DNA of 64,000 nucleotides from Sediminibacillus massiliensis (GTDB lineage: Bacteria; Bacillota; Bacilli; Bacillales; Amphibacillaceae): assembly GCF_900156915.1 (NCBI RefSeq), contig NZ_LT732535.1, forward strand, positions 2,677,211-2,741,210, read 5' to 3'. Position 1 is the stretch's first letter; every line of letters begins with the position of its first letter. Below, in pieces: positions 1-64,000 of this stretch. The notes beneath the pieces were generated by a model that was not told the DNA's origin, did not search any database, and worked only from the letters and a program-made list of their open reading frames with translations. A program made the position numbers and the translations under genes.

Positions 1-937
1 AAACATTCCGCAGGTAACGGTATTCCTTCTTCGCAAGCTCCAGAAGAATCCTGTCTGTAATGTCATGGACACTTGTCCTGCTTCCTTTCACCATAATATG
101 GTGGCGGTTGTTCTTTCTAGTAATGATATCAACGACTTCCCGACGGCTGTCTAACTCGACTCCATGTTTGGTATAGATCTCTTCACGAATAGCTTCTAAT
201 GATTCCGAAACACCCAAATTGAATCCTTGCGCCTTATCATCATCGACATTACGGTTTCTGATCACTGCAATATCTGTGGAAAGACCGCCGATATCCTGGA
301 TAAGGATTTGTTTATCGATTAGATCTTTATTAATAATATTCAAGTCATTATCCATAACAAGGTTCACAAATGCAGCAAAACCTTCCGGATATACTTTTAC
401 CTCATCGAACTTTATATTTACTTTCTTGCCCTGGTATTTAGGTGTAACCAAAAACTCTACCTGATGCACAGAACCCAGTAGTTTAGAGCGGTAACCTACA
501 TCTTTTCCTTCTTTCACTTCACGCAAAGGAAGTCCCGTACCCAATGTGTAATTAGCTTCAAGCACGTCATTCTTAACCGATTTGAACTCACCATTTGTTA
601 CAGAATCAAGTGCCAATGAAGCAAACATCATCACCAATGTTTGATCTTCTTCTGATTTGCTGCTTCCAGGATCCAGTTCAGTAGAGTTGGTAGCTTTCGT
701 TGCAAGATTACCCACCCGGTAGATGGCATTGTTTTCTTTTAGTGCTGGTGAGTGCACTCGTATATGTAAATTATCTATTGGATCCTTATCATCCAGCTCT
801 TCAATCCCGATTACAGGACGATCTTCTATATCTCTCGCAATTACGTTAGGAATATAAAGTTCCGATTCCATCTTCCCGAAATTGGCCTTTAACGCATCAT
901 TACCTACGTCAACCGCTGCTATTCTTGAATTTGACAT
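1..937 (-). CDS. ParM/StbA-like actin ATPase (3' end beyond window)
   Basis: This reading frame starts with ATG at 937 and stays open to the left edge, giving 312 residues of an unfinished protein. It has the two phosphate-binding signatures of the actin/Hsp70 ATPase fold: AAVDVGNDALKA near residue 7 and IQDIGGLSTDIAVI around residue 230. The overall pattern is that of ParM/StbA-family bacterial actins, which polymerise and push DNA molecules apart through a ParR adaptor bound to a parC repeat array. A GGAG ribosome site lies 11 nt before the start. Upstream, on the side where parC is found in parMRC loci, there are two clusters of short repeats (about 1030-1205 and 2655-2815). A ParR gene would be expected to the left of the window and cannot be seen. 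The neighbouring genes on the right look chromosomal, so this may be a chromosomal or integrated copy. Family assignment is by motif recognition, and a role in segregation is inference. Confidence 0.8.
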   Translation of the reverse strand, partial: MSNSRIAAVDVGNDALKANFGKMESELYIPNVIARDIEDRPVIGIEELDDKDPIDNLHIRVHSPALKENNAIYRVGNLATKATNSTELDPGSSKSEEDQTLVMMFASLALDSVTNGEFKSVKNDVLEANYTLGTGLPLREVKEGKDVGYRSKLLGSVHQVEFLVTPKYQGKKVNIKFDEVKVYPEGFAAFVNLVMDNDLNIINKDLIDKQILIQDIGGLSTDIAVIRNRNVDDDKAQGFNLGVSESLEAIREEIYTKHGVELDSRREVVDIITRKNNRHHIMVKGSRTSVHDITDRILLELAKKEYRYLRNV

Positions 938-1029
938 TTATATAACTCTCCATTCTTTCATTTGAATTTTACTATTATTTACCTATTAATCTAACAATAT
1001 AAAATTTTGCCCCAATAGTCAATCATGCC

Positions 1030-1205
1030 TTTGTACTCATATTTGTTTGCTTGCACGCTTATTTGCATACAAAACAACTTTATTTGCACACATGCATACA
1101 TTTTTGCACGCTTCCTGTCATTCCAGTATGTGTTCATGTTTGTGTACATGTTTTCATAATTGCAAACAGTTTGTTTTCTTTTTGTGTGCATGCAAACAAT
1201 GTCGT
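1030..1205. repeat. parC-like short repeat cluster 1
   Basis: About 175 bp upstream of the actin-like gene are packed with degenerate units on both strands such as TTTGCACACATGCATACA, TTTGCATACAAA, TTTTTGCACGC, TTTGTGTACATG and TTTGTGTGCATGCAAACA. The common core is TTTGYRYACATG. The spacing is uneven and units appear in both orientations, unlike CRISPR repeats. The arrangement fits a ParR-binding centromere or operator beside parM; that role is inference. Confidence 0.6.
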
Positions 1206-1551
1206 AAACATGAGTATTTATATTACCCTCCTTTCATATTAATAGTTTTCATCCGCTTAATTCTAGTTGGTATCTGCTCCTTAATAAGATTCGTGTAAAA
1301 GCAATGCTTATGAATGTCCGTACCTAAAAGATTACTTGCTCCACATATACATTTGCCATTCGATCGAAGTTTAATGGATAAGGGATGCATTTTCTGTCAG
1401 GAAATAAATTAACGGAGATTCTAAAGAGATCTTAGAATACGTCCTCTTCTATGCTTCTAAAACATTTGGATAAATTTGTTGAATTACAAAAGATTTTGCA
1501 GGCGGGTTAATTTAGGCTGTTTTCACAAAGATTGTGTTTTCTGGATTACAT

Positions 1552-1996
1552 AAAATGCGACATAACTAGCTTCACTAAACGTGACTTCCTACCATCCTTT
1601 TCGGATTGAGTGGTGGTCCAGCATTGTGTCTGTCAAGGTTCTCCCTAACAAAAAGAGAAAACTTTTACTAGAGATAGGCAGAACACGCAGACTCCTATGG
1701 GAATAGCAAAGGGCTTAGATTGGGCGAGTAATCGCAGTCCCACTAGTCCGAAGAACCCAAGTGATGGGTCTGTGTCTTCCAGTAAAGCTTCGCAGCAAAT
1801 TTCTCGACCCATGATTTTCGGTGGGACGAATAATCGCAGTCCCAAAGGGAGCAGGGAAGCTTATTCAAAGTAGTCACGTGGCTGAGGCCACGCCCGAGGA
1901 AAGCGAAGTGTTCTGCTGAAGCGTGAAATATCCACTTTACTATCTTCAGAACATAAGGAAGCCTCGCTGAAGTAAATTTTCAGTAGTTCGCAGTTT
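1552..1996. mobile_element. MITE/REP-like repeat element, copy A
   Basis: This non-coding element starts with AAAATGCGACATAACT and ends near AGTTCGCAGTTT, a shortened form of the right end seen in copy B (AGTTATGTCGCAGTTT). The interior has palindromic GC-rich blocks shared with copies B and C, such as AGACTCCTATGGGAATAGC, GTGGGACGAATAATCGCAGT and GAGGAAAGCGAAGTGTTCTG. There is no credible ORF or transposase inside. Similar GC-rich repeats are scattered in many Bacillaceae genomes (recalled, not searched). It lies between the two parC-like clusters. Confidence 0.65.
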
Positions 1997-2654
1997 GTGT
2001 CGAAGAGGAAATTAAAAGGCGACAAAACTTACGAAAAGAGCCTTTATTAATAACGGATATCTTTATAAATTACAGAGAAACCGGATAATTACATGAAGTA
2101 ATACGAGGTTTAGCTTGGAATCTATTATAGCCTTCTCCCCACAAGGTTATTGCTCTGGCAAACAACTTACTAAAAATGTAATTAGAATATATACGGGCGG
2201 CTTAGCCTCATATCAAAAAATGTGGTTCAACAGAGGGAAATATTTTCAAAATGTAATTCTTAACTGGTGCAATACTTTTGAACAAAACAGCTGAAAAGGA
2301 GAAAAGTTAAAACCGAAGAAAGTATATTGATTTTCCATTACCAAAAATGTTTAATTCATCAATTTCACATACTGGTTCTTGCTAAGCAAACATTCATTCT
2401 AATTACTAACCCCACGAATAATCTGCTTTACTGAATTATCGACTGCCCTCCCTTACTAATTAGATCATTTTGCTTTTGTTCTTCAGAGAGAGCAACTAAT
2501 CAACACAGCATTGCGGATAACAGCAGCCATACTATAATCTCATAACTAAAAACATTTCTTTTTACCTGTCATGAATATAGTTACAGGGGAATCATTCTAT
2601 TTGAAACTATCATAAGCAAGAACCTTTCAATCTAAAAACAGGTCATAATGTTTT
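1997..2654. other. AT-rich non-coding stretch, no gene recognised
   Basis: No open frame of credible length with a ribosome site is visible on either strand, and no RNA family was recognised. It separates the mobile repeat from the second short-repeat cluster and may be decayed sequence. Confidence 0.5.
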
Positions 2655-2815
2655 TAATTTTGTGTACAAGCAATCATATATGCACACATGTATACTTAAT
2701 TGCACACATACTTTTATATCAAGATGCGTACGGATTTGTAAACTTGCACACACTTTTGCAATCATTTTACTTACAATTTGTTTACATGTGTTCAAATTTG
2801 TTTACATTCTATTTT
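2655..2815. repeat. parC-like short repeat cluster 2
   Basis: A second cluster of the same motif family lies just before the 3' end of the SDR gene: TTTGTGTACAAGCAA, ATGCACACATGTATAC, TTGCACACATAC, TTGCACACAC, TTTGTTTACATGTG and TTTGTTTACAT. It is about 1.45 kb from cluster 1. The two could be halves of one centromere separated by later insertions, or two separate binding arrays. Confidence 0.55.
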
Positions 2816-2820
2816 TCCTC

Positions 2821-3651
2821 TTAAGATACAACTTTTCTAACGATCTTTTCCCACATTTTCCATGGAAGAACCTTTTTAAGTATAATCATAAAGCGAATCC
2901 CCTTTCCGATCGGATAGCGCAGCCTGGGGTTCTTCTGGTCGGCTATTTTGACTATCAATCTGGCAACGCATGAAGGGTTCCCGAAACTATCGGTATTTTC
3001 TAAACGAGCCATTAACTTTTTCACCATAGGAAAATACGGGGAGGATGAATCTAGTGATTTGCTAGTTATCTGCTTACCTGTTGACCATATATTGGTTTGA
3101 TAGGAACCAGGTTCTACTAGCGCCACATTTACACCATAAGGCTTCATTTCCAGTCTTAGCGACTCACTAAGACCCTCTAAGGCATGTTTGGAGGAAGTAT
3201 AAGGGGAAAGCCCCGGAAAGCCGACACGGCCACTGATACTGCTGATATTGATAATCGTACCTTTATTCTGGTTTCTCATCACTGGAAGGACAGCTTGCGT
3301 CACTGAAATAGTTCCAAACAAATTCGTTTCGAATTGTTGACGATATTCTTCTATCGGGATTTCCTCAACAAATCCTGCTGCTGCAAATCCGGCGTTATTG
3401 ACGAGAATATCGATGGTATCCAAAGTTGCGACAAATTCTTTGAAATTATTAATCGAATCTTTGGAGGTTATGTCCAACTCCACTATTTTTACCCTGTCTA
3501 CTATTCCCTTTTCCTCGACAGCATTTCTCAGCACAGCCTTCTTGTTCAAATTTCTCATGGTGGCTATAACATACCAGCCTTTTTCTGCAAATTCCAAAGT
3601 TGAGAGCAACCCAAAGCCACTGGATGCTCCCGTAATGATAACTGTCTTCAT
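2821..3651 (-). CDS. SDR-family NAD(P)-dependent oxidoreductase
   Basis: This is a classical short-chain dehydrogenase/reductase of 276 residues, the usual length plus a short C-terminal extension. The N-terminal TGASSGFG motif (residues 7-14) binds the dinucleotide, NNAG is present near residue 86, and the catalytic YTSSK (Tyr-x-x-x-Lys) is near residue 153, preceded by the SSISG serine. The C-terminus is basic and hydrophobic. The ATG at 3651 follows a strong GGGGAGG site at good spacing. The gene lies downstream of the cation exchanger but is separated from it by a terminator, so it is probably a single unit. The substrate cannot be told from sequence; members act on steroids, sugars, fatty acyl or small carbonyl compounds. 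Confidence 0.85.
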   Translation of the reverse strand: MKTVIITGASSGFGLLSTLEFAEKGWYVIATMRNLNKKAVLRNAVEEKGIVDRVKIVELDITSKDSINNFKEFVATLDTIDILVNNAGFAAAGFVEEIPIEEYRQQFETNLFGTISVTQAVLPVMRNQNKGTIINISSISGRVGFPGLSPYTSSKHALEGLSESLRLEMKPYGVNVALVEPGSYQTNIWSTGKQITSKSLDSSSPYFPMVKKLMARLENTDSFGNPSCVARLIVKIADQKNPRLRYPIGKGIRFMIILKKVLPWKMWEKIVRKVVS

Positions 3652-3682
3652 AAAATGTCCTCCCCTACCCTATTCCAAGTAA

Positions 3683-3711
3683 TTTAAAAAGGCCCTTGCC
3701 AGGCAAGAGCC
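3683..3711 (-). terminator. Rho-independent terminator after the CaCA exchanger gene
   Basis: On the minus strand a GGCTCTTGCC/GGCAAGGGCC stem is followed directly by TTTTTAAATT. Confidence 0.8.
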
Positions 3712-3717
3712 GCTCGA

Positions 3718-4716
3718 TCAACCGATAAATATAAGATACGATGTGAGAAAGTAACCAATAATAATTAACAATGATGGAAAGCTGTAATTGAATGCTGATT
3801 TCGCTTCTTTTCTGGTTAGAGCCTGAATCAAGAAGAGAGACAAGATGGCTACTCCCAGAGCCGTGACTAAATGGGAGCTTGAAACATCCGCCAATATAGA
3901 GCCATTGCGGTACACAGCGTCAGAACCTGCGATGATCAGCATATTAAACATGTTGCTCCCGAGAATAGAACCAAGCGCCATATCGATATTCTTCAGACGC
4001 AAAGCAATGAACACCGAGACTGCTTCAGGCAAGGATGTAGTGGCAGCAATAAGGAAACTGCCGACAAAGCTGGAACCCAGTCCGGTTATAACAGCAATTC
4101 TGTCACCTGTAATAGATAGTACAGATCCAGCAGCCATAATGAAAATGGCAGCTACGATGAAACCAATAACGGCATGTTTGACTGTAATGTTGCCATCACT
4201 GGTTTCTTCCCTCGCATCTTGCGAAGATGAACCGGTGCTTCTTACAGAGTTGTCTGCTGGTAGTTTACCCATTAAATAAATTCCAACGATATATGCCAAA
4301 GCAATCACCAGCGAATCTATACCTACTCCGAGCACCGTATAATCTATACGCAGCACCAGGGAAACCATCGTCAATAAAGTGAGCAAAAGACCGAGCCCGG
4401 CTGTGAACACATGGTTTCTGCCGCCCCACTGATACAATTTATTTTTCCTGAAGTAAAGATCAAAACTCGCCAGAATGAACAGATTAAATAAATTGGAACC
4501 TAGCATATTGCCTATAGCTATGTCAGGGTTTCCGATAGCCACGGCAGAGATACTTGTAGTAACCTCCGGAAGTGAAGTTGCTCCAGCAAGCAGCAAGGTG
4601 CCGACAAGCAGTCCGCCCATTTTTGTTTTCCCACTGATGACATCTGCGTAACTGGACAGCTTGATTGCTGCAAACACGGTAGCCATTGCCGCCAATACAA
4701 GGTAGACAAATATCAA
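3718..4716 (-). CDS. CaCA-family cation exchanger, manganese-riboswitch controlled
   Basis: This 332-residue integral membrane protein belongs to the Ca2+/cation antiporter superfamily (YrbG-like). It has two homologous halves, each with the alpha-repeat signature: GATSLPEVTTSISA then GNMLGSNLFNL in the first half, and ATTSLPEAVSVFIA then GSILGSNMFNM in the second. About ten hydrophobic segments are visible, with a polar loop of about 20 residues in the middle. The start is taken as TTG at 4716 because AAGGAGGCGG sits 8 nt before it; the longer open frame would begin inside the riboswitch terminator. The leader carries a yybP-ykoY manganese riboswitch, so a role in manganese (or calcium) export is likely. 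That substrate is inferred from the regulation, not from the protein. Confidence 0.85.
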   Translation of the reverse strand: MIFVYLVLAAMATVFAAIKLSSYADVISGKTKMGGLLVGTLLLAGATSLPEVTTSISAVAIGNPDIAIGNMLGSNLFNLFILASFDLYFRKNKLYQWGGRNHVFTAGLGLLLTLLTMVSLVLRIDYTVLGVGIDSLVIALAYIVGIYLMGKLPADNSVRSTGSSSQDAREETSDGNITVKHAVIGFIVAAIFIMAAGSVLSITGDRIAVITGLGSSFVGSFLIAATTSLPEAVSVFIALRLKNIDMALGSILGSNMFNMLIIAGSDAVYRNGSILADVSSSHLVTALGVAILSLFLIQALTRKEAKSAFNYSFPSLLIIIGYFLTSYLIFIG

Positions 4717-4741
4717 AAAAACCGCCTCCTTTTCGATTAAA

Positions 4742-4912
4742 CGAAAAAAGACCCTTTTACGAACGTTTTTTAATGTCAAAAACGCTCATAAAAAGGTCTT
4801 GCGTACTTTCGCCTATGGAAAGCTTAATGTCCCGAGTGAAAAATCACTGATATGACGGAACACTAACCGTATAACGGTCGCTACTCCCCTTCTTAGGGAC
4901 TTGCTATTCGTT
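4742..4912 (-). ncRNA. yybP-ykoY manganese riboswitch with terminator
   Basis: Read on the minus strand, the leader contains the family's hallmark AAGGGGAGTAGC (around 4879-4890) followed by a paired segment. It also contains the distal GGCGAAAGTACGCAAGACCTT box (around 4796-4816), which matches the conserved CGAAAGTATG...GCAAGACCTTTCC region of this Mn2+-sensing class. An expression-platform hairpin follows: AAGACCTTTTTATGAGCG pairs with a CGTTCGTAAAAGGGTCTT arm and ends in TTTTTT (about 4745-4800). Mn2+ binding is known to stabilise the antiterminated form in this class, so expression should rise with excess manganese. Confidence 0.88.
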
Positions 4913-4918
4913 TCCTAA

Positions 4919-4947
4919 ATTATAACATAGCATGTATGGCAATTCAA
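4919..4947 (-). promoter_or_regulatory. Sigma-A promoter of the riboswitch leader
   Basis: TTGAAT (4942-4947) and TATAAT (4919-4924) on the minus strand are separated by 17 bp. The start would fall near 4912, directly upstream of the aptamer. Confidence 0.7.
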
Positions 4948-4970
4948 TATGCAACAAACCCATTCATGGA

Positions 4971-5002
4971 AAAAAGCGAATCGTCCAGGCGACCCGCTTT
5001 TA
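4971..5002 (-). terminator. Terminator after the nitroreductase gene
   Basis: The minus strand has AAAAGCGGGTCGCC..GGACGATTCGCTTTTTT, with paired AAAAGCG/CGCTTTT ends and a T run at the stop codon. Confidence 0.6.
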
Positions 5003-5590
5003 CTGGAAAGTTCCTTCAAATACAGATTCTTTCAATGAACGTCTGTCTGATGGTTGTTCTCTTTGCTGCAATTTTTCCGGAAGAGCTTGTTTTTCACCTT
5101 GATAGCCTACAGCTACTACTGCATGCAACGCATAATCATCTGGGATGTTCAACACTTCTCTTGCCATATCCTTATGAAATCCACCCATTGGATGAGTGAT
5201 CAAACCTTTTCTTGCAGCTTCCAATGATAAATATCCCCAAGCAGTGCCAGCATCAAACGCATGGGAAACATTATCACCGATTTTATCGTCAGTTTTCCTG
5301 GAAATAATCAAAAACAACACGGGGGCTTTTTCTGCCCATGTTCTATTCCCTTCCATGATAAATGACTGAAATCTTTCTTTATCTTCCTTGGTACGGGCCA
5401 GGATAAATCTCCACGGTTGAATATTGAGAGCAGAAGGCGCCCAACGCGCTGCTTCAAACAAACTGAACAAAGTATCTTCTTGTACTTCTTTGTCCTGGAA
5501 AGACCGCGGGGACCACCGCTGGATATAAACCGGATCGATATCATATGCGGGCTTTCGCAATTCCTGCACAGCTTTTTTCCATTCATTCAT
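5000..5590 (-). CDS. Nitroreductase-family flavoprotein
   Basis: A 196-residue FMN-dependent nitroreductase-fold protein of the short YdgI/YodC type. It shows the FMN-contacting RWSPRSFQDKEV segment (residues 25-36) and the ARWAPSALNIQPWRFI core (49-64). DAGTAWGYLSLEA and HPMGGFHKD follow in the C-terminal half, which forms the dimer flavin site. Enzymes of this type use NAD(P)H to reduce quinones, nitro compounds or other electrophiles. The ATG at 5590 follows GGAGG at a slightly long spacing. The gene is a single unit bounded by terminators. The physiological substrate is unknown. Confidence 0.85.
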   Translation of the reverse strand: MNEWKKAVQELRKPAYDIDPVYIQRWSPRSFQDKEVQEDTLFSLFEAARWAPSALNIQPWRFILARTKEDKERFQSFIMEGNRTWAEKAPVLFLIISRKTDDKIGDNVSHAFDAGTAWGYLSLEAARKGLITHPMGGFHKDMAREVLNIPDDYALHAVVAVGYQGEKQALPEKLQQREQPSDRRSLKESVFEGTFQ

Positions 5591-5676
5591 TTCCTACATC
5601 CCTCCTATCTCATGATGTAGAATAAAGTATATGTATTTTTTTGTATCTATTCAAATATTCTGACTCATAAAAAGAG

Positions 5677-5705
5677 GAAAAAGACAGAGAGAAATCTCTC
5701 TGCCT
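5677..5705 (-). terminator. Terminator after catalase gene
   Basis: The minus strand shows GCAGAGAGATTTCTCTCTGTC followed by TTTTT, directly after the stop codon. Confidence 0.75.
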
Positions 5706-7756
5706 CAGACTATTTCACGATCCCAATGGCGGTGAGCTGATATAGCCTCGATAAAGTCATTGGCGAAATTATTAGCATCTCCGCCTTTCACCACACCAGG
5801 ACTATCTTCCATATTGTCTACATTCAGCAGTTTCTTACCTTCTTGTGTGGCTCCAATCGGTTTATAATGCGTGAAGGCTTCGTAAACGAAGTATGCTGCT
5901 TCTTTATAAAAGGCCTTGTCTTCATCGCTTCCTCCAACTGCATATACAGCATCGAACAATACAGAATCGGCGGTAAGGAACGTAAAGTCGGCATTCAATT
6001 CTGCTCCATCGCTACCCTTTATCTTTCCTAATTTGCTGCTGACTATTTCCGTTTGTATCCCTGCTGCTTTGAGTGAATCCAATACAGCGAGAACTTCTGG
6101 ACCATTAAAATCTTTTCCTACAAGGACAGCGACTTTTCGTGTTTCAGGTTTCTTTTTCGTATTTTCCTGACTTAAAGCAGGAGATGATTTCGTTACTCCC
6201 GTATCATGTGCTTCCGGCGGATTCGCTCCGATAGCTTCTGCAAATCCGTGGGCCAGCTCCGTACTTACGTTAGCGAACATATCGACTACCTGCTGTTGCA
6301 CAGATTCACTTTGTACCTTACCCAACTCAAAGCTGAAGGCATGAATCATATGCTCTTTCTCCGGCTTGCTCATACTGTTCCAAAACAGTGTAGCCTGGGA
6401 GAAATGGTCGTTGAAACTGTCACTTCTAGCTTGGATTTTTCTTCCTTCCACTTTTTCCTCATAATGTTTAAATCCGCCCTCTGCTTCACTTGTTGGAGAT
6501 GGTGTATTATTTGCAAGTGAATTTTTATGGTAGCTGACAGGACCCTTGTTAATTGTCTGTCTACCATAACCGTCACGCTGGTTATTATGAAACGGACATA
6601 CCGGACGATTGATTGGCAGTTCATGGAAGTTAGGACCTCCTAACCGGATCAATTGAGTGTCTGTGTAAGAAAACAAGCGCCCCTGTAACAAAGGATCATT
6701 TGTAAAGTCGATGCCAGGCACCACATGTCCAGGATGGAATGCCACTTGTTCTGTCTCGGCAAACACATTGTCAACATTGCGGTTCAATGTCATCTTACCA
6801 ATCAACTTTACCGGCACATCTTCTTCCGGCCAAATTTTTGTCGGATCCAAAATATCGAAGTCAAATCTAAATTCATCTTCTTCCGGGATTACTTGAACAC
6901 CAAGTTCATATTCCGGATAATCCCCATTTTCGATAGCTTCCCATAAATCGCGGCGGTGGAAATCAGGATCCTTCCCATTTATTTTTTGAGCTTCATCCCA
7001 AACAACAGAATGGGTACCGAGTACCGGCTTCCAATGGAATTTCACAAAATGGGATTTGCCTTGATCATTCACGAATCGAAAGGTATGTACCCCGAATCCC
7101 TCCATCATTCGAAAGCTTCTCGGTATGGCTCTGTCAGACATCGCCCACATAACCATATGTGCGGATTCCTGATTGTTTGCTACGAAATCCCAGAAAGTAT
7201 CATGTGCCGTTGCAGCTTGTGGCATTTCGTTATGGGGTTCTGGCTTGATGGCGTGCACTAAGTCCGGGAACTTGATGGCGTCTTGGATGAAAAAGACTGG
7301 TATGTTGTTGCCTACAAGGTCATAGTTCCCTTCCTCTGTATAAAATTTTGTCGCAAACCCTCTCGCATCTCGCGCTAATTCACCAGAACCACGAGAGCCA
7401 GCAACTGTTGAAAAACGGACAAAAACAGGTGTTTTTTTCGATGGGTCTTGTAAAAAACCTGCTTTTGTGTACTCTTTCATCGATTCGTACACTTGGAATT
7501 CTCCATGTGCAGCGAACCCTCTTGCATGGACAATTCTTTCAGGGATTCGTTCGTGGTCAAAATGAGTCATTTTTTCACGGAAGTGGAAATCCTCCATCAA
7601 AGTCGGCCCTCTGACCCCGGCTTTTAGGGAAAACTCATCTTCGGATACTTTAACCCCTTGATTGGTCGTCAATTGTTTGCCTCTGTCATCCGTTCGGAAT
7701 TTGTCCAACTGTTCATCTTTACTGCTGTTTCCATTCACGTTTTGGTCATTACTCAC
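5705..7756 (-). CDS. katE: Large-subunit monofunctional catalase
   Basis: A 683-residue haem catalase of the large (clade 2) type. The catalytic His lies in RIPERIVHARGFAAHGEF (residues 71-88), the Asn in YDLVGNNIPVFFIQD, and the haem-ligand Tyr in RLFSYTDTQLIRLG. The extra C-terminal flavodoxin-like domain of large catalases starts near residue 535 (KVAVLVGKDFNGPEVLAVLDSL). It converts H2O2 to water and oxygen in the cytoplasm. The start is GTG at 7756 behind AAAGGAGGAG. The promoter resembles sigma-B sites, consistent with a general-stress catalase like B. subtilis KatE/KatX. It is a single transcription unit. Confidence 0.95.
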   Translation of the reverse strand: MSNDQNVNGNSSKDEQLDKFRTDDRGKQLTTNQGVKVSEDEFSLKAGVRGPTLMEDFHFREKMTHFDHERIPERIVHARGFAAHGEFQVYESMKEYTKAGFLQDPSKKTPVFVRFSTVAGSRGSGELARDARGFATKFYTEEGNYDLVGNNIPVFFIQDAIKFPDLVHAIKPEPHNEMPQAATAHDTFWDFVANNQESAHMVMWAMSDRAIPRSFRMMEGFGVHTFRFVNDQGKSHFVKFHWKPVLGTHSVVWDEAQKINGKDPDFHRRDLWEAIENGDYPEYELGVQVIPEEDEFRFDFDILDPTKIWPEEDVPVKLIGKMTLNRNVDNVFAETEQVAFHPGHVVPGIDFTNDPLLQGRLFSYTDTQLIRLGGPNFHELPINRPVCPFHNNQRDGYGRQTINKGPVSYHKNSLANNTPSPTSEAEGGFKHYEEKVEGRKIQARSDSFNDHFSQATLFWNSMSKPEKEHMIHAFSFELGKVQSESVQQQVVDMFANVSTELAHGFAEAIGANPPEAHDTGVTKSSPALSQENTKKKPETRKVAVLVGKDFNGPEVLAVLDSLKAAGIQTEIVSSKLGKIKGSDGAELNADFTFLTADSVLFDAVYAVGGSDEDKAFYKEAAYFVYEAFTHYKPIGATQEGKKLLNVDNMEDSPGVVKGGDANNFANDFIEAISAHRHWDREIV

Positions 7757-7805
7757 TTCGCTTCTCCTCCTTTTGAAAATTTGGAGACTTGTTCCCCGTA
7801 CTTTA

Positions 7806-7831
7806 TTTCCCGGGACATAATTAAAAAAAAC
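7806..7831 (-). promoter_or_regulatory. Candidate sigma-B promoter of the catalase gene
   Basis: The minus strand has GTTTTT (7826-7831), 14 bp, then GGGAAA (7806-7811), close to the sigma-B pattern GTTTAA-N12/14-GGGTAT. The -10 hexamer sits inside ATTTCCCGGGACAT (7805-7818), which also resembles a Noc-binding site. Confidence 0.45.
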
Positions 7832-7883
7832 ATTATTTTATAATTTTTCTAATTTTTTAGGTATTATAAATAAACAGGCATAT

Positions 7884-7921
7884 AAAAAAGCCGTGTCCCT
7901 ATGAAATCAGGAACACAGCTC
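7884..7921 (-). terminator. Terminator after rlmN
   Basis: The minus strand reads AGCTGTGTTCCTG...AGGGACACGGCT followed by TTTTTT. Confidence 0.8.
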
Positions 7922-7925
7922 ACCT

Positions 7926-8999
7926 TTACTTCTGCAAAGCTTTCTCTTTTTTGATTTGTTTACTTCTCAACTGTCCGCATGCAGCATCGATATCAGAACC
8001 TTGTTCGACTCTGACACCACAATTGATTCCGTTCTCCAGCAATGTTTCATAAAATGCCAGAATCGACGTCTTCGTACTGCGCTGGTATTGGTTATGCTCA
8101 TCAACCGGGTTATAAGGGATGAGGTTCACATAGGAGAGGTGACGCTTATCCTTTAACAGTTTTACCAGCTGGAGCGCTTCTTCTTTATGATCATTCACAT
8201 CTCGCAATAAAATATATTCAAACGTAATCCTGCGATTCGTCTGCTCCAGGTAGTAATCAATCGCAGGCATCAGTTTTTCCAAAGGAAAAGCTTTATTGAT
8301 CTTCATGATTTTTGTCCGCAGTTCATTATTCGGTGCATGAAGAGAGACCGCTAAGTTGATTTGGATATCTTCATCCGCAAAATCATAAATTCTGTGCGCA
8401 AGCCCGCTTGTTGAGACGGTAATATGTCTGGCGCCAATGGAAAGTCCTTTTTGGTCGTTGACGACCCGGAAAAAGTCCATCATGTTATCATAGTTATCAA
8501 ATGGTTCGCCAATACCCATGACCACGATATGACTGACACGTTCGTCCTTGGCTTTGCTGTCGAGATGATGTTGTACATTCATGATTTGCTCCACGATTTC
8601 TCCACTGGACAAATCACGGTTCTTTCTTAGCAATCCACTTGCACAGAATGTACAGCCAATGTTACAACCGACCTGTGTTGTCACACAAACCGACAATCCA
8701 TAATTAAATCTCATCAACACCGTCTCGATCAGGTTACCGTCCTGTAATTCGAACAGGAATTTAATCGTGCCATCCTTGGATTCCTGTTTGACTGCTTCTT
8801 TCAGTGTCTGAATAACAAAGTTATCTTCCAGTAACTGAATACAATCGTTGTTCAAGTTCTTCATCTCAGCGAATTCGGTGACACGCTTTTTATATAACCA
8901 ATCCCACACCTGTTTAGCGCGGAATTTCTTTTGTCCATTATCCACCAACCAAGAGGTCAGCTGTTCAAAAGTCATCCCATAAATGGATTCTTTTTTCAT
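7926..8999 (-). CDS. rlmN: 23S rRNA (A2503-C2)/tRNA (A37-C2) methyltransferase RlmN
   Basis: A 357-residue radical-SAM methyltransferase. The Cx3Cx2C cluster motif is in [11 protein letters not shown] (near residue 112), followed by the SAM-binding [14 protein letters not shown] segment. The C-terminal [17 protein letters not shown] carries the second catalytic cysteine. An N-terminal RlmN accessory domain ([15 protein letters not shown]) is present. It methylates A2503 in the peptidyl-transferase centre and A37 of some tRNAs through a methyl-cysteine intermediate. Start ATG at 8999 behind GAGGG. Monocistronic by its own terminator and divergent from the secreted-protein gene to the right. 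Confidence 0.95.
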
Positions 9000-9140
9000 T
9001 CATTACCCTCATTTCAAATCTTTACATTTCATCCTTCCCTTATACTACTGAATCTATGCCGATGTAGCAAGTCCCTTACAAGGAGAAAACAAACAAATTG
9101 CGGAAACGGCAATGAATGAAAGAAGTTTTGGGAGTTTCCA

Positions 9141-9169
9141 TTTACAAACAGTACCAGTTATTCTATAAT
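9141..9169 (+). promoter_or_regulatory. Sigma-A promoter of the secreted mini-protein gene
   Basis: TTTACA (9141-9146), a 17 bp spacer and TATAAT (9164-9169) lie 46 bp before the start codon. Confidence 0.65.
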
Positions 9170-9215
9170 TCTTAATAGAGAACAACTCGTTCATTTAACG
9201 GTACGAAGGAGGAAG

Positions 9216-9614
9216 ATGACCTTGCACTACCCGAATATACTAAAAAAAGTAGTATGTTTTATTTTCGTTTTCACTTTATTGACCCCCACTTCTGTCTTTG
9301 CTTCATCTTATTCATCCCAGTACGAGTCGAATGATAACTTTTTACAATCAATCTTCGGTTTTTTGTTTACCTTCAACTTTGGTGACACTCCTCATTCAAA
9401 TAGTGATTCATCTGATCACAAATACAACAAGGATAAAAAGAAAAAAGATGAAAAGCATTATAAAAAGGATAAAGATAATTGGTGGGATTGCTGGTGGGAC
9501 TGGGATTGGGATTACAAGCACAAAGACAAATGCGGCAAGCATAAGAAAGACTGGAATAATAAACACGGATGTACAGACTCCGCAGATATATGGAAGAAAT
9601 GGTACTTTCATTAA
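9216..9614 (+). CDS. Secreted Lys/Asp/Trp-rich low-complexity protein
   Basis: This 132-residue ORF has its own promoter, an AAGGAGG ribosome site, and a terminator, so it looks like a real gene. Residues 1-32 form a Sec signal peptide (Lys pair, hydrophobic core VVCFIFVFTLLTP, then VFASS). The mature part begins with an FLFTFNFG aromatic stretch, followed by a Lys/Asp/His-rich region (HKYNKDKKKKDEKHYKKDKD). It then has a Trp-dense segment, NWWDCWWDWDWDYKHKDKC, with cysteines at the ends, and finally a charged tail. I do not recognise a family. Composition suggests an extracellular polyampholyte that might bind the wall or metals; that is speculation. Confidence 0.65.
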   Translation: MTLHYPNILKKVVCFIFVFTLLTPTSVFASSYSSQYESNDNFLQSIFGFLFTFNFGDTPHSNSDSSDHKYNKDKKKKDEKHYKKDKDNWWDCWWDWDWDYKHKDKCGKHKKDWNNKHGCTDSADIWKKWYFH

Positions 9615-9628
9615 TACAGTATTCTTGT

Positions 9629-9659
9629 AAAAGCATGGCCAGAGTCGGTCATGCTTTTT
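9629..9659 (+). terminator. Terminator after secreted mini-protein gene
   Basis: AAAGCATGGCC-AGAGTC-GGTCATGCTTTTT forms a hairpin with a T run. Confidence 0.8.
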
Positions 9660-9817
9660 GCTGTTTTCACCATCACACATGCTCCGTTTTCGGCCTTACA
9701 TTCCCTTTACCCTATCAAGTTTATATATAGACAAGCAATTACGTTGAAATGCTACCCGTAACCGCAAAACCGTGATATCCTATATTATGGAAATGCCAAC
9801 AAAGCAGGTGATCCATT

Positions 9818-11428
9818 TTGGAAAGTGATTTGTTACAAAAGGCAAAAGAGTATCAAAAAAAGAAACATTGGAAAGAAGCCGCCAATTGCTTCAGCCAGTA
9901 CATGAAACTAAATAAACACCAATGCCCGGAGACCGCCTTCGTGGCATATGCTCGCTCTCTTAGAATTATCGGCAAAACAGATGCAGCGGAGGAAATCCTT
10001 CAAAAAGGGTTGGAGCAGCATCCTGAAAGCCAGCGAATATTAGTAGAGATTCATAATTTAGACGATTTTACAGGAAATTGGACAAATGCAGAAGAAATCG
10101 CAAAATTGCTTGTGAGAAGGCACCCCGATAATGATGATTATTACTTTCGTCTTGGAAGGACTTACTCCTTTCTGTCGGAATATGAGAAGGCTAAAAAAGC
10201 TTACCGGAAGGCATTGGAACTGACCCATGGCCTGTCTTTTGATGAGTTGACAGGAAAGATTCAGAAAGGGATTTCAGAAGAACCATCAGGTATGAGCTCA
10301 AAATACATTTTCATCGATGGGAAAAATAATCTTGGTGCATTTATCCATAGGTACAATAACAAACGATATTTCACCAAAATATCCAAATATCACAATCCAA
10401 AAACCGGTGCAGGACGGGAAGAAACCTTTTACAAAGAAATAGTGAAAGAATTCCCAAGTTTAAGAGGTACAGTGCCGGAATTTGTCGATGCACAAATCAT
10501 TGATAAGATTTCTTATCTGACAATCGAAATGATCGAAACCTTTCCAATGGAAGAAGATCATTACAGGCAGATTCTTTTATTATCCCAAAAGCTTACCAGC
10601 GTAAGGTTTGGGGACATTGCCTCTAAGCACCCAAAGCCGGAGTATGTATTTCAATTTAAAAAAGGACGGGCAATTTCAGTTGTCCATTTCTTCACCCAAA
10701 TTCACGAAAAATACTACAATGAGAAAGTATTTGAATCTTTAAAGTTGATCGCCAGGCAGCATAAATACCCTGATGCTGTTGTTCAAATAATTGGCCGTCT
10801 TGAAAAAGCTATTATGGACAACCGATTATTTAAATACCTCAATCCAAGCGAACACTATAGTCTGCTTCATGGGGACTTTGCCTTCCAGAATATCTTAATC
10901 GACAAAAAAGATGGGCAGCCAAAGGTTATCGACTGGACCTCCTATACAACCGGGCCACACTTCATTGATATCGCCAGGTTTTTGACAAGTTTGTTGCTTC
11001 CCTACTCCACCATCAAAACACTTTTTCTGGAAGATGATCAGCTCGGAAAAGACCTTACCTTGATCGAACATATTTTTTTCCTTTATGCATTGGTCCTTTT
11101 TTATTTTCAAAAACTGGGTCGAAAAGGTATTGAAACAGAGTTATCCATCTACTTACTCCCGGCTATAGAAGATTTGGAAAAATTAGTTTTGACATGGACG
11201 TTAACCGAGGAGGGAAACCAATTGCAGGAAGAGTACAAGCAATATGAAGATGAAATAAAACAAAAGGATTTAAAAATTGAACAATTGCAGCAGAAGAACC
11301 AAGTATTGAAAGAGGAGCGGAAAAATTTACACCGACGGCTGGAGGATACGCTGAACAGCAAGTCCTGGAAGTTGACCGCCCCACTACGTATCTTTCAGGA
11401 ACGCAGAGTGAATAAAAAGCATTTCTAA
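9818..11428 (+). CDS. TPR / APH-fold kinase / coiled-coil fusion protein
   Basis: A 536-residue cytoplasmic protein with three parts. Residues 1-145 contain tetratricopeptide helices (for example DDYYFRLGRTYSFLSEYEKAKKAYRKALEL, shown by its spacing of aromatic and alanine positions). Residues about 165-450 are an aminoglycoside-phosphotransferase/choline-kinase-like domain with the catalytic loop HGDFAFQNILID and the metal-binding IDWTSYTTGPHFIDIARF. Residues about 465-515 form a coiled coil, ending in LNSKSWKLTAPLRIF, a tail often seen at the C-end of surface-polysaccharide glycosyltransferases. The start is TTG at 9818, with AGGTGA upstream as the only ribosome site. It probably phosphorylates a small molecule or sugar in envelope synthesis, but the substrate is unknown. 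Monocistronic, ending at a terminator. Confidence 0.7.
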   Translation: MESDLLQKAKEYQKKKHWKEAANCFSQYMKLNKHQCPETAFVAYARSLRIIGKTDAAEEILQKGLEQHPESQRILVEIHNLDDFTGNWTNAEEIAKLLVRRHPDNDDYYFRLGRTYSFLSEYEKAKKAYRKALELTHGLSFDELTGKIQKGISEEPSGMSSKYIFIDGKNNLGAFIHRYNNKRYFTKISKYHNPKTGAGREETFYKEIVKEFPSLRGTVPEFVDAQIIDKISYLTIEMIETFPMEEDHYRQILLLSQKLTSVRFGDIASKHPKPEYVFQFKKGRAISVVHFFTQIHEKYYNEKVFESLKLIARQHKYPDAVVQIIGRLEKAIMDNRLFKYLNPSEHYSLLHGDFAFQNILIDKKDGQPKVIDWTSYTTGPHFIDIARFLTSLLLPYSTIKTLFLEDDQLGKDLTLIEHIFFLYALVLFYFQKLGRKGIETELSIYLLPAIEDLEKLVLTWTLTEEGNQLQEEYKQYEDEIKQKDLKIEQLQQKNQVLKEERKNLHRRLEDTLNSKSWKLTAPLRIFQERRVNKKHF

Positions 11429-11457
11429 CGCCGAAAAAAACCAAAACACTTCGTTTT

Positions 11458-11494
11458 AAAGCATGACCATCAAAAGGTCATGCTTCTTATTTTT
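11458..11494 (+). terminator. Terminator after the TPR-kinase gene
   Basis: AAAGCATGACC-ATCAAAA-GGTCATGCTTCTTATTTTT hairpin. Confidence 0.75.
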
Positions 11495-11571
11495 CATCAA
11501 AAAATTGTCATACATCTCCCTGATTTGTAGATACTGAGAACAGGCTAACAAATACAGGAGGTGTTATACAT

Positions 11572-14562
11572 ATGGGAGAAAAAAGTTTCACCCTAAAGCT
11601 GAACGACCAGGAGATCCAGGCGAAAGAAGGACAATCCATTCTGGAAGCAGCACTGGAGAACAATATTTATATCCCCGGGATCTGTTCCTCCCAGCCTGAT
11701 CTTGGTGTCGGCGTCATCCAAACATGTGACACTTGTTATGTACAAGTCAATGGCAAATTGGAGCGCGCATGTGCGACACAAGCGGAACCAAATATGAAAG
11801 TCGACTCTGTGTCCGAAACAGCAAAAGAAGCTCAATTGGAGGGCATGTCCAGAATACTCAAAAACCATGAGCTATATTGTACCGTATGTGATAACAATAA
11901 CGGAAACTGTGTCGTCCATAACACGGCAGAGTACTTGGAACTTGAACATCAGAAATACGAATTCAAACCGAAGCCATACCCGCCTGATAATTCCCATCCT
12001 TTTTACAGGTATGAGCCAGATCAATGTATTTTATGCGGCCTTTGTGTAGAAGCATGTCAAGATCTCCAGGTCAGCGAAGTCTTGAGCATCGATTGGGAAA
12101 GAGAACAACCAAGGGTTATTTGGGACAATGATGTCCCGATAGACCAATCTTCTTGTGTATCGTGCGGGCATTGTGTTTCTGTTTGTCCGTGTAATGCCTT
12201 GATGGAAAAGTCGATGCTTGGCAATGCAGGGTTTATGACCGGAATTCCGCAAAATATTCTCGAGCCGATGATCGATTTAACAAAAGAAGTAGAACCAGGC
12301 TACAAGGAGATATTTACAATATCCAATGTCGAAGCAGCGATGCGGGAAGCCAGAATCAAAAAAACAAAGACAGTGTGTACGTACTGCGGTGTTGGTTGTA
12401 GTTTCGAAGTATGGACAAAGGACAGGGAAATACTTCGAGTTCAGCCTATGGAAGACGCACCGGTCAACGGTATTTCCACTTGTGTAAAAGGTAAATTCGG
12501 GTGGGAGTTCGTCAACAGCGAGGAACGACTGACCAAACCGCTCATCCGTAAGGGCGATAAATTCTATGAAGCTACGTGGGATGAGGCCCTTTCACTTATG
12601 GCCGAAAAATTCCAGCACATCAAAGAGCAAGATGGACCTGATGCACTTGGCTTTATTGCCTCTTCCAAATGTACCAATGAAGAAAATTATCTATTCCAGA
12701 AACTGGCCAGATCCGTATTCGGCACGAACAATATCGACAACTGTTCACGCTATTGCCAAACGCCGGCTTCAGCTGGATTGATGCGGACGGTCGGTATCGG
12801 GGGCGACTCGGGTACGATGGAAGATATCGCAAATGCCGACCTTGTCATGGTAGTCGGCGCCAACCCTTCGGAATCTCATCCTGTACTCGCAACAAGAGTT
12901 AAGCGCGCTCATAAGCTTCACAATCAAAAACTGATTGTTTCAGATTTAAGGAAAAATGAACTGGCTGACAGGGCGGATCTTTTCATTCACCCTAAACCTG
13001 GTACAGACCTTGTCTGGCTGTCAGCTGTTACAAAGTACTTCTTTGACCAAGGCTGGGAAGATAAAAAGTTCCTGGAAGAACGGGTAAACCAAGTAGACGA
13101 GTATAGAAACTCCCTTGAAAAGTACACATTGGAATATGCCGAGGAAATAACAGGTTTATCAAAGGAAACCATCATTCAAGTGGCAGAAATGATTCATGCG
13201 TCGAAGGGCACATGTATCTTGTGGGCAATGGGTGTCACCCAGCACATGGGAGGTACTGACACCAGTACGGCAATTAGCAACCTTCTCTTGGTCACAGGCA
13301 ACTATGGAAAGCCAGGAGGAGGAGCCTTCCCTCTCCGCGGCCATAATAATGTTCAAGGGGCCAGCGATTTTGGGACAATGCCTAACTGGCTGCCTGGGTA
13401 TGAACCAGTCGAAAATGACGAAGTCCGTTCCCGTTATGAAAAAGCATGGGGAACGAAAATACCGAAGAAACCCGGATTGAATAATCATCAGGTCGTAGAA
13501 GCCATCTCAGAAGGCAACGTCAAGGGAATGTACCTGTTCGGTGAAGAAATGGCCTTAGTTGACTCGAATATCAACTATGTACACGAGGCCTTCGAAAAAC
13601 TTGATTTCTTCGTTGTACAGGACATCTTCTTCTCAAAAACGGCACAGTTTGCGGATGTCGTTTTACCAGCAGCTCCTAGCCTGGAAAAGGAAGGTACCTT
13701 TACCAATACCGAAAGACGGATCCAGCGCTTTTACCAAGTGCTTGAGCCGCTTGGCGACTGCAAGCCGGATTGGGAAATATTCAGGGATTTCGCCAATAAA
13801 CTGGGGGCTGGCTGGGAATATAACCACCCTTCCGACATAATGGATGAAGTGGCAAAATTGGCACCGATCTTTGCCGGCGTGAGTTACCAACGACTCGAAG
13901 GCTGGGACAGCCAGATTTGGCCGGTTAAAGCAAATGGAGACAGCACGCCGCTTTTGTACACGGATAAGTTTAAATTTTTGGATGGTAAGGCACGTCTTTT
14001 CCCTGTGGATTGGACCAAACCATTGGAAATGGGCGATGAGTTTGACCTCCATCTGAATAACGGAAGACTGTTGGAACAATTCCATGAAGGCAACATGACG
14101 GACAGATCAGAAGGAATCCATCACATCGTGCCGAATCCTTGGCTGGAAGTGTCACATGAACTCGCCAAAGAACGGAACCTTGAAACAGGATCACTCGTCC
14201 GGCTCACCTCTCCATACGGAAAAGTGCAAATCCGTGTGTTAGTGACAGACCGTGTCAAAGGTAAAGAGTTATACTTGCCGATGAATACGAGAGTTAACCA
14301 GGAGGCTGTAAATAAACTGACAAGCAGCTATTATGACAAAGATACGCACACACCAAACTATAAAGAAACACAGGTAAAGATGGAATTATTGGAGAAAACA
14401 GGAGAATCGCCCCTGCCTGAACATAACCACAGGTTCGGTAATCCTCAACCGCATATCGGTGTAGAGGTCGAGAAAAAGTGGAGCCGTCCAGATTTCACAT
14501 CTATTCCTGAAACCTTGGAAAGCGAGGGGTTATTCGATGGCCAAAGCGATACAGCAAATTGA
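11572..14562 (+). CDS. Formate dehydrogenase alpha subunit (Mo/Fe-S, NAD type)
   Basis: A 996-residue enzyme that matches the long formate dehydrogenase alpha subunits of Bacillus (YjgC/YrhE type). In order: an N-terminal [2Fe-2S] domain (Cys38, 52, 55, 67); a His-Cys3 cluster site (His99, Cys103, 106, 113); two [4Fe-4S] ferredoxin motifs (Cys152-162 and 195-205); and the molybdopterin catalytic domain with its own [4Fe-4S] ligands Cys269, 272, 276 and 304. Cys395 in CSRYCQTP is the predicted molybdenum ligand, so this is a cysteine rather than selenocysteine form. The C-terminal molybdopterin dinucleotide-binding domain follows. It oxidises formate to CO2. ATG at 11572 behind AGGAGGTG. It overlaps the DUF1641 gene by 26 bp and heads a four-gene operon. 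Confidence 0.92.
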   Translation: MGEKSFTLKLNDQEIQAKEGQSILEAALENNIYIPGICSSQPDLGVGVIQTCDTCYVQVNGKLERACATQAEPNMKVDSVSETAKEAQLEGMSRILKNHELYCTVCDNNNGNCVVHNTAEYLELEHQKYEFKPKPYPPDNSHPFYRYEPDQCILCGLCVEACQDLQVSEVLSIDWEREQPRVIWDNDVPIDQSSCVSCGHCVSVCPCNALMEKSMLGNAGFMTGIPQNILEPMIDLTKEVEPGYKEIFTISNVEAAMREARIKKTKTVCTYCGVGCSFEVWTKDREILRVQPMEDAPVNGISTCVKGKFGWEFVNSEERLTKPLIRKGDKFYEATWDEALSLMAEKFQHIKEQDGPDALGFIASSKCTNEENYLFQKLARSVFGTNNIDNCSRYCQTPASAGLMRTVGIGGDSGTMEDIANADLVMVVGANPSESHPVLATRVKRAHKLHNQKLIVSDLRKNELADRADLFIHPKPGTDLVWLSAVTKYFFDQGWEDKKFLEERVNQVDEYRNSLEKYTLEYAEEITGLSKETIIQVAEMIHASKGTCILWAMGVTQHMGGTDTSTAISNLLLVTGNYGKPGGGAFPLRGHNNVQGASDFGTMPNWLPGYEPVENDEVRSRYEKAWGTKIPKKPGLNNHQVVEAISEGNVKGMYLFGEEMALVDSNINYVHEAFEKLDFFVVQDIFFSKTAQFADVVLPAAPSLEKEGTFTNTERRIQRFYQVLEPLGDCKPDWEIFRDFANKLGAGWEYNHPSDIMDEVAKLAPIFAGVSYQRLEGWDSQIWPVKANGDSTPLLYTDKFKFLDGKARLFPVDWTKPLEMGDEFDLHLNNGRLLEQFHEGNMTDRSEGIHHIVPNPWLEVSHELAKERNLETGSLVRLTSPYGKVQIRVLVTDRVKGKELYLPMNTRVNQEAVNKLTSSYYDKDTHTPNYKETQVKMELLEKTGESPLPEHNHRFGNPQPHIGVEVEKKWSRPDFTSIPETLESEGLFDGQSDTAN

Positions 14563-15028
14563 ACGGGAAGAGAGCAATGTGGAAGAAGAACGCTCAGAGG
14601 ATTTATCGGCAATCCTAAAGCAAATAGCTGATAACCGCGAAGTAATCGAGGAAAGTCTCAGCATATTGCAGGAACTGCACAAATCCGGTGTTCTGCCCAT
14701 GATAAAAGGACTCCTCCAAACAAGAGAAAAAGTCGGTTCTATCGCTATAGAACAGATCAACCAGCCCGGCATGCACAACATTATCAAAAACGCGATGAGC
14801 GGAATGGCGCTCTTGTCAGCAATCGATCCTGACCAGTTAAAACAATTCAGTGACGGTTTAACCCATGGCATGCAAAAAGCAGCCGAAACAAGTTCAAATG
14901 ACAAACAGGTCGGTATGTGGGGATTGATGAAGTCGATGAGAGATCCCAATGTCAAAACATCGTTGAATACCATGATGCACTTTTTAAATGGGCTGGGAGA
15001 AGGCTTGAACAGTAAACAAACTCATTAA
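14537..15028 (+). CDS. DUF1641 protein, formate dehydrogenase partner
   Basis: A 163-residue, largely helical acidic protein. It contains the DUF1641 core: IADNREVIEESLSILQELHKSGVLPMIKGLL, recognised by its helix pattern, and a C-terminal GLMKSMRDPNVKTSLNTMMHFLNGLG. In B. subtilis the equivalent gene (yjgD) also overlaps the formate dehydrogenase gene. The overlap here is 26 bp, with GAGGGG inside the upstream gene as ribosome site, so translation is coupled. Its biochemical role is not established; assembly or electron-transfer partner of the dehydrogenase is the usual guess. No cysteines that could hold a cluster are visible. Confidence 0.85.
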   Translation: MAKAIQQIEREESNVEEERSEDLSAILKQIADNREVIEESLSILQELHKSGVLPMIKGLLQTREKVGSIAIEQINQPGMHNIIKNAMSGMALLSAIDPDQLKQFSDGLTHGMQKAAETSSNDKQVGMWGLMKSMRDPNVKTSLNTMMHFLNGLGEGLNSKQTH

Positions 15029-15044
15029 TAAGGATGTGGCTCCT

Positions 15045-15266
15045 TTGATTACCCATAAACTTTCTATTCCTGACCTCCAAAAGGAAGATGAACAAAAAAT
15101 CAGTGATGCTCTGCACGATGTGTGGGGCGTCCGCAATGTCAAAATCAATGTACAGACGAAAGAAGCGATCATTTCCTATGATGAAAATGCAGGTGCTTTA
15201 CATGACTTCCAGCAAGCCATCATGGATGTTGGCTATGAAGCAAACGAATTGGAAAGCGAAATGTAA
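15045..15266 (+). CDS. HMA-like small protein lacking the CxxC metal site
   Basis: A 73-residue protein with the beta-alpha-beta-beta-alpha-beta spacing of heavy-metal-associated (CopZ/MerP-like) domains: KLSIPDLQKEDEQKISDAL, then VWGVRNVKINVQTKEAIISYDEN, then FQQAIMDVGYEANEL. The loop that normally holds GMTCxxC reads IPDLQKEDE, so the metal-binding cysteines are absent. TTG at 15045 is preferred because AAGG sits 11 nt upstream; a GTG at 15036 is too close to the ribosome site. The gene follows DUF1641 by 16 nt in the formate dehydrogenase operon. It may be a protein-protein docking domain in that complex; this is inference from context only. Confidence 0.7.
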   Translation: MITHKLSIPDLQKEDEQKISDALHDVWGVRNVKINVQTKEAIISYDENAGALHDFQQAIMDVGYEANELESEM

Positions 15267-15280
15267 AAGGAGGCTATCCG

Positions 15281-15412
15281 GTGAGCAGAATTTGTGAAGT
15301 TTGCGGCAGAATAGAAGACATACTGGAAGAAGACCATAAATACGACATTTTGGATGTGTGTCCGCAATGCACGGAACATGTCGTCCACCCACTTTCAGAT
15401 ATAAGTGAATGA
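15281..15412 (+). CDS. 43-residue double-CxxC (zinc-ribbon-like) protein
   Basis: This short frame starts with GTG at 15281 behind a strong AAAGGAGG site and ends with TGA. The protein begins MSRICEVCGRIEDILEE and continues to a second knuckle, DVCPQCTEHVV, giving two CxxC pairs 21 residues apart. That is the spacing of a rubredoxin- or zinc-ribbon-like fold. It is the last gene of the formate dehydrogenase operon and lies 14 nt after the HMA-like gene, just before the terminator. I do not recognise a named family. It could bind zinc or iron and serve maturation or regulation of the enzyme; this is inference. Confidence 0.7.
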   Translation: MSRICEVCGRIEDILEEDHKYDILDVCPQCTEHVVHPLSDISE

Positions 15413-15429
15413 AACATAAAATACAAATG

Positions 15430-15474
15430 AAAAAAGGTTCCCTCATCACGCTTCGATGATCGGAACCTTTTTTG
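15430..15474. terminator. Terminator of the formate dehydrogenase operon
   Basis: AAAAAAGGTTCC-CTCATC...GATGATCGGAACCTTTTTT is nearly symmetric and could work for both the operon and the convergent formate channel gene. Confidence 0.8.
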
Positions 15475-15577
15475 ACTAATCCGTTTTCTTGTCGATATAA
15501 CACTAACTAAAGCGATCTCCGATATGTAGTCATCATGGTAATGTTGTCGTTAATGCATTTTCCTTAATCAACTTGAT

Positions 15578-16354
15578 CTACACATCCTGTCTTAAATAAG
15601 CATACCAGTACATCGCTCCGACAAAAATGGCACCCCCGACGGCATTACCAAGGAAGACGGCGACAAAGTTCGCCAAATATTCCCCCCACGTAAAATATCC
15701 TTCAAAAATGGCAGCTGGAATGACGAACATATTGGCGACAACGTGTTGAAAACCGATAGCGACAAATGCCATAATCGGAAACCAAATGCCGAGAATCTTA
15801 CCGGCTACATCGTCTGCCGCATAACAAAGCCAAACCGCAAGACAAACAAGCCAGTTGGCGCCTATCCCTGACACAAACGCATGGAAAAAGGAATCCTCTA
15901 CTTTATGTCCTGCAATGGATACCGTTGTTTCAAGATATGGGCCGGTTCCAGTCAAACCAAGAATATGCCCAAAAAAATATGCAACGAAAATAGCACCGAT
16001 AAAGTTAGTGATCGTGATAATCGACCAATTTCTAATAATATCCATCGTCTTAATTTTTCCTGCAAATCTTGCGGTTGCCACTGCCATCATATTGCCTGTA
16101 AGCAGTTCACCTCCAGCCAACAAGACAAATACAAGGCCGACCGGAAAGACCAATCCGCCTATGAGTGCTGTCATCGATCCCCATACTTCTTCTGGCATGT
16201 CTCCGGTAACCCGGATATCCAGTAAAAAACCCAATGAAATGAATGCGCCAGCCAGGAAACCAAGAACAGCTTGCGTTGTAAGCGGCAAACCAGCCTTCTT
16301 CTCCCCATGCTCCATAGCCAGACGCGCAGTTTCTTTCGGTGGGTTGAATGCCAT
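15578..16354 (-). CDS. Formate/nitrite transporter (FNT) family channel
   Basis: A 258-residue membrane protein with the six helices of the FocA/NirC family. Family positions seen are the LAGAFISLGFLL first helix, GGELLTGNMMAVA, which marks the omega loop and inner constriction (Leu-Thr-Gly-Asn), and NWLVCLAVWL in the fourth helix. FNT proteins form pentamers and carry formate, nitrite or similar monovalent anions. Convergence with the formate dehydrogenase operon suggests formate uptake or release. The ATG at 16354 is chosen because AAAGG lies 8 nt upstream; an in-frame GTG at 16360 is too near that site. Confidence 0.88.
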   Translation of the reverse strand: MAFNPPKETARLAMEHGEKKAGLPLTTQAVLGFLAGAFISLGFLLDIRVTGDMPEEVWGSMTALIGGLVFPVGLVFVLLAGGELLTGNMMAVATARFAGKIKTMDIIRNWSIITITNFIGAIFVAYFFGHILGLTGTGPYLETTVSIAGHKVEDSFFHAFVSGIGANWLVCLAVWLCYAADDVAGKILGIWFPIMAFVAIGFQHVVANMFVIPAAIFEGYFTWGEYLANFVAVFLGNAVGGAIFVGAMYWYAYLRQDV

Positions 16355-16360
16355 GTTCAC

Positions 16361-16678
16361 TACCTTCTTTCTTTACTTTTTCAAGAGAAAAAGATACTTG
16401 CAAAGATATCCGTTATAGTTTGCAACAATATAAAAAAGGTATGCATTCAACCTTCTCGGACTAGTGTTCAGTTGGAAATTTGCCAACTCTTGTTCGTTCA
16501 GCACCTTGCTCGTTTTATTTAGCGATTTTAACCAACTAAAAATAGAAAATTTAGATAATTTGTATATACACTATCCCGGCGTTCAATGTTAGTATGTAAA
16601 TTAACATTACATGGAGCGATACATTTATTAACAAATTATTGACCATTACATACTTTGCGATGAAGGGTGAGGAAAAAT
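16361..16678. other. Divergent promoter region between channel and flavoprotein genes
   Basis: AT-rich spacer of about 320 bp without a gene-like frame. It must hold the promoters of both divergent genes, but I could not identify convincing -35/-10 pairs or an operator. Confidence 0.4.
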
Positions 16679-18130
16679 ATGAGCTTAGAGGCCTTGAACG
16701 AACAAGTGAAAAGGGATTTATCCTACTTAAACTTCGGGGGTCCGGACTGGGTCCGCCCACACAAACACCCGGAAGGGCACGTCTATGATGTAATAATCGT
16801 CGGAGGAGGACAAAGCGGATTGGCAGCTGCTTTCGGCTTACTACGGGAGCGCATTTCGAACATTCTTCTTATTGACGAGAATCCCGAGGGGCAGGAAGGT
16901 CCTTGGGACACTTATGCTCGTATGGAAACACTACGCACTCCGAAACATTTGACCTCTGTCGACTTGGGCATTCCGTCCCTTACCTACCGATCGTGGTGGG
17001 AAGCACAATTCGGCGCAAAAGGCTGGGAGGAGGTCGATAAGATTCCCCGAGGGGATTGGATGAACTATTTGAAATGGTATCGAAGCATCCTTAACTTGCC
17101 TCTAATTAACAATATGAAATTAAGTTTGATTGAACCGGAAGCTTATGGAATGTACCGTGTTCATGTTGAGAGAAATGGTTATCCTTCCTCCCCCCTTTTC
17201 GCCCGTAAAGTAATCCTGGCAACCGGCATTCAGGGCGGCGGTGAATGGCATGTACCTTCCATGATTTCCGACAAACTGCCACGCTCGTTATATGCCCACA
17301 CTTCTGAACGTATTGATTACAATAAACTAAAAGGCAAAAAGATTGGCATTCTTGGAGGGGGAGCCTCAGCTTTTGATAATGCCAACTATGCTCTCTCTAA
17401 AGGGGTTTCAGAAGCGCACGTTTTTGTCCGGCGTGAAAAGATGCAACGCATTAATCCGATACGGCAGATGGAAGTCTCCGGAATGATCGAACGGTTTCAT
17501 TCCTTGCCGGATTCTGATAAATACGATGCTATCAACCATTTCTTTAAACATAACCAACCGCCTACTAATGACACCTTTAACCGTGCATGTTCCTGGTCGG
17601 GATTTCATCTTCATTTAGGTTCACCATGGTTGGATGTTGAATCGTCGGATATAGGTGCAGTCGTAACAACGCCAAAAGGACAATTTTCTTTCGATTATTT
17701 GATTATCAGTACTGGTCTGGTAACTGATCCGGCATTGCGACCCGAATTAAAATTGGTAGAAAACTCGATTGCCCGTTGGGGAGATAAATATAAAGCACCG
17801 GCTGAATGTGCGAACCCTTTGCTCGATGCACATCCTTATCTAACACCGGGATTCGGACTACTAAGTCGGGATGATAAAGGAAAAAAGTCCTTACACGGTC
17901 TGTTCGCATTCAATTACTCAGCCTTAATCAGCTGTGGAATTGCCGCTTCCGCATTGTCCGGAATGAGATTTGGCATTCCAAAACTGGTTACAACTGTTGC
18001 CGATCAGCTTTTTCTCGACGATCGAGAAGAAATATTGGAAGACTTCTTTTCCTATAACGAAGAGGAATTTACCGGGGAATGGTCTAAACAAGAGGAGAAT
18101 ATTGATTTAGAAGCACTTCAAGGTAAATAA
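16679..18130 (+). CDS. FAD/NAD(P)-dependent oxidoreductase (FMO-like)
   Basis: A 483-residue two-dinucleotide-binding flavoprotein. The FAD site is VIIVGGGQSGLAAAF near residue 38, followed by IDENPEGQEGPWDTYARMETLRTPK. The NAD(P) site is KIGILGGGASAFDNANYAL near residue 222. The FAD-binding return motif is probably YLIISTGLVTDP near residue 340. The arrangement is that of flavin-containing monooxygenases or lysine/ornithine hydroxylase-like proteins. ATG at 16679 fits the GGTGAGG site 6 nt upstream better than the GTG at 16667. It is a single gene ending at a shared terminator. Substrate not predictable. Confidence 0.75.
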   Translation: MSLEALNEQVKRDLSYLNFGGPDWVRPHKHPEGHVYDVIIVGGGQSGLAAAFGLLRERISNILLIDENPEGQEGPWDTYARMETLRTPKHLTSVDLGIPSLTYRSWWEAQFGAKGWEEVDKIPRGDWMNYLKWYRSILNLPLINNMKLSLIEPEAYGMYRVHVERNGYPSSPLFARKVILATGIQGGGEWHVPSMISDKLPRSLYAHTSERIDYNKLKGKKIGILGGGASAFDNANYALSKGVSEAHVFVRREKMQRINPIRQMEVSGMIERFHSLPDSDKYDAINHFFKHNQPPTNDTFNRACSWSGFHLHLGSPWLDVESSDIGAVVTTPKGQFSFDYLIISTGLVTDPALRPELKLVENSIARWGDKYKAPAECANPLLDAHPYLTPGFGLLSRDDKGKKSLHGLFAFNYSALISCGIAASALSGMRFGIPKLVTTVADQLFLDDREEILEDFFSYNEEEFTGEWSKQEENIDLEALQGK

Positions 18131-18138
18131 AATCAAAC

Positions 18139-18176
18139 AAAAAACTTACCGTTCCATCATAAAGGTAAGTTTTTTG
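18139..18176. terminator. Bidirectional terminator between flavoprotein and aprX
   Basis: AAAAAACTTACC-GTTCC...-GGTAAGTTTTTT is symmetric and serves both convergent genes. Confidence 0.85.
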
Positions 18177-18185
18177 TCTGTTTAC

Positions 18186-19514
18186 CTATTGAGGAATTGA
18201 CCTCTCAGCATTGATATATCCGGCTCCATAGATATTACGGTCTTTACCTTCCCATAAATCCGCTCCACTCAGCAGCAGATCCTTCATGTCATCAGGCTGA
18301 AGCTCAGGATTATGCTGCTTCATCAATGCGACCACCCCGGCACATATCGGGGTTGCCATCGAGGTCCCGGACATTACAAAATATTCATCGCCTACACGAT
18401 TAGCTTTTTGCAATTTATCAATATAGGACCTTGGAGATCTTAAAGAAACGATGTTTACACCGGGAGCAAGTATATCTGGTTTGGCTATTCCATAAATGGT
18501 CGGTCCCCTGCTTGAAAAATCTGCAACATCGTCATCATCTTTTGTATCCGAAGTATCTCTGTCATCAAGTGCTCCCACTGTAATGACACGGTCACTTATG
18601 CCCGGACTGGAAATAGTACCGCTATCAGGTCCTTCGTTTCCTGCTGCAACACAGACAGTAATTCCCGCAGCCCAAGCCTCTTCTACCATTTGCACCATTG
18701 GGTCCAAATCTTCATTGGCAAAAGGTTGTGCAGAGCTTCCTAGCGACATACTGATGATATCAATTTTATTTTTTGGATTTTCTTCATTATATTGAATGCA
18801 CCAATCTACTCCTTCTATTACTGTGTCGAGGGAACCTGAGCCCCTTTTATCCAACACCTTCACACCTGTCAGAGTTGCTTCAGGTGCCGGTCCCTTATAG
18901 CGGGATGAGGAAGCCGACCCGTTACCAGCAGCATCGCCAGCACAGTGCGTTCCATGGCCATTGTCATCATATGGTTCTGTCCTTCCCTTGACCAAATCTT
19001 TAAATCCTGTAATTCGACCATTCAAATCTTGATGCGGGTGAATACCTGTATCAAGAATAGCGATATTGACTCCCTTTCCAGTCAATACTTGATTATCCCT
19101 TTTAACATTGCTGGCATTCGCTGATGGTACAGCCACATCGAGTAAGGCATGCACTTTCCGGTTTAAATGTACCTTCTTTACCCTGCTGCAAGTGGAAAGA
19201 ATCTCATTAAGACTGTTAGGAGTTACACGTGCACTACAGCAGCCTATTCTGGAAAAATGCCGTTTAATTTTATTTTTTCGATGCTTTTTCATTATTCCAT
19301 CAACTTGAGCGCAGCCTTCCAGATAACACTCTTTTTCGAATTCAATAATAACCGGAATATTACGACTTCTCCTCAGTGAACCTTCCAGAACTTTATGCAG
19401 AAAACACGGCATCCATTTAAATGGTTTATAAATGTTGAGGATTTCCTCCCGTAAAGGCCGATCCAACCTGCGGGCATTCGTCCTCGCCATTTGCACCATC
19501 GAGTAATTGAACAA
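18186..19514 (-). CDS. aprX: Subtilase-family intracellular serine protease AprX
   Basis: A 442-residue S8 peptidase with the same length and N-terminal region as B. subtilis AprX (MFNYSMVQM..., CFLHKVLE). Catalytic Asp is in ILDTGIHPHQDL (near residue 155), His in DDNGHGTHCAGD (near 188), Ser in MSGTSMATPICAG (near 385), with the oxyanion Asn in AAGNEGPDSG. No signal peptide is present, so it is predicted to be cytoplasmic. The start is TTG at 19514, set by GGGAGGGG 8 nt upstream. Monocistronic. AprX proteins are expressed in stationary phase and are dispensable; the native substrate is unknown. Confidence 0.93.
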   Translation of the reverse strand: MFNYSMVQMARTNARRLDRPLREEILNIYKPFKWMPCFLHKVLEGSLRRSRNIPVIIEFEKECYLEGCAQVDGIMKKHRKNKIKRHFSRIGCCSARVTPNSLNEILSTCSRVKKVHLNRKVHALLDVAVPSANASNVKRDNQVLTGKGVNIAILDTGIHPHQDLNGRITGFKDLVKGRTEPYDDNGHGTHCAGDAAGNGSASSSRYKGPAPEATLTGVKVLDKRGSGSLDTVIEGVDWCIQYNEENPKNKIDIISMSLGSSAQPFANEDLDPMVQMVEEAWAAGITVCVAAGNEGPDSGTISSPGISDRVITVGALDDRDTSDTKDDDDVADFSSRGPTIYGIAKPDILAPGVNIVSLRSPRSYIDKLQKANRVGDEYFVMSGTSMATPICAGVVALMKQHNPELQPDDMKDLLLSGADLWEGKDRNIYGAGYINAERSIPQ

Positions 19515-19870
19515 ATATTGCCCCTCCCTTCCTTTCGTTTACAGCAATTTATGAAAGAAGGGAAAGGCTTGGCACGGCATGTACCCTAACTACTATCAAA
19601 TGAGTTCAACATCCTTAGTACTAACTACCGAAAATTAAATTCTTTATAACTGAAAAAAAAAGGAAAGCGGACTTTTCCAATAAAAGTCCGCCAGTCTTGC
19701 AATATTCATGGCAAAAAAACAAAGGGGGGGATAAACATGAAATATAAGTTCATCTGTACTTAAGGGGAGGAGTTGATGTTTATTCGCAAGGTTTAGCGAG
19801 GAAAAAAAGGCTTGGTAAAAGGGAAAGGGATAGTTGGAAGATACCTTTTTTCCTATTGAAGATAAAAAAA
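19515..19870. other. Intergenic region with DUF202 terminator
   Basis: About 355 bp between aprX and the DUF202 gene. It holds the DUF202 terminator (19652-19692) and presumably the aprX promoter. Two minimal frames with strong ribosome sites (8 and 6 codons, 19737-19763 and 19776-19796, plus strand) are probably chance. Confidence 0.5.
19652..19692 (-). terminator. Terminator downstream of the DUF202 gene
   Basis: The minus strand has GGCGGACTTTT-ATTGG-AAAAGTCCGC followed by TTTCCTTTTTTTTT. Confidence 0.7.
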
Positions 19871-20146
19871 TTATTTCACAGCATTCTCGATAGATTTTCT
19901 GGAACGATAATAGCGATATACCCCTATCCAGAGGGTTATGAATCCTATTAGAACTGTAGCATAAGCAGTTAGTTCCAATTTTCTGCTCTCTCCGAAAAAT
20001 TCAATCAGTGCTGCTGCCCCTACAAAAAATGTCAAAGCTGTCCGAATAAAGGCTAGGAGGGTTCGATCATTGGCTAATCTTGTCCTTTCCTTGGCAAGTA
20101 TGTCCCTCGCGGCAGCAGTATGTTCCTTATTTGTATTTCCGCTCAT
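19871..20146 (-). CDS. DUF202 (YidH-type) small membrane protein
   Basis: A 91-residue protein of the DUF202 family. A cytoplasmic N-terminus carries the conserved LAKERTRLANDRTLLAFIRTAL segment, followed by two or three hydrophobic helices and the typical YRYYRSRK tail. Function is not known; members are short inner-membrane proteins and occur as domains of VTC-type complexes in eukaryotes. ATG at 20146 is chosen for its GAAAGGAGCG site; the longer frame lacks one. It sits next to the molybdopterin oxidoreductase gene but is probably transcribed separately. Confidence 0.8.
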   Translation of the reverse strand: MSGNTNKEHTAAARDILAKERTRLANDRTLLAFIRTALTFFVGAAALIEFFGESRKLELTAYATVLIGFITLWIGVYRYYRSRKSIENAVK

Positions 20147-20222
20147 TTTACCGCTCCTTTCTTCTAACAATAATAATAGTATAGCTTTAGCTGTGAAAAA
20201 CAATCAGAAAACAAGAAGAGTG

Positions 20223-20262
20223 ATAGACAAACAGACGGTTGTCCATCACTCTGGCCTAAAAC
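20223..20262 (-). terminator. Probable terminator after the molybdopterin oxidoreductase gene
   Basis: The minus strand has AGAGTGATGGACA...TGTCTATCACTCT, a long stem, with only a broken T run (TCTTGTTTTC). Confidence 0.5.
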
Positions 20263-20267
20263 GTTGG

Positions 20268-22502
20268 TTATCCCACTTTTTCCAATCGGCAACTTGCATG
20301 TTTCAAGACCGGTTGGTGAGAAAGAGGGTCCACTTCATCCATCGTCATTTCGTTAGGAGTTTGTTCTCCTTCAAAGTTTCCATAATGGAATGGTACAAAT
20401 ACTTCCCCTTTGTTCATCTTATTTCCTACTTTTGCGGGCACTTCGACTTTACCACGTGGAGACACGATCCGTACTTGGTCGCCTTCCCTGATTGATAAAT
20501 GCCTGGCATCTTCCTCATTGATTTCCACAAAAACCTGTGGCGCTTTTTCTTCCATCTCCGGCATTCTGCCCGTTTTTGTCCTGGTATGCCAATGCCATAC
20601 CAGACGTCCGGTATTCAGCCAGAATGGGTACTCGCTCTGAGGCGCTTCCGAAGGCCCTCCATAACGGGTTACCTGAAACATCGCTTTCCCATCCGGGTCC
20701 ATTTCTTTAAATTCCTCTTTCGACAATGGTCTACCTGTAAAGGTATTTTTCCCGAAGCTTTGACAATATTCCGTTTCGGTAGGAAAGTGAAAATCTTCAT
20801 ATAGCCTTGTTTTTCCTTCAGGGTTTTCTTTGGTGCACGGCCAGCGAATGCCGTTTTCTTTTTCCAGCCGTTCATAGGTCATCCCCGTCATGTCGCTCGG
20901 ACGGCCTTCTGAAACCCGTTTCCATTCTTCAAATGCCTCTTCAGGCGTATTATAGCCAATTAAAGGATTACCTTCTTTGTCTTGGAAACCCATCCGATTC
21001 GCATAATCGACAAGGATTTCAAAATCGGACTTAACCCCTTCTGGCGGTTCTACTGCTTTGCGCAATAAGTTGATCGTTCTGTCGGCATTCTCCATCGTCC
21101 CTTCTTTTTCTCCCCACATCGCAGGAGGAAGGATGACATCCGCTACTTCACTTGTTTCTGTCAGAAATGGATCCTGTACGACCAGGAATACTTTTTCCAA
21201 CGCTTTTCGTGCCCGCCCTTTGTTAGGCAGGGAGACAAGCGGATTCGTATGGATGTTCCAGAAGAATTGGATTTGCCCCTTTTCTATCAACTCGATTTGT
21301 TTGATGATATCCTTATTCGGTCCGATTTCCAAATCCTCTTCTCTTACATTCCATAGCTCGGCAATCTCTTTAATATGGGTCGGATTATTAGGATTTCGGT
21401 TGGCCGGGTATGTTCCGACTCCCCCTACTGTCCGGTTTGCCGAGGAACTTGGCTGACCTGCCATATGAAGAGGTCCGCACCCTTCTTTGCCAATTAACCC
21501 TCTCATCAGATGGATATTGTTAATTGCAACACAGGATGCAGTTGCATCACTGCTTTGAAACGCACCCTGTAAGGTGGTGGAAACCAATGTGTTCGTTTTA
21601 CCGAGTTTTTCGGCAGCAAGATTAATCTTATCTGCAGGCAGACCGGTAATCGAGCTCGCTTTATCGATGCTCCAATTTTCCAGCTCTTTTTGGAGGGAAT
21701 CAAATTGGATGGTGTGATTCTGAATGAAATCAGGATCGATCCAGTTGTGTTCGATAAGTTGCTCTTGAATGCAATTCAGCAGGGCAAGATTAGTGCCGGG
21801 CTTTAAATCCAAATGTAAATCCGCTTCTTCCGCTGTCGGCGTTTTTCTTGGATCAACAACAATTAAGTAAGGTTTGCCGGTCGCTTTTTTCCTTGTTAGG
21901 ATTCTATCCCATAACACCGTCCCCGTTTCGGCAGGATTATGTCCAAACAACATGATGGTATCTGCTTTGTCAACGTCATCAAATGAGGCAGGTACGCCAT
22001 CTGAACCGAAAGATTCGATCAAACACCATTCGGTGGTAGCTGTACACAATCTCGTATTGGCATCAAGAAGATGTGTTTTCAATCCGGCTCTGCCGATTTT
22101 TCCGATAGTATAATAATCTTCCAGAAAACCTTGACCTGTCGAGTAGATGGAAACACCATCACCGCCTTTTTCCTTGAGAGCCTGCTTGGATTTTCTCACA
22201 ACCAGTTCCATTGCTTCATCCCAGCTTGCCGGTTCAAGCTCTCCCGCCGAATTCCTGATCAACGGAGTCAACACACGATCTTCACTGTTATTGGGAATCC
22301 ATTGATATTTAGCTTTTGGATCCAGCCTTCCTTTGTTGATGGAATGCTCATTGATTCCCCTTATACCGACAATTTTGTCATCTTTGACAGCTATATCTGT
22401 CCCACATCCTACTGAACATAAGTTACATGTACTGTGGACCCATTTATCAACATCCGCGCCTTCTGCAGTAACTTGGTCCTGTCTTATGTCTCTTCTGTCC
22501 AT
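20268..22502 (-). CDS. Molybdopterin oxidoreductase with an incomplete Fe-S motif
   Basis: A 744-residue enzyme of the nitrate reductase/formate dehydrogenase (DMSO reductase) superfamily. Cys26, 29 and 33 (CNLCSVGC) supply three ligands of the N-terminal [4Fe-4S] cluster, but the expected fourth ligand (usually GxLCxKG) reads GRLDPKA with Asp61. The predicted Mo ligand is Cys153 in NTRLCTATTEW. Other family blocks are LFGHNPAETGTVLW, VVDPRKTPTAEEADLHL and the C-terminal NTGRLVWHWHTRTKTGR molybdopterin-binding region. There is no Tat signal, so it is cytoplasmic. ATG at 22502 has AAAGGAG 7 nt upstream. The stop of the upstream gene is at 22505, so the two are coupled. Nitrate reductase or formate dehydrogenase activity are the main alternatives. 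Confidence 0.8.
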   Translation of the reverse strand: MDRRDIRQDQVTAEGADVDKWVHSTCNLCSVGCGTDIAVKDDKIVGIRGINEHSINKGRLDPKAKYQWIPNNSEDRVLTPLIRNSAGELEPASWDEAMELVVRKSKQALKEKGGDGVSIYSTGQGFLEDYYTIGKIGRAGLKTHLLDANTRLCTATTEWCLIESFGSDGVPASFDDVDKADTIMLFGHNPAETGTVLWDRILTRKKATGKPYLIVVDPRKTPTAEEADLHLDLKPGTNLALLNCIQEQLIEHNWIDPDFIQNHTIQFDSLQKELENWSIDKASSITGLPADKINLAAEKLGKTNTLVSTTLQGAFQSSDATASCVAINNIHLMRGLIGKEGCGPLHMAGQPSSSANRTVGGVGTYPANRNPNNPTHIKEIAELWNVREEDLEIGPNKDIIKQIELIEKGQIQFFWNIHTNPLVSLPNKGRARKALEKVFLVVQDPFLTETSEVADVILPPAMWGEKEGTMENADRTINLLRKAVEPPEGVKSDFEILVDYANRMGFQDKEGNPLIGYNTPEEAFEEWKRVSEGRPSDMTGMTYERLEKENGIRWPCTKENPEGKTRLYEDFHFPTETEYCQSFGKNTFTGRPLSKEEFKEMDPDGKAMFQVTRYGGPSEAPQSEYPFWLNTGRLVWHWHTRTKTGRMPEMEEKAPQVFVEINEEDARHLSIREGDQVRIVSPRGKVEVPAKVGNKMNKGEVFVPFHYGNFEGEQTPNEMTMDEVDPLSHQPVLKHASCRLEKVG

Positions 22503-22504
22503 TG

Positions 22505-22948
22505 TCATTCTCCTTTCCTGGCTTGTTCCCGATATAACGCCGGAACAACGAACCTCATTTTCTCCCATCCACCGGCCATTTCTTCTATGAATGGAACTAC
22601 CTCCTCCAGTTCTGTTTTCATTCTTTGCATATCTTTTTCCAGTTCTTCCAGCTCTTCTTGATTCACCCAATTGTTTTGGCTGGAAACTCTCTTCCATTGT
22701 TCAAACAAGAGTTTATCCGTTTCATCCGCCCGATAGATAACACTGAGGTTTTTGTGTAGTTCTTCGGTCATCGAAGGTTCTTGTTTCAGTTCCGACAATG
22801 TGTTATGGATTGCTTCCTTTTTTTCCTGGAGTATTTCCGTGTACCTGTCTTCCATAGGATTTTTTAAAACGGGGTTCTGTTGCAATACCCTGTCAGCCAG
22901 TCCCTCCACAATTTTTAAGTGATAGGCCATTTCTGCTGCAGCATTCAT
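22505..22948 (-). CDS. Unknown helical protein coupled to the molybdopterin oxidoreductase
   Basis: A 147-residue protein, mostly predicted helix, rich in Glu and Lys with heptad-like stretches (for example NQEELEELEKDMQRMKTELEEVV). It has no cysteines and no signal peptide. ATG at 22948 follows a perfect AAAGGAGG site. The ribosome site of the next gene lies within its last codons, so both proteins are probably made in fixed ratio. I do not recognise the family. By position it may be a chaperone or structural subunit of the oxidoreductase, comparable in role to DUF1641 beside the other enzyme; this is inference. Confidence 0.65.
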   Translation of the reverse strand: MNAAAEMAYHLKIVEGLADRVLQQNPVLKNPMEDRYTEILQEKKEAIHNTLSELKQEPSMTEELHKNLSVIYRADETDKLLFEQWKRVSSQNNWVNQEELEELEKDMQRMKTELEEVVPFIEEMAGGWEKMRFVVPALYREQARKGE

Positions 22949-23266
22949 TCAAATAACCTCCTTTCATGATTTACTTCTAGCTCTTAGGGGCCTTGTTAAG
23001 AAAGTTCCCGACCGACTCTCTTTTAAACCATATATATTTAGGTAGAAACTAGTAGAAAACAGTAGGTATCCATACATGCAAACCTTGCCGGATCATCCGG
23101 TTGTGTTAGATGAATGATAATCGGGAAAAGAAATGAGAGATGGGGCTTGAATTCAAGCTCCTAACTATTAATCCGTGTCTCTCTAGTGCTACACTTATAA
23201 TAGACTTATTCTCTCTGTGAGAATCAAGCAAAGAGACAATAGGAAAACTTAAAAGGAGTGGAAAAG
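22949..23266. other. Divergent promoter region of fda and the oxidoreductase pair
   Basis: About 315 bp without a gene. A TATAAT at 23199-23204 (after CTACACT) probably belongs to the aldolase promoter; a good -35 was not found. No operator was recognised. Confidence 0.4.
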
Positions 23267-24160
23267 ATGAACAACAGCCAATTCGACAAAATTAAGAATG
23301 GAAAAGGATTTATCGCTGCCCTTGATCAAAGTGGCGGAAGTACTCCGAAAGCTTTGGCAGAATATGGTGTGCCGGAGTCTTCCTACTCGAATGAAGACGA
23401 AATGTTCGACCTTGTGCACGAAATGAGGACTCGAATTATTACGTCACCTGCTTTTGATTCAGCACACATCCTTGGAGCGATTTTATTCGAACAAACAATG
23501 GACCGTGAAATCGAAGGTAAATTTACAGGTGATTATCTTGCGGAAGAGAAAGGAATAGTACCTTTCTTGAAAGTGGATAAAGGCTTGGCGGAAGAAGAGA
23601 ATGGCGTCCAATTGATGAAGCCGATTCATGATCTGGATGAAACACTAGGTCGTGCTACCGATCGCCATATCTTCGGGACGAAGATGCGTTCTGTCATTAA
23701 GGAACCAAATCCTACCGGTATCAAAGCCGTTGTCGATCAACAATTTGATATAGGGAAAAAAATCATTGCATCCGGTTTAGTCCCGATTATCGAACCGGAA
23801 GTAGATGTTTACAGCAAGGATAAACAAAAATCAGAAGAAATCCTCCGCGAAGAAATCATCGAGCACCTAAACGGATTGTCAGAAGAAGAAAATGTGATGT
23901 TGAAGCTGTCTATTCCGACACAACCAAATGCTTATAAAGAGTTGATCGAACATCCTCGTGTCGTACGAGTAGTTGCCCTTTCAGGAGGTTATTCACGCGA
24001 AGAAGCAAACGAGAGATTGAAAGAAAATGATGGCCTGATAGCCAGCTTCTCCCGTGCCTTGGCAGCAGACTTGAGCGCCGGCCAATCTGATGAAGAATTT
24101 AATTCAGCCCTTCAGGAAGCAGTAAATTCCATTTATGATGCTTCTGTTAACAAAAAATAG
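23267..24160 (+). CDS. fda: Fructose-bisphosphate aldolase class I
   Basis: A 297-residue Schiff-base aldolase of the bacterial class I type known from Staphylococcus and other Firmicutes. It opens with [19 protein letters not shown] (residues 9-27). The lysine in [10 protein letters not shown] near residue 212 is the likely Schiff-base residue, and [14 protein letters not shown] contributes phosphate binding. It splits fructose-1,6-bisphosphate into glyceraldehyde-3-phosphate and DHAP without metal. ATG at 23267 is 9 nt after AAAAGGAG; a GTG at 23258 overlaps that site. Monocistronic with two downstream hairpins. Confidence 0.93.
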
Positions 24161-24168
24161 ATAAACTT

Positions 24169-24207
24169 AGAAGCCAGCGGTTTATTATAGGACGCTGGCT
24201 TCTCTTC
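24169..24207 (+). terminator. Terminator after fda
   Basis: AGAAGCCAGCG...CGCTGGCTTCT stem with a weak T-rich tail (TCTTCT). Confidence 0.6.
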
Positions 24208-24240
24208 TAGAAACATGGTGATGAGTAGTCTATATAAATG

Positions 24241-24275
24241 AAAAGGCTCCTGACGCATGTGTCAGGAGCTTTTTC
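24241..24275. terminator. Second hairpin, terminator for mqo (bidirectional)
   Basis: AAAAGGCTCCTGACGC-ATGT-GTCAGGAGCTTTTT, placed between convergent fda and mqo. Confidence 0.8.
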
Positions 24276-24288
24276 GCAAAATAAATTT

Positions 24289-25791
24289 TCAACTATACAC
24301 TGGTTCTTTTTTTTCACTTAAACCTAGAGTTTCTGCTGTAGAAGCATGTACTTCATGGAACAGCTGTGGGTTATCCACTAGTGACACGCCATACGATGGA
24401 ATCATTTCTTTAATCTTCTCTCCCCAACCCTTCATTTCTTGTGGGAAGCATCTTCCGAGTAAATCGATCATAACATGGACGGCAGTAGAAGCACCCGGTG
24501 AAGCGCCAAGCAAAGCAGCTACCGATCCGTCAGCAGCGCTCACCACTTCTGTTCCGAACTGCAATGTTCCTTTGCCGCCTTCGGTATCCTTGATTACTTG
24601 GACACGCTGGCCTGCGACCACTATATCCCAATCCTCTGCTCTGGCGTTCGGAATGAACTCACGTAATTCTTCCAGGCGTTTCTCATCTGATAACATGACT
24701 TGTTGAATCAGATATTTTGTCAACTTCATTTCTTTTATACCTGCGGACAACATAGTAACAAGATTGTTCGGTTTGACCGATCCAATTAGATCCAAATTGG
24801 AACCTGTTTTCAAAAATTTTGGCGAAAAGCCGGCAAACGGCCCGAACAACAACGTTTTCTTATTGCCTATATACCTCGTATCAAGATGCGGAACAGACAT
24901 TGGAGGTGCGCCGACTTTAGCTTTTCCATACACCTTTGCATGGTGTTGCTCTACCACTTCCGGGTTGTTGCATACCATGAATAAACCGCTTACCGGAAAA
25001 CCGCCAATATGCTTCGACTCCGGAATGCCGGTTTTTTGAAGTAAAGGCAGACTACCTCCGCCTCCGCCGATGAAGACGAATTTCGCGGTGTGGTATTCGA
25101 TCTTTCCATTATCAATATCATGGACCTTCACTTCCCATGATCCATCACTGGTACGCTTTATATCTTCTACACTATGCTTATAGTTTACGACTACGTCTGT
25201 ACTTTCAAGGTGCTCGAACATCCTTCGTGTCAAGGCACCGAAATTGACATCGGTTCCAGAATCGATTTTTGTCGCCGCTTTCTTTTCATTTCCTGTACGG
25301 CCTTCCATGATTAACGGCAACCATTCTTTTAACTTATCGTCATCCTCCGTATATTCCATTCCTTCAAACAACGGGGTCTGTGATAGCGCTTCAAATCGCT
25401 TTTTTAAAAAAAGGGCATTTTCTTCCCCATGTACGAGACTTATGTGCGGCAGTGGCTTGATGAAGTCTTCTGGTTTATTAATTAGGTTGTTGTTAACAAG
25501 ATAGGACCAAAACTGTCTGGAAAGCTGAAACTGTTCATTGATCTTTATTGCTTTACTGATATCTATAGACCCGTCTGCTTTTTCAGATGTATAGTTAAGT
25601 TCGCACAGTGCAGAATGGCCAGTCCCGGCATTATTCCACTCATTAGAGCTTTCTTCTCCTGCATTTGCGAGTTTCTCGAATACGGTGATTTCCCAATCCG
25701 GTTCTAACTCTTTTAACAAAGATCCCAAAGTCGCACTCATGACTCCGGCACCGATTAAAATTACGTCTGTTTTCTTCTGTACGCTGCTCAT
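24289..25791 (-). CDS. mqo: Malate:quinone oxidoreductase
   Basis: A 500-residue FAD enzyme of full length. The FAD-binding motif is [15 protein letters not shown] (residues 9-23). Mqo blocks follow: [29 protein letters not shown] and [15 protein letters not shown], and near the C-end [17 protein letters not shown]. It is a peripheral membrane enzyme that oxidises malate to oxaloacetate and passes electrons to the quinone pool, in the citric acid cycle. ATG at 25791 follows AAGGAAGG. Single gene. Confidence 0.95.
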
Positions 25792-26094
25792 TATACCCTT
25801 CCTTATCGTCTATATTTGAAAAAGAGGAGGCACTCCTGCTCAGGCATCCAATAAAGGGCCCCCATCTAGTAACACAACTTCTCCATATAGATACAATCTT
25901 TTCCAATCTATTATAATATCTTACAAGGCAAAATATCTACTTTTCTGATAATTATAACCTATTTATGGATGATATAAAAGGGGCAGGCATACTTTAGAAA
26001 GCTTTCAAACACTGACTGATAAACAAATACCAAACCGCCTCCCTTTCAAGGAAGCAGTTTTGCATCTTATAAAAGGTACTCATTTCGGCATATC
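25792..26094. other. Intergenic region upstream of mqo
   Basis: About 300 bp; holds the mqo promoter region and a weak hairpin (26030-26062) after the siderophore-binding gene. Nothing else recognised. Confidence 0.4.
26030..26062 (-). terminator. Weak terminator after the siderophore-binding gene
   Basis: The minus strand reads AAAACTGCTTCCTTGAAAGGGAGGCGGTTT, a long stem without a strong T run. Confidence 0.4.
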
Positions 26095-27045
26095 CTAATT
26101 TATCTCTTCAAGAAATGCGGTCTTAAACGTATCTAGAAGATATTCTACCGTTATGGGGTCACTATAGGTAACCGCTTTAGTGTTTAATTCTATAACCCGA
26201 TTGTTCTTCACGGCGGGGATATTCTTCCATGTATCGGTTTCCATAAAGGAACTGTCTCCATCCGGGTTATTACTAAGGACGATATAATCGCCCGCAAATT
26301 CGGGGATTACTTCAATCGACAATGTATAATAGCCAGGTTCCAGCGCATTTTCTTTCACTCTTTCCGGCATTTTCAGATTCATCGTTTGATATAACAGTTC
26401 AGTCCCTCGTGCCCAGTTATCTCCGAACACATATATTTGCTTGGCGTCATTTTCAAAAACGGAAACTGTTGCATCCTCGCCGATTTTTTCCCTTATTTCT
26501 TCGCCGGCTTTTTCTGCACGCTTTCGGAAGTCTTCCACCCAATCCTTTGCTTCTTGTTCCTTATTAATGAGCTTTCCAACTTCAACTTGCTGTTCTAAGT
26601 AATCTAATTCCCCCCAGGTAGAAACAACAGTCGGGGCTATTTCTTTCATTTTATCTATGTTTTTCATCCACGATCCCACGACGATAAGATCAGGCTCTAA
26701 TTCGATAATTTTCTCCAGATTTTCGTCGGATACTACTTCAATCCCCTCCACCTTTTCTTCAAACAAGGGATTGGTACTTGTCCATTCGTCTACCCCAACA
26801 ACTTTTCCATCCAAGGCAAGCATGTTTGGAGCATTGGAAAGTGCCACAATCCGACTTGGATTTTCAGGTACCTCTACAGGTCCGTTTTCTGATTGATAGG
26901 TAATAGTTTCGGAACTTGTTTCCTCCTGTTCATTTTCGGTGGTTGAAGATTCCTCCGTGCTGTTGGTTATAGCGGCATTACCGCACGCACTTAAGAGAAA
27001 TACAATCACTAACAGGAAGGTAAAGATGAATGATATTTTTCTCAT
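26095..27045 (-). CDS. Fur-regulated iron-siderophore ABC transporter binding lipoprotein
   Basis: A 316-residue periplasmic-binding-type lipoprotein of the FecB/FhuD class (TroA-like fold). The signal peptide ends in the lipobox LSAC, which places the acylated cysteine at residue 20. A Ser/Thr/Glu-rich linker follows, then the binding domain starting NPSRIVALSNAPNMLALDGKVVGV, with EPDLIVVGSW further on. ATG at 27045 is set by AAAGGAGAGG. No permease or ATPase gene is adjacent, so it must use a transporter encoded elsewhere. The promoter carries two Fur-box-like sites. The ligand (probably a ferric siderophore) cannot be named. Confidence 0.88.
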   Translation of the reverse strand: MRKISFIFTFLLVIVFLLSACGNAAITNSTEESSTTENEQEETSSETITYQSENGPVEVPENPSRIVALSNAPNMLALDGKVVGVDEWTSTNPLFEEKVEGIEVVSDENLEKIIELEPDLIVVGSWMKNIDKMKEIAPTVVSTWGELDYLEQQVEVGKLINKEQEAKDWVEDFRKRAEKAGEEIREKIGEDATVSVFENDAKQIYVFGDNWARGTELLYQTMNLKMPERVKENALEPGYYTLSIEVIPEFAGDYIVLSNNPDGDSSFMETDTWKNIPAVKNNRVIELNTKAVTYSDPITVEYLLDTFKTAFLEEIN

Positions 27046-27100
27046 ATTAATCCTCTCCTTTTTAGCATGGTTGATGTTTTCTAGAATCAATGCACCTAAA

Positions 27101-27157
27101 TGATATTGATTCTCATTATCATTTATAATACTGTTATTGAGAATCATTGTCAATTAG
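27101..27157 (-). promoter_or_regulatory. Promoter with two Fur boxes
   Basis: Minus strand: TTGACA (27148-27153), 17 bp, TATTAT (27125-27130). One Fur-like palindrome (TTGACAATGATTCTCAATA) covers the -35 and spacer. A second (AAATGATAATGAGAATCAAT) lies directly downstream of the -10. Both match the GATAATGATTATCATTATC pattern well, so iron repression is expected. Confidence 0.8.
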
Positions 27158-27205
27158 TTTTTAGGCAGAGACACAACTGAAGAGCCTGTTTACCAGATAG
27201 CCAAA

Positions 27206-27250
27206 GAAAAAAGGAAAGGAACCATGCTCGAGGTTCCTTTCCTTTTTTTA
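27206..27250. terminator. Terminator after the aldo/keto reductase gene
   Basis: AAAAAAGGAAAGGAACC-ATGCTCGA-GGTTCCTTTCCTTTTTTT is symmetric. Confidence 0.85.
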
Positions 27251-27265
27251 TAATTTTTAATTTGA

Positions 27266-28252
27266 TTAGGCAGGCAGTGGAGCTTTTGAGGAGATAAAGC
27301 CTCTGTCCACTAACTCATCCCAGAAATCCTTTGGAATATCTCTTCGTATCATAGCGAGGTCTTCTTCGATTCTTTCCGGATGGGTTGAACCCGGGATAAC
27401 CGCTTTAACAGCAGGATGGGCAGTAGAAAACTGAAGCGCTGCCGCTTTTAATGGGACATCGTATTTTTGCCCTATTTCTTTTAATTGACTTACTCTTTCA
27501 AGAATATCGGGGCCTGCTTTCTCATAATTGTAATGCTCTCCGCCCAGTAATACACCGGAGTTATAAGGACTTCCTACAATGATGTCCACACCCTTTTTTT
27601 CAGCCATAGGCATCATCCGCTGTAATGCATGTTCGTGTTGAAGGAGCGTATATTGAGTAGCGGACAAACTTACATTTGGTTGTGTTTCCTGAAGGCTCAT
27701 CGCCAATTCAATCGGCTCTGTCGTATTGACACCGACACCCCAGGACCGGATTACGCCTTCTTCCTGAAGGCGTGATAACACACGAAATGCTCCAGTTCTA
27801 GCTTCCTCAAATTTCGAAATCCACTCATCGCCATGAAAGTCAGGAGAAATATCATGGACATTCACGATATCTAAACGATCAGTCTTTAATCTCTCAAGGC
27901 TCTGTTCGATGGACCTCATCGTCGCCTCTTCGGTGTAATCCGTAATAACCTTATTATCACGGGCATATTCGAACAGGCCTTCTTTTTCTTCCTGCTCATC
28001 GGTTACATAACGGCCCACCTTCGTACTTATCACATAATCATCACGGTTATAATTCGATAATACTTTCCCGAGACGCATTTCCGCTAAACCCGCGCCGTAA
28101 AATGGGGCTGTATCAAAGTAGCGTACACCTTGATCCCAGGCATTTTGAATCGTTTTTAGCGCTTCCTCTTCTGGAACTTCCCTGAACATATTACCTAAAG
28201 GAGCCGTACCAAGCCCTATTTTATGCGTTAATGCTTCTTCCAGTGATTTCAT
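27266..28252 (-). CDS. Aldo/keto reductase
   Basis: A 328-residue AKR with the TIM-barrel signatures: GLGTAPLGNMF at the first strand, catalytic Asp/Tyr in FDTAPFYGAGLAE (near residues 41-46), Lys in ISTKVGRY, and His in NVHDIS. The C-terminal GSTHPERIEEDL contacts NADPH. The pattern is closest to the D-threo-aldose 1-dehydrogenase/L-fucose dehydrogenase branch. ATG at 28252 follows AAGGAGG; the open frame extends further but without a ribosome site. Monocistronic. The substrate is probably a sugar or aldehyde, not determined. Confidence 0.85.
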   Translation of the reverse strand: MKSLEEALTHKIGLGTAPLGNMFREVPEEEALKTIQNAWDQGVRYFDTAPFYGAGLAEMRLGKVLSNYNRDDYVISTKVGRYVTDEQEEKEGLFEYARDNKVITDYTEEATMRSIEQSLERLKTDRLDIVNVHDISPDFHGDEWISKFEEARTGAFRVLSRLQEEGVIRSWGVGVNTTEPIELAMSLQETQPNVSLSATQYTLLQHEHALQRMMPMAEKKGVDIIVGSPYNSGVLLGGEHYNYEKAGPDILERVSQLKEIGQKYDVPLKAAALQFSTAHPAVKAVIPGSTHPERIEEDLAMIRRDIPKDFWDELVDRGFISSKAPLPA

Positions 28253-28350
28253 GATATCTTTCCTCCTTCTAGAAAAAACAATATATAGTTGTATATCCAA
28301 CTAATGGAGAAATAAAACACCATGAATTGGGGAGCTTCATTAACCTGCGT

Positions 28351-29502
28351 TTATTCTATAAGATACTTATTTTTCAATCCCAGGATCCTTTCAACACTTT
28401 CATTTATGCTGTCCTCGGATATTTGGCCGCCTTCAACTGCTTTTTTCAACGAACTGATTACCTCTTTCACCTTGTTATCATCATGAGCAACCAAAATAAG
28501 ATCACTACCTGCTTTAACAGATTCAACGGCAGCTTCGCCTATTCCATAATGATTGATAACAGCTCCCATCGTCATGTCATCCGTGATGACCACACCTTGA
28601 AAGCCAAGCTGACCCCTCAGCAGGTCAGTAATAATGGTTTCGGACATGGATGCCGGGAATTCCTCATCCAGTTTCGGAAGCAGTATGTGGGCGACCATTA
28701 CGACATCTATGCCATTAGCAATAGCCTGTTTAAAAGGGATTAACTCCAGCTCATTTAGTTCTTCCAGGCTTTTGTTTACTTTTGGAAGCTCAATATGAGA
28801 ATCGACACTTGTATCACCATGTCCTGGAAAATGTTTGACAACCGGTATAATACCCTTGGATTGGATTCCTTTCATCACTTGAATCCCCAACCTGCTGACG
28901 AGATCGGCATTGTCACCAAACGCCCTGTCTCCAATCACAGGGTTCTCCGGATTGCTATTTACGTCGAGTACCGGTGCGTAATTTGTATTGAAACCCATTG
29001 CCAGCAATTGCTCCCCTAGTGTTTGACCCACGGAAAAAGCATATTCCTTATCGTTTTTCTCTCCGATTTCTTTGTTAGTTGGAGTTTCATTGATACCTGG
29101 AAGTCTGGAAATCCTTCCACCCTCCTGGTCGGTGCTGATCAGCAGAGGAAGTTTATTTTCTTTGTTTATTTCTTTTATGTTTTTCACTAATTGCTCCGTC
29201 TGTTCTCGTGTTTCCAGATTGTTTGCATAAAAAATCATACCGCCTACTCTGTATTCTGAAATCAGTTCCTTTTCATTACTTTGTAACGAGGTACCTGCCA
29301 TGCCGGCTATGACCATTTGACCGATTTTTTCTTCCAGACTCATCTCGGCCAGTATCTCTGTCACAGTTTGTCCTTCTTTGTCACCTTGCCTGGTGTAAAC
29401 ATCCTCACTTTTCATCCATTTAACCTCTGTAAAGACAATGATTAAAAGGAGAAACAGGAAAATAATCATTTTTAATTTTAAATTGGTTTTATCCGATCTC
29501 AT
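28351..29502 (-). CDS. Glycoside hydrolase family 3 beta-N-acetylhexosaminidase (NagZ-like)
   Basis: A 383-residue protein with an N-terminal membrane anchor or signal (residues 9-24, LKMIIFLFLLLIIVF) and a GH3 N-terminal TIM-barrel domain. The NagZ signature KHFPGHGDTSVDSH (near residue 215) contains the Asp/His pair used as general acid/base. FQGVVITDDMTMGA carries the catalytic Asp nucleophile. It should remove beta-GlcNAc from muropeptides or other wall fragments outside the membrane. It lacks the large extra domain of B. subtilis NagZ (YbbD). ATG at 29502. Single gene. Confidence 0.88.
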   Translation of the reverse strand: MRSDKTNLKLKMIIFLFLLLIIVFTEVKWMKSEDVYTRQGDKEGQTVTEILAEMSLEEKIGQMVIAGMAGTSLQSNEKELISEYRVGGMIFYANNLETREQTEQLVKNIKEINKENKLPLLISTDQEGGRISRLPGINETPTNKEIGEKNDKEYAFSVGQTLGEQLLAMGFNTNYAPVLDVNSNPENPVIGDRAFGDNADLVSRLGIQVMKGIQSKGIIPVVKHFPGHGDTSVDSHIELPKVNKSLEELNELELIPFKQAIANGIDVVMVAHILLPKLDEEFPASMSETIITDLLRGQLGFQGVVITDDMTMGAVINHYGIGEAAVESVKAGSDLILVAHDDNKVKEVISSLKKAVEGGQISEDSINESVERILGLKNKYLIE

Positions 29503-29695
29503 ATATTCCCACCAGCTCCGTCTAGCAGAAGATTACAGCAATAAACCCACAAAATATGTTAACTGCTTGCTTTTAATAAGTAGACTTCTCTTTATGTACA
29601 TTTATATACAAACTGGACAGCTATCCATCGGAACGAGTTAAAGTATAATACCGAGGTTCTTAGAAGATTGGGAGTAATATTCAGGATATAATGCA

Positions 29696-29731
29696 AAAAG
29701 GGTATAGAAGAAAATTATTCCATACCCTTTT
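29696..29731 (-). terminator. Terminator of the symporter operon
   Basis: Minus strand AAAAGGGTAT-GGAATAATTTTCTTC-ATACCCTTTTT. Confidence 0.7.
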
Positions 29732-29793
29732 CCACGGATTAAATATGTGAAGAAGCACTGAATAAAAATGAACACTCCCATTACAAAAAAAAT

Positions 29794-30246
29794 TCAGCCA
29801 TAATTCTCTGCTGCGCCTCTGACAAAGTGCCCGGATCCTAGCCAGGCCGAAAGTGCAAAAATCAGATAAATGGCTTGTGTTGCCTGAGCACCCTGCAACA
29901 ATACTTGAAGGCCCATTCCGAGCCCCAGAGCAGGAATCACCACCAGGAATGTACGGAAAATTCGTTCCAAACCTTTATGTGAAGGCAACGGCCAGATACG
30001 TGAAAATACAATCCCCAGAACAACGCCCCATACAGTCACCACGAACAATTGGATGAGAACATAAGGTGTAGGAAATGGCCAGTCTAATAAATAGGAGCCG
30101 ATCAGATAGAACAGTTCCAGAAATAGCGTGATGCCGATTACCTTTCGGAAGGTTAGCAGCCCCATCATAGGATGAAACCAAACGAGGATTGTCAAAGAGA
30201 TTGCCACGATATTGATTACATTCAACGCATCCGCCTCCTTCACCAT
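29794..30246 (-). CDS. Unknown membrane protein in the symporter operon
   Basis: A 143-150 residue protein made almost entirely of hydrophobic segments, about four or five helices, with a short conserved-looking HFVRGAAENYG tail. I do not recognise the family. It follows the symporter gene by 18-39 nt and precedes the operon's terminator. Two starts are possible: ATG at 30246 (AAGGG 8 nt upstream) or TTG at 30225 (AAGGAGGCGG 8 nt upstream). The second has the better ribosome site and starts at the first hydrophobic helix. It may be an accessory subunit of the symporter; this is inference from position. Confidence 0.6.
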   Translation of the reverse strand: MVKEADALNVINIVAISLTILVWFHPMMGLLTFRKVIGITLFLELFYLIGSYLLDWPFPTPYVLIQLFVVTVWGVVLGIVFSRIWPLPSHKGLERIFRTFLVVIPALGLGMGLQVLLQGAQATQAIYLIFALSAWLGSGHFVRGAAENYG

Positions 30247-30263
30247 AACAGTACCCTTCTTAA

Positions 30264-31973
30264 CTACTCATCTTCTTTTGTTGCTGCTATCTCTACTCCA
30301 CTATCTATTTCAGGAGCCCGCACATTTTCTATCAACTGCTGAATTTCAACCGGAGGTGCGGGAGTATTACGCGATACGACGAAACTTACGATAAAGTTCA
30401 AAATCATACCGATAACACCGACGCCCTGTGCATTGATGCCAAAGAAGCTGTCCAATATGGCACTACTTGTTCCGAAGATAGACTCAGAGAGTATCATCCC
30501 GATCATCAGCAGGGTAAATATCAGGCCTGTAAGTATCCCGGAAATTGCCCCTTCTTTATTCATCCGCTTATCGAATATACCTAACAAAATAACAGGAAAT
30601 AGACTCGCCGCCCCTAAACCGAATGCCAAAGCGACGACTTCCCCGGCAAACCCAGGTGGATTGATTCCGACATAAGCAGCAATCAACAGGGCTACCAGCA
30701 ATGTAATCCGGCCGACCCTCAGCCTCTGTTTTTCAGAAGCTTCTTTGTTAAAAATCCGGTAATAGATATCATGTGAAACCGCGCTCGACATGGTAATCAA
30801 CAGCCCCGAAGCTGTCGAAAGTGCCGCCGCCAGACCGCCGGTGGCCACCAGCGCGATAATGAACGGTGCTAAGTTGGCAACCTCAGGAGTGGAAAGGACA
30901 ATAATGTCGCCGTCGATCACCACTTCATTATCTTCTTCCCCTTCCGAAAAATTGACGATACCGTCGCCATTGAGGTCATTGAATTGAAGTAATCCGGTTG
31001 TCTCCCATTTGTTGACCCAGTCGATACTTTGAACTTCTTCCAGCGGTTGATCCGCAATGGTATTGATCAGGTTGTACTTCGCAAATGCGCCAACAGCTGG
31101 AGCCGTCAAGTAAAGCAGTGCGATAAAAATGATTGCCCATACCGCAGACCAACGCGCGGCCCGGACATTTTTAACCGTATAAAAACGAACAATGACATGC
31201 GGAAGCCCTGCCGTCCCCGCCATTAACGCCAATGTAATCATAAATACATTGAGCATGGATAAGTCGGTGAACGGTGCCATATATTCTGTCATCCCAAGAT
31301 CGATTTGGATGTTAGTCAACCGTTCGACAATATCGCTGCCGGTTAGGGCAAGTTGCGGCACCGGATTTCCCGTTAACTGGAGCGAAATGGCTATGGCAGG
31401 GATTAAAAAGGCAATGATGATGACAAAGTACTGCGTAGCTTGTGTCCAAGTGATTCCTTTCATCCCTCCAAGAAGAGCAAAGAAACCGACAATGGCCATT
31501 CCAATCAAAACACCAATAATAATATCTACTTGCAAGTACCGGCTGAAGACAATGCCAACCCCGCGCATCTGTCCTGAAATATAAGTCAACGAAATAAAAA
31601 TCGTCGCTATTGCCGCGACTGTCCGGGCGGAACTTGAGTAAAAACGGTCCCCGATAAAGTCCGGTACAGTGAATTTCCCAAACTTCCTTAAATATGGTGC
31701 CAGCAATAATGCCAAAAGAACATAACCGCCAGTCCATCCCATCAAGTAGATGGTTCCGTCATATCCCAAGAAGGCTACGAGCCCTGCCATGGAGATAAAT
31801 GATGCAGCCGACATCCAATCCGCCGCAATTGCTGCCCCGTTTGCAACGGTCGGCACATTTTGTCCTGCCACATAAAAACTGGAAGTATCCCTTACCCTCG
31901 ACCACCAGCCAATCACAGTATAGAGGCCGAATGTAAACAACACCATGATAATAGTGATTGCTTCTACACTCAA
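30264..31973 (-). CDS. Sodium:solute symporter (SSS family, VC_2705/ActP-like)
   Basis: A 569-residue secondary transporter with about 13 hydrophobic segments. Family blocks are FYVAGQNVPTVANGAAIAADWMSAASFI near the N-terminus, GTAGLPHVIVRFYTVKN in the middle, and GGLAAALSTASGLLITMSSAVSHDIY, which carries sodium-site Ser/Thr residues. A polar insertion of about 45 residues (IDWVNKWETTGLLQFNDLNG...) sits between helices; DLNGDGIVNFSEGEE resembles an EF-hand loop. Pairing with a DUF4212 gene marks the VC_2705 subfamily, thought to carry acetate or other monocarboxylates. TTG at 31973 lies 6 nt after GGAGGG; the ATG at 31979 abuts it. A cre site upstream of the operon points to catabolite control. 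Confidence 0.85.
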   Translation of the reverse strand: MSVEAITIIMVLFTFGLYTVIGWWSRVRDTSSFYVAGQNVPTVANGAAIAADWMSAASFISMAGLVAFLGYDGTIYLMGWTGGYVLLALLLAPYLRKFGKFTVPDFIGDRFYSSSARTVAAIATIFISLTYISGQMRGVGIVFSRYLQVDIIIGVLIGMAIVGFFALLGGMKGITWTQATQYFVIIIAFLIPAIAISLQLTGNPVPQLALTGSDIVERLTNIQIDLGMTEYMAPFTDLSMLNVFMITLALMAGTAGLPHVIVRFYTVKNVRAARWSAVWAIIFIALLYLTAPAVGAFAKYNLINTIADQPLEEVQSIDWVNKWETTGLLQFNDLNGDGIVNFSEGEEDNEVVIDGDIIVLSTPEVANLAPFIIALVATGGLAAALSTASGLLITMSSAVSHDIYYRIFNKEASEKQRLRVGRITLLVALLIAAYVGINPPGFAGEVVALAFGLGAASLFPVILLGIFDKRMNKEGAISGILTGLIFTLLMIGMILSESIFGTSSAILDSFFGINAQGVGVIGMILNFIVSFVVSRNTPAPPVEIQQLIENVRAPEIDSGVEIAATKEDE

Positions 31974-32000
31974 TGTCATCCCTCCATCAAACTTGTTCTT

Positions 32001-32285
32001 TTATTGCTCCCTCTTTTCGGCATACTCCCTGTCCAATTTGTCCATTCTGATGGCATAACTCAAAATTAACAGGATAAATACCAAAATAGCACCCTGTTGG
32101 GCAATCCAAAATGATAACGTCACGCCGAAAAACGGAACTTCATGGAGAGGAGCAGCAAAAAGTACACCTCCGCCTAAGCCAACAAGAAACCAAATCACTA
32201 GCAAAACCGATATAAACTTGATGTTTTTCTTCCAATACCAATTTTGTTTATCATCAAGTGTTTGTACCTTTTCTGGTTCTCCCAT
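32001..32285 (-). CDS. DUF4212 small subunit of the symporter
   Basis: A 94-residue membrane protein with two hydrophobic helices: KFISVLLVIWFLVGLGGGVLFA (as positions 23-44) and ISFWIAQQGAILVFILLILSYAI-like near 60-80, followed by the charged tail MDKLDREYAEKREQ. This is the DUF4212 pattern of small subunits that accompany VC_2705-type sodium:solute symporters. ATG at 32285 follows AAAGGAGG. The stop is 28 nt before the symporter start, so they form one operon. It presumably assists folding or transport by the large subunit. Confidence 0.85.
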   Translation of the reverse strand: MGEPEKVQTLDDKQNWYWKKNIKFISVLLVIWFLVGLGGGVLFAAPLHEVPFFGVTLSFWIAQQGAILVFILLILSYAIRMDKLDREYAEKREQ

Positions 32286-32340
32286 TGTCTATCCTCCTTT
32301 AATTACATTTCGTCCAACAATCCGACAGTATTCCACCTAT

Positions 32341-32355
32341 AGAAAACGCTTACAT
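32341..32355 (-). promoter_or_regulatory. Catabolite-responsive element (CcpA site)
   Basis: Minus strand ATGTAAGCGTTTTCT matches the cre consensus WTGNAANCGNWWNCW at every position. It lies 56-70 bp before the DUF4212 start, a position that would allow CcpA to repress the symporter operon. Confidence 0.6.
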
Positions 32356-32963
32356 TTTATTCGCGATTAACCACCTCCTTGCTGGAAAGTGAAAATCTTT
32401 AAGCCTCTTTTCAATATAGTAGACAATCCTGTGCGATGTTTGATGTGTATTGAAATATGGAAAATGGCGTACTAGTAACCAATGGTATGAATTCGGAAAC
32501 ATTTGTTCCATCATTATTGTTAACAAATGTAGTGTTAATCAGAGGTGTGAGGCGAGGGTGCTTTTAAAGTTGGTCTAAGGTCATTCGTGTTATAGCGATT
32601 AATAGAAAAAAATATTTAAATTCCATCTCGGAAATTCACTTTTCTCCACATCTTCTCCCTTCATCCCTTCATAGCAAGTGTATAAATGTTTCTTGGGGTA
32701 CTATACAGATTATTTCGATAATTAATTCGATATTCCTTCCTTTGGTCATTAGCTTTTTCTTTCTGTAATCAGATGACTTATCCCTGATATTGGAAAAGGA
32801 GTAAACCGGTAACTCATGCACCCGGAGGTCGTCGACTGAACCAAATCGGGGATAAGTGCTTATTTATTAGATATTATTTTGAATGATTTTACAACAAGAT
32901 CGCCAATTACCCCAGCTCATGCTGTGATGATTGGGGACCTGGTTTCTATGTAAAAAGATTATC
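32356..32963. other. 600 bp intergenic region with one structured element
   Basis: No credible protein frame. Apart from the hairpin at 32776-32857, nothing was recognised. Confidence 0.45.
32776..32857 (+). other. Strong hairpin with tRNA-like segment
   Basis: ACTTATCCC and GGGATAAGT pair perfectly; pairing continues as GAT/ATC and TTGG/CCAA after one wobble and a bulge. The enclosed 46 nt include CTCATGCACCCGGAGGTCGTCG, broken here as CTCAT and ACCCGGAGGTCGTCG, which resembles the anticodon/variable region of tRNA-Met. The whole does not fit a clean cloverleaf. It could be a tRNA relic, a structured RNA or a recombination site. Confidence 0.35.
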
Positions 32964-33482
32964 CTAATATACTACTTTCAATTCCTTGACACCAAACTCC
33001 AATGCCTCTTTTACATCTTCCATATATATGTCCATCCGTCCTTGTGTGATGGCTCCTCCCCTATCTTCACAAGTGAATGTTTCATCAAAGTAAGGAATGT
33101 ACACCTCTGTACCAAACGATAAAGATGGCGGACAGGCAATCGTTTCCCCTTCCTGGACTTTGGTTCCCGATGCTGTAATGCCATAAGCCGGGTCTCCTGG
33201 TTGTTTTCCGGTTGATTCATAACCAGCCGTATAAGCAGTTACTTTATAGGTTTCTCCCTTTGCGTCAGGAATCTTGATCGTTTGTCCGGAAAAAATAACA
33301 TCCGGGTTGGTAATGGAGGAGTTATACTCCAGCAAAGAATCTACGCTAACATTATGTTCCATTGAGATTTCCGACAATACATCGCCGGATTGAACCGTGT
33401 ACTTGCTGCTTGCAGATACTTCTCCTGCAAATAAAATGAATCCAAAAGTTAGTAATGTGACTAGTGTTAAATGTTTAATCAT
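32964..33482 (-). CDS. Secreted LysM and 3D-domain cell-wall protein (YocH-like)
   Basis: A 172-residue exported protein. Residues 1-24 form a Sec signal ending VSAS. A LysM domain follows (YTVQSGDVLSEISMEHNVSVDSLLEYNS...GQTIKIP, residues 28-71). The C-terminal half is a 3D domain with GITASGTKVQEGETIACP and CEDRGGAITQGRMDIYM, holding the conserved aspartates. Such proteins bind peptidoglycan and are lytic-transglycosylase-like autolysins, often in the WalR regulon. I did not find a clear TGTWAH-N5-TGTWAH site here. ATG at 33482 behind AGGAGG. Single gene. Confidence 0.88.
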   Translation of the reverse strand: MIKHLTLVTLLTFGFILFAGEVSASSKYTVQSGDVLSEISMEHNVSVDSLLEYNSSITNPDVIFSGQTIKIPDAKGETYKVTAYTAGYESTGKQPGDPAYGITASGTKVQEGETIACPPSLSFGTEVYIPYFDETFTCEDRGGAITQGRMDIYMEDVKEALEFGVKELKVVY

Positions 33483-33699
33483 AATAACCTCCTATGTTTT
33501 ATCTGCTAAAGATATCGCATAGAAGGCTATTTCTTTTGGAGGTCTTAACAGAATTGAAACATAGATGTAAAAGTTCTTTATGGCTGGCAAGCATTAACAT
33601 TTTCTAACTTGAATTATAATTCGGCTGTTAATTACTCGGAATTATCTTGGCTATCTTAGAGGACCAATACTTAATTAATATCAACTCAGACAACATCAT

Positions 33700-34179
33700 T
33701 TACTTATGGTACGGTTCCCCCCTATTTATCCGAAACGACCGATACACCTGCTCCACGAGCACCAAACGCATCAGCTGGTGCGGAAATGTCATCTTGGAAA
33801 ATGACAAAGCATAGTCACTGCGTTTTTGCACTTGGTCGCTCAATCCTAATGATCCGCCGATCACGAAAGCGATTTTGCTTTTGCCGTGGGTTGCCAATTT
33901 ATCTAGTTTGGCTGCCAATTGTTCAGAAGTTAACATATCGCCCATTATTTCCAGGGAAATAACGTAGGAATCTGTCGAAATTTTGGAGAGGATTTTTTCT
34001 CCTTCTTTCCGTTTTACCTCTACCATCTCTGCCTCGCTCATGTTTTCCGGGGCTTTCTCATCCGGTACTTCGATGATTTCGATTGTGGCATAAGCTCCCA
34101 GCCGCTTCACATATTCCTGGATTCCTTGCTTTAAATACTTTTCTTTCAATTTGCCAACTGCAATAATAGAAATTTTCAT
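33700..34179 (-). CDS. rlmH: 23S rRNA pseudouridine1915-N3 methyltransferase RlmH
   Basis: A 159-residue SPOUT-class methyltransferase of exact family length. It has [16 protein letters not shown] at the N-end, the knot region [13 protein letters not shown], and the C-terminal [34 protein letters not shown] (read as motif positions) typical of RlmH. It methylates pseudouridine 1915 in helix 69 of 23S rRNA. ATG at 34179. In B. subtilis this gene (yydA) lies close to htrC; here about 7 kb of other genes separate them. Confidence 0.95.
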
Positions 34180-34306
34180 TTATCATTCATTCCTTTGCTA
34201 TGCTACTTTCATTTTATCAAATCTCCTGAAATTCCCCTAATTGATTTAGCCTTCCTCATAGCTTACGCTTAATAGAGATCCAGTTTTAACATTAGGAGGC
34301 TATAAA

Positions 34307-34666
34307 ATGGAGAGAATTATCTTTATCGAAACAGGGACAGGCATCGATGTCCATGGACAAAATATTACAAAGGCGGCTGTCCGGGCTGTAGAAAATGCCA
34401 TTCATTATAATTCGATGCCGGGAATTCGCCATTACTTACCAAATCAATCTCTCGATAACATGAAGGTAACAGTTAAACTTGCGGTTCCAACTGATAAGGA
34501 AAAACTGGACCATGAACGAATCAAACAGGAAATTCCTTATGGAACAGTAAGTATCGAAGTGATGGACGGCGGAATGGCTACAACCAGCGGTATCGTTCTG
34601 AAAGACAAAGAAGATAAAAACGATTTAATGTACATCGTCAATGCTTCGGTAGAAGTAGGTTATTAA
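34307..34666 (+). CDS. Lin0512-family protein, paralogue 1
   Basis: A 119-residue protein of the Lin0512 family, unknown function. It begins MERIIFIETGTGIDVHGQNITKAAVRAV and contains IPYGTVSIEVMDGGMATTSGIV and a C-terminal LMYIVNASVEVGY. The fold is probably a small alpha/beta barrel-like oligomer. A second copy lies at 36475-36834 and is about 60 percent identical by eye, including the same ends. ATG at 34307 behind AGGAGG, with its own terminator (34671-34698). The gene precedes a Na+/H+ antiporter on the same strand. Confidence 0.8.
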   Translation: MERIIFIETGTGIDVHGQNITKAAVRAVENAIHYNSMPGIRHYLPNQSLDNMKVTVKLAVPTDKEKLDHERIKQEIPYGTVSIEVMDGGMATTSGIVLKDKEDKNDLMYIVNASVEVGY

Positions 34667-34670
34667 ATGA

Positions 34671-34698
34671 AAGGGCTCCGATATTGGAGTCCTTTTTT
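34671..34698 (+). terminator. Terminator after Lin0512 paralogue 1
   Basis: AAAGGGCTCC-GATATT-GGAGTCCTTTTTT. Confidence 0.75.
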
Positions 34699-34789
34699 GT
34701 CTTCTTATGTTGTTACGCAAGGAATTTTTTTACTCATTTAGGGAAAATCAAGACTATAACTTGTATTTAACCAAGCTAGGAGGATGGAC

Positions 34790-36367
34790 ATGCATGAGTT
34801 TGATTTACACCATATTTTTTCTATCGGCCTGATTCTAGTCATGATAGCTGCAGGAATCACAGCAATCGCCAAGAAATTCAAGCAGCCGTATCCCATTGCC
34901 CTGGTCATCGTGGGAGCAATCATAGGTTTAATTAACGTGCCTGTACTTGAACCTCTGAAAGACTTCGCTACCGAAGGAGAAATATTCAATTTCGCCATTA
35001 TCACTCTTTTCCTGCCTGCCTTGCTTGGGGAGGCAGCTTTGAAACTGCCATTTTCCCACTTACGGGAAAATAAAACACCGATTATCGCATTGGCGTTTGC
35101 CGGCACACTGTTGTCGTTCATCATCATCGGTTTTTCTTCAATGTGGCTCTTACAATTGACACTGCCCGCTGCCTTTGTGTTTGCCGCTGTCATGAGTGCG
35201 ACCGATCCGGTCAGTGTCTTGTCTATCTTCAAAAGCGTCGGCGTCCATAAACGGCTCGCCACCATCATTGAAGGAGAAAGCTTGTTTAATGACGGGCTGG
35301 CGGTCGTGCTGTTCAACATTTCCGCTTTTTATTTACTTTCCTATACAGAGCTGGGATTACTGGGATTTGGTTACGGATTATGGGAGTTCATCAAAGTGGT
35401 TTCACTTGGTCTTATGATCGGTGGTGCATTGGGTTATGCCGTATCCAGGCTTACCAAATATTTCGATGACTACCCGCTCGAAATCATCTTCAGTATCATT
35501 CTTTTTTATGGGGCTTTTCTGTTGGCAGAAAGCGTAGAAGCATCTGGTGTGATTGCGGTCGTCGTGTCAGCTCTTATCCTTGGGAACTATGGTTCCAAAA
35601 TCGGCATGAGCCCTACTACCAAACTAAACATCAACAATTTCTGGGATGTTATTACCTTGCTGGCGAATTCGATTGTCTTTCTGATGGTAGGGTTGGAAAT
35701 TACCAGAATCGACATGACGGATAAATGGGGATTTATAGCTTTGGCAATTCTGCTTGTACTTGTGGCAAGAAGTGCTGCCGTGTACACCAGCCTTGCTTTT
35801 ATTAAAGATGTACCGGCATCCTGGAAACATACCTTGAACTGGGGCGGGTTAAAGGGATCTTTATCAATAGCGCTTGTCTTAAGTCTTCCAAGGGATTTTG
35901 CCGGTCGTGAAGAAGTACTTATTTTTGCGTTCAGCATCGTCCTGTTCTCGCTTGTCTTACAAGGGCTATCCATAAAACCGCTAATATCCTGGTTAGGGGT
36001 GAACAAAAAGGAAAAAGGGTATCACGAATATGAAGAACTCATTGCCCAGGCCCATGCACTGAAAATCGCTATCTTTGAAGTGAAAAAGCTGGAAGATAAT
36101 TTCATGACGACTGAAATCGTCACACAGGAAGTCCTTAGCCAATACAAGCAACAGCTCGATACATTACAAACAAAAATTGAGGAACTTTATAATAAATATC
36201 CAGAGTTGAAACAAAAACAGATGAACACATTGAAAAAGCATTCTTTATACGCCCAGCATGAAGCGATTGAGCATCTATTGACAGAAGGAATCATTTCCCC
36301 GGAAGTGGCTGAACAAGAGATAGGCAAGATAACAAACAAGCTGGTAGAGATGGAAGGATCCCATTAA
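34790..36367 (+). CDS. Na+/H+ antiporter (CPA1/NhaP type)
   Basis: A 525-residue protein with about 12 hydrophobic segments and a cytoplasmic C-terminal region of about 130 residues. CPA1 marks are the double-aspartate-type ion site region SATDPVSVLSIFKSVGVHKRLATIIEGESLFNDGLAVVLF (as positions 138-177, with Asp in TDP and in FNDG) and GGLKGSLSIALVLSLPR near residue 355. The soluble tail is helical and charged (KKLEDNFMTTEIVTQEVL). It should exchange Na+ (or K+) for protons, useful in a salty or alkaline habitat. ATG at 34790 is 6 nt after AGGAGG; the ATG at 34784 overlaps that site. Confidence 0.9.
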   Translation: MHEFDLHHIFSIGLILVMIAAGITAIAKKFKQPYPIALVIVGAIIGLINVPVLEPLKDFATEGEIFNFAIITLFLPALLGEAALKLPFSHLRENKTPIIALAFAGTLLSFIIIGFSSMWLLQLTLPAAFVFAAVMSATDPVSVLSIFKSVGVHKRLATIIEGESLFNDGLAVVLFNISAFYLLSYTELGLLGFGYGLWEFIKVVSLGLMIGGALGYAVSRLTKYFDDYPLEIIFSIILFYGAFLLAESVEASGVIAVVVSALILGNYGSKIGMSPTTKLNINNFWDVITLLANSIVFLMVGLEITRIDMTDKWGFIALAILLVLVARSAAVYTSLAFIKDVPASWKHTLNWGGLKGSLSIALVLSLPRDFAGREEVLIFAFSIVLFSLVLQGLSIKPLISWLGVNKKEKGYHEYEELIAQAHALKIAIFEVKKLEDNFMTTEIVTQEVLSQYKQQLDTLQTKIEELYNKYPELKQKQMNTLKKHSLYAQHEAIEHLLTEGIISPEVAEQEIGKITNKLVEMEGSH

Positions 36368-36474
36368 TACCTGGACGAATCCAATGTTTCTAATGGACAA
36401 AGAACGGGAATCGGATTATATATGGAGTTGCTGCTCAGGAACATTGGATAATCATCTGCAAAGGAGAGTTCGAT

Positions 36475-36834
36475 ATGGATCAACTTTTATTTGTGCAGAC
36501 AGGTACCGGTATTGATGTTCATGGTCAAAATATTACGAAAGCAGCGGCACGGGCAGTTGAAGACGCAATTTTGCCTAATTCTATGCCGGGCATTGAGAAG
36601 AGCTTACCTGATCAATCTATCGAAAATTTAAAAGTGAATGTAAAACTTGCCGTTCCTCTCGACCGTCAGGAAGTCGATAAAGAGGAAATAAGGAAATTGA
36701 TTCCTTACGGTTCTGCTACGGTCGAAGTCACCGAAGGCGGAATGGCAACTTCCAGCGGAATCATACTGGAAGAGGAAAATGACGATAATGACTTAATGTA
36801 TATGGTCAATGCAGCAGTTGAAGTAGGATATTAG
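36475..36834 (+). CDS. Lin0512-family protein, paralogue 2
   Basis: The second 119-residue Lin0512 protein, same length as the first with no gaps visible: MDQLLFVQTGTGIDVHGQNITKAAARAV at the start, LIPYGSATVEVTEGGMATSSGI in the centre, LMYMVNAAVEVGY at the end. ATG at 36475 behind AAAGGAG; it ends with its own terminator. The pair flanks the antiporter gene, which suggests local duplication. Function unknown. Confidence 0.8.
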   Translation: MDQLLFVQTGTGIDVHGQNITKAAARAVEDAILPNSMPGIEKSLPDQSIENLKVNVKLAVPLDRQEVDKEEIRKLIPYGSATVEVTEGGMATSSGIILEEENDDNDLMYMVNAAVEVGY

Positions 36835-36840
36835 TGGAAT

Positions 36841-36876
36841 GGAACCTCCCCCTTTATGCATGGGGGAGGTTTTTTG
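36841..36876 (+). terminator. Terminator after Lin0512 paralogue 2
   Basis: GGAACCTCCCCC-TTTATGCA-TGGGGGAGGTTTTTT. Confidence 0.85.
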
Positions 36877-36950
36877 TTGTATTTTAAAGGGTTTTCATCC
36901 AAATTGTCGAAAGAAGTTATGGTGAATGTTTTTTATAGGAGGAAGTTTGA

Positions 36951-37943
36951 ATGGCTTACATACCTGACTCAACCAGATATGAATCGATCCCTTATAACCG
37001 ATGCGGCAACTCCGGATTGAAGCTGCCTGCGATTTCGCTGGGATTGTGGAACAACTTTGGCGGCGAGGATGTGTTTGAAAATCAGCGTAAAATGATACAA
37101 CGTGCATTTGATCTTGGGATTACCCATTTTGATTTGGCCAATAATTATGGTCCACCACACGGTTCTGCGGAAGAAAATTTCGGCAGCATCTTGAAGAAGG
37201 ATTTTATAGGATATCGTGATGAAATGGTGATTTCCACCAAAGCCGGCTTCGGCATGTGGCCTGGTCCATATGGGGATTGGGGCTCTAAGAAATATCTTTG
37301 CGCAAGCCTTGATCAAAGTCTAGCCCGTATGAATCTCAATTATGTCGACATCTTTTACCATCATCGCCCGGACCCCGAGACACCGCTGGAAGAAACGATG
37401 GCAGCCCTTGATTTGATCGTACGCCAAGGAAAAGCACTATATGTCGGCATTTCCAACTATGGGGTAGAAGATACAAAGAAAGCGATCGATATTCTGAACC
37501 AGCAAAAAACCCCGTTCATCATCCACCAGGCATCTTACTCCATGCTGAACCGATGGGTGGAAGATGGATTGACACAGCTTCTCGAAGAGCGTGGGGCTGG
37601 GTGCATCGCTTTCGTCCCGCTTGCTCAAGGTCTGTTGACAGACAAGTATTTAAACGGTATTCCGAAAGATTCCAGAGCAGCTAAACAATACATCAAGTCC
37701 TTAAACGAAAAAGATATCAATCCTGAAACTATCGAAAAGGTGCAAAAACTGAACGAAATCGCTCAACAGCGCGGCCAGTCGCTTGCACAAATGGCACTTG
37801 TCTGGATTTTACAGGAGAAGTCCGTCGTTTCGGCATTGATCGGAGCAAGTAAGGTTTCGCAAATCGAAGAAAATGTGAAAGCATTGGATAATTCCGCCTT
37901 TACCCAAGAGGAATTAAATACAATTGAAGATATCCTTAAATAA
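36951..37943 (+). CDS. Aldo/keto reductase, YghZ-like
   Basis: A 330-residue AKR of the group related to E. coli YghZ (L-glyceraldehyde-3-phosphate reductase) and voltage-gated K+ channel beta subunits. The N-terminal YNRCGNSGLKLPAISLGLW and FDLANNYGPPHGSAEENFG (Asp and Tyr), STKAG (Lys) and YHHRPD (His) give the catalytic tetrad. LVWILQEKSVVSALIGASKVSQIEENV binds the adenosine phosphate of NADPH (read as motif near residue 280). ATG at 36951 behind AGGAGG. It likely detoxifies reactive aldehydes such as methylglyoxal; exact substrate unknown. Confidence 0.87.
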   Translation: MAYIPDSTRYESIPYNRCGNSGLKLPAISLGLWNNFGGEDVFENQRKMIQRAFDLGITHFDLANNYGPPHGSAEENFGSILKKDFIGYRDEMVISTKAGFGMWPGPYGDWGSKKYLCASLDQSLARMNLNYVDIFYHHRPDPETPLEETMAALDLIVRQGKALYVGISNYGVEDTKKAIDILNQQKTPFIIHQASYSMLNRWVEDGLTQLLEERGAGCIAFVPLAQGLLTDKYLNGIPKDSRAAKQYIKSLNEKDINPETIEKVQKLNEIAQQRGQSLAQMALVWILQEKSVVSALIGASKVSQIEENVKALDNSAFTQEELNTIEDILK

Positions 37944-37946
37944 TCG

Positions 37947-37982
37947 AAACAGCGCCTGAATGGATCATTCGGCGCTGTTTTA
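37947..37982. terminator. Bidirectional terminator between AKR and manA
   Basis: AAACAGCGCC-TGAATGGATCATTC-GGCGCTGTTTTA. Confidence 0.8.
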
Positions 37983-37989
37983 CTCTGAA

Positions 37990-38946
37990 CTATGGATGAG
38001 ATACGATAAATTGGGCGTTCCCTTTTAATCGGTATTCTTCAATCGATTGCGGGAGCAGGAAATGATCTCCTTTTTTGATGTCAAAATCTTGGCCATTGAC
38101 CGACAGACTGGCTGTTCCAGAGAGAACGCTGACTTGCAAGAAGTCACCTTTTCGTTTCTGTTCTGCCGTTCCATCCAAATCCCAATGATAGACGGTGAAG
38201 TATTGTTCTTCGACTAAACATTTCTCCTTCAACCCGGCATGCAATTCTTCTTTCTGAGCGATATCGATTGTTTCATGTGGAACAGTCGAAACGGGGATGG
38301 CAGAATCCAAATGCAATTCTCTTGTATTTCCCTGATCATCTGTCCTGTCATAATCATATACCCGATAGGTGATGTCCGAACTTTGCTGGGTTTCGAGAAT
38401 AACAATTCCTTTACCGATGGCGTGGATCGTGCCGCTTGGAACATAAACGAAATCGCCCGGCTTCACTTTCACTTTCCGGAGCAAATCGTTCCATTGCCCG
38501 TTATCTACCATTTCCTTGAACTCTTGCCTTGTCTGGGCATGATGGCCAAAAATTATTTCTGCGTTTTCTTCTGCATCGACCACATACCAGCACTCCGTTT
38601 TTCCGTATGGTTGATTTTCCACTTCTCTGGCATATTTGTCATCTGGATGGACCTGGACAGAAAGGTCATTGGCCGCATCTAGTATTTTTACCAATAAAGG
38701 ATAATCTTCTTTGTTTGAATCTGATTTTCCAAACAGGCTGCCATGTTTTTGCCATGCTTCCAACAATGTCATGCCTTTCAATTCCCCATTGGTTATTCTA
38801 CTTGGCCCGTTTGGATGGGCGGAGATAACCCAGGCCTCACCTGTATGCTGGTAAGGGATGTCATATCCGAATTCCGTGTTCAGTTTCTGTCCTCCCCATA
38901 TTCGTTCCTGAAAAACTGGTTCTAAAAATATCGGTTCCTTATACAT
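37990..38946 (-). CDS. manA: Mannose-6-phosphate isomerase, class I
   Basis: A 318-residue zinc enzyme of the short Bacillus type. The zinc site is in LSVQVHPDDKYA (residues 93-104, Gln and His) with a further Glu in GKTECWYVVDA. The second cupin domain gives PSGTIHAIGKGIVILETQQSSD. It interconverts mannose-6-phosphate and fructose-6-phosphate. ATG at 38946. The gene lies 23 nt downstream of a ROK kinase and in the same direction as a ROK regulator, so the three probably form a mannose/fructose operon. Confidence 0.92.
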   Translation of the reverse strand: MYKEPIFLEPVFQERIWGGQKLNTEFGYDIPYQHTGEAWVISAHPNGPSRITNGELKGMTLLEAWQKHGSLFGKSDSNKEDYPLLVKILDAANDLSVQVHPDDKYAREVENQPYGKTECWYVVDAEENAEIIFGHHAQTRQEFKEMVDNGQWNDLLRKVKVKPGDFVYVPSGTIHAIGKGIVILETQQSSDITYRVYDYDRTDDQGNTRELHLDSAIPVSTVPHETIDIAQKEELHAGLKEKCLVEEQYFTVYHWDLDGTAEQKRKGDFLQVSVLSGTASLSVNGQDFDIKKGDHFLLPQSIEEYRLKGNAQFIVSHP

Positions 38947-38969
38947 GTTATTGCCTCCCTGTCGACTTC

Positions 38970-39884
38970 TTATTTCAAATTAAATACTAGGCCTGCAGCT
39001 CCGACCACTCCGGCGTTCTGGTCTAACTCTGCCGGGACAATTTCCGTGTTCCTGCCGGCTGGATTTAAGGCATACTGACTGACATATGCCCGAACGGCAG
39101 AAAACAAAGGTTCGCCCACCTTTGATACCCCGCCACCAAGGACTATTTTCTCCGGATCAAAGGTGTTGATTAAAGATACAAGCGCTATGCCTATTTTTTG
39201 AAAGACATCTTCAATATAGGTTTGTATTTTTTCATCTCGCTGGTGGTACAAATCAAAAACTTGTTCTGTAGTTAAAGGCTTGCCGGCTATTTCCGATCCC
39301 CTTTTTCCTATGGCTGTTCCTGAAGCGATGAATTCCAAGCAGCCATATTGTCCACATGGGCATCTGCCGTATGCGGGATCGACAACGGTATGGCCGATAT
39401 CCCCGGCGTTTCCTCTGGCTCCACCTAACAATTTACCATCTGCAAACAGCCCTGCACCTATTCCTGTACTAATCGTAACATAAGCAAAATTGTCGTTTTC
39501 CTTTGCTGCACCCAGCCACTTTTCTGCCATGGCTGCGGCATTGGCGTCATTTTCCAGGATGACTGGAAGGCCGAAATGGTTTTTGACTTGTGCTACGATA
39601 TCCACGTCCCGCCAGTTTTGAAGATTTGGAGGACAGGAAATCATTCCGTTTTTACTGTCCAACGGTCCAGGGGAACCAATCCCTATTCCGTCCATATCTT
39701 CCAAGGAAACTGCTGCTTGTTTGAGTAAGGATTCCACTTCTTGATTGATTTTCGCAATCATGGCCGTCGGTTCGATGGATGTATCTGTCGGAATTTTACT
39801 TTGTTCTCTTACCTTACCATACTCGTCTACTAATGCCAGCGCCACTTTTGTGCCACCGATATCTATCCCTATTGCATATGCCAT
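38970..39884 (-). CDS. ROK-family sugar kinase (fructokinase/glucokinase type)
   Basis: A 304-residue ROK kinase. The ATP site is GIDIGGTKVALALV (residues 6-19), the sugar-binding ENDANAAAMAEKW is near residue 108, and GHTVVDP...CPCGQYGCLEFIASG supplies the ROK zinc motif (His and three Cys). Phosphorylation of fructose or mannose would feed the adjacent ManA; glucose is also possible. ATG at 39884 starts 19 nt after the regulator's stop, so they are probably co-transcribed. Confidence 0.88.
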   Translation of the reverse strand: MAYAIGIDIGGTKVALALVDEYGKVREQSKIPTDTSIEPTAMIAKINQEVESLLKQAAVSLEDMDGIGIGSPGPLDSKNGMISCPPNLQNWRDVDIVAQVKNHFGLPVILENDANAAAMAEKWLGAAKENDNFAYVTISTGIGAGLFADGKLLGGARGNAGDIGHTVVDPAYGRCPCGQYGCLEFIASGTAIGKRGSEIAGKPLTTEQVFDLYHQRDEKIQTYIEDVFQKIGIALVSLINTFDPEKIVLGGGVSKVGEPLFSAVRAYVSQYALNPAGRNTEIVPAELDQNAGVVGAAGLVFNLK

Positions 39885-39903
39885 GTCATCACCTTTTCCT
39901 ATA

Positions 39904-41064
39904 TTAAGTAAGCAAGCGCTCTGGATTTTCGAAAATATATTCCATTACAACTGCCCCAGCCCCGATCAACTGGGAATATTCTGTGAACTCAGAAATCCTT
40001 AATCCTGTTTTTCCTTCTTTATCAAACAAACTCTGCTCTTTTACAATGTAACGAATGGTTTCCAGCGCTTTTGGGTAACCATGAATATAAGAACCGCCAA
40101 CAATAATTTCATCGGGATTGAACAAATTGACCATATTGGCTATACCCGTACCAAGAAAATTGGCAGCTCCCTCCAATAATTGCGTGGCAAGTATGTTTCC
40201 TTTGACAGCAGCTCGTATTAAATACGGAAAATTTATCTGTTCGCTGCTTGTTAATTCTGGAAAGGAGTTATTTTTATTTTTCTCGAATGCCTGTCTGGCT
40301 TTATCCACAATGGCGATGCCAGAGGCAAAGGTCTCTAAACAACCATGATTTCCACAACTGCATTTCGGACCGTTTACGTCGATTACATGATGTCCTATTT
40401 CTCCCGCTCCACTCAGGAATCCCTGTACCAGTTTTTTTTGAAAAAGCAGTGCTCCTCCTATTCCCTGGTCGGCAAGCACATAAAATATATTATTATGGCC
40501 TATACTCTTGCCGAACCAATATTCACCAAAAAGAGCAGCATTTGCATCCTTTTCGAGAAGAGTGGGAAGTTGAAACCAATCTTGCAGTGCTTCGACTACT
40601 GCTACGTTCTGCACTTTTTCTAAATTTGGGGGAGATAAGATTTTTCCATTCTTTTTATCAATCGGACCTGGAGAAGAGACACCAATTCCATGGATTGCTA
40701 TGTTATCTGATTCGGAAATGAATAGGGCATCGAGCAATTCGTAGAGAGTTTCTAGTAATCCATCTGCAGTTTGTTGATATCCACTTGTAGCACGTTTGAT
40801 TATGCTGCCTGTAAAATCCACAACTGCTGCATTGACTTCTTCGACACTAATATCAACACACAACATGCCATGAGCACGGGTATGCAGTTGGTAGAGTGTC
40901 GGTTTCCGCCCTCCTTTGGACGAGCCAATCCCCTTTTCCTCTATCAAATTCTCTCGTTCCAGTTCACTGATGATGTTCGAGACAGACATAAAAGACAAAC
41001 CCGTAATTTCTGCAAGCTCAGCTTTTGAGATTGGAGCATGTCTGAACAGCTGATTTAATAACAT
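39904..41064 (-). CDS. ROK-family transcriptional regulator (start uncertain)
   Basis: A regulator of at least 386 residues with an N-terminal winged helix (APISKAELAEITGLSFMSVSNIISELERENLI) and a ROK domain (VDISVEEVNAAVVDFTGSI, then CSCGNHGCLETFASG), like XylR/NagC. It probably represses its own operon with the kinase and manA, released by a sugar. The ATG at 41064 has no ribosome site. The conserved ROK-regulator start (KKTNRSMLLNQLF) reads on in frame for 18 more codons to an ATC at 41118, which has AAAGGGGGAG 6 nt upstream. Thus the real start may be that non-standard codon, giving 404 residues, or a short frameshift exists here. Confidence 0.85.
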   Translation of the reverse strand: MLLNQLFRHAPISKAELAEITGLSFMSVSNIISELERENLIEEKGIGSSKGGRKPTLYQLHTRAHGMLCVDISVEEVNAAVVDFTGSIIKRATSGYQQTADGLLETLYELLDALFISESDNIAIHGIGVSSPGPIDKKNGKILSPPNLEKVQNVAVVEALQDWFQLPTLLEKDANAALFGEYWFGKSIGHNNIFYVLADQGIGGALLFQKKLVQGFLSGAGEIGHHVIDVNGPKCSCGNHGCLETFASGIAIVDKARQAFEKNKNNSFPELTSSEQINFPYLIRAAVKGNILATQLLEGAANFLGTGIANMVNLFNPDEIIVGGSYIHGYPKALETIRYIVKEQSLFDKEGKTGLRISEFTEYSQLIGAGAVVMEYIFENPERLLT

Positions 41065-41203
41065 GCTGCGATTTGTCTTTTTCCCTTTATCTGCGTATGT
41101 AAATGAATTATCTTTGATCGATTACTCCCCCTTTCTTTGGCAATAACTTTTTAAAATGGTTTTAATAAGTTCAGGTTACTATGTATCGACAAAAAAATCA
41201 ATA

Positions 41204-41453
41204 TGTGGACAAAATCCTTGTCGAATCTAGTCCATTCTTCTTAAAAAGTTATACACAATTTTATTCACAGAAGCTCTTATCCGCATCAAAGAGGACTTTT
41301 CCCCACCCTGTGAACAAGTTATCCACTAAACTTATCCACATAATCACACCCCCCGGCCTTTATTTTGTGGAAGAATAAATGTTCGCCACCACATATGGTT
41401 TGTTATCTACATTTATATCCACAGGGTGTGAATAATGGTTCTGGTTATTCACA
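41204..41453. promoter_or_regulatory. DnaA-box cluster
   Basis: About nine sites match TTATCCACA exactly or with one or two changes in 250 bp, on both strands: TGTGGACAA (41204), TTATACACA (41249), TTATTCACA (41261), TGTGAACAA (41309), TTATCCACT (41319), TTATCCACA (41332, perfect), ATATCCACA (41415), TGTGAATAA (41427), TTATTCACA (41445). The cluster lies between htrA and the ROK regulator. B. subtilis has origin-proximal DnaA-box clusters, one near yydA/rlmH (from memory), that titrate DnaA. No dnaA or AT-rich unwinding region is adjacent, so it is not oriC itself. Confidence 0.75.
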
Positions 41454-41460
41454 TGGGCAC

Positions 41461-41501
41461 AAAAAAAGAACCGGATTATCTCTAAACCCGGTTCTTTTCA
41501 A
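41461..41501 (-). terminator. Terminator after htrA
   Basis: Minus strand AAAAGAACCGGG-TTTAGAGATAAT-CCGGTTCTTTTTTT. Confidence 0.85.
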
Positions 41502-42731
41502 TCAATACTCTTGAGAAGATAAATTGACGGTTGTCTCCCTTTGTTCTCCATCACGATAATAAGTGATCGTCATGTCTTCTCCCACTTGTTTTTCTTGATA
41601 TAAATGTTTTCTCAGCCCGATGACATCTTGTATCGGTTCACCATCCAGCTCTGTTATTACATCAAGTTCCTGAAGACCCGCCTGGTCGGCTGGTGACATA
41701 GGTTCAATGCTTCTTAAGTAAATTCCGCCTTCTACGTCCTCTGGAAGCTTTAATGTCCGCTGCCATTCTACTTGGGCTACTTCTTCAAGTGAATAAGCTT
41801 CAACGCCCAAATATGGACGTGTAACTGTGCCTTCCTGTTCCAATTGCTCAATAATCGGTACAGCAGAATCAATCGGTATAGCAAATCCGATCCCTTCAAC
41901 AGAAGACTGAGCAATCTTCATCGAGTTAATTCCGATTAACTGCCCATTCATGTTGATCAATGCTCCACCGCTGTTCCCTGGATTGATAGCAGCATCTGTT
42001 TGGATGACTTCAGCCTGCCAGTCGGCACGGCCATCACTATCAAAATCTTGAGGAATTGCCCTTTGTTTGCCACTAATAATACCTTGTGTCACTGATCCGG
42101 AAAACATCAATCCTAATGGGTTACCGATTGCAATTGCCGGCTCGCCCACATTGACATTTTCAGAACTGCCCAGTTCGATGACTTTGTCTACCTCAGCTGC
42201 GTCCATTTCCAATACTGCAAGGTCTGTAAACAGATCGCTGCCCCGTAATTCTGCGGAAACGTGAGTCTCATCGGACAATACGACTTCCACTTCATCTGCC
42301 CCTTCGATTACGTGGTGGTTGGTTACCACATATGCCCGGTCGTTTTCAGTCTTGTATATTACTCCTGAACCTGTTCCAGCTTCCCCGGATTCCTGTTGCT
42401 GCCATAAATTTGACTGGGACTGGATATTCACTATTCCGACTACAGCAGGAGTGACTTCACTTACCACTTCCGTAACTTGTGTGGAAATGTCGACATTGAC
42501 ATTCTGGGTGGGTCCAGCTGAACTATTGCCTGCAGCATTGTCTTGTGAAAGCCGGCTTCCCTCCTCTTGTGTCGCTATGTCGTATGGAAGTAAATTGGAT
42601 TCCAGCAATGTCGGCAATGCCAGTATAATAAGTATTACGCCGATAACCAGGCCCACGAAGGACGGGATCAACCAGCTTGACTTCTTCTTCCCCGATCGCT
42701 CAGGCTTGGTATGATCATCATAATAACCCAT
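41502..42731 (-). CDS. HtrA-type membrane serine protease
   Basis: A 409-residue DegP/HtrA protease, equivalent by position to B. subtilis HtrC (YycK/YyxA). A basic N-terminus is followed by one transmembrane helix (near residues 22-42, FVGLVIGVILIILALP). The trypsin-like domain has His in VVTNHHVIEGA, Asp in DLFTDLAVLE and Ser in NPGNSGGALIN; one PDZ domain ends the protein (GGIYLRSIEPMSPADQAGL). It degrades misfolded proteins outside the membrane. ATG at 42731 is used because AAAGGA is 8 nt upstream; the ATG at 42740 overlaps that site. It lies downstream of the wal operon. Confidence 0.92.
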   Translation of the reverse strand: MGYYDDHTKPERSGKKKSSWLIPSFVGLVIGVILIILALPTLLESNLLPYDIATQEEGSRLSQDNAAGNSSAGPTQNVNVDISTQVTEVVSEVTPAVVGIVNIQSQSNLWQQQESGEAGTGSGVIYKTENDRAYVVTNHHVIEGADEVEVVLSDETHVSAELRGSDLFTDLAVLEMDAAEVDKVIELGSSENVNVGEPAIAIGNPLGLMFSGSVTQGIISGKQRAIPQDFDSDGRADWQAEVIQTDAAINPGNSGGALINMNGQLIGINSMKIAQSSVEGIGFAIPIDSAVPIIEQLEQEGTVTRPYLGVEAYSLEEVAQVEWQRTLKLPEDVEGGIYLRSIEPMSPADQAGLQELDVITELDGEPIQDVIGLRKHLYQEKQVGEDMTITYYRDGEQRETTVNLSSQEY

Positions 42732-42850
42732 GGCACACATCCTTTCTTATTTGTCAGACAAGGGAGATATGGGCTTTATCCCCCTTTGACGACAATCCTC
42801 TGCTTGAATGTTAATCTATCCATTGATTTTTTCCCTAATTAGCTGAATGG

Positions 42851-43648
42851 TTAAACCACTTCATATAATGGTGTGGGCATTTTTGGATCTGTGTCATGCA
42901 AGCTGATTTTATCACCTATGGTAAATCCATTATCATTCAGATAGTTTTCCACAGACATTCGGGCTAATTCCTTCATATTGTTATCTTTGCTTAAATGTGC
43001 CAAATAAATACGCTTTGTTTCATTGCCAATGATATCACTTAAAGCAAGTGCACAGTCTTCATTGGAAACATGCCCGCTGTCGCCTAGGATTCTTCTTTTC
43101 ACGTTCCATGGGTATCGACCCATCCGTAACATCGAAACATCATGATTGGACTCAAAAATATAGGCATCGGCATTTTCCACTGTTTTTTTAATTCTTTCGG
43201 ATACATAGCCAAGGTCTGTCACAAGAGCCACTTTTTTCTTATTGTGATGGAAGGTATAAAACATCGGTTCTGCAGCATCGTGTGAAACGCCGAAAGACTC
43301 TACATCGATATCGCCAAACGATTTTGTTTCTTCCATGTTGAAAAGAAATTTTTGATCAAGGGATATCTTGCCTATCGATCCTTCCATTGCTTTCCATGTT
43401 TTTTCATTCGCGAAAATAGGGAGGTTGTACCTTCTTGCCATGATTCCGAGCCCTTTTATATGATCACTGTGCTCATGTGTCACCAGCAGTCTCGTTATCT
43501 CATTCGGATCGATGTTCACTTCTGCCAGCAAACGTTCCATTTCTTTTCCGCTTAAGCCGGCATCAACCAATATCTTTTCTCTCTCAGAAGCTATATAAAA
43601 TGCATTTCCGGTACTTCCTGATGCAAGTACACTGAAACTTATTGTCAT
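42851..43648 (-). CDS. walJ: Metallo-beta-lactamase-fold hydrolase WalJ (YycJ)
   Basis: A 265-residue MBL-fold protein. The metal motif is [11 protein letters not shown] (residues 57-67), with [24 protein letters not shown] and LAHLSKDNN further on. WalJ homologues are linked to DNA repair and co-ordination of cell division with replication; biochemical activity is thought to be 5'-3' exonuclease-like. The ATG at 43648 overlaps the walI stop by one base, so it is the last coupled gene of the wal operon. Confidence 0.92.
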
Positions 43649-44574
43649 TATTCTCCACTCACCCTTGTTATTTCCAAAATTTCCTCAAGCAACGTAGACA
43701 CTTCATCCACCAGCGCTTCCTCATTTTCCGTTTCTTCTGTGTCAGGAGAAGCTGTCAGCAACCCATCCGCCGTCTTTTGCAGGAAAGAAATATCCCCATT
43801 CGACAGGGAATGACCTTCCACTGCATTGACGAAATAATCCTGGTTTCCATTTATCGTAATCTTCCAAGTAGGAGCATACACTTGCACTTCATTTTCCGTC
43901 GAACTCAAAGCTTGATAATATCCTAATTTGTCGGCGGTCACTTCATCATTTACTTTCAAACTGCCCTTTGAGTAGATATTGGCCACCGCATCGCTTGGTT
44001 TGATCAACTGTTTCGGTTCGCCTTCCTCGATATCCTCCAGCATTGTTTGAATGTAATGCGTCACTTGATTTTGCTCATTCATGATAAATAGTACATAAGC
44101 TGTCTGGCTGTAATATATCGGCAAATCTTGATTGTGCTGGAAAAATATCATCGTATTCGTATCTTCATTCCGGTTCCAAAGATGGTAGTTGGATCCGGAT
44201 AAAACGGTGCTTTCCAACGTTTCCTGGACAAGATCATTCGTCGTGTCTTCACTCAAGGAAATTGGTTCTTCCAATTTGGAATATAGGACATTGCCGTTAA
44301 TGATGGCAGCTTCCTGTTCTGTTTTATCCTCGAGTGTTTCAACGTCTTCCAAAGTAAACTGTTTCCTTTTAGCAGAAATATATGACTCATTGACTGTTTC
44401 ATCAGAAAGATCTTCCAAGCCTTTTATATTATCCGTTATTTTTTCTTCTGTGGAGGAGTCGGAAAGGAGTTCCAAATCCACCTGTTCTCTTTTTTCCACA
44501 AATTCCTGCAGAAGAAAAATATTCAGGATCAAAAAACAGAGGATGAATAATGTCTTAATTTGATTCCATTGCAA
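43648..44574 (-). CDS. walI: WalK regulatory membrane protein WalI (YycI)
   Basis: A 308-residue protein with one N-terminal transmembrane helix ([18 protein letters not shown], residues 8-25) and an extracellular YycI/YycH-like domain. With WalH it restrains WalK at the membrane. The start is TTG at 44574 with GGGGAGG 8 nt upstream; it lies inside the 3' end of walH, an overlap of 20 bp. Sequence divergence of the outer domain is normal for this family. Confidence 0.9.
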
Positions 44575-45895
44575 AACCTTGCCCTCCCCTGTCCAATGTT
44601 AAGTCATCCGTTGTCACTACTTCCCAGCCCAGATTGGTTTTAATAAACCACTCTGGAGATAAGATATAGTAGGGATTGTCCGGGGAATCCTTTTCCATGG
44701 TATAACCGATCCCGATATCGACAATGGTTTTAGAACTGTATTCCTTGCTTTCCTGCAAGATTTCCCTGATTTGACTGCCATTTCGCAATGTGACAGTCTG
44801 TCTGCCTTCTTCGAGAGGGGCCCCAAGCTGAATGGTGGGCCTGATATACTCATATGGTTCCTGGTCCCGATAAGTAACCGATATTGTCGATAGGTTATCG
44901 TTATCATAGATAGGCAATCCCTTGTACGCTAAACGATAGGTCACTGTATTACTCGTACTGCTCAACTCGAATAAGTTGAATTCGTAATCCTCTCCTGCCG
45001 TCCAGCCTTCATGGTTGTTGATGAAACTCATGCTTTGGTTGATCAATTCTCTTTCATCCATTTGGACAAAGTCTGTCGTTAGCGGGTTGATGAATTCCAT
45101 ATAATTCGAATTATAGACTTTCATCTCTCTCCTGTCGTCTGTATATGTCTCACCGCCGTTGATAAAATTACTGCGGACAACGGAAGGGTCACGGAACAAT
45201 ACATTAATCAACGGATCAATGTCGATTGACTGTGCATAGAAAGCCTTTCTTTCCAATTCCAGAGACTCTGCAGGCAGATAAAGCGACGGCATGTCTTCTT
45301 GTTCAAAAATCAAATATTCAGCCAGACTGTCCGTGTCGAAAGCATCAGATACCTGGGCTCTGACTCCTGTATTCAATACTTGGGCGGAAATTCCGTTTCC
45401 AGTTTCTGTGTTTAGAAAATAGAGGCGGACAGTCGGCTGGTCATCGACATCCCGATAACTCAGATAAATTCGATTGAAAGCATTTCCCAATATTTCTTCT
45501 TGCTGCTCGGTATTAAATAAATCTTTAATAATATTGGCAGGCAACGGGGTCGGGAAGATCACTTCCATACGTGTGTCCTCAGGAGGCATTTCCTCGTCGG
45601 TGACCGTATTGAAATGATCGAGAGACCATTGCATCATTCCATCAAAAAAATCTTTCTGCTCGCTCTTTTCCATGAATGAATAATGATCACCGGCACGATG
45701 AAAAACAATTTGAGATGGCTCGATAAGACTTCTTTTCGTCTCTTCGATTCCATCTAACTTCGTATTGTATGCGACCTCGTTGTTATCTTCCAGTTCGTCA
45801 TATTCCGGTTGAAAATTCCATATAGCAAAGGTCAGCAGCAAGCTTAGCGCAATAAGACCGACTAAGACTGCAGACTTTATTGCTTCGATACTCAT
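44555..45895 (-). CDS. walH: WalK regulatory membrane protein WalH (YycH)
   Basis: A 446-residue protein with one N-terminal transmembrane helix (residues 5-27, SAVLVGLIALSLLLTFAIW) and a three-domain extracellular part (YycH family). It binds WalK and WalI in the membrane and dampens kinase activity. Its ATG at 45895 overlaps the walK stop by 4 bp (ATGA), showing translational coupling. Confidence 0.92.
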   Translation of the reverse strand: MSIEAIKSAVLVGLIALSLLLTFAIWNFQPEYDELEDNNEVAYNTKLDGIEETKRSLIEPSQIVFHRAGDHYSFMEKSEQKDFFDGMMQWSLDHFNTVTDEEMPPEDTRMEVIFPTPLPANIIKDLFNTEQQEEILGNAFNRIYLSYRDVDDQPTVRLYFLNTETGNGISAQVLNTGVRAQVSDAFDTDSLAEYLIFEQEDMPSLYLPAESLELERKAFYAQSIDIDPLINVLFRDPSVVRSNFINGGETYTDDRREMKVYNSNYMEFINPLTTDFVQMDERELINQSMSFINNHEGWTAGEDYEFNLFELSSTSNTVTYRLAYKGLPIYDNDNLSTISVTYRDQEPYEYIRPTIQLGAPLEEGRQTVTLRNGSQIREILQESKEYSSKTIVDIGIGYTMEKDSPDNPYYILSPEWFIKTNLGWEVVTTDDLTLDRGGQGFAMESN

Positions 45896-47721
45896 TTTGC
45901 ATTCCCCCGCTTCTTCTTCATCAGCGGCAGCGTAAAGAGGACAGTCGTCCCTTTTCCTTCTTTACTCTCAGCCCATATATGCCCTTGGTGACTTTCTACT
46001 ATTTCTTTCGCTATGGCAAGGCCAAGACCTGTTCCCCCAAGTTTTCTTGAACGTGCTTTGTCCGCCCGGTAAAATCTTTCAAAAATCTTATCCAATTTTT
46101 CCGGGGCGATTCCCATCCCTTCATCAGAGATGCTCACCTTGATTCTCATTCTTTCCTTGGATAACCCAAATTTGATTTTTCCTCCTTCAGGGGAGTACTT
46201 AATCGCATTGGAAATAATATTGTCAATTACCTGTGTCATTTTGTCCTTATCAAGCCAGACAAAGATATCTTCATTCGGAAGTTTTCTTTCCAGTATGATA
46301 TCTTCCGACTTATTCATTTCAAAGCGGTCGATGATTTGATGAAAGAAAGACACGAAGTTTACTTTCTCTTTATAGAGATTGCTTTCTTTATGGTCCATCC
46401 TCGACAGCTGAAGAAGATCATTGACAAGCCTTATCATCCTGTCTGTTTCATTTTGTGTTACATCGAGGAACCTCGGAGCGATTTCCTCATCTTTCCATGC
46501 TCCGTCTGTCAGTGCCTCTATATAACTCCGCATGGTGGTCAATGGTGTACGCAGTTCGTGTGAAACGTTCGATACAAATTCCCTGCGTTCCCTTTCGACT
46601 TTCTCCTGTTCGGTAACATCACTTATTACGGTAATAAATCCGGTAACCTGTTCACTTTCATCCAAAACAACGGAGAAGTTAGCCTTAATCAAGAAGAATT
46701 CTTCCTCATCGCTAAAATCGATGATCAATGAGCCTGTTTCCTGGAATTCAGATAGATCAGCGCCTCTTTCTTCCAGATTCAGTACTTCGATCAATTGTTG
46801 GCCTTTTACCTCTTCAAATGTTTTGTTAAGCAGTCTTGCTGCCGGTTCATTGATAAGCGTGACGGTTCCGTCCTTATCAGCCGCCAGGACGCCATCTGAC
46901 ATATTCGACAATACGGAACTAAGTTTCCTTCTTTCCCCTTCTGTCGTCAGATGTGCCAGTCTTAGTTTATCGTTCATATCGTTAAAGGTAGTCGCAAGCT
47001 GGCCGATTTCATCGCCGCCATACACGTTGACTTTTTGGGAAAAGTCTCCGGTTGACATGATTTTAGCCTGCTTTCTCATTTCCGTAATCGGCTTGGTTAT
47101 CGTACGGGCTACGAGTATACCAAGCAATGCGGATATGGTGATGGCAAGAATCGTCCCATTGGCGAAAATCCGGTTGATTTCCTTTAATTGGTCATAGACT
47201 TCTTCGATCGAAGCTTCCATCTTCACAGCTCCGACGGGCTCTCCGCCGTTTTCAATCGGGAAAACCCGGACAAGCGTCCGGTTTTCCGTATTCCGGTTGA
47301 GCATAATGGTCGAGTCGGAACGTCCATATATAAGTGCACGCGTTATTCTTGAATCGCCTGTCACCAGTCTGCCCAGCTGGCTTCTGTCAAGCTGGCTTGT
47401 CCCGATTATCCGTGACTGTTCATCAATTATCTGGATATTGGTGATCTCTTCACTATCGAAATCGTAAAGCAGCTGCTGTATGTCATCCTGAAGTGTCGGG
47501 CCGCTCCCGTCTTCCGGCCGTTCTTTAGCGAACTGTTCTTCGAGATTGTAGGTCAGCAGCCTGACCCGTTCATCGACTGATTCCCTGAAGTTCCCTAACA
47601 GCTCTTCTTCTAGATTTTCGGCAAAATAGGCTCCGATCACTTGAATCGCCAGCAATAATAACAAAATATAAATAATAATGAATTTTAAGCGAATAGACTG
47701 AAAAAAGCCTACTTTCTTCAT
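45892..47721 (-). CDS. walK: Cell-wall sensor histidine kinase WalK
   Basis: A 609-residue essential sensor kinase. Domains: transmembrane helix 1 (about 12-32), extracellular Cache-type domain (about 33-180), helix 2 (about 184-204, ILAITISALLGILVA), HAMP (205-258), PAS (about 265-365), HisKA with phospho-His in FVSNVSHELRTPLTTM (near 384), and ATPase boxes DNIISNAIKYSPEGG, DEGMGIAPEKL and GGTGLGLAIAKEIV. It phosphorylates WalR to control autolysins and wall growth. ATG at 47721 behind AGGAG. Confidence 0.96.
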   Translation of the reverse strand: MKKVGFFQSIRLKFIIIYILLLLLAIQVIGAYFAENLEEELLGNFRESVDERVRLLTYNLEEQFAKERPEDGSGPTLQDDIQQLLYDFDSEEITNIQIIDEQSRIIGTSQLDRSQLGRLVTGDSRITRALIYGRSDSTIMLNRNTENRTLVRVFPIENGGEPVGAVKMEASIEEVYDQLKEINRIFANGTILAITISALLGILVARTITKPITEMRKQAKIMSTGDFSQKVNVYGGDEIGQLATTFNDMNDKLRLAHLTTEGERRKLSSVLSNMSDGVLAADKDGTVTLINEPAARLLNKTFEEVKGQQLIEVLNLEERGADLSEFQETGSLIIDFSDEEEFFLIKANFSVVLDESEQVTGFITVISDVTEQEKVERERREFVSNVSHELRTPLTTMRSYIEALTDGAWKDEEIAPRFLDVTQNETDRMIRLVNDLLQLSRMDHKESNLYKEKVNFVSFFHQIIDRFEMNKSEDIILERKLPNEDIFVWLDKDKMTQVIDNIISNAIKYSPEGGKIKFGLSKERMRIKVSISDEGMGIAPEKLDKIFERFYRADKARSRKLGGTGLGLAIAKEIVESHQGHIWAESKEGKGTTVLFTLPLMKKKRGNAK

Positions 47722-47727
47722 AAAACA

Positions 47728-48432
47728 TTACTCCTGTTCCGGGCTGCGCAAATAATACCCAACACCTCTTCGTGTCACAATCCAAACTGGTGTACTAGGA
47801 TTATCCTCTATCTTTTCTCTAAGCCGGCGAACTGTAACATCTACAGTACGGACGTCTCCGTAATAGTCATATCCCCAAACGGTCTCAAGCAAATGTTCTC
47901 TGGTCATCACCTGGCCGATATGTTTGGCAAGATAATGAAGAAGTTCGAATTCCCGGTGGGTCAATTCTACTTGGCTTCCATCTCTTGTCACCGTATAGGC
48001 ATCAGGGTGAATGACCAGGCTGCCGATTTTGATGTCCTTATTGGCTTTTGCATTGTCTTCCGGTACCACTTGCTGTCTTCTAAGGTTTGCTTTAACCCTT
48101 GCGATCACTTCCCTGTTGCTGAACGGTTTGGTGACATAGTCATCTGCTCCAAGTTCCAGCCCGAGCACTTTGTCAATCTCAGCATCTTTTGCAGTGATCA
48201 TGATAATCGGCATCGTGTGGTTTTTTCTTATTTCACGGCAGACTTCATTTCCATCCTTGTTTGGAAGCATGATGTCAAGCAGCAATAAGTCCGGGTTTTC
48301 TTTTTCTGTCAATTCAATCGCTTCGTCCCCGTCATATGCACATACTACATCATATCCTTCTTTCTCGAGGTTGAATTTCAATATATCTGCAATCGGTTTT
48401 TCGTCGTCTACTACAAGAATCTTCTGACTCAT
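47728..48432 (-). CDS. walR: Essential response regulator WalR
   Basis: A 234-residue OmpR-type regulator. The receiver has the acid pocket VVDDEKP, phosphoacceptor Asp in [13 protein letters not shown] (near residue 53) and Lys in [12 protein letters not shown]. The winged-helix domain ends with [19 protein letters not shown]...TRRGVGYYL (as motif). WalR with WalK controls peptidoglycan hydrolase genes through TGTWAH direct repeats. ATG at 48432 is preferred to the longer open frame because it matches the family start [14 protein letters not shown]. First gene of the wal operon. Confidence 0.96.
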
Positions 48433-48731
48433 GTATTTCACATCCCTTTTCCGCATACTTATGATAATGACATTCTATCGCATTTCTTTCTGATTGTCTT
48501 TGTAATTACCCAGACTGCCGGAATTCCTCCCGTAGACAAGTAACTGTACAAAAGCCCTTGTCATCAGTTTGACAAGGGCTGCATTGGTGTAATAATCATC
48601 GTTGTTATTTATTTATCAGCATTACATAACGGGCTGTTTTCTTATGAAATAGATATAATCTATCTCTCTTATTTTACTATCATCAGGGACATTTTGTCTA
48701 GTCCATGTATTTATATGTCAGCCTTTGACGA
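48433..48731. other. Intergenic region upstream of walR
   Basis: About 300 bp with the purA terminator (48551-48583) and the presumed walR promoter. A weak candidate on the minus strand is AAGACA-N17-TAGAAT. No gene seen. Confidence 0.4.
48551..48583 (-). terminator. Terminator after purA
   Basis: Minus strand AGCCCTTGTCA-AACTGA-TGACAAGGGCTTTTG, 150 nt past the purA stop. Confidence 0.7.
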
Positions 48732-50036
<1,305 letters not shown>

Positions 50037-50065
50037 TTAATTTATTCGTTATGTTTGACAAAGTT

Positions 50066-50143
50066 AGTTTATCAATCAATATCAACTGTGTCAATTGAAC
50101 ATACGAACATTAATCGAATACAATTAAAATTTCGTTCGTATTA
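50066..50143 (-). promoter_or_regulatory. purA promoter with PurBox-like pair
   Basis: Minus strand: TTGACA (50089-50094), 17 bp, TAAACT (50066-50071). Just upstream are two inverted CGAAC cores, ACATACGAACATT on the plus strand (50099-50111) and TAATACGAACGAA on the minus strand (50131-50143), 19 bp apart. They resemble the inverted PurBoxes bound by the purine repressor PurR. Confidence 0.55.
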
Positions 50144-50156
50144 ACTAGATTTCAAG

Positions 50157-50185
50157 AAAAAAAACAGGCATAGTTTGCCTGCTTG
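50157..50185 (-). terminator. Terminator after dnaC
   Basis: Minus strand AAGCAGGCAAACTATGCCTGTTTTTTTT. Confidence 0.8.
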
Positions 50186-50200
50186 TTTCTTACTAGAATA

Positions 50201-51583
50201 TTAAGTTCCCGCCCCGGCTGCTCCAACGGGAGGAATATCGCTCTCTTGATAACGATGATCCAAATCTACGAATTTATTATACTCTTTCACAAAAGCCAGC
50301 TCTACAGTGCCGACCGGGCCGTTACGTTGTTTTGCAAGTATGATTTCAATGATATTCTGCTTCTCTGATTCCTGATCATAGTAATCATCCCGGTATAAGA
50401 ACCCGACAATGTCGGCATCCTGCTCAATACTTCCGGATTCCCGCAAGTCGGACATCATTGGTCGTTTGTCCTGACGGGATTCCACACCACGGGATAACTG
50501 AGAAAGGGCGATCAGCGGTACATTCAATTCTCTTGCCAAGGCCTTCAAGGACCTGGAAATCTCTGAAACTTCCTGCTGTCTGTTTTCCTTGGAATTGGCG
50601 CTTCCCTGGATCAACTGCAGGTAATCGATCAATATCATGCCAAGGCCATGCTCTTGCTTCAACCTTCTACATTTGCTTCTGATTTCGCTGACACGGATAC
50701 CAGGGGTGTCATCAATAAAAATTCCGGCGTTTGAGAGACTCCCCATTGCCATGGTCAGTTTGCCCCAGTCCTCCGCTTCAAGACTTCCTGTTCTGAGCCG
50801 CTGTGCATCAATATTCCCTTCCGCACAAAGCATACGGGACACCAGCTGGTCAGCTCCCATCTCGAGACTGAAGATGGCAACATTCTCTTCGGCGTGGATT
50901 GCGACATTCTGGGCAATATTAAGAGCGAATGCCGTTTTCCCTACAGATGGACGGGCTGCGATGATAATCAAATCGTTTCGCTGGAAGCCGGAAGTGATCT
51001 GGTCAAGATCCCGGTATCCAGTGCCGATTCCCGTAATCGCCGCATTGTGTTGGTGTAGCTGTTCGATATTATCATAGACATCTATTAAGACATCTTTTAT
51101 ATTTTGAAACGCCCCGGAATTCTTCCGTTGCGATACTTCGAGGATGTTTTTTTCCGCTTCGTTCAAAACGTCACTTACTTCATCTTCCTTCGAAAAACTG
51201 TCTGTGACGATATCTGTTGCTGTGCGGATCAGCCTTCTTAACAAAGCTTTCTCTTCAACAATCTTACTGTAGTATTCTATATTCGCTGCTGTCGGTACAG
51301 AATTGGCCAAATCACTCAAATAAGAGACTCCACCCACTTCATCCAAAACTTTGGCATTGGACAGGGCAGTTGTCACTGTAACCAAATCGATAGGTTCCCC
51401 TTTGTCCGACAGATTCATCATCACACCAAAAATTCTTTGATGGCTGGCACGGTAAAAGTCGTCTGCCATTAATACCTCGGATGCTCTCGACAAAGCATCA
51501 GGCTCCAAAAAAATTGCTCCCAAAACAGCCTGTTCTGCTTCGATATTATGAGGGGGTGTACGGTCATTCCATACTTCACTCAT
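50201..51583 (-). CDS. dnaC: Replicative DNA helicase (DnaB-type, called DnaC in Bacillus)
   Basis: A 460-residue hexameric helicase. The N-terminal domain (PPHNIEAEQAVLGAIFLEPDAL) is joined to a RecA-like motor with Walker A in IIAARPSVGKTAFALN (near residue 205), Walker B in MILIDYLQLI, and the arginine-containing C-terminal GSIEQDADIVGFLYRDDYY. It unwinds DNA at the fork, loaded via DnaI/DnaB in Bacilli. ATG at 51583 is chosen for AAAGGAGG; the longer open frame is not supported. No intein is present. Confidence 0.96.
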   Translation of the reverse strand: MSEVWNDRTPPHNIEAEQAVLGAIFLEPDALSRASEVLMADDFYRASHQRIFGVMMNLSDKGEPIDLVTVTTALSNAKVLDEVGGVSYLSDLANSVPTAANIEYYSKIVEEKALLRRLIRTATDIVTDSFSKEDEVSDVLNEAEKNILEVSQRKNSGAFQNIKDVLIDVYDNIEQLHQHNAAITGIGTGYRDLDQITSGFQRNDLIIIAARPSVGKTAFALNIAQNVAIHAEENVAIFSLEMGADQLVSRMLCAEGNIDAQRLRTGSLEAEDWGKLTMAMGSLSNAGIFIDDTPGIRVSEIRSKCRRLKQEHGLGMILIDYLQLIQGSANSKENRQQEVSEISRSLKALARELNVPLIALSQLSRGVESRQDKRPMMSDLRESGSIEQDADIVGFLYRDDYYDQESEKQNIIEIILAKQRNGPVGTVELAFVKEYNKFVDLDHRYQESDIPPVGAAGAGT

Positions 51584-51706
51584 TGCTGTTCCTCCTTTAA
51601 TTTTGGGAAGAGAAAGTGAGCTGCCATCCACTCAAGTGGAAAAGCAGCTCCTATTTGAAAACTTTTAAATCAGATACTAGTTTTATATGATCTGAATCTG
51701 TTTTTA

Positions 51707-52153
51707 TTACTCTTCTGTCACGTGAACTTTCACGGTTCCTGTCACTTCCGGATGGATTTTCACAGGAACATTTGTATAACCCATAGCGCGGATCGGATTA
51801 TCCAATTCAATTTTTCGCTTATCTAACTTGATTTTATGGGTTTTCTTCAATTCTTCGGCAATTTGTTTGCTCGTTATGGATCCGAACAATCTGCCGCCTT
51901 CCCCTGATTTTGCTTTCAGCTCAACCGTCAGGTCAGCCAGTTGCTCTTTCAATCGTTTCGCTTCGTTCACTTCTTCTTGTTCTTGCTGTTTTTCTTTGTT
52001 TTTCTGGGCTTCCAATGCCTTCATGTTTCCACCGGTGGCTTCCACAGCCATGTTGTTTTTCAAAAGATAATTACGGGCATATCCGTCAGAAACATTCTTC
52101 ACTTCACCTTTTTTGCCTTTACCTTTTACGTCTTTCACGAAGATTACTTTCAT
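51707..52153 (-). CDS. rplI: 50S ribosomal protein L9
   Basis: A 148-residue L9 with both domains: [30 protein letters not shown] (N-domain, as motif), a long linker helix rich in Lys/Glu/Gln, and a C-domain ending VKVHVTEE. It binds 23S rRNA near the L1 stalk. Its ATG at 52153 overlaps the gdpP stop by 4 bp. Order rplI-gdpP-yybS is conserved in Bacillaceae. Confidence 0.96.
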
Positions 52154-54123
52154 TCTGAGTCTCCCCCTTCAAAATACTCATCGATAATCTCTTTCAACTG
52201 GATGCTTGCATCCTCAATTGTTGTGTCATCTAACTGGGTGGCGGCATTCGTCAGATGCCCGCCTCCATTCATTCTTTCCATGATCACCTGGACGTTCACA
52301 TCACCGAGCGATCTGGCACTGATTCCAATCCGGTCATCCGACCTTTCGGAAATGACAAAGGAAGCTACAATGCCACTCATGGTAAGCAGTGTATCGGCAG
52401 CTTGCGCAATGAGGACCGGACTGAATGTTTCTCCCGGTTCACCCTCAGATATCGCAATCCCGTCACGGTATATCTCCGTATGTTCAATCAAACGGCTCCG
52501 CTTCACAAATACATCCAGTTCTTCCTTCATAAACTTCTGCACCAATACGGTGTCGGCGCCTTTTGACCTCAAATAGGAAGCTGCATCGAATGTACGGGAA
52601 CCAGTCCTAAGTGTAAAGCTTTTCGTATCAACGATGATACCCGCCAACAGTGCGGTCGATTCCAACATGCTCAATTTAAGATTTTTCGGCTGGTACTCAA
52701 GCAGCTCCGTCACCAACTCAGCAGTAGAAGAAGCATATGGTTCCATATAGACGAGCGTTGGATGATTGATGAATTCCTCTGCACGGCGATGGTGGTCGAT
52801 CACGACAACATGCTCTGTTTTGCTGAGCAGTTTCTCTTCGGCGACCATGGAAGGTTTGTGCGTATCGACAACTACCAGCAGCGTGTTTTTCGTAACTGTG
52901 TCCAATGCATCGTCAGGATCTACAAAGTAATTGCTCAATTCCTCATTCGCATTGATTTCTTCTACCAAGCGCTGAACTCCTGTATCGATGTCCTCAGGGT
53001 CCATAATGATTCTCCCAAGTACATCGTTGGCCTGGGCTATTTTCAAAATACCTATAGCAGAACCGATCGAGTCCATATCGGGTGACTTGTGACCCATAAT
53101 TAAAACCTGATCACTTTCCTTGACAAGTTCTTTCATGGCATGGGAAATAACGCGGGCCCGGACTCTCGTACGTTTTTCCATCGGATTTGTTTTTCCGCCA
53201 TAGAAACGCACCTTTCCTGATTCTTCTTTAATGGCAACCTGGTCTCCACCACGGCCCAAGGCAAGATCGAGACTCGACTGGGCAAGTTCTCCGAGAGAAG
53301 GGATGGATACCCCGCCAAGACCGACGCCGATACTCAGGGTCAATGGAACATTTTTATCGGAAATCAGTTCTCTGACTTCATCTAAAATTTCAAATTTGGT
53401 TTTCTCGAGCCGGCCTAGAATCTGCTGATTCATAACGGCAAGGAAACGTTCTTGTGAAGTTCTTTTCAAATAAATCCCGTAATCAGTCGACCATTCATTC
53501 AAAATCGACGTGACTTTCGAGTTTATTTGGCTTTTTGCTGTATCATCCATCGCCTGGGTAATTTCTTCATAGTTATCCAGAAAGATGATGCCGATCACAG
53601 TCTGTTCATTATGATATAGGTTCTGGATTTCTGTCTGCTTGGTTCGGTCGAAAAAGTAAAGGAGCCTTTCATCGCGTTTATAGAGCACCTGAAACTTGTA
53701 ATCAGCAATCCCAAGCCATATTTCATTTTTATTATCCTTTATTTGCGGTATCAACTCATCCGACAGGTCGCTGAGCGGTTTTCCGACAAGTGTATCTTCT
53801 TCTTTCAACCGGTTCATATAAGGATTCGTCCATTCAATAAGATAATCCTCACTGAACAGCACAATCCCAATCGGCATTTCGAGCAATGCTTCTTCCCCGA
53901 CCTTTTTGACCCGGTAGGAAAGCGTCGAAATATACTCCTCTGTTTCATTGATCAATACTTGTTCCTGCCTAATGCTATAAAACAAAGAGGCCGCCAAAAA
54001 AACAGTCATGATAATGCCCAGCATCCATTGATAATACCAAATCAGTACAAGGAATACTAAGCACAAAGAATAAATCACCAGCAGATGACTGCCCATTTTT
54101 GGCTTTTTAAATTGTTCCGGCAT
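52150..54123 (-). CDS. gdpP: Cyclic-di-AMP phosphodiesterase GdpP
   Basis: A 657-residue membrane enzyme. Two N-terminal helices (about residues 13-52) are followed by a haem-binding PAS domain, a degenerate GGDEF domain (about 170-300) and the DHH-DHHA1 phosphodiesterase. The metal sites are [16 protein letters not shown] (near 345), VVDTHKPSM and [11 protein letters not shown]; the DHHA1 end is [16 protein letters not shown]. It degrades c-di-AMP, which controls potassium and osmolyte uptake, important in a salt-loving bacterium. ATG at 54123 behind GGAG. Confidence 0.95.
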
Positions 54124-54154
54124 AAAAGTCAGCTCCTAAATCTCTTTTCTGAGC

Positions 54155-55099
54155 TTAATTTTGATTATTATTCAATCTATCTCTTAATTGGAATCCTAAA
54201 TCAATTATACCTAAGATTCTCATAAGATACAGTCCTATAATAGGAAAAAGAATAACAATTATAATAGCAATAATTGGTAGTGCCTTCGTTGATTTTTTGT
54301 TTTTTGCATAAAAGAATACAAAAGACAACCCCTGCAAAGCTATAAACAATCCTGCCAAATGGACAACGTTGTCAGCCCCTGTATAGAGAGCAGAACCAGG
54401 TTCCGACATTATCCAGGTGACCAAAAGACCGCCAAAATAAATCCATAGGACGGCCAGTGGAAGTCTGAAGTTCCGGAATGGCGGAAACTTCAGCTCTTGT
54501 TTGTCCAAGCGGTTAATCAGTCTATATCCAATCCACTGGGTTAGAAAACCAAAGAAAACAGCAATGACAACCAGAATTACCGGCAGCAGATTGATCACTT
54601 GATTCATCTGATCGGTGATCATGCTCATATCCTGTTCCGTTAGATTCATGCCCAAATCGGTCAATAATTGCTGGCTTGTCTCCATCGATTCCTCTACAGA
54701 CTGATTGATTTCCTGGACAATATTGATGGAAAACAACCATTGAATATAGATGAAAGTTGTAACCAGCCCTATTACAAAGCCAATACTGCCTCTAGCCCAC
54801 GTTTCATATGGACTCAACCTTTGGTGAATGGCACTCCCGATCAGTCCTCCTCCCAATCCAGCCATAACGGTTAGGGGGAAAGAAACAACTGTGACAAACA
54901 AGGAAGAAACCATGGCGGCTGCGACCACCATCATGGCTGCGGGTTTCCAGCCTTGTCTCGACGCAAAGAGGAGAAATGGCAAAGGAAGAATAAATAGAGC
55001 AATCATTTCCAGAAAGGGGACGAAGATAGTGATAAATAATAATAGTAAATAAAGAGCAGTTAATACTGCACCCTGTTTTAATAATGTTTGATTCTTCAC
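54155..55099 (-). CDS. yybS: DUF2232 membrane protein YybS
   Basis: A 314-residue polytopic protein with about eight hydrophobic segments and a basic C-terminus ending in LRDRLNNNQN. It belongs to DUF2232, whose members resemble the substrate-capture subunit of energy-coupling transporters; function is not established. The GTG at 55099 follows GAGGTG at 8 nt. It lies 31 nt upstream of gdpP and should be co-transcribed with gdpP and rplI. Confidence 0.9.
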   Translation of the reverse strand: MKNQTLLKQGAVLTALYLLLLFITIFVPFLEMIALFILPLPFLLFASRQGWKPAAMMVVAAAMVSSLFVTVVSFPLTVMAGLGGGLIGSAIHQRLSPYETWARGSIGFVIGLVTTFIYIQWLFSINIVQEINQSVEESMETSQQLLTDLGMNLTEQDMSMITDQMNQVINLLPVILVVIAVFFGFLTQWIGYRLINRLDKQELKFPPFRNFRLPLAVLWIYFGGLLVTWIMSEPGSALYTGADNVVHLAGLFIALQGLSFVFFYAKNKKSTKALPIIAIIIVILFPIIGLYLMRILGIIDLGFQLRDRLNNNQN

Positions 55100-55449
55100 T
55101 TATGTGGCACCTCGTTCGTTCAACTCATTCTGCTACCTAAAAAAGAAAACCTTCCAGTTCTCTTTCAAGCAACATCCTTATTTCAGAAAAAGCACAGCTC
55201 CTGTGTGCTGTGCTGACTAGATTATCAGGATGCCTGGATACATATCCGGCATTACTTTTCCTTTCGTCTACTAACCGATTATAAACGATACAAACGGACA
55301 TTTACAAATCATACTTATTCTATCTCCAATAGATATGAAAAAACGATGACTGGAAATATATCCGAAAAAGACCGCTTCTCCATTTACTTATTTGTCGATT
55401 CTTAGTAAGCTAACGTTATCTTAAAAAGTAGAAAGGATGGGGAGCAGAC
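55100..55449. other. Divergent promoter region of yybS and the HAD gene
   Basis: About 350 bp without a protein frame. It contains one short hairpin (AGCACAGCTCCTGTGTGCTGTGCT at about 55190-55213) with no T run. No operator recognised. Confidence 0.4.
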
Positions 55450-56241
55450 ATGTTGAAAGCAATCCTTTTTGATTTGGATGATACGCTGCTTTGGGACAAA
55501 AAAAGTGTGGAAGCTGCATTTTCTGCAACGTGCCAGTTAGCAGCTCAGAGATATGACATTGATCCCGGACAATTGGAACAAGCCGTAAGGGAACACGCGA
55601 GGGAGTTATATGCTTCCTATGAAACCTATGAGTTCACCAAAATGATAGGCATCAATCCGTTTGAAGGTTTATGGGGAAACTTTCTCGACGAGGAAGACAA
55701 TTTTCGCAAAATGAAAGAAATCGTTCCCATCTACCGGAAAGACGCCTGGAGAAAGGGACTGCAATCCCTTGGAATCGACGACCGGGAATTCGCCTATGAA
55801 TTGGCAGAAAGGTTCCCTGTCGAAAGGAAGAAACATCCTTTTACATATGAAGAAACTTTTGAGGTTCTTGATAACCTTCATGGGAAATACAAGCTTTTGC
55901 TGCTAACCAATGGTTCGCCAGATTTGCAAAATACGAAGCTGGAGCTCACACCGGAAATCGGTCCCTACTTCGACAGCATCATCATCTCCGGTGGTTTCGG
56001 TAAAGGCAAACCCGATCCTTCCATTTTCGAGCATGCCCTTGAGAGTTTATCTATCCATAAGGAGGAAGCAGTGATGGTCGGCGATAACTTGATGACAGAT
56101 ATACTCGGTGCTTCCCGTGCCGGAATCAGGTCCGTCTGGATCAACCGCAACCACAAGGCTGCAGGTGATGTGACGCCTACCTTTGAAATCAACCATCTCA
56201 ATGAGCTTTTTCCCATTCTTGATAAAATTAACCAGGAATGA
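55450..56241 (+). CDS. HAD-superfamily hydrolase
   Basis: A 263-residue HAD-IA phosphatase. Motif I is [11 protein letters not shown] (residues 6-16, nucleophile Asp), motif [11 protein letters not shown] (near 158), motif III Lys in [16 protein letters not shown], and motif [16 protein letters not shown]. The long helical cap between motifs I and II is of the C1 type, like YjjG/PynA nucleotidases or phosphoglycolate phosphatases. ATG at 55450 behind AAAGGATGGGGAG. Single gene with a strong terminator. Substrate not predictable. Confidence 0.87.
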
Positions 56242-56254
56242 CTTCTACACATAA

Positions 56255-56293
56255 AAAAACAAGCACTCCGCCATGTGGAGTGCTTGTTTTTTT
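56255..56293 (+). terminator. Terminator after the HAD gene
   Basis: AAAAACAAGCACTCC-GCCATGT-GGAGTGCTTGTTTTTTT. Confidence 0.85.
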
Positions 56294-56339
56294 AGAATCT
56301 TTTCGTAAGTATTATTGCTTATTAATTTCATCTTGAGGG

Positions 56340-56791
56340 AAACTGCGACATAGTGACATTTTTATTTCCTGTTATTCTAATGATTGTTAAGCGCATGCAC
56401 TCGCTGCGGCAGAACACTTCGCTGTCAGGGGCTTTCTGAAAGTTTTGTTAAGGAATACCACATGTTAGACATACTTTTAAGATCACTTCTCACCTAATCA
56501 GAAAACTTTACCGAGCTGCGGAAAAATGCGAGACTCCTGTGGGAAAGGAGCAGTCTGAAGACCCCGCAGTGATGCGCCTGCGTCTTCTAGTATCGCTTCG
56601 TAGTAAGATTCCTCGGCGCATGGTTTTCGGTGGGACGAGTAATCGCAGTCCCAAGGGAGCAAAGGAGCCTACTCAAGTAGTACCCTGGCTGAAGCGTTCC
56701 CCACGGAAAGCGAGTGTTTTTTCGCAGCGCCGGCTCAGTACTCAATCCGAAAAGGATGATAGGAAGCCACACTCAAGTTATGTCGCAGTTT
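56340..56791. mobile_element. MITE/REP-like repeat element, copy B
   Basis: A 452 bp non-coding element with terminal inverted repeats: AAACTGCGACATAG at the left and AGTTATGTCGCAGTTT at the right. Internal blocks match copy C in the same orientation, such as GGAATAC...ATGTTAGACATACTTTTA and CTTCTCAC. Other shared blocks are GTGGGACGAGTAATCGCAGT and GAAGACCCCGCAGTGA. It has no transposase gene. It ends 43 bp from the serA stop. Confidence 0.75.
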
Positions 56792-56834
56792 ATGGTAATC
56801 CAGAAAAAACGATCTTTTTGAAAACAGTCTTTTT

Positions 56835-58421
56835 TTATAAGTCAATTCCGGTGACATCATATATGTCCGCCAACTGTTGGAGCTGTTCCAGTCCTTCTTT
56901 TTCCAATTGTTTATCAATGGTCAGCATCATGATTGCATCCCCACCGACATTCGATCTTCCCACCTGCATGGTTGCAATATTGATATCCTGCTCTGCAAGA
57001 AGGCTTCCTACTCTTCCAATCGCTCCCGGCTGGTCTTTATGATGGATAAACACAATGTGTCCTTCCGGGGTGACATCCACGATGTAATCATCCACTTTGA
57101 CGATTCTTGGACCAAGCCCGTTCAAAAGGGTCCCTGACACCTGCCTGGTTCCTGATTTCGTTCTGGCTTCAACGGTCAGCAAATTGGTAAAACCTTTGGT
57201 GGTTGTCGTTTTGTGTTCATTAATCCGGATTCCTTTTTTCTCCGCAAGGAAAGAAGCGTTGACATCATTAACATGCTCGCCCAGATGGCGTTTCAATATC
57301 CCTTTTACTGTGTTTCGTGTCAGAGGAGCCGTTTCCAGCTCAGAAAGCTCGCCAGAATAATAGATTGTAATCTCTTCTGTAACCTCCTCGGTCAAATCGG
57401 TCAAGAACCGGCCCAGTTTTTCTGCCAAATTGAAGTATGGTTCTATCCTTGTCATGATTTCCTTCGGTACAGATGGCAGGTTGACAGGGTTCTTGGCAAG
57501 ACCCCCGGTTAAGAAGCTGACCACATCGTAACTGACATCTACAGCGACACTTTCCTGTGCTTCAACCGTGCTGGCCCCTAGATGAGGAGTGGCAATCACT
57601 TCGGGAAGTTCCAACAACTTATGATCATAAACAGGCTCTTCTTCAAAAACATCCAAGCCCGCTCCTGCTACTTTCTTGGATAATATGGCTTCATAGAGAG
57701 CATCTTCATCAATTATGCCGCCCCGCGCACAGTTGACGATTTGCACGCCTTCCTTCATGTTTTCAAAAGCCTCCGCGTTGATCAGATGCTTTGTTTCCTT
57801 CAATAGTGGTGTATGGACGGTAATGAAATCAGCTGCTTGCAGCACTTCTTCCAATGTTCCGTACCCGATGCCCATCTTTTCGGCCTTTTCCTCGGTCAAA
57901 AACGGATCATACGCAACTACATTCATACGCTGCCCTTTCGCTCTGTAAGCAACTTCAGCGCCAATCCGGCCGAGCCCTACAATACCAAGGGTTTTATTTT
58001 TCAACTCCACCCCTACATATTTTTTTCTATCCCATTTCTGGTTCTTCAATGAGTAGTACGCCTGTGGAATATTTCTAGCAAGCGACATAATCATGGCCAT
58101 TGTATGCTCTGCTGCTGAGTTGGTGTTTCCATCCGGTGCATTTACGACAATTACTCCATGCTCTGTGGCTGCCTCTAAATCGATATTATCGACTCCGACA
58201 CCAGCCCTTCCGATGATTTTCAATTTAGTGGCTTTTGTGATGATATCCCTTGTGACTTGGGTCTGGCTTCTGACAATCAATGCATCAAAATCTCCAATTT
58301 TGCTGCCAAGTTGCTCTGGAGTCAAGTTTGTTTCTACTACGACATTCATATCCTTTGCTGCCCGAAGCGGCTGAATGCCTTCTTCACTAAGTGGATCGCT
58401 GATTAGTATGTTAAACGCCAT
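56835..58421 (-). CDS. serA: D-3-phosphoglycerate dehydrogenase
   Basis: A 528-residue enzyme of the long type. The NAD-binding Rossmann motif [10 protein letters not shown] is near residue 148; catalytic Arg is in [14 protein letters not shown], Glu in DVFEEEPV and His in [12 protein letters not shown]. An allosteric substrate-binding domain follows, then a C-terminal ACT domain ([31 protein letters not shown], as motif) that usually binds serine. It commits 3-phosphoglycerate to serine synthesis. ATG at 58421 behind TAGGAGG. Repeat copies B and C lie on its two sides, and its likely T-box leader is 750 bp upstream. No terminator was seen between serA and copy B. Confidence 0.95.
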
Positions 58422-58594
58422 GGTTAGACCTCCTAAGTATTTATCCTACGAATTTCTTTTTTCGTTTTCGTTTTTCAGTTTCTTTTCTATCGTTCTATAC
58501 TACCCATTTATAAGACACCTGACAAATAACCACGCTCCTTCCTCTTTACAACCAAAAGCCCATTTTTTATTTTTGCGTGGGGCGTATAAACCAT

Positions 58595-59134
58595 AAACTG
58601 CGACATAACTGGCCTCATCCTAATCAGTCGACTGCTGCACGACCGCTACGGCAGAACACTTCGCTTTCCGCGGGCACGGCCTCAGCCAGGGGGCTACTTG
58701 AATAAGCTTCCCTGCTCCCTTGGGTCGAGGAATTCGCTACGAAGCTGAACTGGAAGACGCAGACCCATCACTCGGGGTGTTCGGACTCGTGGGACTGCGA
58801 TTATTCGTCCCATCTAAAACCCTTGCTGTTCCCACAGGAGTCTGCATGTTCTGCCTTCGCTGGTAGGGATTTTCTGAATTTTGATGTTAGGAATACTTAT
58901 GTTAGACATACTTTAGAACAACTTCTCACTTATTCAGAAAATCTAACGAAGCGGAGGAAAAATGCGACACTCATGGGGGAAGAGCAGCTTCCGAAGACCC
59001 CGCAGTGAGTGCTTTTTGCTCAAGAGGAGGCTGAGGTGCTGCCCCCGGAAAGGGAGTGTTTTTCCGTAGCGCTGGACTACCACTCAATTCGAAAAGGGTG
59101 GAAGAAAGCCACACTGAGAGTTATGTCGCAATTT
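58595..59134. mobile_element. MITE/REP-like repeat element, copy C
   Basis: A 540 bp non-coding element bounded by AAACTGCGACATAACT and AGTTATGTCGCAATTT. Interior blocks include CAGAACACTTCGCTTTCCGC, TCGTGGGACTGCGATTATTC, AATACTTATGTTAGACATAC and GAAGACCCCGCAGTGAG. It is in the same orientation as copy B. It separates serA from the T-box leader; its right end is about 40 bp from that leader's terminator. Confidence 0.75.
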
Positions 59135-59175
59135 GCCTCTAAGCCGAAGCTTATCAAAGCTTTTACAGCCAAAAT

Positions 59176-59455
59176 AAAAAACTTCCCGTCCCTTGCTTTG
59201 GCAAGGGGCGAAAAGTTTATAGTTCACGCGGTACCACCCTTTTTTCACTGCCCTTTTTTGCAAGGACAGCCTTCATTGGCGCCATGGGTAACGGGCATGA
59301 ACCGGACAGATCTACTCGTGCTTCAATCTATCTATTCCAAAGTGCTATCTGTTAAGTAGAAACACCGGTTCACACCATCCACCAGCTCTCTGAAGTTTCG
59401 TAACATAACGGCATTGTCTTCTTCTACATAGTTTATGTATTAAGTTGAATTTTGA
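59176..59455 (-). ncRNA. T-box leader, serine specifier (for serA)
   Basis: On the minus strand: the AGAGAGCTGG stem I base (59382-59391), GGTGTGAACCGG, then a specifier region ACAGATAGCACTTTGG. Its AGC codon (59344-59346) corresponds to serine. The T-box GGTGGTACCGCG (59227-59238) is followed by a terminator, AACTTTTCGCCCCTTGC...GCAAGGGACGGGAAGTT plus TTTTTT (59176-59218). Uncharged tRNA-Ser should favour antitermination. The next gene on this strand is serA, which fits serine control, although repeat copy C now lies between them. Confidence 0.85.
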
Positions 59456-59459
59456 ATTT

Positions 59460-59487
59460 ATCATAGCAGAAATATCATTATTGTCAA
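59460..59487 (-). promoter_or_regulatory. Promoter of the T-box leader
   Basis: Minus strand TTGACA (59482-59487), 16 bp, TATGAT (59460-59465). Confidence 0.65.
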
Positions 59488-59602
59488 TATATTTCGTCAA
59501 TTTAATTTTTGGCTTGAAGACAAACAACACGACTTGCAAACGTTCTCTTCGTTGGTAACAGTGTTTTTTCCGTATGTTGTAAAAAAGCAATGAAAAATAA
59601 CA

Positions 59603-59636
59603 GAAGACACTTCTAATCTCTGGTTTAGAAGTGTCG
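59603..59636 (-). terminator. Terminator after the hsp20 gene
   Basis: Minus strand GACACTTCTA-AACCAGAGAT-TAGAAGTGTCTTCTGTTATTTTT. Confidence 0.75.
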
Positions 59637-59643
59637 GGTAATA

Positions 59644-60126
59644 TCAGTCAATTTCTATCTGGTTATACTTTCTTTCTTCTTTCGGCCCTCTGATTTCCAG
59701 AATGCCATCCCTATATTTTGCCTTTATTTTCTGTTTCCGGACCGTATAGGGCAGTTGTACAATTCTTTCTGCGCCCTGCATGCGTCTCTCTCTGCGATAA
59801 TAATTGCCTTTTTCGTTTATTTCTTCCTTTTCCCGTGTATCTGTAATTGCTATTTTGACTTGTTCATTGAAAGCTTCGATATTGATTTGCTCTTTTTTCA
59901 CCCCGGGAAGGTCTGCCTGTATAACCCATTCCGTTTCAGTCTCGAACAAGTCAATCGGGATACTGCCCTTTCCAAAAAAAGGCCTTTGCAAAAATGAATC
60001 AATGGAATCCAATAGCCTGTTTTGTGAGGCATTCATAAAGAATTCTTCCATTTGCTGCATTGGATTGTTCATGGCAGGTCGCCTCAGTTCCCTGTCCCTG
60101 TCTCTTTTATTATGCTGGTCTTCCAT
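59644..60126 (-). CDS. Hsp20/alpha-crystallin small heat-shock protein
   Basis: A 160-residue small heat-shock protein. A variable N-terminus (NPMQQMEEFFMNASQN) is followed by the alpha-crystallin domain: IPIDLFETETEWVIQADLPGVKKEQINIEAF, then YYRRERRMQGAERIVQLPYTV, and the groove-filling ILEIRGPKEE region (as motifs). It should form oligomers that hold unfolding proteins. The N-terminus has a charged KRDRDRELRRP stretch. ATG at 60126 behind GGGGGA. Single gene. No CIRCE or CtsR operator was recognised. Confidence 0.88.
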   Translation of the reverse strand: MEDQHNKRDRDRELRRPAMNNPMQQMEEFFMNASQNRLLDSIDSFLQRPFFGKGSIPIDLFETETEWVIQADLPGVKKEQINIEAFNEQVKIAITDTREKEEINEKGNYYRRERRMQGAERIVQLPYTVRKQKIKAKYRDGILEIRGPKEERKYNQIEID

Positions 60127-60227
60127 GATAATCCCCCTTCCCCAATCATGATATATTCCCTATATAAACTATGACGGTGAAGGGAAACAGGTGCAGACGA
60201 ATGACCCGACATCTACCCCTAGACAAG

Positions 60228-60264
60228 AAAAATCCCCATAACCTCAGGTTATGGGGATTCCTTC
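60228..60264 (-). terminator. Terminator of the rpsF-ssb-rpsR operon
   Basis: Minus strand GAATCCCCATAACC-TGA-GGTTATGGGGATTTTTC. Confidence 0.85.
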
Positions 60265-60268
60265 TCTA

Positions 60269-60499
60269 TTACTCAGTCACGTATGGCAAAAGAGCCATTT
60301 GACGAGCGCGTTTGATTGCTCTAGTCAATTTACGTTGGTATTTTGCAGAAGTTCCAGTTACACGACGAGGAAGAATTTTTCCACGCTCAGAAACGAAACG
60401 TCTTAGCAAATCAACATCCTTGTAATCGATATGCGTGATACCATTCGCTGTGAAATAACAAACCTTACGACGTTTTGCACGACCACGACGAGCTGCCAT
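60269..60499 (-). CDS. rpsR: 30S ribosomal protein S18
   Basis: A 76-residue S18 of normal length, with [22 protein letters not shown] (as motif) and [11 protein letters not shown] near the end. The N-terminus has a single Cys, so it is not the zinc-free/zinc-binding pair variant to be sure of. It binds 16S rRNA together with S6. ATG at 60499 behind GGAGGT. Last gene of rpsF-ssb-rpsR. Confidence 0.97.
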
Positions 60500-60546
60500 A
60501 GCTATTACCTCCTTTAGATTATTTGTTTTAAGCTACCGTTTTACCG

Positions 60547-61017
60547 TTAGAACGGTAGATCATCATCTGATATATCAATAGGTTCTCCGCTGTCTCCAAA
60601 CGGATCCTCTTGGTTCTGTCTTGAATAGTCATTGTTGTTTGATTGGTTCTGATTCGGCTGGAATCCAGATGAACCTTGTCCTCCACCTTGGGAAGAACCT
60701 TTGGTTTCAAGGAATTGAACAGTATCTGCCACGACTTCGGTAATAAACACTCTCTTACCATCTTGTCCATCAAAGCTGCGGGTCTGAAGGCGTCCGTCCA
60801 CTCCAACTAGGCTTCCTTTACTCATAAAGTTTGCCAGGTTTTCAGCGGCTCTCCTCCATACAACGCAATTAATGAAATCGGCTTCTCTGTTTCCTTGCTG
60901 GTTAGAAAAAGGTCGATTGACGGCTAACGTGAAATTAGCCACTGCTACTCCATTTGGTGTATAGCGTAAGTCTGGATCCTTCGTCAACCTGCCGACAAGT
61001 ACGACACGATTTAACAT
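60547..61017 (-). CDS. ssb: Single-stranded DNA-binding protein
   Basis: A 156-residue SSB. The OB-fold begins [29 protein letters not shown] (as motif) and contains [27 protein letters not shown] Gln/Asn/Ser-rich linker leads to the acidic tail DISDDDLPF used for partner binding. ATG at 61017 is chosen as AAGGAG lies upstream and the family starts MLNR; the longer frame (GTG at 61026) overlaps the ribosome site. Confidence 0.97.
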
Positions 61018-61029
61018 CAGAACCACTCC

Positions 61030-61320
61030 TTATTGTTCGTCTTCACGAATAGCAATGTGACGAATAATGTCATCAGAGAACTTCGCTTGACGATCGAATT
61101 CGTTAATGGCGTTTTGGTCGCCTTTAAAGTTAATCAATACATAGTAGCCATCACGATAGTCGTTGATTTCATAAGCAAGACGTTTCTTGCCTTTCTCGTC
61201 AACTTTATCGATTTCCGCTCCATTATCAGTAAGAATGTTGTTAAAACGCTCAATCAAAGCTGTTTGAGCTTCCTCCTCGATGTCTGGGCGGACGATGTAC
61301 ATGATTTCATAGTTTCTCAT
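61030..61320 (-). CDS. rpsF: 30S ribosomal protein S6
   Basis: A 96-residue S6 starting [17 protein letters not shown] and containing [22 protein letters not shown] (as motif), with [12 protein letters not shown] at the end. It pairs with S18 on the 16S rRNA platform. ATG at 61320 lies behind AAAGGAGG; the longer frame has no ribosome site. First gene of the operon, 12 nt before ssb. Confidence 0.97.
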
Positions 61321-61372
61321 CCGTTTGCACCTCCTTTTGGACTTAGCGGCTCCTTTTTTTAAAAGGAGCAAG
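61321..61372 (-). ncRNA. Possible S6:S18-binding leader hairpin
   Basis: Minus strand: GCTCCTTTTAAAAAAAGGAGC followed by CGCTAAGTCC just before the ribosome site. A CCG beside a hairpin in the rpsF leader is the feature of the S6:S18 autoregulatory RNA. The match is only partial. Confidence 0.35.
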
Positions 61373-61404
61373 GAGTAATATCATTTCATTACTCACAATG
61401 CTGT

Positions 61405-61433
61405 ATTATATCAAAGATAAATAGAATGCGCAA
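61405..61433 (-). promoter_or_regulatory. Sigma-A promoter of rpsF-ssb-rpsR
   Basis: Minus strand TTGCGC (61428-61433), 17 bp, TATAAT (61405-61410), about 85 bp before rpsF. Confidence 0.75.
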
Positions 61434-61472
61434 GCACCGATAAAAACTGTGCTTTCAAAGAAGTATCCTTCC

Positions 61473-62573
61473 TTACACATTAAAGCGGAAATGGATGACA
61501 TCCCCGTCTTTCACCAAATAGTCTTTACCTTCCAATCGAACTTTCCCTTTTTCTTTCGCGGCGTTCATCGAACCTGCCTCAACCAAATCATCATAGGAAA
61601 CCGTCTCTGCTCTAATAAAGCCTCTTTCAAAGTCTGTGTGGATAATGCCTGCTGCTTGTGGAGCTTTAATTCCTTTTCGGAATGTCCACGCACGGACTTC
61701 CTGTTCACCGGCAGTAAAGTAAGTCGCTAGTCCCAACAGCTGATAAGCTGCTTTGATCAACTGATCCAAACCGGATTCCTTAATTCCAAGCTCTTCAAGA
61801 AACTCAGCCTTTTCTTCCCCTTCTAGTTCTGCAATTTCTGACTCGACTTTTGCACTGATGACGATTACTTCGGCATTCTCTGTTGCAGCAAACTGCCGGA
61901 CTAGTTTAACGTATTCATTCTGATCCGCTTCAAGCAGCTCATCTTCTCCTACATTTGCCACATAAAGAACTGGTTTGTTAGTCAATAAATGCAAGGCTTT
62001 GACCAACTTCTGCTGCTCTTCTGTGAATTCCACTGCTCTGGCCGGTTTTTCTTCTTCCAAAGCGTCTTTCAATTTAGAAAGCACCTCGAATTCGGCTACT
62101 GCCTCTTTATCTTTTTGTCTGGCCATTTTTTCAACACGCTGCAAGCGCTTCGTCACTGTCTCCAAGTCAGCGAGGATCAATTCCAGATTAATCGTTTCAA
62201 TGTCTGAAATTGGATCTACTGTCCCGGAAACGTGTGTAATATTCTCATCCTGAAAACAACGGACAACATGGCTGATGGCATCCACCTGGCGAATATGGGA
62301 CAAAAATTGGTTTCCTAAACCTTCCCCTTTGCTCGCCCCTTTTACAATACCTGCAATATCAGTGAATTCAAAAGCAGTCGGCACAGTTTTCTTGGGATTC
62401 ACCAACTCTGTTAATTTAGTAAGACGATGGTCCGGTACTTCTACTATTCCTACGTTAGGATCTATTGTACAAAATGGGTAATTTGCCGATTCTGCTCCAG
62501 CTTGGGTTATCGCATTAAATAACGTTGATTTGCCCACATTCGGTAAACCGACAATTCCTGTTGTTAAAGCCAT
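61473..62573 (-). CDS. ychF: Obg-family ribosome-binding ATPase YchF
   Basis: A 366-residue protein with the P-loop GIVGLPNVGKSTLFNA (residues 6-21), switch region TAFEFTDIAGIVKGASKGEGLGNQFL (as motif), a coiled-coil insert, and a C-terminal TGS-like domain (GKDYLVKDGDVIHFRFNV). The usual NKxD is changed to NVGEDE, as in the ATP-preferring YchF. It binds ribosomes and negatively affects oxidative-stress responses. ATG at 62573 gives the family length; the GTG at 62585 overlaps the ribosome site. Confidence 0.96.
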   Translation of the reverse strand: MALTTGIVGLPNVGKSTLFNAITQAGAESANYPFCTIDPNVGIVEVPDHRLTKLTELVNPKKTVPTAFEFTDIAGIVKGASKGEGLGNQFLSHIRQVDAISHVVRCFQDENITHVSGTVDPISDIETINLELILADLETVTKRLQRVEKMARQKDKEAVAEFEVLSKLKDALEEEKPARAVEFTEEQQKLVKALHLLTNKPVLYVANVGEDELLEADQNEYVKLVRQFAATENAEVIVISAKVESEIAELEGEEKAEFLEELGIKESGLDQLIKAAYQLLGLATYFTAGEQEVRAWTFRKGIKAPQAAGIIHTDFERGFIRAETVSYDDLVEAGSMNAAKEKGKVRLEGKDYLVKDGDVIHFRFNV

Positions 62574-62667
62574 AAAAACTTCCACTCCTTAAGGATATCG
62601 CTCATATGAACGTTTCAGTCATTCCAATTATAGATACACTTTTTCCAAATGACAAGTTATCATAATT

Positions 62668-62699
62668 GAAAAACAAGGAGGCTGATTCTCCTTGTTTTT
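62668..62699 (-). terminator. Terminator of the mscS-DUF951 unit
   Basis: AAAAACAAGGAG-GCTGATT-CTCCTTGTTTTTG, symmetric, in the 190 bp between ychF and the DUF951 gene. Confidence 0.75.
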
Positions 62700-62758
62700 G
62701 GTTGATCCATCTATATTATTATAAACAACTAGTGATGACTGTCTTGATTGCATGAAAT

Positions 62759-62774
62759 TGTTCCACGTGAAACA
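62759..62774. promoter_or_regulatory. parS site (ParB/Spo0J binding)
   Basis: TGTTCCACGTGAAACA is a perfect 16 bp palindromic parS and equals the common B. subtilis form. It is the loading site for ParB and, through it, SMC. It lies in the intergenic region before ychF, which supports a position close to oriC. Confidence 0.92.
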
Positions 62775-62805
62775 ACCAGTCTATACAATGCTGCATTCCA
62801 CACTA

Positions 62806-63003
62806 TTACTCTTCTGTTCGTTCCAATACCTTCTTCAACTTACTATTGAACTTCTTTCTCGGAATGAGCACACTGTGTCCGCAGCCTTCACATTTTATCC
62901 TTATGTCCATTCCCATCCGGATGATTTTCCAACGGTTTTCCCCACAAGGATGTGCTTTTTTCATTTGGACGACATCATTCAATTGATATTCCTTTTCCTG
63001 CAT
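62806..63003 (-). CDS. DUF951 zinc-ribbon-like protein
   Basis: A 65-residue protein of the DUF951 family, found next to ychF in many Bacillaceae. It shows VVQMKKAHPCGENRWKIIRMG followed by DIRIKCEGCGHSVLIPRKKF (as motifs), with Cys-Gly and CxxC positions suggesting a small metal-binding or nucleic-acid-binding fold. Function unknown. ATG at 63003 is favoured by GAGGTGG upstream. It follows mscS by 20 nt and should be co-transcribed with it. Confidence 0.88.
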   Translation of the reverse strand: MQEKEYQLNDVVQMKKAHPCGENRWKIIRMGMDIRIKCEGCGHSVLIPRKKFNSKLKKVLERTEE

Positions 63004-63023
63004 TATTGTCCACCTCACGATTT

Positions 63024-63905
63024 TTATCTATTATGATCGCCCTGCTGCTTTTCCCCAGAATACATTACCATCCGAGGTGCAGGTATATCTATACCGTGTT
63101 GATCGAACCGTCCCTTGATTTCTTTACGTAATATCCGTGCCATTTCCCAATGTTCCATAGGGTTTACCTCGGCAATTACCCGCAATACTACATGGGAGGT
63201 TTCCAATGTCTGTACACCCAGCAATTCAGGGGTTGCGATAAGCTGGGGATATTGCTGAGGCATTCCCTCGATCAAATCGAGAATGACCTTCTCCGCAAAT
63301 GGAATATCTGCTTCATATGGTACATTCACATCCACTACTGCAATACTGTTATGGATCGAATAATTAATAACCTGCGTAATATTTCCATTCGGGATTATAT
63401 TCAATTCTCCTGTCCAGCTTAGGACCTTTGTTGTCCGGAGACCTATTTCTTCCACAAAGCCCTCAGCCCCGGAAGTACGAATGAAATCTCCGACGGAAAA
63501 TTGGTCTTCAAAAATGATGAAAAAACCGGAAATAATGTCTCTGACAAGGTTTTGGGCCCCAAAGCCTATCGCAAGTCCCGCTACCCCGGCGCCGGTCAGC
63601 AGCGCCCCGATCGGAATTGTCAATGTATCCAGAATCATCACAAAAGCAGTGAAATAAACAACATATTTCAATGTATTTTGAACTAATTTTCTCAGTGTAT
63701 TTTCTCTTCGTTCCGAAATTCGGAACGGGCCAGTATCACGTCTGCTGAAAATTTTCACGACCAAAGAAGATCCTACCCGGACAATAAGTGTAGCAAGGAT
63801 TAAAATGACAATGATTTGCAAAAAACCCTTACCCAATGTCATCCAAAGTTCCGGACCCGAGACTTTTTCTACAAGTTTGCTCCATTCGGTCTTTAAAACG
63901 TCCAC
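63024..63905 (-). CDS. mscS: Small-conductance mechanosensitive channel (MscS family)
   Basis: A 293-residue MscS-type channel. Three hydrophobic helices lie at about 25-45, 78-98 and 103-130. The pore helix GAGVAGLAIGFGAQNLVRDIISGFFIIFEDQFSVGDFI (as motif) is followed by the beta domain with GLRTTKVLSWTGELNIIPNGNI and a C-terminal alpha/beta domain. It opens under membrane tension to release solutes on hypo-osmotic shock. The start is GTG at 63905 behind GGGGGAGAG. About 90 bp to the right edge contain its upstream region. Confidence 0.92.
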   Translation of the reverse strand: MDVLKTEWSKLVEKVSGPELWMTLGKGFLQIIVILILATLIVRVGSSLVVKIFSRRDTGPFRISERRENTLRKLVQNTLKYVVYFTAFVMILDTLTIPIGALLTGAGVAGLAIGFGAQNLVRDIISGFFIIFEDQFSVGDFIRTSGAEGFVEEIGLRTTKVLSWTGELNIIPNGNITQVINYSIHNSIAVVDVNVPYEADIPFAEKVILDLIEGMPQQYPQLIATPELLGVQTLETSHVVLRVIAEVNPMEHWEMARILRKEIKGRFDQHGIDIPAPRMVMYSGEKQQGDHNR

Positions 63906-64000
63906 GTTCTCTCCCCCAACAGATTTTGATACTAGTCATTTTATCATTTTTTAAGGATTTTTGTAGCGATTTACGACCGGATACAAAATAATCGAGGATA

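Follow-up and report, generated by a model that had tools for sequence, protein, structure and literature searches.

The window, that is, the whole stretch of 64,000 nucleotides of Sediminibacillus massiliensis DNA analysed here, contains a serine T-box leader and, in the same direction, serA, with a repeat element (element C) lying between the two. The coordinates of these features and of two further copies of the repeat are collected in Table 1.

Table 1 Features of the serA locus and copies of the repeat family; coordinates are positions in the window
Feature	Position	Strand	Basis or remark
Sigma-A-type leader promoter, TTGACA-16-TATGAT	59487-59460	minus	11/12 consensus matches, TG before -10
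T-box leader RNA	59435-59201	minus	RF00230 covariance-model match, 101.8 bits
Specifier codon AGC (Ser)	59346-59344	minus	read from leader alignment
T-box motif GGGTGGTACCGCG	59239-59227	minus	invariant across 11 aligned leaders
Intrinsic terminator, hairpin 59217-59180, then T-run	59217-59171	minus	dG -21 to -22 kcal/mol
Element C, 545 bp, from the dispersed repeat family; ends inverted, no gene found within	59134-58590	.	repeat-family matches
Weak promoter-like site TTGTCA-17-TAGTAT, rival serA start	58525-58497	minus	9/12
serA Shine-Dalgarno AGGAGG	58429-58434	minus	sequence
serA, phosphoglycerate dehydrogenase, 528 aa	58421-56835	minus	TIGR01327, 700.7 bits
Element B, second family member	56340-56796	.	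inverted relative to C; 38 nt past serA stop
Part of third family copy	~1552-1923		repeat-family match

A covariance-model search of the window matched the leader over the full length of the RF00230 model (1-219), the score exceeding the gathering score of 93, and no other Rfam match at gathering level was obtained in the window. The T-box motif, the terminator and the upstream promoter are all on the serA strand, and the AGC specifier fits the regulated gene. Eleven leaders, when aligned, all had the same AG bulge and T-box motif, and 10 of them had AGC as specifier; the -10 region, TCTGCTATGATA, was identical in five of six aligned leaders. The serA leader of Aquibacillus halophilus (L097) carries GGC (Gly) and not AGC as its specifier, in a T-box that is otherwise standard. 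Used as a query, the leader DNA gave matches in 32 of 61 genomes, at 30 loci. Much of the leader was matched at 17 of these (own included), all of which scored above the RF00230 gathering score; these are the leader loci used, with E of 1e-9 or better, and the other 13 match short leader stretches only. The promoter, AGC specifier, T-box and terminator that the earlier note had described as intact and on the serA strand are thus borne out by the match and the motif positions, and the complete covariance match confirms the T-box class.

The serA ATG lies at a distance of 780 nt from the T-box model end (774 nt by the measure used across the leader loci), and 545 nt of this spacer are element C. 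Measured from the terminator T-run it is about 750 nt, the same distance that had been given before. It is the largest seen in the genome, whose other T-boxes lie 67-360 nt from their genes, as taken from the 12 of 29 fetched T-boxes that a simple rule assigned to a downstream gene. On the serA strand, the interval from the T-box region to serA contained no ORF reaching 50 aa. A missed gene between the two, which the earlier note had named as a finding that would overturn its view, was therefore rejected, and its description of the locus was correct in all essentials; the size of element C, put there at 540 bp, was measured as 545 bp.

The ends of element C are complementary at 94% over 16 nt. 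Throughout the family the ends are inverted, with AAACTGCGACATAGTGACA or a variant at one and AAACTGCGACATAACT at the other, and they are accompanied by short recurrent flanking sequences. At least 95 pieces matching element C were found in the own genome, a lower bound obtained with 40 of 199 candidate places scored, and end-like sites with at most one mismatch numbered 178 there vs 9 for a reversed-pattern control. Family matches were present in 103 of 120 genomes sampled from the taxonomic family, the own genome counted, and in 40 of 46 genera. Sorted by their neighbours, 30 copies comprised 13 co-directional (the window's included), 12 convergent and 3 divergent ones and 2 without a gene called on one side, counts that are rough in that some loci resemble scaffold duplicates; by a simple ORF rule none of the 30 lay within a called ORF. 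Plasmid records gave a single element match, in Radiobacillus kanasensis (23% of the query, 73%), and phage records none. The RNA of element C is predicted to fold nearly end to end (-213.8 kcal/mol, z -8.3; equalled by none of 100 shuffles), in agreement with the strong structure noted before. A known RNA family was sought for the element and rejected, the T-box being the only gathering-level match in the window, and no description of the repeat family was found in the open-licence PMC literature.

At the site matching that of element B, Sediminibacillus albus has short family matches between serA and the HAD gene (L132 5874-6109), which perhaps go back with element B to a shared old insertion. 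Another copy is found about 400 bp upstream of the own serC, before its ZTP riboswitch (L168 ~2971-3400); that both serA and serC have a family copy upstream may be chance.

Element C is MITE-like in its terminal inverted repeats, whose sequences are shared by other copies, and in its many dispersed, mostly intergenic, non-coding copies. It is not AT-rich as MITEs are, with a GC content of 50.8% vs 42.5% in the window and 40% in the local flanks. A target-site duplication was not found among 17 copies, where the longest shared flank word averaged 4.9 vs 4.7 in shuffles; old copies may have lost theirs. No transposase was evident between such ends in 15 fetched stretches, which take in a minority of the 178 end-like sites and several of which hold N; each ORF was judged by eye on its first 70 residues. 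The longest end-to-end stretch fetched (L177, 1.88 kb) was considered as an autonomous partner and rejected, as it proved to be a copy of the element, its halves duplicated and a gap of 778 N inside it. Because neither a target-site duplication nor a partner insertion sequence was found and the element is GC-richer than its surroundings, we regard it as MITE-like, short of classing it as a MITE.

Gene order was compared over 36 leader loci, the window's included; the leader was found in 37 genomes, and G077, G102, G084 and G067 were left out. serA came directly after the T-box, at 99-394 nt, in 13 of the 36 loci, and in 19 a class V aminotransferase gene came first, with serA 1224-1287 nt behind the T-box. 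A family member between the switch and the first gene was detected at two loci, those of the window and G013. The latter has a remnant (88% over 84 nt to a copy of the element from the G013 genome, E 3e-25), and its spacer between T-box and aminotransferase is 436 nt vs 64-104 nt in other such loci. This restriction to two loci and the dispersed copies support the view of the earlier note that the repeat is inserted. In G013 and G099, which belong to one genus, the aminotransferase itself is displaced from the T-box. In G099 (L201) it is about 260 nt farther from the serine T-box than usual, and the extra sequence gave no repeat-family match. In Terrihalobacillus insolitus (G028), a 539-codon TnpB-like ORF stands between the T-box and the aminotransferase-serA pair in the same direction (L098 926-2542); it passes the cut-off of 32 for TIGR01766 with 43.9 bits and scores below cut-off for NF040570 (71.4, cut-off 100) and PF07282 (17.1).

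In S. albus the order is ssb-rpsR-hsp20-T-box-aminotransferase-serA-HAD-yybS-gdpP, and the window has the same order except that the element takes the place of the aminotransferase. The order T-box-aminotransferase-serA, preceded by hsp20, occurs in every one of the five genus-g24 genomes that gave a leader match, which include S. albus. In a SerA tree of 21 rows (the window and 20 relatives) the window grouped with S. albus and five other rows, with support of 97/95. The aminotransferase lies beside serA in all five, and a search for a T-box motif in the 2.5 kb before serA was negative in these rows; part of the clade therefore lost T-box control or never had it. No aminotransferase remnant was found in the two spacers, which gave no similarity to this gene at E up to 10, and a joined-flank alignment did not reveal which of the relatives' spacers is ancestral, since their sequences part immediately behind the terminator. 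As the simplest history, the lineage of the window would have lost the aminotransferase, with serC serving instead, and the element would sit in the emptied slot. Since the nearest relatives carry the aminotransferase gene in this slot, the element has probably not simply pushed a T-box-serA pair apart; a gene would also have been lost there.

The own genome has no close copy of this aminotransferase (best 35%) and has a canonical serC (532 bits) away from serA. Of 22 other distinct genomes, 12 carried serC but lacked the aminotransferase at serA; the remaining 10 carried the aminotransferase but no serC above cut-off. With the window, 23 of 23 fit this split (10/10 aminotransferase-bearing genomes without serC, 13/13 others with it). 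The chance of so clean a split is 9e-7, a figure that ignores relatedness and applies to genomes chosen for having the serine leader, in which the aminotransferase was sought at the serA locus only, except in the window genome; three duplicates among the 25 genome entries (G146=G033, G149=G016, G150=G028) were counted once. In the species concerned, the class V aminotransferase behind the same T-box as serA is probably the phosphoserine aminotransferase, because it takes the place of serC in all genomes compared, and this assignment from comparison can be put to the test. A ZMP/ZTP riboswitch was detected upstream of the own serC (L168 2627-2708 minus) and in six of seven relatives scanned (L169, L170, L171, L173, L174 and L176, with none in L175), L172, a duplicate of L171, being left out; serC was present in 14 rows. 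With a ZTP riboswitch at serC and a T-box at serA, the two genes answer to different signals in these species.

We infer that serA remains under the control of an ordinary serine transcription-antitermination T-box, acting across about 1.03 kb of untranslated leader, and assign this reading a probability of roughly 0.65. Transcription would start near 59453 and, when tRNA-Ser is charged, would halt at the terminator. When serine is short, uncharged tRNA-Ser would pair with the AGC specifier and the T-box bulge, the antiterminator would form and the polymerase would read through the element into serA. The element would be a non-coding repeat in the slot that holds the class V aminotransferase in the nearest relatives; its transcript would fold back on itself and be tolerated, so that element C is most likely a passenger and not a break in control. 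Continued control is favoured because the leader is intact and conserved, the distance is within the range of relatives, no convincing second promoter was found and other interpositions occur in the same slot. As serA lies 1224-1287 nt behind the T-box in relatives, the 774-780 nt of the window are within the distances that the operon bridges. That interposition is tolerated is likewise suggested by these relatives and by the G013 remnant and the TnpB-like gene of Terrihalobacillus in the slot. Against continued control, the 780 nt of the window are untranslated and most of the 1.2 kb is translated in the aminotransferase-type relatives; Rho or decay could therefore act on the spacer. The weak terminator-like hairpin of element C, the promoter-like site at 58525-58497, the missing T-box motif in five rows of the SerA clade and the 480-nt maximum of the 2008 survey (all described above or below) count on the same side. 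The earlier note had offered either control through a long leader or uncoupling, and the intact leader, the distance and the lack of a convincing promoter favour the former, short of proof.

Uncoupling would mean that serA is transcribed from a promoter of its own between element and gene, for example at 58525-58497, and that transcription from the leader does no more than produce a short attenuated RNA or run on into the element. The promoter-like site at that position speaks for this, as does the control of serC by another signal, the ZTP riboswitch, which indicates that the pathway tolerates split control. A separate promoter between 59134 and 58421, with no read-through, had been named in the earlier note as a finding that would refute its view, and what the interval holds is this one site, no site above 9/12 having been found on the transcribed strand from T-box to serA. 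It is not clearly better than chance: sites of at least 9/12 appeared in 12.3% of dinucleotide shuffles of the element-serA flank and, under a looser rule, in 22.6% of simple shuffles, and 3 of 13 spacers of T-box-serA relatives have a 9/12 site at other positions. Moreover, every functional part of the leader is kept, and such parts should disappear in time once a leader is uncoupled. We therefore regard uncoupling as unlikely. Slightly less likely still is a role of the element as a second layer, in which RNase III would cut the hairpin or a weak internal terminator would trim read-through, so that T-box and element together set serA output. The very stable end-to-end fold is consistent with such a role, and cleavage of Correia-element RNA by RNase III at the inverted repeats, in mtrCDE transcripts, is a precedent described in passages of PMC10969869; any inverted-repeat element would fold in this way, however. 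On the transcribed strand, element C has a weak terminator-like hairpin and T-run (dG -8.6 to -10.8 vs about -22 for the T-box terminator). Such pieces recur in the family: in the 22 of 30 copies scanned, they reached -9 or lower on 23 of 44 strands vs 18 of 88 shuffles, and -12 on 6 of 44 vs 3 of 88. The piece in this copy (-8.6) is weaker than those of several sister copies (-11.5), and the presence of a family member at two of the 36 loci gives no sign of retention. No strong terminator was found on the transcribed strand from T-box to serA, a result of one scan, the simple scan having missed the T-box terminator and a stricter one the hsp20 terminator.

It is very improbable that the arrangement is an assembly error at the repeat. 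In the same assembly, some element copies do have exact duplications nearby, about 1.1-1.3 kb long and joined by one or more N. The window is without N, however, the order from ssb to gdpP matches S. albus on either side of the element, and a correct join would give a serine leader beside serA, as found. Continued T-box control remains the preferred reading of the locus. A separate idea, which we consider unlikely, is that sequences repeatedly land at the site just past the terminator of the serine T-box, which, depending on the lineage, is occupied by the repeat element, its remnant, a TnpB-like gene or the aminotransferase, and that all arrivals come under amino-acid-starvation control. If so, the Terrihalobacillus TnpB would be expressed on serine starvation, and the element transcript in the window strain would be a starvation-induced structured RNA.

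The exact tandem duplications with N at the join are at L181, L182 and L191 of the own genome, and N inside or beside repeat-element copies was seen among L023, L177, L181, L182, L189 and L191. The duplications are probable scaffolding errors, and some of the N may be masking. Outside the window, eleven tandem T-boxes with a period of 259 bp precede a thrS (G000:C6 1453092-1455906 minus; L091 4093-6907). The gene behind the array (TIGR00418, 779 bits) is apparently the second thrS of the genome, the other one having been seen by eye. Copies 2-10 share one sequence, from which copy 1 departs at 2 positions and copy 11 at 37, and the array contains no N. At most two adjacent T-boxes were found in the four relatives searched, and the 2025 survey, in its passages on ThrS (PMC12452182), gives two or three T-boxes before this gene, at most three vs the eleven here. 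With apparent duplication errors elsewhere in the assembly, the count of eleven seems provisional. The exchange of serC and aminotransferase changes regulation too, and with the threonine T-box array it is among the more interesting by-products of the analysis.

Neither a serine T-box on serA nor a non-coding repeat within a leader is new in itself. The full-length match of the window above the gathering score is like that of other RF00230 leaders. The closest counterpart is the serA of Paenibacillus polymyxa, where, according to passages of PMC8002221, an AGC T-box lies in a 508-nt leader, the specifier was proved by mutation and the gene responds to serine starvation. AGC specifier, T-box motif, terminator and serA downstream are the same in both. 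In P. polymyxa antitermination and starvation induction were shown experimentally; the P. polymyxa leader is 508 nt long vs about 1030 nt predicted here, and those passages mention no repeat element in it. In the figures given by the 2008 survey (PMC2494555), 839 T-boxes were within 300 nt of the start codon, 48 at 300-480 nt and none beyond 480 nt, a maximum that the 780 nt of the window exceed. For a T-box combined with a transposable element, nothing on point was seen among the matches listed, the best 8 of 63 in the open-licence PMC literature. With Correia elements and other bacterial MITEs, as portrayed in parts of PMC10969869, element C shares its short, non-coding, intergenic and inverted-end nature, its position between promoter and gene and its stable RNA fold. 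It differs from them in being GC-richer than its surroundings and in that no target-site duplication or partner insertion sequence was found. What is new here is an instance that joins a serine T-box on serA with a repeat in its leader, across an unusually long spacer, and the mechanism proposed for it is an ordinary one. As a natural experiment, the locus bears on the limit of the T-box-to-gene distance and on the amount of structured RNA that a leader tolerates.
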